This document shows, piece by piece, positions 1 to 25,652 of a stretch of DNA of 25,652 nucleotides. How positions within the stretch are numbered: position 1 is the first letter of the stretch; every line of letters starts with the position of its first letter. This stretch comes from a virus. The position numbers were made by a program, and so were the translations under genes. Location of the stretch: positions 1-25,652 of the IMG/VR virus record IMGVR_UViG_3300020442_001512. One strand, 5' to 3'. The notes under the pieces were generated by a model. The model searched no databases, had not been told where the DNA came from, and saw only the letters and a list, made by a program, of their open reading frames with translations.

Positions 1-1
1 C

Positions 2-1999
2 ACAATAGTGTTATTAGCGGCTCTCAGAGTTGCCGATCCTACACCATTGCAAAGTCTTCGAATGCAGACATTCGATTACTTACAACAATTAGACGAAGTT
101 AAACAAAGCAACGAAGTTGTCATAATAAACATTGGCGAAAAAAGCCTACAAAAATGGGGACAATATCCATGGCCAAGACAGAATTTTGCACAGATGATAC
201 ACGATTTACGCCAAGCGAATGGGGGCATTATAGGGCTGAATATTATGTTTCCGGAACAGGACAGGTTTGGCGGAGACGAGATTTTATCGAGTTGGATAAA
301 AGAGAACGGAGTCGTTTTAAGCCAGACGCCAAGTTTCAAAGGAATAAGGAGTTCAGGTCCTCACATTGGCACCGCAACGATTGGACCTTTGAGCCCGACC
401 CAAAGTTTACTAAAATGGCCCAATCTCGTTTCAAACGTAGAAACCTTAGAAAAGCCAGCAGAAGGAATAGGAGTAATAGCATCAGCACCACAGCCTGATA
501 ATCAAACTAGAACATACCCACTTGCAATAACTGTAGCAGACAAAATATATCCTAGTTTTGCAATAGAGATGTTGCGAGTGTATACGCAAAAACCAAGTTA
601 CATGTTAAAGACTAGTGAATTGGGTGTGCAGGAGTTTGCTGTTCCTCCTTTTGATCCTATAGTTACAAATCCAGACGGCACAGCATATATACGGTTTAAT
701 AATACGTTTGAAGAATACGAATATACAGATGCGAGTGAACTTCCTAACCTGGCAGGTAAATTCGTTATAGTAGGAGTGAGTGCTGAAGGTGTTGCTAATC
801 CTGTTCCAACGCCTAGAGGTAACTTGTATCCACAGCAAATACAGGGCCATATGCTACAAAATTTTATAGATGGCTCAAATATACAGCGAAATGAATTAAG
901 TGCTTTATATGAGCTCTTAGGAGCATTGTTGGGCATGATTTTAATAGCATTGGCAATTTACAAGTTACCTATATGGGCAGGATTAGTAACTACAGTTACT
1001 ATTTTGGGCGGAATTGTATATTATAGTGTACATTCTTATACTGCAAACTTGATGTTATTTGATGCAACTTTTCCAGTGTTAGCCAGTTTCTTGATTTTTA
1101 CACAGGCAAGTTTCAATAATTTTTGGATACAATTTAAATTACGAGAGCAAATTAAAAAGCAATTTGAACATTATCTTGCACCTGCAATGGTTAAAAAATT
1201 ACAAAAGAATCCAGAACTGTTACAGTTAGGCGGCGAAACAAAAACAATGACTTACTTATTTTCGGATATACGTGGCTTTACACCTATATCAGAACAATTT
1301 AAATCAGATCCACAAGGCTTAGGAAAACTCATAAACAAATATATGACACCTATGACGGATCTTGTAATGGAAAATGAAGGTACTATAGATAAGTATATCG
1401 GTGATGCGTTAATGGCAATTTGGGGTGCTCCTATAGACACAGAAGACCATGCTCAAAGAGCCGTTGAAACAGCACAGGCAATGGAGCCAGCATTAGAACA
1501 ATTAAATAAAGGATTACGAAATGAAGGACTTATTGAACTTAATATTGGAATCGGCATCAACACAGGCGATGCCGTTGTTGGAAACATGGGATCAGACCAA
1601 AGATTCGACTATACGGTATTGGGCGATTCCGTTAATTTGGCGGCACGGTTAGAAGCACAAACTAAAGAGTATGGAGTATTCTTTATGTTTACAGAACACA
1701 CCTTAGTGCAACTGTCAAAAATAAATGGGTACAGAGTATTATTAGACAAAATTGCAGTTAAAGGACAATCACAACCTGTAAAAATATACACTATATTACA
1801 GGATCATAAATATGGCAGAACAGTTGAACGCATGGTTGATGCTTATCAGGACAGAGAATGGAGTACATGTGCTCATCAGATAGATGTTATGAGACAACAT
1901 AAATGGAATGACACATTAGCAGACTTGTATGCTGAACGTATTAAAAGACCTATGCCTCAAGGCGAATGGGACGGTGTTGATAGAAAAACTTCTAAATAA
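2..1999 (+). CDS. CHASE2-domain class III adenylate/guanylate cyclase, 5' truncated
   Basis: This is a membrane-bound receptor-type nucleotidyl cyclase that would make cAMP (or cGMP) in the cytoplasm in response to an extracytoplasmic signal. Numbering from the GTG at base 8, residues 1-290 resemble a CHASE2 sensor, with the typical ADP..LQ..R...FD opening. About residues 298-375 hold two to three hydrophobic membrane segments, and the cyclase domain follows from about 405. The catalytic set looks complete: metal-binding D420 (SDIRGF) and D466 (GDALMAIW), a Lys in DKYIGDA favouring adenine, and N543 and R547 in the SVNLAARLE motif. The frame is open to the left edge and base 8 falls inside what looks like the end of a first membrane helix, so the true start is upstream. 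The gene ends directly against a convergent phage gene. The family call is secure; ligand and product are not known. Confidence 0.9.
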   Translation, partial: TIVLLAALRVADPTPLQSLRMQTFDYLQQLDEVKQSNEVVIINIGEKSLQKWGQYPWPRQNFAQMIHDLRQANGGIIGLNIMFPEQDRFGGDEILSSWIKENGVVLSQTPSFKGIRSSGPHIGTATIGPLSPTQSLLKWPNLVSNVETLEKPAEGIGVIASAPQPDNQTRTYPLAITVADKIYPSFAIEMLRVYTQKPSYMLKTSELGVQEFAVPPFDPIVTNPDGTAYIRFNNTFEEYEYTDASELPNLAGKFVIVGVSAEGVANPVPTPRGNLYPQQIQGHMLQNFIDGSNIQRNELSALYELLGALLGMILIALAIYKLPIWAGLVTTVTILGGIVYYSVHSYTANLMLFDATFPVLASFLIFTQASFNNFWIQFKLREQIKKQFEHYLAPAMVKKLQKNPELLQLGGETKTMTYLFSDIRGFTPISEQFKSDPQGLGKLINKYMTPMTDLVMENEGTIDKYIGDALMAIWGAPIDTEDHAQRAVETAQAMEPALEQLNKGLRNEGLIELNIGIGINTGDAVVGNMGSDQRFDYTVLGDSVNLAARLEAQTKEYGVFFMFTEHTLVQLSKINGYRVLLDKIAVKGQSQPVKIYTILQDHKYGRTVERMVDAYQDREWSTCAHQIDVMRQHKWNDTLADLYAERIKRPMPQGEWDGVDRKTSK

Positions 2000-2623
2000 T
2001 TATCTTGGACGCCAAGTCTTTACCTTTGTAAATAAATTAGCATAGTCCAATAAATCGGACCTTAATGTCTTAAGATGTGTTATTTCTATAGGCAATGGGA
2101 TATTTCCTGCCTCATATAAAGGACTATAAAAATTTATTATTTTGTCAACTTTTTTCCTATCACCTATAATATCTTTCATTATTCTATGATGCCATTCATT
2201 GCTTGTAACAATATCTAATAGCCAGCCATGGTGCTCATCGTGGTCGTTATATCTCTTAATCATTTCTTTGACTTCGTAATATATTGCTCTTACTGGATTA
2301 ATATTTGCTCTATAATTTTTCATCACAGCGGGGTATGACCAATGCTCTTGACGAGTGTATTGGTTTCTTACAAAACCTCTGTATTCATTTAACAAACTTT
2401 TTTGTAGACCGTCTGCACTTTGTCTTAGTTCTACATTATAAACATCTATTAATTTATCTGCTAATTTTTTATGTTTTGCAGAAAAATCATTGTAGTTATC
2501 TTTCAGATCCAAAATTGTAAATGTCCCATCTAAAAAGGAACTTGGTATTACTTTGTTGCGTCTGAATTTGTTTAGTTCTGTTGTCAGCCGAATAGAGTCT
2601 ATGTTAATTACATCTCTAGACAT
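2000..2623 (-). CDS. Unknown 207-aa phage protein with late-type promoter
   Basis: I do not recognise this family. The protein is mixed alpha-rich, basic and soluble, with no signal peptide or membrane segment. It has a His/aromatic-rich stretch around residues 125-150 (HDEHHGW and EWHHR) that could bind metal, but no known motif is complete. The start is chosen because an AATAAATA late-type motif lies exactly 5 nt upstream of the ATG, the same spacing as at gp13, gp16 and gp17. That motif overlaps the stop codon of the Nudix gene just upstream, so the gene can be transcribed both from its own late site and by read-through from gp14-gp15. Its stop codon abuts the stop of the convergent cyclase with no bases between. 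Real gene: likely; function: unknown. Confidence 0.75.
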   Translation of the reverse strand: MSRDVINIDSIRLTTELNKFRRNKVIPSSFLDGTFTILDLKDNYNDFSAKHKKLADKLIDVYNVELRQSADGLQKSLLNEYRGFVRNQYTRQEHWSYPAVMKNYRANINPVRAIYYEVKEMIKRYNDHDEHHGWLLDIVTSNEWHHRIMKDIIGDRKKVDKIINFYSPLYEAGNIPLPIEITHLKTLRSDLLDYANLFTKVKTWRPR

Positions 2624-2631
2624 GCTGTTAT

Positions 2632-3186
2632 TTATTTAGAATTTATATTAAGGATAGTATGTAGTTTACTTGTGCCTTTATTTCTACCAAGTGTACTTTT
2701 TGCACCATCGTGTAATGGCTTAGGCCATTGACCAATGCTCACCCATGCATACCCGGCACTTTCATCATTGAGTGTTGGAATGAATTCTTTATCTGTGACA
2801 TACACAAAACTATAATACATAAAATTTTTATCATTACTTTGATAAACATCGATAGGATTTAATTTTGTTAATTCAGGAATGATTCCTATTTCTTCTGAAA
2901 GTTCTCGACGAATACATTCATATGGAGTTTCTCCTTGTTCCATCATTCCTCCCCAAAACCCCCAAGAATTTTTATGTCTTTTATCGCTGTTTCTTAATTG
3001 GAATAAACACCTGCCTGTGTCTTTAGATAAAAATAAAACTCCAGCGGCACTAACACCTTTGTGTTTTCGAACATTTGTTAAAGGATTTAAAGTTTCGAGA
3101 ATACTTTTTTGTTCTACACGTTCAGACGCCAGAAGCCCGGGTTGTACTTGCCTTCGTAAGTGCTTGTCCATTGTTGTTTTTCCCAT
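2632..3186 (-). CDS. Nudix hydrolase
   Basis: This is a Nudix-fold pyrophosphohydrolase acting on a nucleoside diphosphate linked to another group (a nucleotide, sugar or RNA cap). The Nudix box is complete: G80, E86, R94-E95, E98-E99 and G101 in the G-x5-E-x7-RE-x2-EE-x-G arrangement, with the metal-binding glutamates intact. The adjacent GFWGG matches the usual pre-box strand. An N-terminal extension of about 45 residues precedes the fold. With the ATG at 3186 the gene overlaps the 3' end of gp15 by 73 nt in another frame; a second in-frame ATG at 3171 also lies inside gp15. No good ribosome binding site is visible, so translation may be coupled to gp15. Substrate cannot be told from sequence; phage Nudix enzymes include dNTP, ADP-ribose/NAD and RNA-cap types. 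Confidence 0.9.
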   Translation of the reverse strand: MGKTTMDKHLRRQVQPGLLASERVEQKSILETLNPLTNVRKHKGVSAAGVLFLSKDTGRCLFQLRNSDKRHKNSWGFWGGMMEQGETPYECIRRELSEEIGIIPELTKLNPIDVYQSNDKNFMYYSFVYVTDKEFIPTLNDESAGYAWVSIGQWPKPLHDGAKSTLGRNKGTSKLHTILNINSK

Positions 3187-4541
3187 TTAAATTGTTTGTT
3201 TGTGTATAAATTTTTAACATACTGAACACTATCTTGATTTACAGTTGTAGAAGAATCAAACGATACTACCCATCCAGTTCCATTGTATTCAATGATGTCA
3301 TCTGCTTCTGCATTAATACCCCATTGATTACCTCTTATTTCTGACGTAAGTAAATATCTTTGCCCAGTCGCCGCGGCATCTAATATACCGTCACCTGGAT
3401 AATTTGTAGAACCATCTACTATTCTTGTTATATCATTTAATGTTTCTGTAGGCAATGTATCAGAATCTAAATTAAAAATTAATTTACCAGAGTCTAATAC
3501 ATTTCTTGAAACTGTGCCTGACAGTAAACTTGTAGTGTTATCAACATCATTAGAAATATTTAATTGTAATGAACTACCAGTTGTAAGCGGAATATCATCT
3601 ATGCTTATAGACGAATTGCTTAATGTACCGCCACTGCCTTGTGGTGCAAGAACTTCTAATAAATCATTCCAGTTTGCTTTGACTGTACCATTATCTTTAT
3701 AAAGTGTTGCTTCAGTGCCCACAACTTCTACTTGATAGTTGTTAGGTGAAATAGTGTGTAATTCAAAATCAGCATCTAATGTTCTAAAGAAATCATATAC
3801 GTCTTCGTCATAACCTAAATTTGCTACACTATTGGTATCGTATATATTTGTAATGATTGTGTTAATAATTTTTTGTCGTTTAACTTTTGCTGGAGGACTT
3901 ACCCATATAGGCAATAAGAATGTTAATGTTGCAACGTCAATAGTTTCATCTACTCCTGCAGGAACACTTCTATTACTCCATTGTATATCTGTTAATTCTA
4001 CTTCGTATAAACTTGTCCAATCTAGTGGATTGTTATTTTGTTGAAGTTGAATAGCAGGGTTAAACAATATTAAAACTTGTTCTAATAACTGTAATTTTTG
4101 GTCAGTATTACCTGTCCATATATCAACATTCATTGTTAAATTATATGGAACAGGCATGTATCTGTCTGTAGTGTATAAATTTCCTGGGAAGGACTGAGCA
4201 TCTGCATCAGTTTTGTATTGGTTGGTACTGCTATCAAATTGTCTTTCTGCTACTTGAACTTTACCAACTAGCATAGGATCTTGAGTTCTATCTCTAGCAA
4301 TTAACAAACTTTGTATACTGCAAGATATAAATGGTGTGCTGTTTACTAAATTTTCACTGCCTTTAGTAAGAATATGAGCAACCATTCTTTGCATATCAGC
4401 ATATCTAACTGGTACTTTATTGTAGTATGTAGACCCATCTCTTACACCTTCGCTTACTTTAAATCCGCTAAAGATTCTCATAAACTGAAGCAAATATCGT
4501 CTAAGTTGTGCATCATACCAGTAATCTAAATTCTGACTCAT
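3114..4541 (-). CDS. 15: Tail completion and sheath stabilizer protein gp15
   Basis: This is the T4 gp15 homologue, the terminator ring at the head-proximal end of the tail that stabilises the sheath and joins tail to neck. The first 60 residues match the T4 pattern: an aromatic pair, then RRY, a hydrophobic helix with FSGF, then (V)P(V/I).YA. A long beta-rich core follows with VDIWTGN...Q.LEQ.L..F and a conserved (I)WVSPPA near residue 215. At 475 aa it is much longer than T4 gp15 (272 aa). The extra C-terminal part, about residues 375-430, carries a G-x-Y-x-L...YNGTGWV module also seen in gp14 and the sheath, and the protein ends in NPGFWRLNV. It starts 1 nt after the gp14 stop, so the two are one operon, on the strand opposite to most other structural genes here. 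Confidence 0.85.
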   Translation of the reverse strand: MSQNLDYWYDAQLRRYLLQFMRIFSGFKVSEGVRDGSTYYNKVPVRYADMQRMVAHILTKGSENLVNSTPFISCSIQSLLIARDRTQDPMLVGKVQVAERQFDSSTNQYKTDADAQSFPGNLYTTDRYMPVPYNLTMNVDIWTGNTDQKLQLLEQVLILFNPAIQLQQNNNPLDWTSLYEVELTDIQWSNRSVPAGVDETIDVATLTFLLPIWVSPPAKVKRQKIINTIITNIYDTNSVANLGYDEDVYDFFRTLDADFELHTISPNNYQVEVVGTEATLYKDNGTVKANWNDLLEVLAPQGSGGTLSNSSISIDDIPLTTGSSLQLNISNDVDNTTSLLSGTVSRNVLDSGKLIFNLDSDTLPTETLNDITRIVDGSTNYPGDGILDAAATGQRYLLTSEIRGNQWGINAEADDIIEYNGTGWVVSFDSSTTVNQDSVQYVKNLYTNKQFKWEKQQWTSTYEGKYNPGFWRLNV

Positions 4542-4542
4542 A

Positions 4543-5571
4543 TTAATCTGCCTTTGGCTTTACTGCCTTACTCATGTTTGTTTTTTCTGCTTTAGTTGTT
4601 CCATCTGTATTGATAGTTATATTATCGTTATTAACAAATGATGTAAGTAATTTATTGGCGGCACTCCAAACTTTTTTGTTATCATCACTGATACGTTTCC
4701 AAGTACTTCCAACTTTCTTAAACAATCTATTAGGTTCAAAGTCTGTTCTCAAGTAATATTCTCCATCATTTGCATCAAGTGGCATACTGTCACCACTACC
4801 AACAATACTAATTCCATTAGGCGGTTCTCCATCACCAGGGAAATATACACCTGGTTTATCTTCTGATTCAGGATCAACATACAAATGTCCACCTTCGTAA
4901 TATCCAGCATCATACGAAACTTCTGAATTTGCTAACTCAACAACTTTGTCGCTGATAGAAATTTCTGTTTTGTATGTGCTAAGAATATTTCTTAAGTCAT
5001 CTGTTTGCTCACCAGTACCAAGTATATCTCTGTATTCTGGACTGTCTGTGATGTTTTTAAGTTTTACTCTCCACAAGTGAGGCCACCATCTAGGATCGTA
5101 ACCTTCTGCTGGTCTGCCAGCATCACTTACTACAAAGTATCTATTTACAGCATCACCGCCACCTAATAGTAAATCATCTCGCAAGTGAGGTAATTCTATA
5201 ACATCACCTGCCATTAAACGTCTACCAAGCAAGTTTGCACATGTATTCATGTGGAATGTCATAAACAATGCATCATTGTTTACAAATAAACCAAACTGTG
5301 TTAAATCAAAATCAGGATCTGCTATGGTATATGCACCACGTAATTCATATATGTCTTTGTCATACTTTCTATCTCTATTTTCAAGAAATACAACGTCTTG
5401 TATATACAAATCACCTGAACCAATACTTTGGGTGGTGTCATCTTGGTATGTACCTATGTATTTGTGTACATAGACTCCAGTACCACCTGCATTGATTGAC
5501 TCTGCCGTAACTCTATCTATAAAGTCATAATCGTTGGTTTTGTTCTTGTTCCATAAACTTAATCTTGGCAT
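4543..5571 (-). CDS. 14: Neck protein gp14
   Basis: This is a T4 gp14-like neck (connector) protein that closes the filled head and receives the tail. The N-terminal VTAESINAGG..VYV stretch corresponds to the AESIQ.RG..CYYV region of T4 gp14. The following LENRDRKYD, DLTQFGLFVNND and RRLMAGDVIELPHLRDD segments have the pattern I associate with gp14 of marine T4-like phages. It is 342 aa against 256 in T4; the surplus is a C-terminal part with a GEYYLRTDFE..RLF..VG..W module at about residues 264-292 and a Lys/Thr-rich tail. A GATAAATA late motif lies 7 nt upstream of the ATG, with no Shine-Dalgarno, so a leader of only about 2 nt is predicted. It opens the leftward gp14-gp15-Nudix-207 aa operon. 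Confidence 0.8.
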   Translation of the reverse strand: MPRLSLWNKNKTNDYDFIDRVTAESINAGGTGVYVHKYIGTYQDDTTQSIGSGDLYIQDVVFLENRDRKYDKDIYELRGAYTIADPDFDLTQFGLFVNNDALFMTFHMNTCANLLGRRLMAGDVIELPHLRDDLLLGGGDAVNRYFVVSDAGRPAEGYDPRWWPHLWRVKLKNITDSPEYRDILGTGEQTDDLRNILSTYKTEISISDKVVELANSEVSYDAGYYEGGHLYVDPESEDKPGVYFPGDGEPPNGISIVGSGDSMPLDANDGEYYLRTDFEPNRLFKKVGSTWKRISDDNKKVWSAANKLLTSFVNNDNITINTDGTTKAEKTNMSKAVKPKAD

Positions 5572-5578
5572 AATGTAC

Positions 5579-5586
5579 TATTTATC
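5579..5586 (-). promoter_or_regulatory. T4-type late promoter motif for gp14
   Basis: On the minus strand this reads GATAAATA, ending 7 nt before the gp14 ATG. The flanks (AAGTGATAAATAGTA) are the same as those of the gp13 site at 12168, which supports a shared functional element for two neck genes. No ribosome binding site fits between motif and start. Confidence 0.7.
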
Positions 5587-5600
5587 ACTTTATATAGTTC

Positions 5601-5629
5601 TTGACAAAATCCTTGATAATTATTATAAT
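5601..5629 (+). promoter_or_regulatory. Consensus sigma70-type promoter for tRNAs and redox operon
   Basis: TTGACA at 5601-5606 and TATAAT at 5624-5629 are separated by 17 nt, a perfect bacterial housekeeping promoter. It faces away from the gp14 late promoter and lies just upstream of the tRNA-Ser, so tRNAs and the genes behind them are probably transcribed early by unmodified host polymerase. Confidence 0.88.
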
Positions 5630-5637
5630 ATAATGTT

Positions 5638-5727
<90 letters not shown>

Positions 5728-5735
5728 GATAAATA
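5728..5735 (+). promoter_or_regulatory. Late-type motif between the two tRNAs
   Basis: GATAAATA lies in the 13-nt spacer between tRNA-Ser and tRNA-Ala. If the start site is 6 nt beyond the motif, as at T4 late promoters, transcription would begin at base 5741, the first base of the mature tRNA-Ala. Chance occurrence in AT-rich DNA is possible. Confidence 0.4.
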
Positions 5736-5740
5736 ATTAC

Positions 5741-5816
5741 GGGGCCGTAGCTCAGTTGGGAGAGCGTCTGGTTTGCATCCAGAAGGTCGCAGGTTCGACC
5801 CCTGTCGGCTCCACCA
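5741..5816 (+). tRNA. tRNA-Ala (UGC)
   Basis: This is a 76-nt cloverleaf with acceptor GGGGCCG/CGGCTCC including the G3:U70 wobble that marks tRNA-Ala for alanyl-tRNA synthetase, discriminator A and encoded CCA at 5814-5816. The anticodon stem TCTGG/CCAGA encloses TTTGCAT, giving anticodon TGC at 5774-5776. D and T arms are normal. It reads GCA and GCG and probably GCT. It sits 13 nt after tRNA-Ser. Confidence 0.97.
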
Positions 5817-5823
5817 TTTTATT

Positions 5824-6069
5824 ATGAAGAAAATAGACGATATAATTACACATGCCATCCTTCAAATATTATTAGAAGCGAGACGGCAAGGCAAAGACAT
5901 GTTAAGTTTCGAAGAAGTTATGGAACTGCTTGGCATGGATGATACTTCTCTGATGACAAAATTTGAAAAAGAATCTGTTTTAGTTCTCAATAAAGATATG
6001 TTAGACCAACTAGATGATCCTGAAATGGTTGAAGCAATGGTACAATCTTTACAGGAAACAAAACACTAA
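5824..6069 (+). CDS. Small unknown protein, 81 aa
   Basis: This short acidic, helical protein follows tRNA-Ala by 7 nt and overlaps the next start codon by one base (TAATG). I do not recognise it. The N-terminal half looks like a helix-turn-helix-like or coiled segment (LEARRQGKDMLSFEEVMELL), followed by a very acidic tail rich in D, E and M. The frame continues upstream through the tRNA, but the ATG at 5824 is the first start outside the tRNA gene. Its position as first protein of the redox operon suggests a regulator or accessory subunit, but this is inference only. Confidence 0.65.
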   Translation: MKKIDDIITHAILQILLEARRQGKDMLSFEEVMELLGMDDTSLMTKFEKESVLVLNKDMLDQLDDPEMVEAMVQSLQETKH

Positions 6070-6884
6070 TGTTACACAAAGATTGCTTTATAGATTTACC
6101 TAATATAGAATTACCTTATACTCATAAGGATATACTTTCAGATTTAGATTATGAAATTTTAGAAACAAATTTATCGCCTAAGCATAATACACAATCTAAA
6201 AATATTATATGGTTTGGGCAACAATCTCATATTAATACTAATATCAAAGCAAGAGAAGTATCCTTACTAGGTGTGATTTCTAATACAAAAATAACAGATG
6301 AGTTAAAACATTTTACTAACAAAGTATTTCATAAAGATATTATACAACATAACACTACTAGAGGAGGTAAAGTACTTACAGGAATAACATTAATTACATT
6401 TTCTGGAAATACCCCTTGGCACAGAGAAGGCTTTAATCCCGAATGGACAACGCCAGAATTTGAAGAAAAATTTCATACAGCACATCCTTTTAGAAGATTT
6501 AATTATGCTATAAATTTTCCTTTGTACACAAAGAAAGCAGACACCACAAAGGTAGAATTTGCAAGAATGAAAAGTCCTATAGGAGCAATCGAACAAAATC
6601 TTCACGCAAAATTACTAAACAATAATTCTTTTGAAGAACTTAATAAGGGTATAAAAATATCTCCTGCTTTGGATCAAATAACAGATGAAAAGAAATGGCA
6701 AAACCATATTGAAGTATTAGATACAAAACACAAGTATGACTGTCCTTATGTAATTAATCTGTCGTCATACCATAAAGTACATACAACTGACGCCACAAGA
6801 TTAAGTCTTAGGCTCATGGGATCGCATAAATATTGCTGGAGAGACATAGAGACAATATACACTAATGGTCAATTAATAAATTAA
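6069..6884 (+). CDS. Putative 2OG-Fe(II)-oxygenase-like protein (paralogue 1)
   Basis: This is probably a double-stranded beta-helix protein of the 2-oxoglutarate/Fe(II) oxygenase type. The visible marks are H118-R-E120 (PWHREG) as the proximal metal pair, a following R.FNYAINF strand, and distal H235 (YHKV) with R244 nine residues later, where 2OG enzymes carry the carboxylate-binding Arg. The N-terminus CF..LPNIE.P....DI matches the two tandem paralogues at 12948 and 13923, which share the whole pattern. HxE in place of HxD is less common but known. It is translationally coupled to the 81-aa gene and lies 3 nt before the ferredoxin reductase gene. Substrate unknown; a metal-free cupin-like structural role is the alternative. 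Confidence 0.6.
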   Translation: MLHKDCFIDLPNIELPYTHKDILSDLDYEILETNLSPKHNTQSKNIIWFGQQSHINTNIKAREVSLLGVISNTKITDELKHFTNKVFHKDIIQHNTTRGGKVLTGITLITFSGNTPWHREGFNPEWTTPEFEEKFHTAHPFRRFNYAINFPLYTKKADTTKVEFARMKSPIGAIEQNLHAKLLNNNSFEELNKGIKISPALDQITDEKKWQNHIEVLDTKHKYDCPYVINLSSYHKVHTTDATRLSLRLMGSHKYCWRDIETIYTNGQLIN

Positions 6885-6887
6885 TAA

Positions 6888-7604
6888 ATGTATAAAGAAA
6901 AAGTAACTTGGGTCCATCATTGGACTGATAAAACATTTAGTTTCAAAACCACACGCAACCAAAGTTTTAGATTTGTAAATGGAGAGTTTGCAATGATAGG
7001 TTTAATTGTAGATGACAAGCCTTTGTTAAGAGCATACAGTATTGCAAGTGCAAATTATGAAGACCATTTAGAGTTCCTCAGTATAAAGGTGCCCGACGGA
7101 CCTCTTACAAGTCGTCTACAGCATTTAAAAGTTGGAGACGAAGTTGTAGTAATGCCTAAGTGTACAGGCACTTTAACGATTGATAATTTAACAAAAGCAA
7201 AAAATTTGTTTTTACTTTCAACAGGAACAGGTATTGCTCCATTTATGAGTATTATTCGAGACCCTGCAACATACGACAAGTTTGAAAACGTAATTTTAGT
7301 GCATACAACTAGAACACATGCAGAGCATACTTACACAGATACAATAAATCGTATGTGTGAAAGTTTTCCTTTAACTTATTATGACACATGTACACAAGAA
7401 GATTATAAACGCAAAGGCAGGTTTTGGAATCACATAAATAGTTTTACTGAAAACGGATTTAATAAAGACACGGATCGTATAATGGTATGCGGTGGTCCTG
7501 ATATGAATTATGAATGCCGAGATTATTTTGAAAATTTAGGATTCATAGAAGGCAATTTAGGAGAGCCTAATGATTTTGTGTTAGAACGAGCATTTGTAGA
7601 TTGA
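6888..7604 (+). CDS. fpr: Ferredoxin/flavodoxin-NADP+ reductase
   Basis: This FAD enzyme exchanges electrons between NADPH and ferredoxin or flavodoxin in the cytoplasm. The FAD site is R48-A-Y-S51 followed by a GPLTSRL pyrophosphate-binding loop at 71-77. The NADP site is STGTGIAPFMS at 111-121 and VCGGPDM at 200-206. The C-terminus ERAFVD fits the bacterial Pseudomonas/Rhodobacter type, whose tail covers the flavin, rather than the plant type. At 238 aa it is slightly shorter than the usual ~255, but no domain is missing. The gene overlaps the radical SAM gene by 4 nt. An Fpr-flavodoxin or ferredoxin chain is the normal reductant for radical SAM clusters, so it may power the next enzyme. 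No ferredoxin or flavodoxin gene is present in this window. Confidence 0.92.
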   Translation: MYKEKVTWVHHWTDKTFSFKTTRNQSFRFVNGEFAMIGLIVDDKPLLRAYSIASANYEDHLEFLSIKVPDGPLTSRLQHLKVGDEVVVMPKCTGTLTIDNLTKAKNLFLLSTGTGIAPFMSIIRDPATYDKFENVILVHTTRTHAEHTYTDTINRMCESFPLTYYDTCTQEDYKRKGRFWNHINSFTENGFNKDTDRIMVCGGPDMNYECRDYFENLGFIEGNLGEPNDFVLERAFVD

Positions 7605-9367
7605 GTATTAACGTATTAGATATAAAGCAAGATTATAAAAAGACACCAGTTGAGGTTCTTTTGTTTGCTGACGATTTAATTCCAAAGCACCATTGGGAAA
7701 TATCTCTTACACATGAACATTTTGCAAACGTTGGCTTCAAACAAATTGAAAAAAGTGAAGTAGAAGACTACTTTAAAAACATGCTAAAACGTTTCCCCCC
7801 TGAAAATAGACTACACAGGTATTTAGATGATACAGCATATTATGTAAATCATAAAACTGCCAGACCATATGGAGTTTATAAAATTGCCCATGAAATTAGA
7901 AAGGCTGGATACACAGTTCAAGTTGTTGCTCATCCGCATTTCTTAACAGAAGAAGACGTTGAACTTATTATAGATAAGTTTGTAGGCGAAGAAACACTAG
8001 TAGTAGGTTCTTCGGGAACATTTCACAGTGGTTATAATCCTTATGCTTTTATAGATTCTATGTTTTTTCCAGTTGCAAGACAAAGACAAATTAGAAAAAT
8101 GATAGACAAACGTAATCCGAATACTAAAATGATTTACGGAGGATCATCAATAGGTGAAGACTATCTCCGAGATCCTAATTATGATAGTCCTATGTTAGAT
8201 GTTGATACATTGTTTGTTGGTTATGGTGATGTAACTATGATAGAATATTTAAATGACCTAAAGGAAGGACAGCAATGGCCCACTTATACAGATAGAGGCA
8301 GTAGATTAGATATTCAAAACAGCACAATGAGTTATACAGACGAGGATTGTGTTCAATGGGGAGACCAATTAGGATTAGAAACAGCCAGAGGTTGTATTTT
8401 TAAATGTGCTTTTTGTAATTTTGGATTAATAGGAAAAGAAAAAGGCACATATGAAAGAGGTACCAATTTAATTGTAGATGAATTAAGACGTAATTGGGAA
8501 GAACACGGTGTTTTTAGATACTGGGTAATGGACGATACGTTCAATGACACAAATTACAAGTTAGAAGCAGTAGCAGAAGCAAAAGAAAAGAGTGGTGTTC
8601 CTTTAGACCTTACAGTATTTCTAAGATTAGACCTACAACACCGACTTAACCAAACAGAATTGGTAAAATCTTGTGGAATAAAATCTATTTACTATGGAAT
8701 AGAAACATTAAATCCTGATAGTGCTATAGATATTGGTAAAGGTTGGCATCCTGATGAGCAAATGGCATTTATAAGAGAACTAAAAGAGAAACATTACCAT
8801 GATAATATCAAAACATTCACAACTTTTATATGGGGTTTGCCATCTGATTCAAAACAAAGTGTTATGGAAGACTATGATAAGTTATTAGACTTCGAATATA
8901 ATAAATTTGACCATGTTTATATGAATGCTTTAATGATGAGAGACCCAGAATCATATAAATTACAAACATTAGAAACAGATGCACCCACAGGAAGTGCAAT
9001 AGACACAGATCCTGGCAAGTATGGTTACACTTTTGGTGGTTTTGATGCGGCCCGAGCCGCAGATCCAGGCGTAAATGTATTAAGAGCATGGAGAAACAAG
9101 CATGGATTACGTTATGGTACTGTGAATAAACTGGCAGACAAGTTTAACAGAGAATATAATCGTAAAAAAGGTTGGCAAGAAGACTATAGTGCTTCTCCAC
9201 CACACAGAATATATGAAGATGCAATACCAAATGATAATTTTGACAAATACCTTCAAAAATATTGGGACGATGTGATGTCTGTACAAGGACATACCAGGTA
9301 TGACTCAGCAGAATTTTTTGATTCCAATACTCAATCATCTATAAAATTGAAAGCGATAACTAATTAG
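7601..9367 (+). CDS. Radical SAM enzyme, B12-binding-like N-terminal domain
   Basis: This radical S-adenosylmethionine enzyme carries the [4Fe-4S]-binding motif CX3CX2C at C265, C269 and C272 (RGCIFKCAFC). A TIM-barrel follows, with YWVMDDTFN, DLTVFLRLD and the YYGIETL strand typical of B12-binding radical SAM proteins. Residues about 85-235 look like the Rossmann-type domain seen in that subgroup (PYGVYKIAHEIRKAGY, then IYGGSSIGED), but the DxHxxG cobalamin motif is not seen. The start is TTG at 7601, overlapping the reductase stop as TTGA; the first in-frame ATG is some 60 residues inside the conserved region. It lies between Fpr and the FabZ-like gene with almost no spacing. The reaction cannot be predicted; methyl transfer or radical modification of a lipid or peptide are options. 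Confidence 0.9.
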   Translation: MSINVLDIKQDYKKTPVEVLLFADDLIPKHHWEISLTHEHFANVGFKQIEKSEVEDYFKNMLKRFPPENRLHRYLDDTAYYVNHKTARPYGVYKIAHEIRKAGYTVQVVAHPHFLTEEDVELIIDKFVGEETLVVGSSGTFHSGYNPYAFIDSMFFPVARQRQIRKMIDKRNPNTKMIYGGSSIGEDYLRDPNYDSPMLDVDTLFVGYGDVTMIEYLNDLKEGQQWPTYTDRGSRLDIQNSTMSYTDEDCVQWGDQLGLETARGCIFKCAFCNFGLIGKEKGTYERGTNLIVDELRRNWEEHGVFRYWVMDDTFNDTNYKLEAVAEAKEKSGVPLDLTVFLRLDLQHRLNQTELVKSCGIKSIYYGIETLNPDSAIDIGKGWHPDEQMAFIRELKEKHYHDNIKTFTTFIWGLPSDSKQSVMEDYDKLLDFEYNKFDHVYMNALMMRDPESYKLQTLETDAPTGSAIDTDPGKYGYTFGGFDAARAADPGVNVLRAWRNKHGLRYGTVNKLADKFNREYNRKKGWQEDYSASPPHRIYEDAIPNDNFDKYLQKYWDDVMSVQGHTRYDSAEFFDSNTQSSIKLKAITN

Positions 9368-9368
9368 T

Positions 9369-9791
9369 ATGAAACTACCACATACTTACCCAATACTTCT
9401 GGTTGATACTTATAAAATCATAGACAATACAAAAATTACAGCAACATTCACAGTTCCTGAGGACCATCCTGTATTAGAAGGGCATTTCCCACATGTAAAA
9501 ATATGGCCTGGAGTATACTTAATTGAAGGAATGAATCAAACAGCAGGTATACATGCTTTAGATATGGCAGAAAAACAATTTGAAACATCTGATTTAGAAA
9601 ACATGGTTACTTTTGTAACAAGTGTAGACAAAGTTAAATTCAGACAACCAGTGTTTCCAGGTGATGTATTAACATATTCTGCAGTTTTAGAAAAGCAAAA
9701 ACGTGACCATGTGTTTTATGAATGTGGTGTTTCCAATCACTTACAAGCAGTCGCACAGGCAAGTATAGGGTTAACCGCAAAAAAACTTTAA
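9369..9791 (+). CDS. FabZ/FabA-like 3-hydroxyacyl-ACP dehydratase (hot-dog fold)
   Basis: This resembles the beta-hydroxyacyl-ACP dehydratases that remove water from 3-hydroxyacyl chains in fatty-acid synthesis. The opening LPHTYPILLVD matches the FabZ start, and the active site is present: H39 in EGHFP and E53 in LIEGMNQTAG, 14 residues apart as in FabZ. Length (140 aa) is normal. Conserved FabZ strands V..VDKVKFRQPVFPGD are present at about residues 78-95. It starts 1 nt after the radical SAM stop and closes the operon; the next promoter begins 9 nt later. A hot-dog thioesterase is the alternative, but the complete His/Glu pair favours dehydratase. I am not aware that such a gene is usual in T4-like phages. 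Confidence 0.85.
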   Translation: MKLPHTYPILLVDTYKIIDNTKITATFTVPEDHPVLEGHFPHVKIWPGVYLIEGMNQTAGIHALDMAEKQFETSDLENMVTFVTSVDKVKFRQPVFPGDVLTYSAVLEKQKRDHVFYECGVSNHLQAVAQASIGLTAKKL

Positions 9792-9800
9792 AATTTACAA

Positions 9801-9828
9801 TTGACATAAGTAAAAATAATGCTATAAT
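9801..9828 (+). promoter_or_regulatory. Consensus sigma70-type promoter for lipoprotein gene
   Basis: TTGACA at 9801-9806 and TATAAT at 9823-9828 are 16 nt apart, with a TG extended -10 element at 9820-9821. It drives the lipoprotein gene with a leader of about 100 nt (roughly 9835-9937). A weak CAGTG/CACTG pairing near 9837-9864 is the only structure I see in the leader. Confidence 0.88.
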
Positions 9829-9937
9829 ATGCATTACAGTGGACTTACGGTGGTATCATACACTGGTAGAAGTACTTAATATGTGTTTCGTTGAGGAATA
9901 CATAATAAAGTAGTTAAACACACAGAGGAGATACTAC

Positions 9938-10858
9938 ATGAAAATGGTAAAAACGTTAGGCCTAACGTTATTCGCTATCATTTTTGCCACTGGCTGTGCT
10001 GGTAATCAGGCGGCTAGGGATTATTATTTGGCAATACAAGCCGCGGCACAAGAAAATGCCAAGTCAAGTACAGCCAGATATAATGCATTGGCACAATTAG
10101 CTCAATCTGGAGATCCCGGAGCGGCAACTGCCGCAACAATGGCAATTGCCTTGTCTCAGGATCAAGTCATTCAACCGCAATATATTGAATCATCGGCTCT
10201 TAAATGGGCAGGTGTACTTGCGGCACCAGTGACTACACTTGGTCTTGGAGTAGTTCAAGCCGGTGTTGCCAAGAACGCATCTAACAATGCGGCCCAGGTA
10301 CAGATGGCAAGTTTTGCTAGTAATGAAGCGATCCAATTAGGACAGCAGAATATGGTGTCCACGTTAGGAGGTCAATGGGCAACTGGAGCCAATGCCTCAA
10401 GTCAAGCATTAGTTGATTTAGGTATTGCTGGTTTTGGTGCTCTAAATAATGCAGGCGACCAAACAGTTGCATTAGGTGTAGCAGGTTTCACTGCTAATGA
10501 GAATATTGCAACAGTTGGCATGAACAATCTCAATGAGATGGGCCAATATGGCATGACCACAGTTAGTGCAACAGGTATTGCTGGCATGCAAAACATCACC
10601 GATGTTAGTAAGTGGGGCATGGAAGGTATTTGGCTCACTGCTGAAAACGGCATGGATGGAATGGAGGCACTTGGTCTAGCAGGTATGACAAATCTTACTA
10701 CACTAGGCACAACTGGTTTAGGTTTAGTTGACTCGCAAGGCACTAATTTTGCAACAATTATTAGTAACATGCAAGAAACTATTAATCAGTTAGGCAGTGA
10801 TTTAGCAGATCCAATTACTTGTAGTCCAAATGCGGACGGCTTGTTTGTTTGCCAATAA
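9938..10858 (+). CDS. Gly/Ala-rich outer-membrane-type lipoprotein
   Basis: Residues 1-20 are a lipoprotein signal: basic start, hydrophobic core and lipobox ATGC with lipidated Cys20. Ala at +2 (not Asp) points to the outer membrane. Residues about 25-130 are Ala/Gln-rich and helical; about 140-260 hold irregular repeats of the form LG(I/V/L)AG(F/M) at least four times. Two cysteines near the end (TCSPNADGLFVC) could form a disulfide outside the cytoplasm. A strong GAGGAG site lies 7-8 nt before the ATG. The gene is a private transcription unit between promoter 9801 and terminator 10871. I do not recognise the family. A phage lipoprotein with a host-type promoter could block receptors for superinfecting phages, but this is inference; a lysis or envelope role is also possible. 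Confidence 0.85.
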   Translation: MKMVKTLGLTLFAIIFATGCAGNQAARDYYLAIQAAAQENAKSSTARYNALAQLAQSGDPGAATAATMAIALSQDQVIQPQYIESSALKWAGVLAAPVTTLGLGVVQAGVAKNASNNAAQVQMASFASNEAIQLGQQNMVSTLGGQWATGANASSQALVDLGIAGFGALNNAGDQTVALGVAGFTANENIATVGMNNLNEMGQYGMTTVSATGIAGMQNITDVSKWGMEGIWLTAENGMDGMEALGLAGMTNLTTLGTTGLGLVDSQGTNFATIISNMQETINQLGSDLADPITCSPNADGLFVCQ

Positions 10859-10870
10859 GGTAAAATCATT

Positions 10871-10897
10871 AAAAGGGCGATAATTCGCCCTTTTTTT
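10871..10897 (+). terminator. Rho-independent terminator after lipoprotein gene
   Basis: A 10-bp stem AAAAGGGCGA/TCGCCCTTTT with a 4-nt TAAT loop runs into seven T residues. It ends the lipoprotein transcript 12 nt after its stop codon. Confidence 0.93.
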
Positions 10898-10921
10898 GTC
10901 TTTTAAGTCAAAAATTGCCAA

Positions 10922-10950
10922 TTGACAGCAAAAAAGTTTGAAGTTATAAT
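10922..10950 (+). promoter_or_regulatory. Consensus sigma70-type promoter for 389-aa gene
   Basis: TTGACA at 10922-10927 and TATAAT at 10945-10950 with a 17-nt spacer, a perfect match, 36 nt upstream of the ATG at 10987. It lies directly after the terminator at 10871, so this is a fresh early-type transcription unit. Confidence 0.9.
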
Positions 10951-10986
10951 AACTATCGTTTGTTAACCTTAAAATTAGATTAGGAT

Positions 10987-12156
10987 ATGGCAAGAAAGAA
11001 AACCAAAACTCGAAACATTTATGTAACTAAGGAACCTGATTGGAAAAAGTTCATGGGTCTCACTGATCCTGAAGAACAAGAGAAGGCTTTTAGGTCAGTT
11101 GATTATTTTGTGCATTCTGAAATTTCAACAAAAGATGCAGTAGCCAAATATCGTAAATGGGTTAAAGAAGCAAGTGGCTGGGCACCAGAAGAAATTAAAG
11201 TTATTTTAAAAAACCCTGATTGGAGATTTAGCAGTAGTGCCAAGTATGCTTGGTGTTGGGACAAGTTAGGATACATGCCAGAATGTTTTGCAAAGTTTTA
11301 TGATAAGAAAAAAGATGACCTTATAACAACAGGCAAAGAAATCGTAGAAGAACAACAAGAAAAGAAGAAAGAAGCAAAACCAAAAATTTCTATTCAAGAA
11401 AGAATGCTAGACCAAATAACAGATTTGTGTGGTCAATGGGAAGACCTGATAGATAAATTTATTGAAACAGGAAAAATAAACATAAAAAGTTTTGATCCTG
11501 AAAAAGACATGAAAGTTTATGATGGTGGGGGTGTTATAAAACCTAACCATGCAAAATTAATTAAAGAAAACTTTACTGCTATACACGAAGAAGCAAAAGA
11601 AAGTTTGGCAGGCACATGCGACCAATTAAACGAAGCATACAATTTTATGAACAAAAAAATGAAACAGGATTATGTTGCATTTTTTGAGAAAATTATGAAT
11701 GCCTGCGATGCTTTAATCTTAACAGGTAAAGCAAATAGAAAACAACGCAAGCCAAGAGCAAGAAGTAAAGATGCTATTATTAAGAAAATGAAATTTCAAG
11801 TTAGTGATGGCTCATTAGGAATAGCATCTATATCGCCCACAGACGTCGTCTACGCCAATGAAGTATGGGTATACAATACAAAGACCCGTAAAGTAGGAGT
11901 TTACCACGCAAAGAACAAAGACCCACGCAACTTGCAACGTGCTGGTGCAGGTCTTATGGTTAAAGGAACAACATTCCAAGACTTTGATCCTGAGACAAGT
12001 GTACAAAAAACATTAAGAAAACCAGCAGAACAAATCAATAATTGGACTGGAAATGCAAAAACAAGATTTGCAAAAGCATTTGATGAAGTCAAAACCACAC
12101 CAACAAAACTTACCGGAAGATTGAACGATACTACTATCATACTTAAAGCCTTTTAA
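10987..12156 (+). CDS. Unknown 389-aa protein, probably early
   Basis: I cannot assign a function. The protein is strongly basic at its start (MARKKTKTRN), Lys/Glu-rich in the middle with a likely coiled coil at about residues 115-250, has a basic patch RKQRKPRARSKD near 252-263, and ends in a compact beta-rich domain (VWVYNTKTRKVGVYHAK onward) finishing in LTGRLNDTTIILKAF. The basic patches suggest binding to nucleic acid. A start with an AGGA a few bases upstream fits well. It has its own consensus promoter at 10922 and lies directly before late gene 13, so it is probably expressed early although its neighbour is late. Confidence 0.8.
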   Translation: MARKKTKTRNIYVTKEPDWKKFMGLTDPEEQEKAFRSVDYFVHSEISTKDAVAKYRKWVKEASGWAPEEIKVILKNPDWRFSSSAKYAWCWDKLGYMPECFAKFYDKKKDDLITTGKEIVEEQQEKKKEAKPKISIQERMLDQITDLCGQWEDLIDKFIETGKINIKSFDPEKDMKVYDGGGVIKPNHAKLIKENFTAIHEEAKESLAGTCDQLNEAYNFMNKKMKQDYVAFFEKIMNACDALILTGKANRKQRKPRARSKDAIIKKMKFQVSDGSLGIASISPTDVVYANEVWVYNTKTRKVGVYHAKNKDPRNLQRAGAGLMVKGTTFQDFDPETSVQKTLRKPAEQINNWTGNAKTRFAKAFDEVKTTPTKLTGRLNDTTIILKAF

Positions 12157-12167
12157 AGGTTAAAAGT

Positions 12168-12175
12168 GATAAATA
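12168..12175 (+). promoter_or_regulatory. T4-type late promoter motif for gp13
   Basis: GATAAATA ends exactly 5 nt before the ATG at 12181. With the T4 start-site distance of 6 nt, the mRNA would begin at the A of the start codon. The flanks match the gp14 site at 5579. Confidence 0.7.
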
Positions 12176-12180
12176 GTAGT

Positions 12181-12948
12181 ATGGCAACTAAAATAGACCA
12201 GATTGGGTATAATACACGAGACGAGTTAATCAAAGAACTTGGGTTACGTCTTGCTGATGGTATGGTTGATGTTGAATTAGACAGAGACCATTACGACATT
12301 GCTATCAATAAAGCAATAGCCAAATACCGTCAATTAAGTACAGGGTCTGTTGAAGAAGCAGTAATTTTTATACAGACACAGGCAGGTGTAACAAAATACA
12401 CATTGCCAACAGAAGTAATAGACGTTAAAAGATTATACAGACGAGGTATAGGAACCAACAGTGGTGGCGGTACTAACTTTGATCCTTTTGATGTTGCATT
12501 CAACAATATGTATATGCTACAAGCAGGACAAATAGGTGGACTTGCTGTATTTGATGCATTTGCACAATACAAAGAAACTATCGGTCGTGTGTTTGGTAGC
12601 GAATACAACTTTAATTTTAATAGAAACAGTAAAGAATTAACAATATTAAGAAATGTAAACCATGCTGAAGATATAGCAGTGGGTGTACATAATTTCGTAC
12701 CCGAGAGTGTATTACTAAAAGATGTTTATGCTAGTGACTGGTTAGCCGCTTATGCCTTAGCACAAAGTAAAATGATGTTAGGAGAAGCAAGAAGCAAATT
12801 TCCAGGAGGATTACCAGGACCTGGTGGAGCAACAACATTGAATGGAGATGCACTTAAAAGTGAAGCACTTACCGAAATAGAGCAATTAATTGCAGGACTC
12901 CATAATATGGAAGAAGGTAATGCACCACTTGGTTTTGTAATAGGTTAA
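12181..12948 (+). CDS. 13: Neck protein gp13
   Basis: This is the T4 gp13-like neck protein that forms the ring under the portal with gp14. The N-terminal region (ELIKELGLRLADGMVDVELDRDHYDIAI..AI..Y) corresponds to the T4 opening with LKD.ILRRLGAP..NVELT..Q.YD.I..AL, followed by a beta segment and IDVKRLYR. Length is 255 aa against 309 in T4. The frame extends to a GTG at 12166, but that codon lies in the late-promoter motif, so ATG 12181 is preferred. The stop overlaps the start of the next gene (TAATG). In T4, 13, 14 and 15 are neighbours; here gp13 is on the other strand from gp14 and about 6.6 kb away. Confidence 0.85.
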   Translation: MATKIDQIGYNTRDELIKELGLRLADGMVDVELDRDHYDIAINKAIAKYRQLSTGSVEEAVIFIQTQAGVTKYTLPTEVIDVKRLYRRGIGTNSGGGTNFDPFDVAFNNMYMLQAGQIGGLAVFDAFAQYKETIGRVFGSEYNFNFNRNSKELTILRNVNHAEDIAVGVHNFVPESVLLKDVYASDWLAAYALAQSKMMLGEARSKFPGGLPGPGGATTLNGDALKSEALTEIEQLIAGLHNMEEGNAPLGFVIG

Positions 12949-13913
12949 TGTTAAATTGTTTTTGTGAATTTCCAAAATTAGAATCACCTTTTAAACCAGA
13001 AGATATTTTTACTGACGAAGATTGGAAGTTGTTCAGCGAAGATTATGAAACTGGAAAAGTAAATTTGCATTCCGGTTCTATCAAGTGGTTTGACGCCAAC
13101 GATGAAATGGCAAAGGCTAAAGGTGTTCAACGTCCTGAATTTTCTGGTGTAGGATATCCTACAAATAAAAAATTTATGAAACTGCTCAGAGAGTATGTAG
13201 GAGACACATTACCGGATGATTTTATTAAACAGATGTGGAAAACACCAATTGGGCAAAAATTATATCCTTGTACATTGTTAGCATGGGGAAGAGATTCTGA
13301 TTGGCACACTGAAGGAGTTGTTTACGATGTTCAAAAAAATCCCAAGATAGCATCTAAAAGATACAGTACTGTAATAAATTTTAGATTGCTTGGAGATGCA
13401 GATAATTCAAAAATTAAATTTGCAGACCCTAGTCCAGTATTACACAACAAAATTAAAGAACTATCTGAAATGTTTGTAAGCAACGATGTACATGAAAATT
13501 ATTCAGCACAACTACAATCAATATCACACTCAATGTCAAACAATGATGATATGGATTCCAGTGGAGCAAAAAGAGTTGTTTCTTATATAGGAGACACAGA
13601 CAAAGAATCAGCCAGTGAAGTTGTAGAAAGGCAAAGAACTCTTAATTATAAAGCCGTAGAGTTTGTAGAAGAAGATGGTTTAGAAATTAGTAGTCCCAAT
13701 GATATAATAACAAGCCAAAGATGGGAAGATGAATTGAATCCTATCACTGTTAAAGAAGGATTTAATAGCCCATTTATGTTGAACTTGGCAAGATGGCACA
13801 AAGTTGTTGTAGGAGATGCAGGCACACGAGTAACTTTAAGATTAATGGCAGATAGAAATGTTCCATTTAGTCATTGGGAAGAAATGGTTGACAACGGAAC
13901 CTTTTTTAAATAA
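12948..13913 (+). CDS. Putative 2OG-Fe(II)-oxygenase-like protein (paralogue 2)
   Basis: This shows the same pattern as the proteins at 6069 and 13923. H120-T-E122 (DWHTEG) forms the proximal metal site, RYSTVINFRL the following strand, and H284 (ARWHKV) with R294 ten residues later the distal His and co-substrate Arg. The N-terminus CFCEFPKLE.PF..EDI is nearly the same as in the tandem neighbour. A Ser/Asp-rich insert of about 40 residues in the middle (about 175-230) is missing in the neighbour. It is translationally coupled to gp13 by a 1-nt overlap, so it is probably expressed late, possibly acting on virion or host proteins. Enzyme activity is inferred from motif layout only. Confidence 0.6.
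   Translation: MLNCFCEFPKLESPFKPEDIFTDEDWKLFSEDYETGKVNLHSGSIKWFDANDEMAKAKGVQRPEFSGVGYPTNKKFMKLLREYVGDTLPDDFIKQMWKTPIGQKLYPCTLLAWGRDSDWHTEGVVYDVQKNPKIASKRYSTVINFRLLGDADNSKIKFADPSPVLHNKIKELSEMFVSNDVHENYSAQLQSISHSMSNNDDMDSSGAKRVVSYIGDTDKESASEVVERQRTLNYKAVEFVEEDGLEISSPNDIITSQRWEDELNPITVKEGFNSPFMLNLARWHKVVVGDAGTRVTLRLMADRNVPFSHWEEMVDNGTFFK
13861..13904 (+). repeat. Direct repeat, copy 1, 3' end of tandem paralogues
   Basis: A run of 34 identical bases (13861-13894), one mismatch and then about 9 more identical bases recur at 14707-14750. It encodes the shared C-terminus FSHWEEMVDNGTF. Synonymous positions are far better conserved here than in the rest of the two genes. Confidence 0.85.
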
Positions 13914-13922
13914 AATAAGAAA

Positions 13923-14759
13923 ATGAATAATTGTTTTTGCGAATTACCTAATTTAGAAAATCCTTTTACTGTAGAAGATATACTATGTGAAGAGGATTTA
14001 GATTTAATTTACAATTACAACAAAGAATCAAGTTTAGGTGCTGATAAAGTACAGTGGCACGACTCAACATCTGATTTTTATGCAGGTAAACAATATAAAA
14101 ATAATTTTACTGGTGTTGGATATATCACAGATAAAAGTATTATGCGTACAATGAATGAATTTGTAAGGGATAATTTTCCAGATTCATTTATTAAAAATAT
14201 GTGGAGAAGTGGACTAGGACATAAAATTTTTCCTTGCACATTATTAGTATGGAACGATCCATCGGATTGGCATTGCGAAGGATTACAATATCCAGCACAC
14301 CATGATCCAATCATCAGTGAACAACGTTTTAGTACTGTATGTAATTTTAGATTAATTGGTGATCCTGTAAATTCTAGAATTAGATTTGCAGAAGGCGATG
14401 AAAAATTACAAAAAGCAACAGAAGAAATAGTAACAGATTATATTAATAAAGATGTAAGTGGTATACAGTCGAAAGATATTTTTAGCAATATAAAGCCAAG
14501 GTCATATACAAAAGACAAAAGTCTAATGACAGGTAGCCCAAATGATTATTTTTGTAATGCAGAAGTTTGGGAACCACATTTGAACGAAATAGCAGTTAAA
14601 GAAGGATTCAATAATCCATTTCTTTTAAACTTAGCAAGATGGCACAAAGTGGAAATAGAAGATAATACACCTAGAGTTACTTTGAGACTAATGGCTGAAA
14701 AAGATATTCCATTTAGTCATTGGGAAGAAATGGTTGACAATGGAACCTTTTTAAAGTAA
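13923..14759 (+). CDS. Putative 2OG-Fe(II)-oxygenase-like protein (paralogue 3)
   Basis: This is the tandem copy of the gene at 12948, 9 nt downstream of it. H117-C-E119 (DWHCEG), RFSTVCNFRL, H241 (ARWHKV) and R251 repeat the metal- and co-substrate-site layout. The C-terminal 14 residues are the same as in copy 2 except one, while the middle is shorter (278 aa in all). Such a pair, with a more distant third copy at 6069, indicates duplication and divergence inside the phage lineage. A possible role is hydroxylation of a protein or small molecule. If the glutamates are not metal ligands, the family could be a non-catalytic relative. Confidence 0.6.
   Translation: MNNCFCELPNLENPFTVEDILCEEDLDLIYNYNKESSLGADKVQWHDSTSDFYAGKQYKNNFTGVGYITDKSIMRTMNEFVRDNFPDSFIKNMWRSGLGHKIFPCTLLVWNDPSDWHCEGLQYPAHHDPIISEQRFSTVCNFRLIGDPVNSRIRFAEGDEKLQKATEEIVTDYINKDVSGIQSKDIFSNIKPRSYTKDKSLMTGSPNDYFCNAEVWEPHLNEIAVKEGFNNPFLLNLARWHKVEIEDNTPRVTLRLMAEKDIPFSHWEEMVDNGTFLK
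14707..14750 (+). repeat. Direct repeat, copy 2
   Basis: This is the second copy of the repeat at 13861-13904, spaced 846 bases on, in the same frame at the end of the second tandem paralogue. Confidence 0.85.
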
Positions 14760-14789
14760 TTTAAATAGAAATAAAGATAAGTAAAAAAT

Positions 14790-15452
14790 ATGCTAATAGG
14801 TATAACAGGATTTATAGGATCAGGTAAAGACACAGTAGCAAATATGCTAGTTGAAAATGGTTGTGTGCAAGATAGTTTTGCCGCACCACTCAAAGATATG
14901 TGTGCAAGTGTTTTTGGTTGGGACAGAGATATGCTAGAAGGCGATACTGTAATAAGTAGAGACTTCAGAGAAACACCAGACATTTATTGGACTAGAAAAC
15001 TAGGAATAGACAATTTTACACCTAGATTAGCATTACAACTTATTGGTACAGAAATTATGCGTACCCATTTTAATCAAGATATTTGGTTAGACAGTTTAGA
15101 ATATCGCATAAGAAAACAAGCAAATAATGACAAATGTATTGTTGTAAGTGATGCTAGATTTAAAAATGAGTTAGATTTAGTTAAAGAATTAGGCGGTGTT
15201 GTTATACATGTTATCAGAGACGAGTTACCAGACTGGTATGAAACAGCAGTAGCGGCTAATAAAGGTAGTGTACCTGCCAAGCATACAATGGAAACGAGGT
15301 ATCATTCTGTACACGCCAGTGAATGGAAATGGGTTGGATATGATTTTGACTATGAAATCCAGAATGACAGCACATTAGAAGACCTTAACATCAAAGTAAA
15401 CAATATTTGGCAAGAAATACAAAATAATACCAAACTTAGGCTTATAAAGTAA
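14790..15452 (+). CDS. 1: Deoxynucleoside monophosphate kinase (T4 gene 1 type)
   Basis: This enzyme phosphorylates dNMPs to dNDPs for phage DNA synthesis. The P-loop G7-FIGSGKDT15 is intact, followed by FAAPLKDM, the ALQLIGTEIMR..F....W helix and VSDARFKNELDLV..LGGVVIHVIR. All four segments correspond to T4 gp1 (SGKDT, LAGPIKDAL, RLMQALGTDLI..F...YW, PDTRQ..E....R..GATVIHVVR). Length is 220 aa against 241 in T4. It follows the tandem oxygenase-like genes by 30 nt. The region 15453-15581 after it holds no gene, only promoter elements for the sheath. Confidence 0.93.
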   Translation: MLIGITGFIGSGKDTVANMLVENGCVQDSFAAPLKDMCASVFGWDRDMLEGDTVISRDFRETPDIYWTRKLGIDNFTPRLALQLIGTEIMRTHFNQDIWLDSLEYRIRKQANNDKCIVVSDARFKNELDLVKELGGVVIHVIRDELPDWYETAVAANKGSVPAKHTMETRYHSVHASEWKWVGYDFDYEIQNDSTLEDLNIKVNNIWQEIQNNTKLRLIK

Positions 15453-15526
15453 AATTTCTGTATTTATCAATCCCCATTAAAATTTGATTCTGCCCTTGCG
15501 TAATAATACCATTTACCCGTTTATTT

Positions 15527-15534
15527 GATAAATA
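15527..15534 (+). promoter_or_regulatory. T4-type late promoter motif for sheath gene
   Basis: GATAAATA 47 nt upstream of the sheath ATG predicts a leader of about 42 nt ending in an AGGAG ribosome site at 15571-15575. This layout is shared with the tube gene but not with the other late genes. Confidence 0.75.
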
Positions 15535-15581
15535 TTCATACTAACATATAATACTATGTAGAAATTAATTAGGAGATTATA

Positions 15582-18365
15582 ATGGCAGAATTAGTATCAC
15601 CTGGTGTAAGTATTAGTGTAACCGACGAATCGTTTTACGCCTCGGCCGGTGCCGGTACAGTACCTTTGATTATCATTGCAACTGCAGAAGACAAAAGCAG
15701 TCCAGATGGAACAGGTACAGCGGCTTTCACTAAAAAAGCAGAAGCAGGTAAATTAAAATTAATTACGAGCCAAAGGGAATTATTACAAAACTTTGGTAAT
15801 CCATTGTTTTATAACAGTGGTAGTACAGCCTTAAATGGTTATGATCTCAACGAATACGGCTTACTAGCGGCCCATAGTTTCTTAGGACTTGCCAATAGAG
15901 CATACATCGTAAGAGCAGATATTGACCTTGGTGAATTAGAAGCATCAAGTGTTGCTCCTACAGGCAAAATTGCAGATGGATCTTATTGGTTTGATACTGC
16001 AAGTTCATCTTTTGGACTTAGAGAATACGATGGTAGTGCGTGGGTTAAGAAAACCGTATCTGTTGTAGATTCATCAGACATCAATAGTGCTACAGGCGGT
16101 CCAAAAAGAGCATTTGGCTTAAATGGAGACTATGCAGTAGTGGCTAATACAGCCGCTGGAGGCACATCATCTAGTGTTAAATACTATGAAAAATACAGTG
16201 ATGACTGGTACGAAATCGGATCAACAAGTTGGGATAGTGCTACAAGTAGCGATTTCCAATTTGGTTCACACCTTTCAGTTCCAACACTACAGAGTGACGG
16301 CGTAAGTGCTTTAACAAGTGGTGATGTTTTCATTCAAAGAACTACACCTAACACAGGTGCAAGTCTTTCTGTAAAACTTTACAGTGGAACAAGCAAAACA
16401 TTTAGTGCAGTAAGTAGCCCAGTATATGGCTCAACAGATTTGGCATATACAGACATTGGTCTTGCAAACGTAAAAGTTGGAGACGTAATTGCAGTTTCTG
16501 GCGATACAGCAGAATTAACACTTAAAAGACATAACGGTAATAGCACCGTTGTAGGAACAGGTGGAAATATTTCTGCAGGTGTTGACGTAAGCGGAAACAG
16601 TTCAATCCAAATCGTTTATAACGGCACAACAGTAAACGTTACTTTGGCTAATACAATTAGTGGTAACGCAACAAACTCTACGGCGGAAGATGCTGTGTTT
16701 GACATTAACGCAGGACTTTCAGGTGCAGGAGTATCAGAAGTTGTTGCTAGTGAAGGCTCAGCAGACAACGTTGTACTTACTTCAAGCACAGGTAGAGATA
16801 TTGCAGTAAACAGTTTACATTCAGACTTCGGACCAAGTTCAATTGGACTAGGATCAGGAGCCGCAACAGCAAACATCGTTTACAGTAACTTTGCAGATTT
16901 AAGTTACCAAGCAAGTAAAACAACAATTACAGGTACATTAGCAGAAGGTACTTTCTGGTATGATGCTACAGTATCTAAAACAAACATCGACGTACTTGAA
17001 AATGACTCAGCAAATGGTTGGGTTTCATTCTCTGGCGATTTCCAAGTTACAGCAAGTGAACCTTCAACACAATCAGGTGGTGGTTCTTTATCAAGCGGTG
17101 ACCTTTGGTTAGACAGCGATGACACTGAAAACTTCCCTGTGTTCTACAAATATTCAGGTAGTGCATGGGTTAAAGTTGACGGTACAGACCAAGTAACAAG
17201 TGATGGTATTGTTTATGCAGACTTCAGACAATCTAGCTCATCAAGTTTAGATGCTGATGCTCCTGCTAACACTTCTTATCCAGCAGGAATCTTAGGATTC
17301 AACAAACGTGCTTCAGGTGGTAATGTTAAAGAATATAAAATTAACTACACACCAGCAGGCACAAACATTGGTAATGTTTGGGTAGACGCAAGTGGTAATA
17401 AGACAGACGGTAACATGTTTGGCTTAAGAAAAGCAGTACACAACTTGGTTAAAACAAAAATGCAAGCCGCTATTGTCAGCAATGATGACATTAGAGCAGA
17501 AACAAATTCATTTAACTTGATAACCGCTCCAGGTTATCCTGAGTTGTTGGATGAAATGATTGCTTTAAGTGGCGACAGAAGAAATACAGCATTTGTAGTT
17601 GGTGATACACCGTTCAGACTAAAAGCAGATGCTACAAGCACAAAAAACTGGGCAACAAACGCCAACAATGCTAGTGAAAACGGCGAAGATGGATTACTTT
17701 CAAGTTCTCCATATGCGGCAGTTTACTATCCAAGTGCTTTAGCAACTAACTTAGACGGTACGAACGTTGTTGTTCCACCCTCACATGTTGCTTTAAGAAC
17801 TCTTGCATTTAATGACCAGGTTGCTTTCCCTTGGTTCGCACCAGCAGGCTTCCAAAGAGGTCTTGTACAGAACGCAACTTCAGTTGGATTTGTTAATCCA
17901 ACAGACGGTGAATATGTTCCAGTAACACTTAACGAAGGACAGAGAGATACATTATACTTGAATAAAGTTAATCCTATTGCTCAGTTCCCAGGTAGAGGTT
18001 TAGTAGTGTTTGGTCAAAAAACACTTAACCCAACTGCAAGTGCATTGGACAGAATCAATGTTGCTAGACTAGTTGTTTACATCAGAGAAAGACTTGACGA
18101 CATCGTTAAGCCGTTCTTATTTGAACCAAACGACGACATCACAAGGCAGAATGCTAAAGGTGTAGTAGATGGATTCCTTTCAAACTTGGTAGTACAAAGA
18201 GGATTGTATGACTTTGTTACAGTTTGTGATAATTCAAACAATACTCCAGCAAGAATCGATAGAAACGAACTTTATATTGATATTGCTATCCAACCAGTTA
18301 AGGCAATTGAGTTTATCTATATTCCAATTAGAATTCAAAACACATTGGGTTCAACAGGAGCATAG
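15582..18365 (+). CDS. 18: Contractile tail sheath protein gp18
   Basis: This is the contractile sheath subunit. The N-terminus ELVSPGVSISVTDES is the usual sheath opening, and the C-terminal 130 residues carry the conserved core (INVARL..YIRERLDDIVKPFLFEPND..TR, then ...LYDF.V.CD..NN.P..IDRNEL..DI.IQPVKAIEFI.I). At 927 aa it is far longer than T4 gp18 (659). The excess is a Ser/Thr/Gly-rich surface region from about 120 to 600, with repeated units of the form G-x-x-W-x-D...Y-x-G-S-A-W-V at about 130-160, 455-483 and 505-535. These are likely outward-facing decorations. Late motif, AGGAG site and terminator make it a separate, probably highly expressed unit. Confidence 0.97.
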   Translation: MAELVSPGVSISVTDESFYASAGAGTVPLIIIATAEDKSSPDGTGTAAFTKKAEAGKLKLITSQRELLQNFGNPLFYNSGSTALNGYDLNEYGLLAAHSFLGLANRAYIVRADIDLGELEASSVAPTGKIADGSYWFDTASSSFGLREYDGSAWVKKTVSVVDSSDINSATGGPKRAFGLNGDYAVVANTAAGGTSSSVKYYEKYSDDWYEIGSTSWDSATSSDFQFGSHLSVPTLQSDGVSALTSGDVFIQRTTPNTGASLSVKLYSGTSKTFSAVSSPVYGSTDLAYTDIGLANVKVGDVIAVSGDTAELTLKRHNGNSTVVGTGGNISAGVDVSGNSSIQIVYNGTTVNVTLANTISGNATNSTAEDAVFDINAGLSGAGVSEVVASEGSADNVVLTSSTGRDIAVNSLHSDFGPSSIGLGSGAATANIVYSNFADLSYQASKTTITGTLAEGTFWYDATVSKTNIDVLENDSANGWVSFSGDFQVTASEPSTQSGGGSLSSGDLWLDSDDTENFPVFYKYSGSAWVKVDGTDQVTSDGIVYADFRQSSSSSLDADAPANTSYPAGILGFNKRASGGNVKEYKINYTPAGTNIGNVWVDASGNKTDGNMFGLRKAVHNLVKTKMQAAIVSNDDIRAETNSFNLITAPGYPELLDEMIALSGDRRNTAFVVGDTPFRLKADATSTKNWATNANNASENGEDGLLSSSPYAAVYYPSALATNLDGTNVVVPPSHVALRTLAFNDQVAFPWFAPAGFQRGLVQNATSVGFVNPTDGEYVPVTLNEGQRDTLYLNKVNPIAQFPGRGLVVFGQKTLNPTASALDRINVARLVVYIRERLDDIVKPFLFEPNDDITRQNAKGVVDGFLSNLVVQRGLYDFVTVCDNSNNTPARIDRNELYIDIAIQPVKAIEFIYIPIRIQNTLGSTGA

Positions 18366-18397
18366 TACGTCTTAAGTAGATTGAGATAAAACTAAAG

Positions 18398-18427
18398 AAA
18401 AAAGGGCGGTTTTACTGCCCTTTTTTT
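18398..18427 (+). terminator. Rho-independent terminator after sheath gene
   Basis: The stem GGGCGGT/ACTGCCC (one G-U pair), extended by A6/T7 runs, closes a TTT loop and ends in seven T residues. It lies 32 nt after the sheath stop. Confidence 0.92.
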
Positions 18428-18468
18428 GTGTCAATTAAAACGTACTTTAAAAAAAATTGGCATAATTT

Positions 18469-18476
18469 GATAAATA
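18469..18476 (+). promoter_or_regulatory. T4-type late promoter motif for tube gene
   Basis: GATAAATA, 46 nt upstream of the tube ATG, gives a leader of about 41 nt with an AGGAG ribosome site at 18512-18516. It directly follows the sheath terminator, so sheath and tube are transcribed separately. Confidence 0.75.
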
Positions 18477-18522
18477 AATGTAACGTAAGCCCAACAGTGG
18501 TTTATAAGTTAGGAGAAAACAA

Positions 18523-19161
18523 ATGGCATTATTTGGAAACAAAAATAAATTCGGTGTTCCTGTAGATGAAGCCGGTACCGCTGGTATTTTGATGCCTAAA
18601 CTCAAATTTCGATTTAGAGTTAAGGTAGAAGATTTCGGAACGGCTAATAGAGCTACAGAATTCACACAGAATGTCATGAACGTTAGCAGACCTAAAATAA
18701 ACTTCGAAGAAGTAGAAATACATTCTTACAACAGTAAAGTTTATGTACAAGGTAAGCACACATGGGAAACTGTGCAAATAGTTATTCGTGATGACATTCA
18801 GAATACTGTATCTAGACTTGCTGGTAAACAGGTTCAAAGACAATTAAACCACTTTAATCAACAGTCACCATTGGCTGGATCGGATTATAAGTTTAACACT
18901 AGACTTGAAATACTAGATGGTCAAACTACAGCACCTATGGAGACATGGGGACTTGAAGGTTGTTTCTTGCAGAATGTGGATTACAGTGATTCAGACTACA
19001 CAACTAACGAACCAGTAACAGTAACATTAACAATTAGATTTGATAATGCTGTACATGTACCTGGTGATAGTGAAGGTGGTGGTTCTACTGTAGCAGGCGG
19101 ATCAGGTGAGATATTCCCAGCGGATAACATCTTCCCGTCTACAGCAAGTGACGAAACATAA
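18523..19161 (+). CDS. 19: Tail tube protein gp19
   Basis: This is the inner tail tube subunit around which the sheath contracts. Position after the sheath gene, size (212 aa; T4 163) and the tube-fold pattern support it: N-terminal F.VKVEDF, a strand NVMNVSRPKINFEEVEIHSYNSK, the VYVQGKHTWETVQIVIRDD strand pair, a central helix and a C-terminal WGLEGCFLQNVDYSD...T.NEPVTVTLTIRFDNA. About 35 Gly/Ser/Thr-rich residues after VHVPGD are an extension absent from T4. The ATG has a good AGGAG site. It leads a run with the 340-aa, 144-aa and gp4 genes. Confidence 0.93.
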   Translation: MALFGNKNKFGVPVDEAGTAGILMPKLKFRFRVKVEDFGTANRATEFTQNVMNVSRPKINFEEVEIHSYNSKVYVQGKHTWETVQIVIRDDIQNTVSRLAGKQVQRQLNHFNQQSPLAGSDYKFNTRLEILDGQTTAPMETWGLEGCFLQNVDYSDSDYTTNEPVTVTLTIRFDNAVHVPGDSEGGGSTVAGGSGEIFPADNIFPSTASDET

Positions 19162-19180
19162 TAACAGTTAAGAGCAAAAT

Positions 19181-20203
19181 ATGGATCTTTATAAGATATT
19201 AGTTAATAAACTGATTGGAGATGTAATTTATAGAGACGGTGATTATTTTGCATTTGATGTTAACCATGCTAAACCTTTTAGCCCAGTAAACAATCCTGTA
19301 AGGCAGAAATTTAACGGGTATGTCAATTTTCACTTTAACGGTGATATTGATATACCCGGTATTTCGGACCTAAGAGAAGCAGGAGTACCAACTGTACTGA
19401 GCAGTTTAATTAAAAGTTCCTCAGTACCAAGTGCAGAAATTCAAACCGACGTCAAAAATCAGTACAATAAAAAACGAGTTACTATAACTCATGCTGAATA
19501 CAAACCTATTAGTTTGTCAGCATATGATACAGTTGATAGTGCTTGGGTTATTCTATTGATGAGAATGTATTCACATTTATTCTCTAATCCTTTGGGTCAG
19601 TATGATATTGATGCTAATAACAATGCAATACCAAGAAAAATTCCTTATGATGTAGTGCCTGATAAAATACCAACTGGTAGTTCTGAAGGTCCTACATACG
19701 GGTTCAATCTTGGATATTCGGATAACAATCAAGGCTACAATATCAGACCAGGTAATGAAAAATATATGGTATCACACATAGATATTGTTTACTATCATGC
19801 TCAAAGAGCCATGAAGTATACTTTGTTTAATCCAATTGTTACTAGTTTTGAAGTTGATGGATTTGACCATGCTGACAGTCAGCCTGTTATGATTAATATG
19901 GATATTCAATATGAAAACTTTTCAATCAATCCTGTGGTAAATGGTTTTATAGCAGAAGAAGATATGAAACGTTTTGTAAAATATGGCTCTCAAGATACTT
20001 ATAAAAAACTTAGAACGCCAGGTGAACCATTAGACGATGGTAGGGCAAATGGTTCTAATGCTAGTAAAGATACTAGAAATCAGCCAGCATTGAGAAGAAG
20101 AGAATTAAACTTTTTAGCACCTCAATCAGGAGGAAACGAAAGTAATAAATTAGGCACAGACCAAAGCAATGATTTTTGGAACACAGCAGGAGGTTCTGAC
20201 TAA
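19181..20203 (+). CDS. Tail-tube-fold structural protein, baseplate/tube adaptor candidate
   Basis: I cannot name this with certainty. Two segments resemble tube-fold proteins: YNKKRVTITHAEYKPISLS followed by a long helix at about residues 92-133, and LFNPIVTSFEVDGFDHAD...VMINMDIQYENFSI near 220-255, which mirrors the C-terminal strands of gp19. T4 has such larger tube-like proteins in gp48 and gp54, which start the tube on the baseplate. The C-terminal 70 residues are low-complexity, polar and Gly/Asn-rich. It follows gp19 by 19 nt, and its stop overlaps the next start (TAATG). A portal- or neck-associated structural protein is the alternative. Confidence 0.55.
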   Translation: MDLYKILVNKLIGDVIYRDGDYFAFDVNHAKPFSPVNNPVRQKFNGYVNFHFNGDIDIPGISDLREAGVPTVLSSLIKSSSVPSAEIQTDVKNQYNKKRVTITHAEYKPISLSAYDTVDSAWVILLMRMYSHLFSNPLGQYDIDANNNAIPRKIPYDVVPDKIPTGSSEGPTYGFNLGYSDNNQGYNIRPGNEKYMVSHIDIVYYHAQRAMKYTLFNPIVTSFEVDGFDHADSQPVMINMDIQYENFSINPVVNGFIAEEDMKRFVKYGSQDTYKKLRTPGEPLDDGRANGSNASKDTRNQPALRRRELNFLAPQSGGNESNKLGTDQSNDFWNTAGGSD

Positions 20204-20637
20204 TGAAAAGTTTATACGAAACATTTGGCAATGAAGTAAACTATGAAGTTAGAAGAGACAAGGTTGTGCAATTCTTAGAAAACAGCACAATTAACTTTCC
20301 TTTACCTGAAGCAAGTGTAGACATACTCACAAATATGTTAGACCAATCAGATTCTGCAGGCATAGATGCTACCAGAATTGACATGGTAAAAGGACGTTTA
20401 GAAGAAGTAGGATTTAACAAAGTTACTGCTAATACTCTTGCAGTTGCATTAATTAAGATTGCACAAATTCAAGGAGTTCATCCTATATCATATTTCGAAC
20501 TAAACGAAGACAGTATAAAATTAGCAGAAAATACTTATAAAGCACTAAATAAAATTAGACCAAAAGGTAATCTAGTTGGTCTGAGTGTGGAAAAGAAAAA
20601 TAAATTCAGTAAAATCTCAGACTTAATTAGACCGTAA
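20203..20637 (+). CDS. Unknown 144-aa protein in tail/head gene cluster
   Basis: This soluble, helical protein has no recognised domain. Conserved-looking parts are the N-terminal MKSLYETFGNEVNYEVRR and a middle helix TANTLAVALIKIAQIQGV followed by HPISYFE. A strong AGGAGG-like site lies 10-14 nt before the ATG, inside the 3' end of the 340-aa gene, and start and stop overlap by one base, so the two are translated together. The place between a tube-like gene and gp4 suggests a virion assembly role. I cannot say more. Confidence 0.75.
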   Translation: MKSLYETFGNEVNYEVRRDKVVQFLENSTINFPLPEASVDILTNMLDQSDSAGIDATRIDMVKGRLEEVGFNKVTANTLAVALIKIAQIQGVHPISYFELNEDSIKLAENTYKALNKIRPKGNLVGLSVEKKNKFSKISDLIRP

Positions 20638-20645
20638 GGAAAGTT

Positions 20646-21107
20646 ATGTCTAGTCGATATTCACAAGGACAATATGTAGTTCAGAATCCAGACAAGTATG
20701 TTGGCGGTGCAATGCCCTTTGCAAGAAGCAGTTGGGAAACAGCATTCATGAGATTTTGTGATAGTCACCCAAACATACTAAAATGGGCAAGTGAAAATGT
20801 AAAAATTCCTTACAGACATCCTTATACAGGTAAAATTACTAATTATGTTCCTGACTTTATGGTACAGTATCAAGATAAAAACGGTATCACAAGAGTTGAA
20901 CTTATCGAAATCAAACCCAAAAGCCAAACAGTTATAGAAAATGCAAAAGGCAGGGGAGATAAGTTTGCTACTCAAGTAAATGCCGCAAAGTGGGAAGCCG
21001 CTTATGCATGGTGCAAAGCAAAAGGCATACATTTTAAAGTAATAACTGAAGAACAGATTTTTAGAAAACCTAAAAGAACAACTAAACCTAGACGCAAAAT
21101 GCGTTAA
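20646..21107 (+). CDS. 4: Head completion protein gp4 (nuclease fold)
   Basis: This is the T4 gp4-like head completion protein, needed to finish DNA-filled heads before tail joining. The start SRYSQGQYVVQNPDKYVGG..P..RSSWE..FMRF.D.HP.I..W.SE...IPY matches the T4 protein segment for segment. PDFMVQY and ELIEIKPKSQT hold the D...E-x-K signature of PD-(D/E)XK-like nucleases, which suggests DNA-end trimming. Length 153 aa is normal. The C-terminus is very basic (KRTTKPRRKMR). An AAGGA site precedes the ATG. It ends 7 nt before the diiron gene. Confidence 0.92.
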   Translation: MSSRYSQGQYVVQNPDKYVGGAMPFARSSWETAFMRFCDSHPNILKWASENVKIPYRHPYTGKITNYVPDFMVQYQDKNGITRVELIEIKPKSQTVIENAKGRGDKFATQVNAAKWEAAYAWCKAKGIHFKVITEEQIFRKPKRTTKPRRKMR

Positions 21108-21114
21108 TAAAACA

Positions 21115-22188
21115 ATGAAAATAAAATATACAAAAACTCCAAGGAACGTAATCGAGTTTGACGAAGATGTTCCGGCTGATTTAGATCCTACAGACGTTGT
21201 AGAGATTTTTCAAACACCTTTGACTGGTTCATTTAATTGGGACTACACAGTTCAAGACAATAGAATTAAAAAGTTATATGAATTAGGCAAACAATTAAAT
21301 TGGAATGTAGAAGTTGATGTTGATTGGACTCCAAAGTTTACAGGAATTGGAGACGAAGAGTTTGAATTTGAGAATACTCAGTGGGATAACCATACAACAT
21401 TTAAAACATTTGATAAACAAACACGTTTAGAGTTCTTTAAAGACTTAAACAGTTGGGCAACAAGTCAATTTTTACATGGAGAACAAGGAGCATTATTGGT
21501 AGCATCGCAATTAGCCAGTTGTGCGCCGACCTATAACGCAAAACTTTACGCCGCCAGCCAAACATTCGACGAGGCAAGGCATGTAGAAGCATTTAACAAG
21601 TATTTGCAACAAAGATTAAAACGCAGTTGGCCCATTGGTCGAGCATTAAAAGGTCTACTGGACAAAATTTTAACAGATCCTAGATGGGATTTGAAGTTTA
21701 TTGGTATGCAAGTTGTAATTGAAGGCTTGGCACTTGCCGCCTTTAATGCCGCCAAAGAAGGCACTAATGATCCTGTGTACAAACAAATGTTAGAATACAT
21801 TATTAGAGACGAAGCAAGACATGTTACGTTTGGTATTAACTATCTTAAAGACTATGTTACAACATTAAGTGAAGAAGATGTTATGGACAGAGCACAATTT
21901 GCCTTAGAAGCCTGTACTGTAAGTAGGAATAGACTACGAGCATACGATGTATGGGAAAAATATGGCATGGATTTAGAATATACTGACGAATATCAAAAAG
22001 AAAACATATTCCAAACACAATTTCAAGATGTATTGTTTAGTAGAATAATGCCAAACCTTAAAAAGATTGGATTACTACATGATGACCTTGTGCCTGAGTA
22101 TGAAAAATTAGGTGTAATGGGTTATGCAGATGGTGACAGTGATTATGAAACAAGTTGGGAAGAGCTCAGTAAACCTTTGAAAGCATAA
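21115..22188 (+). CDS. Ferritin-like diiron protein (R2-like oxidase/oxygenase)
   Basis: This long-chain ferritin-like protein has a four-helix bundle and complete diiron ligands: E123 (LHGEQ), E153 and H156 (DEARH), E203 (VVIEGLA) and E233 and H236 (DEARH), the E-x30-ExxH / E-x~30-ExxH layout of ribonucleotide reductase R2 and diiron oxygenases. The LTDPRWDLKFIGMQV and RDEARHVTFG segments place it with bacterial ferritin-like oxidoreductases of unknown substrate, not with ferritin storage proteins. The tyrosyl-radical context of R2 is not evident. N-terminal residues 1-90 are an unrecognised extension. It lies among virion genes, between gp4 and gp16. Such enzymes need an electron donor; the phage Fpr at 6888 could supply it. 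N- or C-oxygenation or desaturation are possible reactions. Confidence 0.85.
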   Translation: MKIKYTKTPRNVIEFDEDVPADLDPTDVVEIFQTPLTGSFNWDYTVQDNRIKKLYELGKQLNWNVEVDVDWTPKFTGIGDEEFEFENTQWDNHTTFKTFDKQTRLEFFKDLNSWATSQFLHGEQGALLVASQLASCAPTYNAKLYAASQTFDEARHVEAFNKYLQQRLKRSWPIGRALKGLLDKILTDPRWDLKFIGMQVVIEGLALAAFNAAKEGTNDPVYKQMLEYIIRDEARHVTFGINYLKDYVTTLSEEDVMDRAQFALEACTVSRNRLRAYDVWEKYGMDLEYTDEYQKENIFQTQFQDVLFSRIMPNLKKIGLLHDDLVPEYEKLGVMGYADGDSDYETSWEELSKPLKA

Positions 22189-22197
22189 TTTTACTGA

Positions 22198-22204
22198 CTA
22201 AATA
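22198..22204 (+). promoter_or_regulatory. T4-type late promoter motif for gp16
   Basis: CTAAATA ends exactly 5 nt before the ATG at 22210, with no ribosome binding site between. The predicted start site is the A of the ATG. Confidence 0.65.
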
Positions 22205-22209
22205 CTGTT

Positions 22210-22728
22210 ATGACAAAGAAGTTAGAAGAAGAATTCAATTTGCCACCAATCGAAGAAGCATTGTCCAAGGAAGAAAAGCAAGAAATATTAGATGAACTTA
22301 ATCCAGAAAAGTTACCTGATATAGCAGATTTGCAAAATGTTGAGGTTGCTGATATAGAAACAGCATTAACAACAGCAGAAAAAATTGACCATGCTCTTAA
22401 AAGTGTGCAAGGCATAGATGACCATGATGTTGATATGGATGATATTGCTACACAGGCAGTGGATAGTTATCAACAATTAATGAATTTAGGTATGAATGTT
22501 AGTGATAGAGATGCAGGTAGTATATTTGATAGTGCCGCAAAAATGCTTAAAACAGCCTTAGACGCAAAAGATAGCAAAATTAATTCTAAACTAAAACAAA
22601 TTGATATGATGATTAAGAAAGCAAGGTTGGATAATAACGCGGGTGAATATTCAAACAATGAATCAGGTAAGAATAAAATGCTTGATAGAAATGAATTGCT
22701 TAAAATAATTAACAATAAAGAAGATTAA
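22210..22728 (+). CDS. 16: Small terminase subunit gp16
   Basis: This protein is probably the DNA-packaging regulator that works with gp17. The evidence is size (172 aa; T4 164), position shortly before gp17, an acidic flexible N-terminal third, and a central helical hairpin (AVDSYQQLMNLG...IFDSAAKMLKTALDAKDSKINSKLKQIDMMIKKAR) similar to the central coiled coil of gp16 ([24 protein letters not shown]...). The tail is Asn/Lys-rich. It is preceded by a CTAAATA motif at 5-nt spacing. Its stop codon overlaps that of the convergent 211-aa gene within a shared TTAA. Two other genes separate it from gp17, unlike in T4. Confidence 0.75.
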   Translation: MTKKLEEEFNLPPIEEALSKEEKQEILDELNPEKLPDIADLQNVEVADIETALTTAEKIDHALKSVQGIDDHDVDMDDIATQAVDSYQQLMNLGMNVSDRDAGSIFDSAAKMLKTALDAKDSKINSKLKQIDMMIKKARLDNNAGEYSNNESGKNKMLDRNELLKIINNKED

Positions 22729-23360
22729 AGTTTCCAAGGCACCAATTTAAAACGTTCTTTGGGCAATCCAAGAAATTTAGTAGTCCATTCACTTTGTCCT
22801 GTAAAATCTAAGTGTGCCCATTCGTCTTTTCTTAAAAGTTTTGTTTTTGCAACATCTTCCCAATCATTATTGTCTATAATTAGCTCAATTATTTCTTTTT
22901 TATCTAATACAGTCTCTAATTGTGTGTCGTCCCATTCATAATGAAACAACTCCATAACATTTCCTTGGTCATCTACATAGTCTATACTCATGTCAATGCC
23001 CCATTTGGGTTTAAGTTTTATCATTTTCCATAACAGATTGTTACCTGGTACCCAATGAGTTAGTTGTTCTAGAGCGTATCCATGATAGCCTTTACGCTCA
23101 TATAAGTCAGAATGATTAATGTGTACACCTTTATGCTCTGTTTCTTTTAAAAACCAATCCTGTTTAATACATGCTTTGTATCTCATGTAATCATGTGAAC
23201 CTAAGTTTGCTTTTGCATACTCTTGTTCTAGTTTACATAAGTCATAACCACTTTGGTCAAATCTTTCTAGCATGTCTGGGTGTGGGCAAACCATGTTTTC
23301 TATGGCTGTTCCCCATGTTCTTTGGTGATTAAAATTATTTTGGCTAAGTTTAAACTGCAT
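22725..23360 (-). CDS. Unknown 211-aa protein with late-type promoter
   Basis: No family is recognised. The protein is aromatic-rich and soluble, with W, H and Y in many positions, for example NHQRTWGTAIENMVCPHPDM at the start and a W.L...W..D middle. The ATG at 23360 is preferred to the upstream ATG at 23390 because a CATAAATA late-type motif lies 8 nt before it and the upstream start would lie beyond that motif. It is the only minus-strand gene in the right half, set between gp16 and two rightward genes, and shares a palindromic promoter with its divergent neighbour. Confidence 0.75.
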   Translation of the reverse strand: MQFKLSQNNFNHQRTWGTAIENMVCPHPDMLERFDQSGYDLCKLEQEYAKANLGSHDYMRYKACIKQDWFLKETEHKGVHINHSDLYERKGYHGYALEQLTHWVPGNNLLWKMIKLKPKWGIDMSIDYVDDQGNVMELFHYEWDDTQLETVLDKKEIIELIIDNNDWEDVAKTKLLRKDEWAHLDFTGQSEWTTKFLGLPKERFKLVPWKL

Positions 23361-23367
23361 ACTTTTG

Positions 23368-23384
23368 TTATTTATGATAAATAA
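23368..23384. promoter_or_regulatory. Palindromic, bidirectional late promoter
   Basis: The 17-nt sequence TTATTTAT-G-ATAAATAA is a perfect inverted repeat around base 23376. It gives GATAAATA (23376-23383) rightward for the 231-aa gene and CATAAATA (23369-23376) leftward for the 211-aa gene, the two motifs sharing one base. Confidence 0.7.
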
Positions 23385-23406
23385 GTACATAACAGGAGTT
23401 TATACT

Positions 23407-24102
23407 ATGAGAGAACTTAAAGACATCATTAACGAATCTTTCAGCAAAGAGTATGGCTATAAAATTAAAGTCGCAAGAGATTGCTCCGCTGATGATTTAG
23501 CAAAATTAGAATCAATATTGTCTAAGTACAATATTGTTAGTGCTACTCCTTGGAATAGACAACCTATTCAAGAAAATCCAATGGAATTTCAAAGACTGAA
23601 AGGTGTTAATTTTACAAGTGAAGTATGCAGTACAGACGTTGTACTAAAATATCCAGTCAACGATAGAATATTAGAAGTTTACGTTGCAGTAAACTTGGGT
23701 GTAGACCATGAACGTGTATTATGTTATGGTATCAAAGAGCCCAGAAAAGTAGAATCTGATTTAGCCGCAGAAAGGCATGAAATGGATAAAGATAGATTTG
23801 TATCAGAAGAAGATGCAGAACTAAACAAAGAAGAATTCGCCCACTATGAAAACGAAAATGCTGATGTCGATTTTAGTGAATCATTGTTTGGTGAAGAATA
23901 CAACGAAAAATTCTTAGCAGAACTCCAAAAAATTAAAGCAGAAAAAGGTGCAGACTATTTCCGTAATTACCCAAGCAAAGACGGTATTATGGGAGACGAT
24001 GTAAAATCATTGTACGACACAATTACAGGCACAGCAGGTGGTGGTAAATCACCAGAACCTAAGCATGTTGATGTTATTAGTCAAAGTGCAAGGAGAAGTT
24101 AA
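23407..24102 (+). CDS. Acidic 231-aa protein, possible internal virion protein
   Basis: This acidic protein has no recognised domain. The start is set by an AGGAG site 8 nt before ATG 23407; the longer frame from 23365 would begin before the late promoter. Its first residues MRELKDIINE|S match the T4 capsid-targeting peptide plan, in which about ten residues end in I/L-x-E and are cut by the gp21 prohead protease (T4 IPIII begins MKTYQEFIAE|A). Residues about 20-115 form an alpha/beta region, followed by an acidic coiled region and a Gly-rich tail. Overlap with the next gene is TAATG. The targeting role is inferred from the N-terminus only. Confidence 0.75.
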   Translation: MRELKDIINESFSKEYGYKIKVARDCSADDLAKLESILSKYNIVSATPWNRQPIQENPMEFQRLKGVNFTSEVCSTDVVLKYPVNDRILEVYVAVNLGVDHERVLCYGIKEPRKVESDLAAERHEMDKDRFVSEEDAELNKEEFAHYENENADVDFSESLFGEEYNEKFLAELQKIKAEKGADYFRNYPSKDGIMGDDVKSLYDTITGTAGGGKSPEPKHVDVISQSARRS

Positions 24103-24977
24103 TGTCAGACTTGAAGAAGCATATAAAATTAATGGAAGCCAGAGGTGTACTAGGTGCAGAGAATGGTGGACTAGAATTATCTATCGGCAACGAAACAATA
24201 GAATTAGGTAAAACACCTGAAGAAGTTGCAAGTAAATTAAAAGATATTAAAGATTTAGATTTAGATGATTTGTATGCTTCTAGTTCAGTGGACTTTGCTG
24301 ACGAATATGGTTTTGAAAACGAAGATGATGCACATGAATTGTTTGATAAAGCAGTTGCATTATTAGTTCCAAGAGACGAAAGTGTTAATGAAGCAGTAGG
24401 TGAGTACACTTATACATTAGAATATAATGGCGAAGGTGCTAGTGGTTATTCAAAACATATACTAACAATCACCAATCCAGAAGGCGAAAGCAAAGTAGTA
24501 GCAGATGACTTCACATACTTTGAACCATCAGAACAAGATATGCAGGCTGAATTAGAATCTTGGTTCAAATATGGACATGGCGTAGGCGATGAACCGCAAG
24601 AATCTATTGAAGAAGGTTGTGATGTATGTAGCGATGAACCAGAAGCAGATGAACAAGAAAGTCACAAATATGAAAAACATCATTCAACTAACACAGGCTC
24701 AGTTTCAGTAGAAGCAAGTGCAGAAACAATAGATGAATTAAAAGTATTACTTCGAAAAGTTGGAATAACATTGCCAGGCGGTGAACCAGAAGTAGGACAT
24801 GATATGGATCACAGTCCATGTGATGACAGTGAAGAGCCAATGCAAATTGTTAAAGTTGATGTTGATGATGAGAAACCGCAAGTAAATCCTTATAATAGCG
24901 GACAACCTGATAAGCAAGTTTTAACAAATATCATCAGAGATAGACTTAAAGATTATTTACGCAATAGTCAATCCTAA
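24102..24977 (+). CDS. Very acidic 291-aa protein, possible internal virion protein
   Basis: No family is recognised. The protein is highly acidic throughout. The N-terminus MSDLKKHIKLME|AR again fits a short basic peptide ending in L-x-E, like T4 capsid-targeting sequences. The middle part (about 103-160) is beta-like (YTYTLEYNGEGASGYSKHIL). A Cys/His-rich stretch near 170-195 (CDVC...H....HH) and a later HDMDHSPC could bind metal. The C-terminal 20 residues are a basic helix (RDRLKDYLRNSQS). It has an AAGGAG site inside the preceding gene and is coupled to it. It ends 34 nt before gp17. Confidence 0.75.
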   Translation: MSDLKKHIKLMEARGVLGAENGGLELSIGNETIELGKTPEEVASKLKDIKDLDLDDLYASSSVDFADEYGFENEDDAHELFDKAVALLVPRDESVNEAVGEYTYTLEYNGEGASGYSKHILTITNPEGESKVVADDFTYFEPSEQDMQAELESWFKYGHGVGDEPQESIEEGCDVCSDEPEADEQESHKYEKHHSTNTGSVSVEASAETIDELKVLLRKVGITLPGGEPEVGHDMDHSPCDDSEEPMQIVKVDVDDEKPQVNPYNSGQPDKQVLTNIIRDRLKDYLRNSQS

Positions 24978-24999
24978 GTAAAAATCCTCAATTTAAATA

Positions 25000-25006
25000 C
25001 TAAATA
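25000..25006 (+). promoter_or_regulatory. T4-type late promoter motif for gp17
   Basis: CTAAATA ends exactly 5 nt before the ATG at 25012. The spacer ACAGT is almost the same as at the 207-aa gene (ACAGC). No ribosome binding site lies between motif and start. Confidence 0.65.
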
Positions 25007-25011
25007 ACAGT

Positions 25012-25652
25012 ATGCCTAAAGGAACGGTTAATACAGAGTTAGTAAAATCTGCTTACTCAAAGGAATTATATGACCAAGATATGCTGAGACAGTTTCAGCA
25101 TTGTTGCGATCCTGTTGACGGTCCTATGTATTTTATGAAAGAATACGTTCGTATTCAACACCCAACTAAAGGTGGTATAAGATTTTCACCTTTTGATTAT
25201 CAAGAAGATTTAGTCAAAAACTATAACGAACACAGATATAGTATTAACATGCTGGGCAGACAGATGGGTAAAACCACTGTGGCGGCAGGATATTTGTTAT
25301 GGTTTGCTATGTTTAAACCAGACAGCACAATACTTGTTGCGGCTCATAAGGCGGCAGGCGCCAGTGAAATTATGCAACGTATTAGATATGCATATGAAAC
25401 AATACCTAATCATATTAGAGCAGGTGTAGTGGAGTATAACAAAGGCAGTATCACATTTGATAACGGCTCAAGAATAGTAAGTGCAACAACCACAGAAAAC
25501 ACAGGTCGTGGTATGTCATTGACGTTGGTATACTTAGATGAGTTTGCATTTGTACCACCACGTATTGCGGCTGAATTTTGGACATCACTTTCACCTACAT
25601 TAGCAACAGGTGGTAAATGTATTGTTACTTCAACACCTAATAGTGATGACGA
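25012..25652 (+). CDS. 17: Large terminase subunit gp17, 3' truncated by window end
   Basis: This is the ATPase that drives DNA into the prohead and cuts concatemers. The first 213 codons are present. They show the adenine-binding FDYQ motif at 61-64, Walker A GRQMGKTT at 82-89, Walker B LVYLDE at 172-177 with the catalytic Glu, and the coupling motif TSTP at 206-209, all as in T4 gp17 (SRQLGKTT, MIYIDE, TTTP). EYNKGSI.FDNGS also matches T4 closely. The N-terminus is about 75 residues shorter before Walker A than in T4. The nuclease domain lies beyond the right edge. No stop codon is reached. Confidence 0.96.
   Translation, partial: MPKGTVNTELVKSAYSKELYDQDMLRQFQHCCDPVDGPMYFMKEYVRIQHPTKGGIRFSPFDYQEDLVKNYNEHRYSINMLGRQMGKTTVAAGYLLWFAMFKPDSTILVAAHKAAGASEIMQRIRYAYETIPNHIRAGVVEYNKGSITFDNGSRIVSATTTENTGRGMSLTLVYLDEFAFVPPRIAAEFWTSLSPTLATGGKCIVTSTPNSDD

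Follow-up and report, generated by a model that had tools for sequence, protein, structure and literature searches.

What purpose could a bacteriophage have for a membrane receptor that synthesizes a cyclic nucleotide? The question is raised by the first open reading frame of a 25,652-base IMG/VR record, the whole of which was analysed here and is referred to as the window. An initial, sequence-only reading of this DNA had recognized a CHASE2 receptor cyclase, had taken such genes as not known from T4-like phages, and had stated that most cyclic-nucleotide proteins of phages degrade signals and do not make them. Pelagibacter phage HTVC008M and also Methylophilales phage Melnitz, however, both have such a cyclase in their annotation, our search found the gene in hundreds of IMG/VR contigs, and a phage type VIII (curli) secretion cassette that includes FecR and an adenylate cyclase was already described in 2022 in the available part of PMC9599517. 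The gene and its cassette are already known, and the claim of novelty for a phage cyclase fails. In that same available text the cassette order is csgF-csgG-curlin-FecR-curlin-cyclase, with the cyclase last, an alphaproteobacterial origin is proposed for the phage cassette, and the entire cassette is held to have been transferred between phage families. Sibling capture and lysis timing have been proposed as its roles in the accessible portions of PMC7029224 and PMC9004378, and the accessible portion of the latter records no clumping in Melnitz cultures. The available portions of these three papers contain no mention of CHASE2 or of domain exchange, that of PMC9599517 no mention of catalytic types, and our search for literature on the function of any phage adenylate cyclase returned nothing.

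Here, we add to this picture an exchange of sensor and catalytic modules, a catalytic type so far known from phages only, a jumbo-phage setting, and a full cassette in a bacterium, none of which we found described in the available literature. Phage curli/FecR/cyclase cassettes are widespread in the ocean, and these additions make their role testable.

Architecture and catalytic residues of the cyclase

The cyclase open reading frame occupies positions 2-1999 on the plus strand; its 5' end is open, and 665 residues are followed by a stop codon. Full-length relatives begin MKWLYSGWAVAI, which places approximately 12 N-terminal residues beyond the left edge of the window. This CHASE2-TM-class III nucleotidyl cyclase is the last gene of a phage curli/FecR cassette, and the same gene is present at 74 IMG/VR loci. 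A periplasmic CHASE2 domain (Pfam PF05226, 1.4e-38, residues 3-311), assigned by clustering to the alpha sensor type, spans 8-934 (+), and three transmembrane helices follow at 902-1099 (+), placed by hydropathy at residues 301-319, 322-340 and 348-366 and by an AlphaFold2 model (mean pLDDT 80.8) at 300-321, 324-349 and 356-388. The receptor has four membrane helices, the first of which is clipped by the window edge and is whole in relatives, giving the layout of a CHASE2 receptor in which a transmembrane helix precedes the periplasmic CHASE2 domain and three more lead to the cytoplasmic cyclase.

The class III catalytic domain lies at 1238-1795 (+; Pfam PF00211, Guanylate_cyc, 7.2e-21, residues 413-598) and was aligned with CyaC, Cya2 and other PDB entries. 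Its catalytic motif, DKDTNR, comprises D422 (1265-1267), K464 (1391-1393), D468 (1403-1405), T538 (1613-1615), N545 (1634-1636) and R549 (1646-1648), all on the plus strand and numbered with the first codon of the window as 1; the D420, D466, N543 and R547 originally named are D422, D468, N545 and R549, having been counted from a GTG at base 8. The modelled domain superimposes on the class III cyclases CyaC, Cya2 and CyaB (1wc1, 2w01 and 3r5g) with TM scores, by target length, of about 0.8-0.86. The window cyclase has the two metal-binding Asp residues, the substrate Lys, the Asn, the Arg and the fold of class III enzymes, and T538, at the second substrate position, aligns with the Thr that CyaC carries in place of Asp, as in class IIIb. 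A Thr at this position is a class IIIb signature that is tied to the bicarbonate response in CyaC-type enzymes. Pfam, hydropathy and alignment thus agree that the gene encodes what was first perceived, a CHASE2 receptor cyclase with transmembrane segments and complete class III residues.

Phage cyclases cluster into three catalytic types distinguished at the substrate position just described and at the transition-state Asn: type A, that of the window, has Thr or Ser with Asn, type B (HTVC008M) has Ser with Asn, and type C (Melnitz) has Asp with Ser. The equivalent of T538 is Ser in many bacteria, as in type B. The helical tail that ends the window protein (1805-1996, +; model helices 602-648; ..EWDGVDRKTSK) has a form that, in the alignment, is common to type C and the bacterial relatives, while type B is without it. 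Because every one of the 234 distinct full-length phage cyclases has Lys at the substrate position equivalent to K464, which Glu occupies in the guanylyl cyclase Cya2 (2w01), cAMP is the expected product, and the window cyclase most likely converts ATP to cAMP.

The gene resides in a relative of jumbo phages

As originally perceived, the cyclase adjoins phage genes. It is met by a conserved convergent neighbour of 207 aa (2000-2623, -), which accompanies the cyclase in 40 alpha-sensor loci and forms the right boundary of the exchanged segment described below. Beyond it are a Nudix hydrolase (2632-3186, -; Pfam NUDIX 1.1e-19), a conserved neighbour outside the cassette, and a backbone gene encoding a gp15-type tail sheath stabiliser (3114-4541, -; Pfam T4-gp15_tss 8.6e-29), with sheath, tube, head-closure and terminase genes elsewhere in the window. 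The Nudix gene shares 73 bases with the gp15-type gene at the 3' end of the latter, an overlap kept in relatives. The window also contains a tRNA-Ser(GCT) and tRNA-Ala(TGC) pair (5638-5816) where the left and right gene blocks switch strand, a FAD/NAD-binding oxidoreductase followed by a radical SAM protein (6888-9367), an unusual pair within a phage structural region, and, between the head-closure and terminase genes, a weak match to AurF/ferritin-like (diiron oxygenase-like) proteins (21115-22188).

T4-like phages of the Kyanoviridae/Straboviridae kind combine T4-type structural genes with genomes of about 130-250 kb. The gp15-type gene and a T4-type terminase uphold one part of the earlier description of this phage as T4-like, namely its T4-related backbone. 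The sheath points elsewhere: its closest named phages are the jumbo phages PA5oct, MIJ3 and Atu_ph07, and it is 71% identical to the sheath on a 339,794-bp contig that also bears a cyclase. Judged by these genes, the name 'jumbo relative of the T4 superfamily' would suit the window phage better than 'T4-like'.

The window opens inside a gene and the GC content of positions 1-1000 is slightly higher, two features that could indicate a bacterial fragment or an assembly join at the left edge. The nearest relative, L002 (87% identical), carries the 207-aa protein, Nudix, gp15 and a virion protein rightward in the order of the window, and its left flank is a phage curli/FecR cassette and not a bacterial chromosome; the leftward sequence, which the sequence-only reading had proposed to inspect, was in this way read in relatives, as were the N-terminal residues. 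Nor is the cyclase absent from related phages, since a search anchored on gp15 rather than on the cyclase found it +1073 to +1397 past gp15 in all 18 window-clade loci with enough sequence; of 25 loci with more distant gp15 genes and sufficient space, none had it. The isolates HTVC008M and Melnitz also possess the gene. Independent contigs, the gp15-anchored search and isolate genomes together rule out an assembly join or bacterial contamination, to which we accord practically no credence.

The cyclase is linked to a curli/FecR cassette

The 234 phage cyclases came from a sample that was seeded with cyclases, so the linkage frequencies that follow leave uncounted any cassette without one. Of the 129 phage loci with enough DNA, 125 have a FecR gene upstream in the orientation of the cyclase, and 127 have one linked in either orientation; at two of the four exceptions, L178 and L180, the cassette adjoins the cyclase but is inverted. 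CsgG is encoded upstream in 112 of 116 phage loci with enough sequence. In L002 the CsgF, CsgG, curlin-repeat and FecR proteins are all Pfam-confirmed, and the closest relatives of the window carry the complete curli/type VIII secretion, FecR and cyclase set; the window itself ends inside the cyclase. In both HTVC008M and Melnitz the cyclase is likewise the last gene, behind csgF, csgG, curlin and FecR genes.

Several smaller features of these loci were recorded. The gene preceding csgF (L002:4257-4559, L061:5327-5653, L076:5549-5896) encodes a protein of about 100 aa that has a single membrane helix, matches phrog_18771 and, weakly, a holin family, and may be holin-like. A 'histidine kinase' at the start of the cassette, as named in the available part of PMC9599517, is not borne out in L002 and L061, where the protein is without a kinase domain in Pfam. 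A small predicted lipoprotein is encoded at L002:9494-9784, with the second curlin gene on one side and the cyclase on the other.

Sensor and catalytic domains are exchanged as modules

Clustering of the phage cyclases yielded 13 sensor types as against only three catalytic types, and the two are combined freely. The alpha sensor occurs with type A in 15 cases, type B in 3 and type C in 24, and the beta sensor with A in 1, B in 72 and C in 39, so that all six combinations are present. Individual pairs display the same discordance in both directions: L004 and L019 are 91% identical in the sensor and 42% in the catalytic domain, whereas Melnitz and a jumbo relative, L033, are 34% identical in the sensor and 85% in the catalytic domain. 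Sliding identity, nucleotide identity and the structural model place the drop at residues 376-390 (1127-1171, +), where the last membrane/signalling helix ends. In the pair L005/L023, nucleotide identity is approximately 90% over most of the sensor, lower in the membrane part and approximately 50% in the catalytic part, and returns to 73-88% immediately after the stop codon, with flanks conserved on both sides; this is an in-place replacement of the catalytic part.

The sensor and catalytic trees conflict, with support, and the sensor tree requires no fewer than 13 switches, 8 of the 13 falling in the alpha group. HTVC008M and Melnitz, both cultured, show a sensor/catalytic switch, and the exchange is therefore not solely an effect of assembly. 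Within the alpha group, backbone identity correlates weakly with both sensor and catalytic identity (rho 0.11-0.28), and for this reason we do not assert that sensors follow the phage backbone in general; the case for in-place exchange consists of the specific pairs and the trees. From these comparisons, sensor and catalytic domain appear as exchangeable modules.

Constraint on the catalytic types and the distinctness of type C

The exchanged catalytic domains are not decaying. The two metal Asp residues, the Lys and the Arg are retained in 234 of 234 distinct full-length phage cyclases, and catalytic dN/dS within types is about 0.03-0.13; the catalytic types are under strong purifying selection, and a degenerate or dead cyclase is ruled out. 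Type C has Asp for Thr/Ser and Ser for the transition-state Asn in 73 of 73 members, and its motif is found at 113 phage loci and at none of 80 bacterial loci or in any of 398 Pseudomonadota genomes. A search of 385 Alphaproteobacteria and 398 Pseudomonadota genomes at a strict cut-off (E<1e-60) returned no close bacterial source. Type C thus appears, within the bacteria searched, to be known so far from phages only, and a wider search could change that.

The absence of Thr from type C would be one functional difference between the outputs. Type C might go further and, through its Asp and Ser substitutions, be a different enzyme that makes another product or serves as a near-silent regulated scaffold. 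The transition-state Asn is a catalytic residue in the class III mechanism, and its replacement in every type C member, in a motif matched by none of the bacteria searched, speaks for altered chemistry. The intact metal Asp residues, Lys and Arg, and a domain as highly conserved as that of an active enzyme (85% between Melnitz and jumbo relatives), speak for ordinary catalysis, and we consider a different enzyme unlikely.

The exchange itself might be neutral phage mosaicism, in which recombination at a conserved helix end leaves cAMP production unchanged and the three types have no functional meaning. Phages are generally mosaic, 8 of the 13 switches fall in the alpha group, where the phages are closely related, and the cassette has been described as passing in its entirety from one phage family to another (PMC9599517, available part). 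A purely neutral process sits less well with the restriction to three strongly constrained catalytic types against 13 sensor types, with the retention of all catalytic residues save the fixed Asn-to-Ser change of type C, and with the uniformity of type C. On balance neutrality is somewhat doubtful to us, although it deserves serious weight. A bolder proposal, that a fixed envelope sensor is fitted with swappable outputs suited to hosts or rival phages and that type C is a phage-only lineage with altered chemistry or regulation, is speculative, and we regard it as improbable in this full form.

The FecR-CHASE2 cyclase pair in bacteria

The linkage to FecR extends beyond phages. Among 76 bacterial loci, mostly from Alphaproteobacteria, 33 have a FecR-domain reading frame directly upstream of a CHASE2 cyclase, and 15 more have one at another place in the locus. 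Of five bacterial FecR proteins scanned, two are RTX-type surface proteins, one of which also has cadherin-like repeats. In the marine Alphaproteobacteria L108, L129, L138, L142 and L145, the FecR gene is several kilobases from the CHASE2 cyclase and on the opposite strand. A contig of a Caulobacteraceae metagenome-assembled genome (L078:5959-12016) carries the order csgF-csgG-curlin-curlin-FecR-CHASE2 cyclase, flanked by glycosyltransferase and TonB-receptor genes, and this whole cassette qualifies the statement, in the available part of PMC9599517, that such regulators sit outside bacterial curli operons. In Campylobacterota, too, FecR and a phosphodiesterase are grouped with CHASE2 cyclases (PMC9239204), and in Burkholderia FecR adjoins a CHASE2 histidine kinase (PMC5192318). 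Judged by gene neighbourhoods, FecR and the CHASE2 cyclase appear to be an older bacterial pair.

Discussion

The reading that we favour, at a probability of roughly 55%, is that the window gene encodes a phage receptor cyclase coupled to a FecR/curli cassette, likely making cAMP, whose catalytic module has been exchanged among three types. The kept residues, the linkage to FecR, the old bacterial pairing and the catalytic exchange suggest a signalling device in working order, not a passenger gene. The receptor would act together with a phage-encoded CsgF/CsgG outer-membrane pore, curlin-repeat proteins and a periplasmic FecR. FecR, or the assembly state of curlin and CsgGF, would be read by the periplasmic CHASE2 domain, the signal would be carried by the four membrane helices, and the cytoplasmic class III domain, presumably a homodimer, would be released to make cAMP. 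The infected cell would in this manner receive a pulse of cAMP reflecting the state of its envelope. Phages would retain the sensor that fits the cassette and, presumably under selection, repeatedly swap the catalytic module where the last membrane helix ends.

The FecR-to-CHASE2 step is one that we infer, and evidence bears on both sides of it. The conserved neighbourhood in phages and bacteria argues for a partnership, and in Sinorhizobium meliloti CyaD1 without CHASE2 produces cAMP constitutively (PMC5498481). In the same organism, activation of CyaD1/D2/K by the plant signal reportedly does not require smc02177, the FecR-domain gene beside cyaD1 (PMC5498481), which counts against a simple model of FecR as ligand there. 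The absence of clumping in Melnitz cultures (PMC9004378) also weighs against the favoured reading. Downstream of the cyclase, no cNMP-binding domain (PF00027) was found in 16 phage records, including the 339,794-bp contig and two isolate genomes; a phage-encoded cAMP receptor was rejected on this result. Because the phages examined encode no recognizable receptor, we propose that a putative host receptor acts on the cAMP, and a rise in host cAMP through the cyclase is plausible.

A cyclase in a phage might instead serve counter-defence, either in the manner of Pycsar, by making cCMP or cUMP, or by disturbing host nucleotide signalling. PADLOC models of PycC do give hits of up to 3e-30 in the catalytic domain, but these are confined to the general class III core, an effector gene of Pycsar such as PycTM or PycTIR was not identified beside the cyclase, and the receptor architecture is that of ordinary bacterial CHASE2 cyclases. 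Membership in Pycsar was rejected, the conserved neighbours being curli/FecR and phage structural genes, and a counter-defence role of this kind seems to us very unlikely.

A coupled receptor cyclase in the window is best placed among known systems by what it shares with each. The pelagiphage cassette of HTVC008M (cyclase gp19) has the same gene order as the relatives of the window and a homologous CHASE2 cyclase, to which that of the window is 38% identical; the window and its relatives differ in being jumbo-type, and the end of the window contig cuts the cyclase off its cassette. In the Melnitz group of methylophages (MZ577097, gp104) the cyclase is likewise at the end of a curli cassette, with a sensor related to that of HTVC008M, but it is of type C (D..S) rather than type A and its sensor is only 35% identical to that of the window. 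CyaC of Spirulina (1WC0/1WC1), a bicarbonate-responsive class IIIb enzyme, shares with the window the catalytic fold and the Thr at T538 and differs in its sensor and membrane part. Finally, bacterial CHASE2 cyclases (the S. meliloti CyaD1 type and those of Campylobacterota, Bradyrhizobium and L078) have the domain order and the FecR neighbour of the phage genes, whereas their sensors are approximately 24-35% and their catalytic domains approximately 45-61% identical to those of the window, and none is of type C. Many of them have as their FecR neighbour a giant surface protein and not a component of a curli cassette, and L078 alone among the bacterial relatives named here has the full csg-FecR-cyclase set that the phages carry.

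Follow-up and report, generated by a model that had tools for sequence, protein, structure and literature searches.

Gene run, promoters, and tRNAs

Does a compact run of enzyme genes in a viral genome encode one pathway, or separable activities that share a locus? This question is raised by the window, by which we mean the whole 25,652-nucleotide stretch of viral DNA that was analyzed. With genes called by a simple open reading frame (ORF) rule, its plus strand carries a small ORF (positions 5824 to 6069, 81 aa), OG1 (6069 to 6884, 271 aa), FNR (6888 to 7604, 238 aa), rSAM (7601 to 9367, 588 aa, TTG start), and a FabZ-like hotdog dehydratase (9369 to 9791, 140 aa), joined successively by a 1-nt overlap, a 3-nt gap, a 4-nt overlap, and a 1-nt gap. 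The small ORF had no family match; its homologues lie 5' of FNR in some relatives. A perfect sigma70-type promoter (TTGACA-N17-TATAAT, 5601 to 5629, plus strand) is located 5' of the run and of two tRNA genes on the same strand, tRNA-Ser (GCT; 5638 to 5727) and tRNA-Ala (TGC; 5741 to 5816), which are present in 21/24 and 23/24 of the FNR-bearing loci scanned. The sequence-only reading had described the four enzyme genes, their junctions, the promoter, and the tRNAs, and all were confirmed.

A second perfect promoter (9801 to 9828, plus strand) lies immediately 3' of the run and precedes the gene at 9938 to 10858, and a third (10922 to 10950) precedes the gene at 10987 to 12156. Three perfect sigma70 boxes with spacers of 15 to 19 were thus observed in the window, compared to 0.13 expected from shuffling. 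The same promoter type precedes two later genes and the T4-type late box TATAAATA does not occur in the window (0 versus 3.8 expected), so the proposal that the run is expressed early was not sustained.

Oxygenase-fold proteins

OG1 had no above-chance match in Pfam, PHROG, or NCBIfam. Its label as a putative oxygenase is supported by the predicted structure (pLDDT 92.9), a Fe(II)/2OG-oxygenase fold with a double-stranded beta-helix. The top rows of a structure search with this model were nearly all 2OG oxygenases, with a best Foldseek E value of 2e-4 at low TM-scores of 0.2 to 0.4, and VIA structural alignment gave Z values of 8 to 9.4 with proline 3-hydroxylase, WelO5, and lysyl and prolyl hydroxylases. 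Residues H118 and E120 (HxE), H235, and R244 are invariant in 55/55 aligned rows and fit a putative HxD/E...H iron triad plus an arginine for 2OG. The alignment comprised 55 of the 57 members of the thinned set, with L040:11664-12851 and L014:2996-4078 omitted for doubtful long starts. Two paralogues on the plus strand, OG2 (12948 to 13913) and OG3 (13923 to 14759), have invariant residues identical to those of OG1. The usual iron-binding motif of 2OG oxygenases is HxD. The OG proteins share the superfamily fold and the multicopy habit of the cyanophage Fe(II)/2OG oxygenases of marine T4-like phages, as described in PMC3037559 and PMC9602691, but they differ in having HxE and in matching no Pfam 2OG family (0/55 members at E 0.01). 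When the OG profile was compared with small proteins from L220 and L199 that resemble 2OG enzymes, nothing was found.

Ferredoxin reductase and radical SAM protein

FNR, which belongs to the bacterial FPR type of FAD/NADPH ferredoxin (flavodoxin) reductases, matched both FAD_binding_6 (PF00970) and NAD_binding_1 (PF00175) above the Pfam cut-offs. Its motifs R48-A-Y-S51 and T112-G-T-G-x-A-P118 are invariant in 20/20 aligned rows (20 of the 24 in the thinned set). Residues 2 to 238 of the profile align with solved bacterial FPRs at 248 to 285 bits, with 1a8p, 2qdx, and 6rr3 at 262 to 285 bits. The protein scored 123 bits against the NCBIfam ferredoxin-NADP reductase equivalog NF008178 (cut-off, 390), which we take to model the E. 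coli Fpr branch. In this near-full-length alignment it resembles FPRs of the Azotobacter/Pseudomonas type; in contrast to these enzymes, the phage protein is about 20 residues shorter and phage encoded, and no phage ferredoxin (PF00111) was found in the 20 records searched.

The rSAM protein matched PF04055 (50.1 bits; cut-off, 29.5), and C265, C269, and C272 (CxxxCxxC) are invariant in 21/21 aligned rows, which comprised 20 of 22 of the thinned set plus L004, with the sister-clade members L182 and L186 omitted. Its predicted fold, of moderate confidence (pLDDT 75), resembles B12-type radical SAM enzymes, including AprD4, although PF02310 did not match the window protein at E 1. Structural alignment gave Z values of 16 to 18 with MiaB, RimO, AprD4, OxsB, and MgmA. 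MiaB and RimO lead this ranking by Z despite the B12-type nearest sequence models. The nearest NCBIfam model is TIGR04072, a lipid-biosynthesis B12-binding radical SAM family. The protein thus shares the radical SAM core and overall fold with TsrM, AprD4, OxsB, and MgmA but lies far below the TIGR04072 cut-off (70 versus 360 bits). With the nearest models being B12-type natural-product/lipid enzymes, a role in nucleobase modification, which had been named as a possible refutation, is without sequence support. Among five bacterial relatives examined (28 to 32%), L220 has an adjoining 2OG-type aspartyl-hydroxylase gene and L221 an adjoining PP-binding protein; L219 and L222 have neither type of neighbor, judged by eye.

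FabZ-like dehydratase

The FabZ-like protein scored 62.2 bits against PF07977 (cut-off, 23), and H39 and E53 are kept in 18/18 aligned rows (17 distinct); the alignment of the thinned set took in 14 of 15. Together with the Pfam matches of FNR and rSAM and the predicted fold of OG1, this bore out the enzyme labels first assigned, and the active sites of the reductase, the radical SAM protein, and the dehydratase are intact as first read. The profile is nearer FabZ (2.7e-24) than PaaI thioesterase (3.9e-4), and the thioesterase reading, another possible refutation of the sequence-only reading, was rejected. We use the name FabZ-like because the scores fall under the cut-offs of the curated NCBIfam FabZ equivalogs (99.3 versus 113 bits and 94.7 versus 155 bits). 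Like bacterial FabZ (3-hydroxyacyl-ACP dehydratase), it aligns with FabZ structures over nearly the full length and has the catalytic His/Glu; unlike bacterial FabZ, it has a lineage-specific IWPGVYLIEGMNQ core and is encoded by a phage gene that lies beside FNR. An acyl-ACP is its most likely substrate, with partners supplied by the phage or the host; the earlier acyl-ACP reading is supported by the grouping with FabZ and by the ketoacyl synthase and ACP genes of a relative described below.

Among the INPHARED isolate phages, the matches to FNR and FabZ were all below 60%, some in records resembling bacterial DNA, and 28 matches to the ketoacyl synthase were likewise all below 60%. No match to rSAM or OG1 was found there.

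Conservation and separability in marine relatives

Relatives were taken from marine IMG/VR; 199 loci plus the window gave 84 groups, merged when at least three proteins were identical, and L001, a slice of the window, was dropped before group counts. The slot is the interval flanked on one side by a virion gene and on the other by the neck gene, and 21 complete slots were counted. FNR and the FabZ-like gene form a fixed pair in the slot, and rSAM genes are exchangeable inserts: both members of the pair were in the slot in 21/21 record groups, with 0 to 3 rSAM genes between them (at least one in 19/21, none in 2/21). OG paralogues (1 to 5) lie 3' of the neck gene in 21 of the 22 groups in which FNR or FabZ was visible and the interval from the neck gene to the dNMP kinase gene was closed; sometimes an OG gene also lies 5' of FNR.

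The four enzymes are separable parts rather than one fixed pathway. Besides the two slots lacking rSAM, FNR occurred without FabZ in G021, and FabZ occurred without FNR nearby in 4/45 cases. Two FNR-bearing records, G001 and G021, either lack rSAM beside FNR or have FNR elsewhere; they contain 11 and 12 radical SAM matches at other positions, of which 8 and 9, respectively, exceed the cut-off. No rSAM was seen in G007 and G008, 49- to 51-kb fragments with G001-type FabZ. Because the records are mostly fragments, the absence of a gene means little. The earlier expectation that the four genes stay together therefore held for FNR and FabZ, but the claim of one small four-gene pathway was not supported. 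Since rSAM, OG, FNR, and FabZ are each separable, the locus is better described as an island of modular composition carried by jumbo phages.

Close orthologues of all four enzymes are under purifying selection. For five pairs of related records, dN/dS was 0.03 to 0.12 for FNR, 0.03 to 0.14 for FabZ, 0.07 to 0.25 for rSAM, and 0.07 to 0.40 for OG, after exclusion of a saturated OG pair and of one best match each for rSAM (0.44) and OG (0.70) that was not orthologous. The medians over all pairs, including paralogues, were 0.54 for rSAM and 0.70 for OG.

Because the surrounding structural region is itself conserved, and local synteny belongs to it, co-location is weak evidence for a joint pathway. 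It is conceivable, if somewhat unlikely, that unrelated auxiliary genes fill a permissive slot under one promoter, their proximity reflecting tail/neck synteny. The whole region is syntenic among relatives, L510, L517, L518, and L520 carry FabZ apart from the other enzymes, and different genes occupy equivalent places elsewhere: in the sister clade L179-L200, an epimerase with two small proteins that look hydroxylase-like by eye, joined in some members by an rSAM; in L178, isocitrate lyase; and in L037/L156, at the OG position, a 272-aa methyltransferase-like gene (by eye). However, FNR and FabZ adjoin or are split only by rSAM genes in all 21 slots, and OG is kept in its interval alongside them, while 14 sister-clade groups lack OG in that interval and show no FNR or FabZ in the stretch covered, which is mostly short. 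Inspection by eye, in place of a family search or match, gave the labels methyltransferase-like, spanin-like, NRPS condensation, HemW-like, asparagine-synthetase-like, collagen-like, curlin-like, QueE-like, and small hydroxylase-like.

A diiron protein (21115 to 22188), with 117 relatives in IMG/VR, was considered as an FNR partner and rejected; it is not tied to the run because FNR was found in only 1 of the 11 diiron-bearing records tested (G021). Among the ten in which FNR was not found, G028 is a fragmentary record from a virus closely related to that of the window.

Acyl and iron-sulfur genes in the largest relative

The largest relative, G001 (a 339,794-bp record), carries OG-FNR-FabZ with no rSAM in the slot. 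It encodes an ACP with the DSL serine, a FabF-like ketoacyl synthase with Cys/His/His, three desaturase matches (PF00487), SufC/SufD/SufS, and Grx4; the ACP, ketoacyl synthase, and Suf proteins score under their NCBIfam cut-offs. G001 and G002 represent one species, being 99.99 to 100% identical over the two stretches compared. The ketoacyl synthase block recurred at 75 to 77% in nine further contigs, with ACP in three of them, those over 100 kb; two of these three ACPs (L438 and L440) showed the DSL motif. The synthase motif filter kept 8/12 loci, seven with the Cys region (two being one species); L376, L378, L379, and L381 fell outside. ACP near spanin genes is described in other jumbo phages (PMC7760394), and the ACP may have a role other than the acyl one. 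FabZ is physically linked to ketoacyl synthase/ACP only in G001/G002, without this rSAM family in the slot; the rSAM-bearing fragments G003 (110 kb) and G004 (82 kb) gave no synthase, ACP, or SUF hit, and no contig was found to combine this rSAM family with a ketoacyl synthase or an ACP.

These genes could mean that the phages plainly boost host fatty acid elongation and desaturation, with FabZ, ketoacyl synthase, and ACP raising flux, FNR feeding ferredoxin-dependent desaturases, and the rSAM and oxygenases being separate. G001 has all of these components, G035 has the synthase, ACP, and two desaturases at 66 to 68%, and FNR-FabZ is the invariant core of the slot. Phage-borne fatty acid synthesis genes also have precedents in the portions available of PMC8224337 (acpP-fabF-fabG in Roseobacter prophages) and PMC10653327 (fabZ in a 1,000-m virome), although the Roseobacter set is a different one and FabZ, FNR, and rSAM are not named in that portion. 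Against this, a search of 22 records gave desaturases in just two, which belong to one species, and 1 of 6 contigs compared had them, most records being fragments; rSAM, moreover, occupies 19/21 slots. We consider a plain boost improbable.

Proposed function

The reading we prefer, held tentatively and at less than even confidence, is that the enzymes form a modular island, located in the tail/neck region of a widespread marine jumbo myovirus lineage distantly related to PA5oct, with a proposed role in acyl remodeling. The probable outcome in infected cells is a remodeling of acyl or other molecules by this enzyme set. NADPH electrons would pass through FNR to host ferredoxin or flavodoxin and on to phage [4Fe-4S] radical SAM enzymes, and a phage SUF/Grx4 set could provide the clusters of these enzymes; feeding electrons to radical SAM proteins is the most likely role of FNR. 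This redox logic, part of the sequence-only reading, is supported in part, by rSAM beside FNR in most slots, by the radical SAM matches elsewhere in G001 and G021, and by SUF and Grx4 in G001; the fragments G007 and G008 speak against it. The FabZ-like protein would dehydrate a 3-hydroxyacyl thioester, most likely ACP bound, with phage FabF-type ketoacyl synthase, ACP, and host reductases as candidate partners. The rSAM and 2OG proteins may be tailoring enzymes with targets (acyl chain, carrier-bound amino acid, peptide, or other metabolite) that vary between phages, so that acyl products would be redirected or modified during infection. The link of rSAM/2OG to an acyl substrate is the weakest step.

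A bolder form of acyl remodeling, which we regard as doubtful, is a dedicated acyl-carrier-bound phage product, in which phage ketoacyl synthase, ACP, and FabZ-like protein would build a chain, exchangeable rSAM/2OG enzymes would functionalize its C-H bonds, and FNR with SUF/Grx4 would keep the Fe-S enzymes charged. If true, this would be a virus-encoded, natural-product-like pathway diversifying between phages. Very improbable is posttranslational modification of virion or host proteins by prolyl/lysyl-hydroxylase-like 2OG and MgmA/RimO-like rSAM enzymes, with FNR as reductant: the structural neighbors, the OG genes among virion genes, and a large G001 protein with collagen-like repeats (by eye) favor it, but fold similarity at such Z values cannot tell substrate, FabZ would be incidental and gets no explanation, and we know of no modified virion protein.

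Open-licence literature yielded no paper joining jumbo phage, radical SAM, and FabZ or joining viral AMG, fabZ, and ferredoxin-NADP, and PMC9123017 and PMC13282480 held nothing useful on this enzyme set, which is thus undescribed as far as open-licence papers show. Phage metabolic genes have mostly been described one at a time, as isolated borrowings from the pathways of the host. In contrast, this jumbo-phage lineage keeps a reductase and a fatty-acid-type dehydratase with radical SAM/2OG enzymes that come and go, and the largest record adds a ketoacyl synthase, ACP, desaturases, and iron-sulfur assembly. The lineage offers a testable case that viruses may run their own acyl and radical chemistry in ocean bacteria.

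Gene run in the window

The sequence-only reading had described four tightly packed enzyme genes as a redox/acyl operon, and the gene run itself was borne out. On the plus strand, a small ORF (5824-6069) directly precedes and overlaps by 1 nt the 2OG-oxygenase-fold gene OG1 (6069-6884). After a 3-nt gap comes the ferredoxin reductase gene FNR (6888-7604), which overlaps the radical SAM gene rSAM (7601-9367) by 4 nt, and the FabZ-like gene (9369-9791) follows after 1 nt. A perfect sigma70-type box and two tRNAs lie upstream. FNR, rSAM, and the FabZ-like protein (FabA/FabZ hotdog) matched Pfam above curated cut-offs. The window contains three perfect sigma70 boxes (5601, 9801, and 10922) against 0.13 expected; the late box TATAAATA was absent from this T4-like structural region (3.8 expected). 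Of the 24 scanned loci that bear FNR, 23 have a tRNA-Ala. The window is a virus record of 25,652 bp, and its sheath protein is 43.8% identical to that of jumbo phage PA5oct. Elsewhere in the window, a phage gene (8-1999) that joins a CHASE2 domain to an adenylate/guanylate cyclase lies beside tail genes, as it does in relatives. A diiron ferritin-like protein (21115-22188), with weak AurF, aldehyde decarbonylase, and R2lox matches, has 117 IMG/VR relatives (best 80 of 117 at 64-99%).

Conservation and selection

When IMG/VR was scanned for rSAM, FabZ, and a pair of flanking genes, 199 loci were recovered, two of the scans contributing their best 80 of 244 and best 80 of 222; with the window, these merged into 84 groups. 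Among the matches listed, FNR and FabZ were present in all 21 groups with the whole interval, or slot, between the virion gene (4543-5571) and the neck gene (12166-12948). These slots held one or two rSAM copies in 19 groups and none in 2 (L081 and L178), and two further records of similar layout (G003 and G014) have three consecutive rSAM genes. A phage isocitrate lyase (L178:3964-5178; PF00463, 1e-92) shares one slot with FNR and FabZ.

Between the neck gene and the dNMP-kinase gene, 36 of the 52 groups with this interval closed had one to five OG copies among the matches listed, and 16 had none. When FNR or FabZ was in view, at least one OG was present there in 21 of 22 such groups; in the exception (L037), a methyltransferase-like gene, judged by eye, replaces OG after the neck gene. 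The window has two further plus-strand copies, OG2 (12948-13913) and OG3 (13923-14759). In L004, the closest relative of the window, the best matches reach 46% identity for OG1 and 41-43% for OG2, although OG3 and the other compared genes are at 81-99% (small ORF, 73%). This contrast suggests that individual copies were replaced or diverged rapidly.

The true orthologues of each of the four genes, compared across five related record pairs, had dN/dS values under 0.41. Over all pairs, including paralogues, the medians were 0.11 (FNR), 0.20 (FabZ), 0.54 (rSAM), and 0.70 (OG). These ratios argue that all four are maintained as functional genes, with faster divergence or replacement of rSAM and OG copies.

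Separability of the enzymes

The expectation that the four genes stay together held for FNR and FabZ in complete slots but not throughout the relatives. No FNR, FabZ, or OG-family oxygenase was found within the stretches examined of a sister clade (L179-L200), whose slot is occupied by an NAD-dependent epimerase and a pair of small hydroxylase-like proteins (by eye), joined in some loci by a 617-aa rSAM that has a B12-binding domain. In G021 (250,519 bp), a diverged FNR is located elsewhere, and neither FabZ nor an OG-family oxygenase was found. FabZ occupied a different region in 4 of 45 loci with sufficient upstream sequence (L510, L517, L518, and L520; the L517 and L518 proteins are identical), with no FNR, OG, or rSAM of the window family nearby. 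Thus, the scattering that would count against an operon was found in part. A hotspot of unlinked genes is possible, if doubtful, when these separate occurrences are set against the joint presence of FNR and FabZ in every complete slot.

The alternative cassette of the sister clade (L199:3477-6513 and sister loci) is conserved and includes a Pfam-less 353-aa protein in 8 loci, the two small hydroxylase-like proteins in 10, and the epimerase in 13. QueE-like and glutaredoxin-like genes (by eye) lie near the FabZ-like gene where it occupies a different region in L510, L517, and L520.

Possible acyl and iron-sulfur partners

The 339,794-bp record G001 carries OG-FNR-FabZ and, located elsewhere, two additional weak OG copies and an acyl carrier protein (ACP) with the DSL serine. 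Its FabF-like ketoacyl synthase retains Cys/His/His (TIGR03150, 243 bits against a cut-off of 494), and three desaturase matches (PF00487) are nearest to the NCBIfam model DesA, under its cut-off. SufC, SufD, SufS, and a SUF-associated protein were above Pfam cut-offs where tested and under NCBIfam cut-offs; Grx4 was above its NCBIfam cut-off. The phage SUF genes and Grx4 lie at L369:10833-14293 and L367:3591-3896. Eleven rSAM matches, 8 of them above cut-off, include many in a tandem array; G002, the same species, has 2, and G007 and G008, 49-51-kb fragments of the G001 type, have none. The radical SAM/SPASM-like array (L368:4503-16720; SPASM tested for one member) contains a desaturase and is followed by a carbamoyltransferase.

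Nine additional contigs carry the synthase block at 75-77%, two of them (L373 and L375) looking alike. The three above 100 kb also carry ACP, one with two desaturases, and several of the nine share metagenomes with FNR- or FabZ-bearing contigs. No contig examined combined the synthase with the window rSAM family, and neither of two records from the rSAM clade, G003 (109,675 bp) and G004, gave a match to the synthase, ACP, or SUF. A plain boost to host fatty-acid synthesis and desaturation, to which the synthase and desaturases of G001 would be suited, is unlikely.

G021 also lacks the synthase. Its ACP-like protein (L350:8628-8855; PF00550, 32.6 bits) reads GGDEFDIVD at the DSL serine site and so is apparently unable to carry phosphopantetheine. 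In the same record, CsgG (L349:10695-14551; PF03783, 4e-48) adjoins curlin-like repeat proteins (by eye, Pfam-less). By analogy with Eneladusvirus jumbo phages, in which an ACP is reported near a spanin-like gene and among the proteins detected by mass spectrometry (PMC7760394), phage ACP may serve a role other than acyl synthesis.

Properties of the enzymes

FNR is nearest to solved bacterial FPRs (at most 285 bits), with 83% mean column identity over 20 aligned phage rows. The FabZ-like protein aligns over nearly its full length with FabZ structures, and H39/E53 are conserved in all 18 aligned rows. The rSAM model (pLDDT 75) resembles B12-type enzymes, with TsrM, AprD4, and MgmA topping the Foldseek list; MiaB and RimO rank first by Z, and the nearest curated model, TIGR04072, scores 70 bits, far under its cut-off.

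OG1 matched no Pfam, PHROG, or NCBIfam model, and Pfam 2OG models matched none of 55 OG relatives, which share five invariant residues (H118, E120, N149, H235, and R244) at 20% mean identity. Its AlphaFold2 model (pLDDT 92.9) matched 2OG oxygenases, namely proline 3-hydroxylase, WelO5, BesD-type enzymes, and lysyl and prolyl hydroxylases (Z at most 9.4), with low Foldseek TM-scores (best row, 0.34). The list singles out no substrate. Protein modification, which the lysyl and prolyl hydroxylases among these predicted matches would fit, is improbable.

One bacterial genome scan gave 44 rSAM loci, and the best five of 44 (28-32%) were examined. In L220, rSAM occurs twice, the two genes alternating with one for an aspartyl/asparaginyl hydroxylase (PF05118, 49.7 bits) and with a Pfam-less 238-aa gene; L221 has a PP-binding protein immediately upstream of rSAM, and L223 a TPP/POR-type oxidoreductase nearby. 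No hydroxylase- or PP-binding-type partner was seen beside rSAM in L219 (a 3-kb contig) or L222. These few cases suggest biosynthetic clusters with rSAM beside 2OG enzymes.

A proposed modular enzyme island

Available portions of earlier reports describe fabZ in a 1,000-m virome (PMC10653327), FNR in phage PhiMa05 (PMC8093824), 2OG oxygenases in cyanophages (PMC3037559 and PMC9602691), acpP-fabF-fabG in prophages (PMC8224337), and ACP in an Alteromonas phage (PMC11705849); those portions contain no description of the OG-FNR-rSAM-FabZ set. Tentatively, these findings are explained most economically by a modular enzyme island, for whose acyl part physical support is confined to G001 and G002. 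In such an island, FNR would be the electron source for phage radical SAM enzymes, the FabZ-like protein would dehydrate an acyl thioester together with partners acting in trans, and rSAM and the oxygenases would be exchangeable tailoring enzymes.
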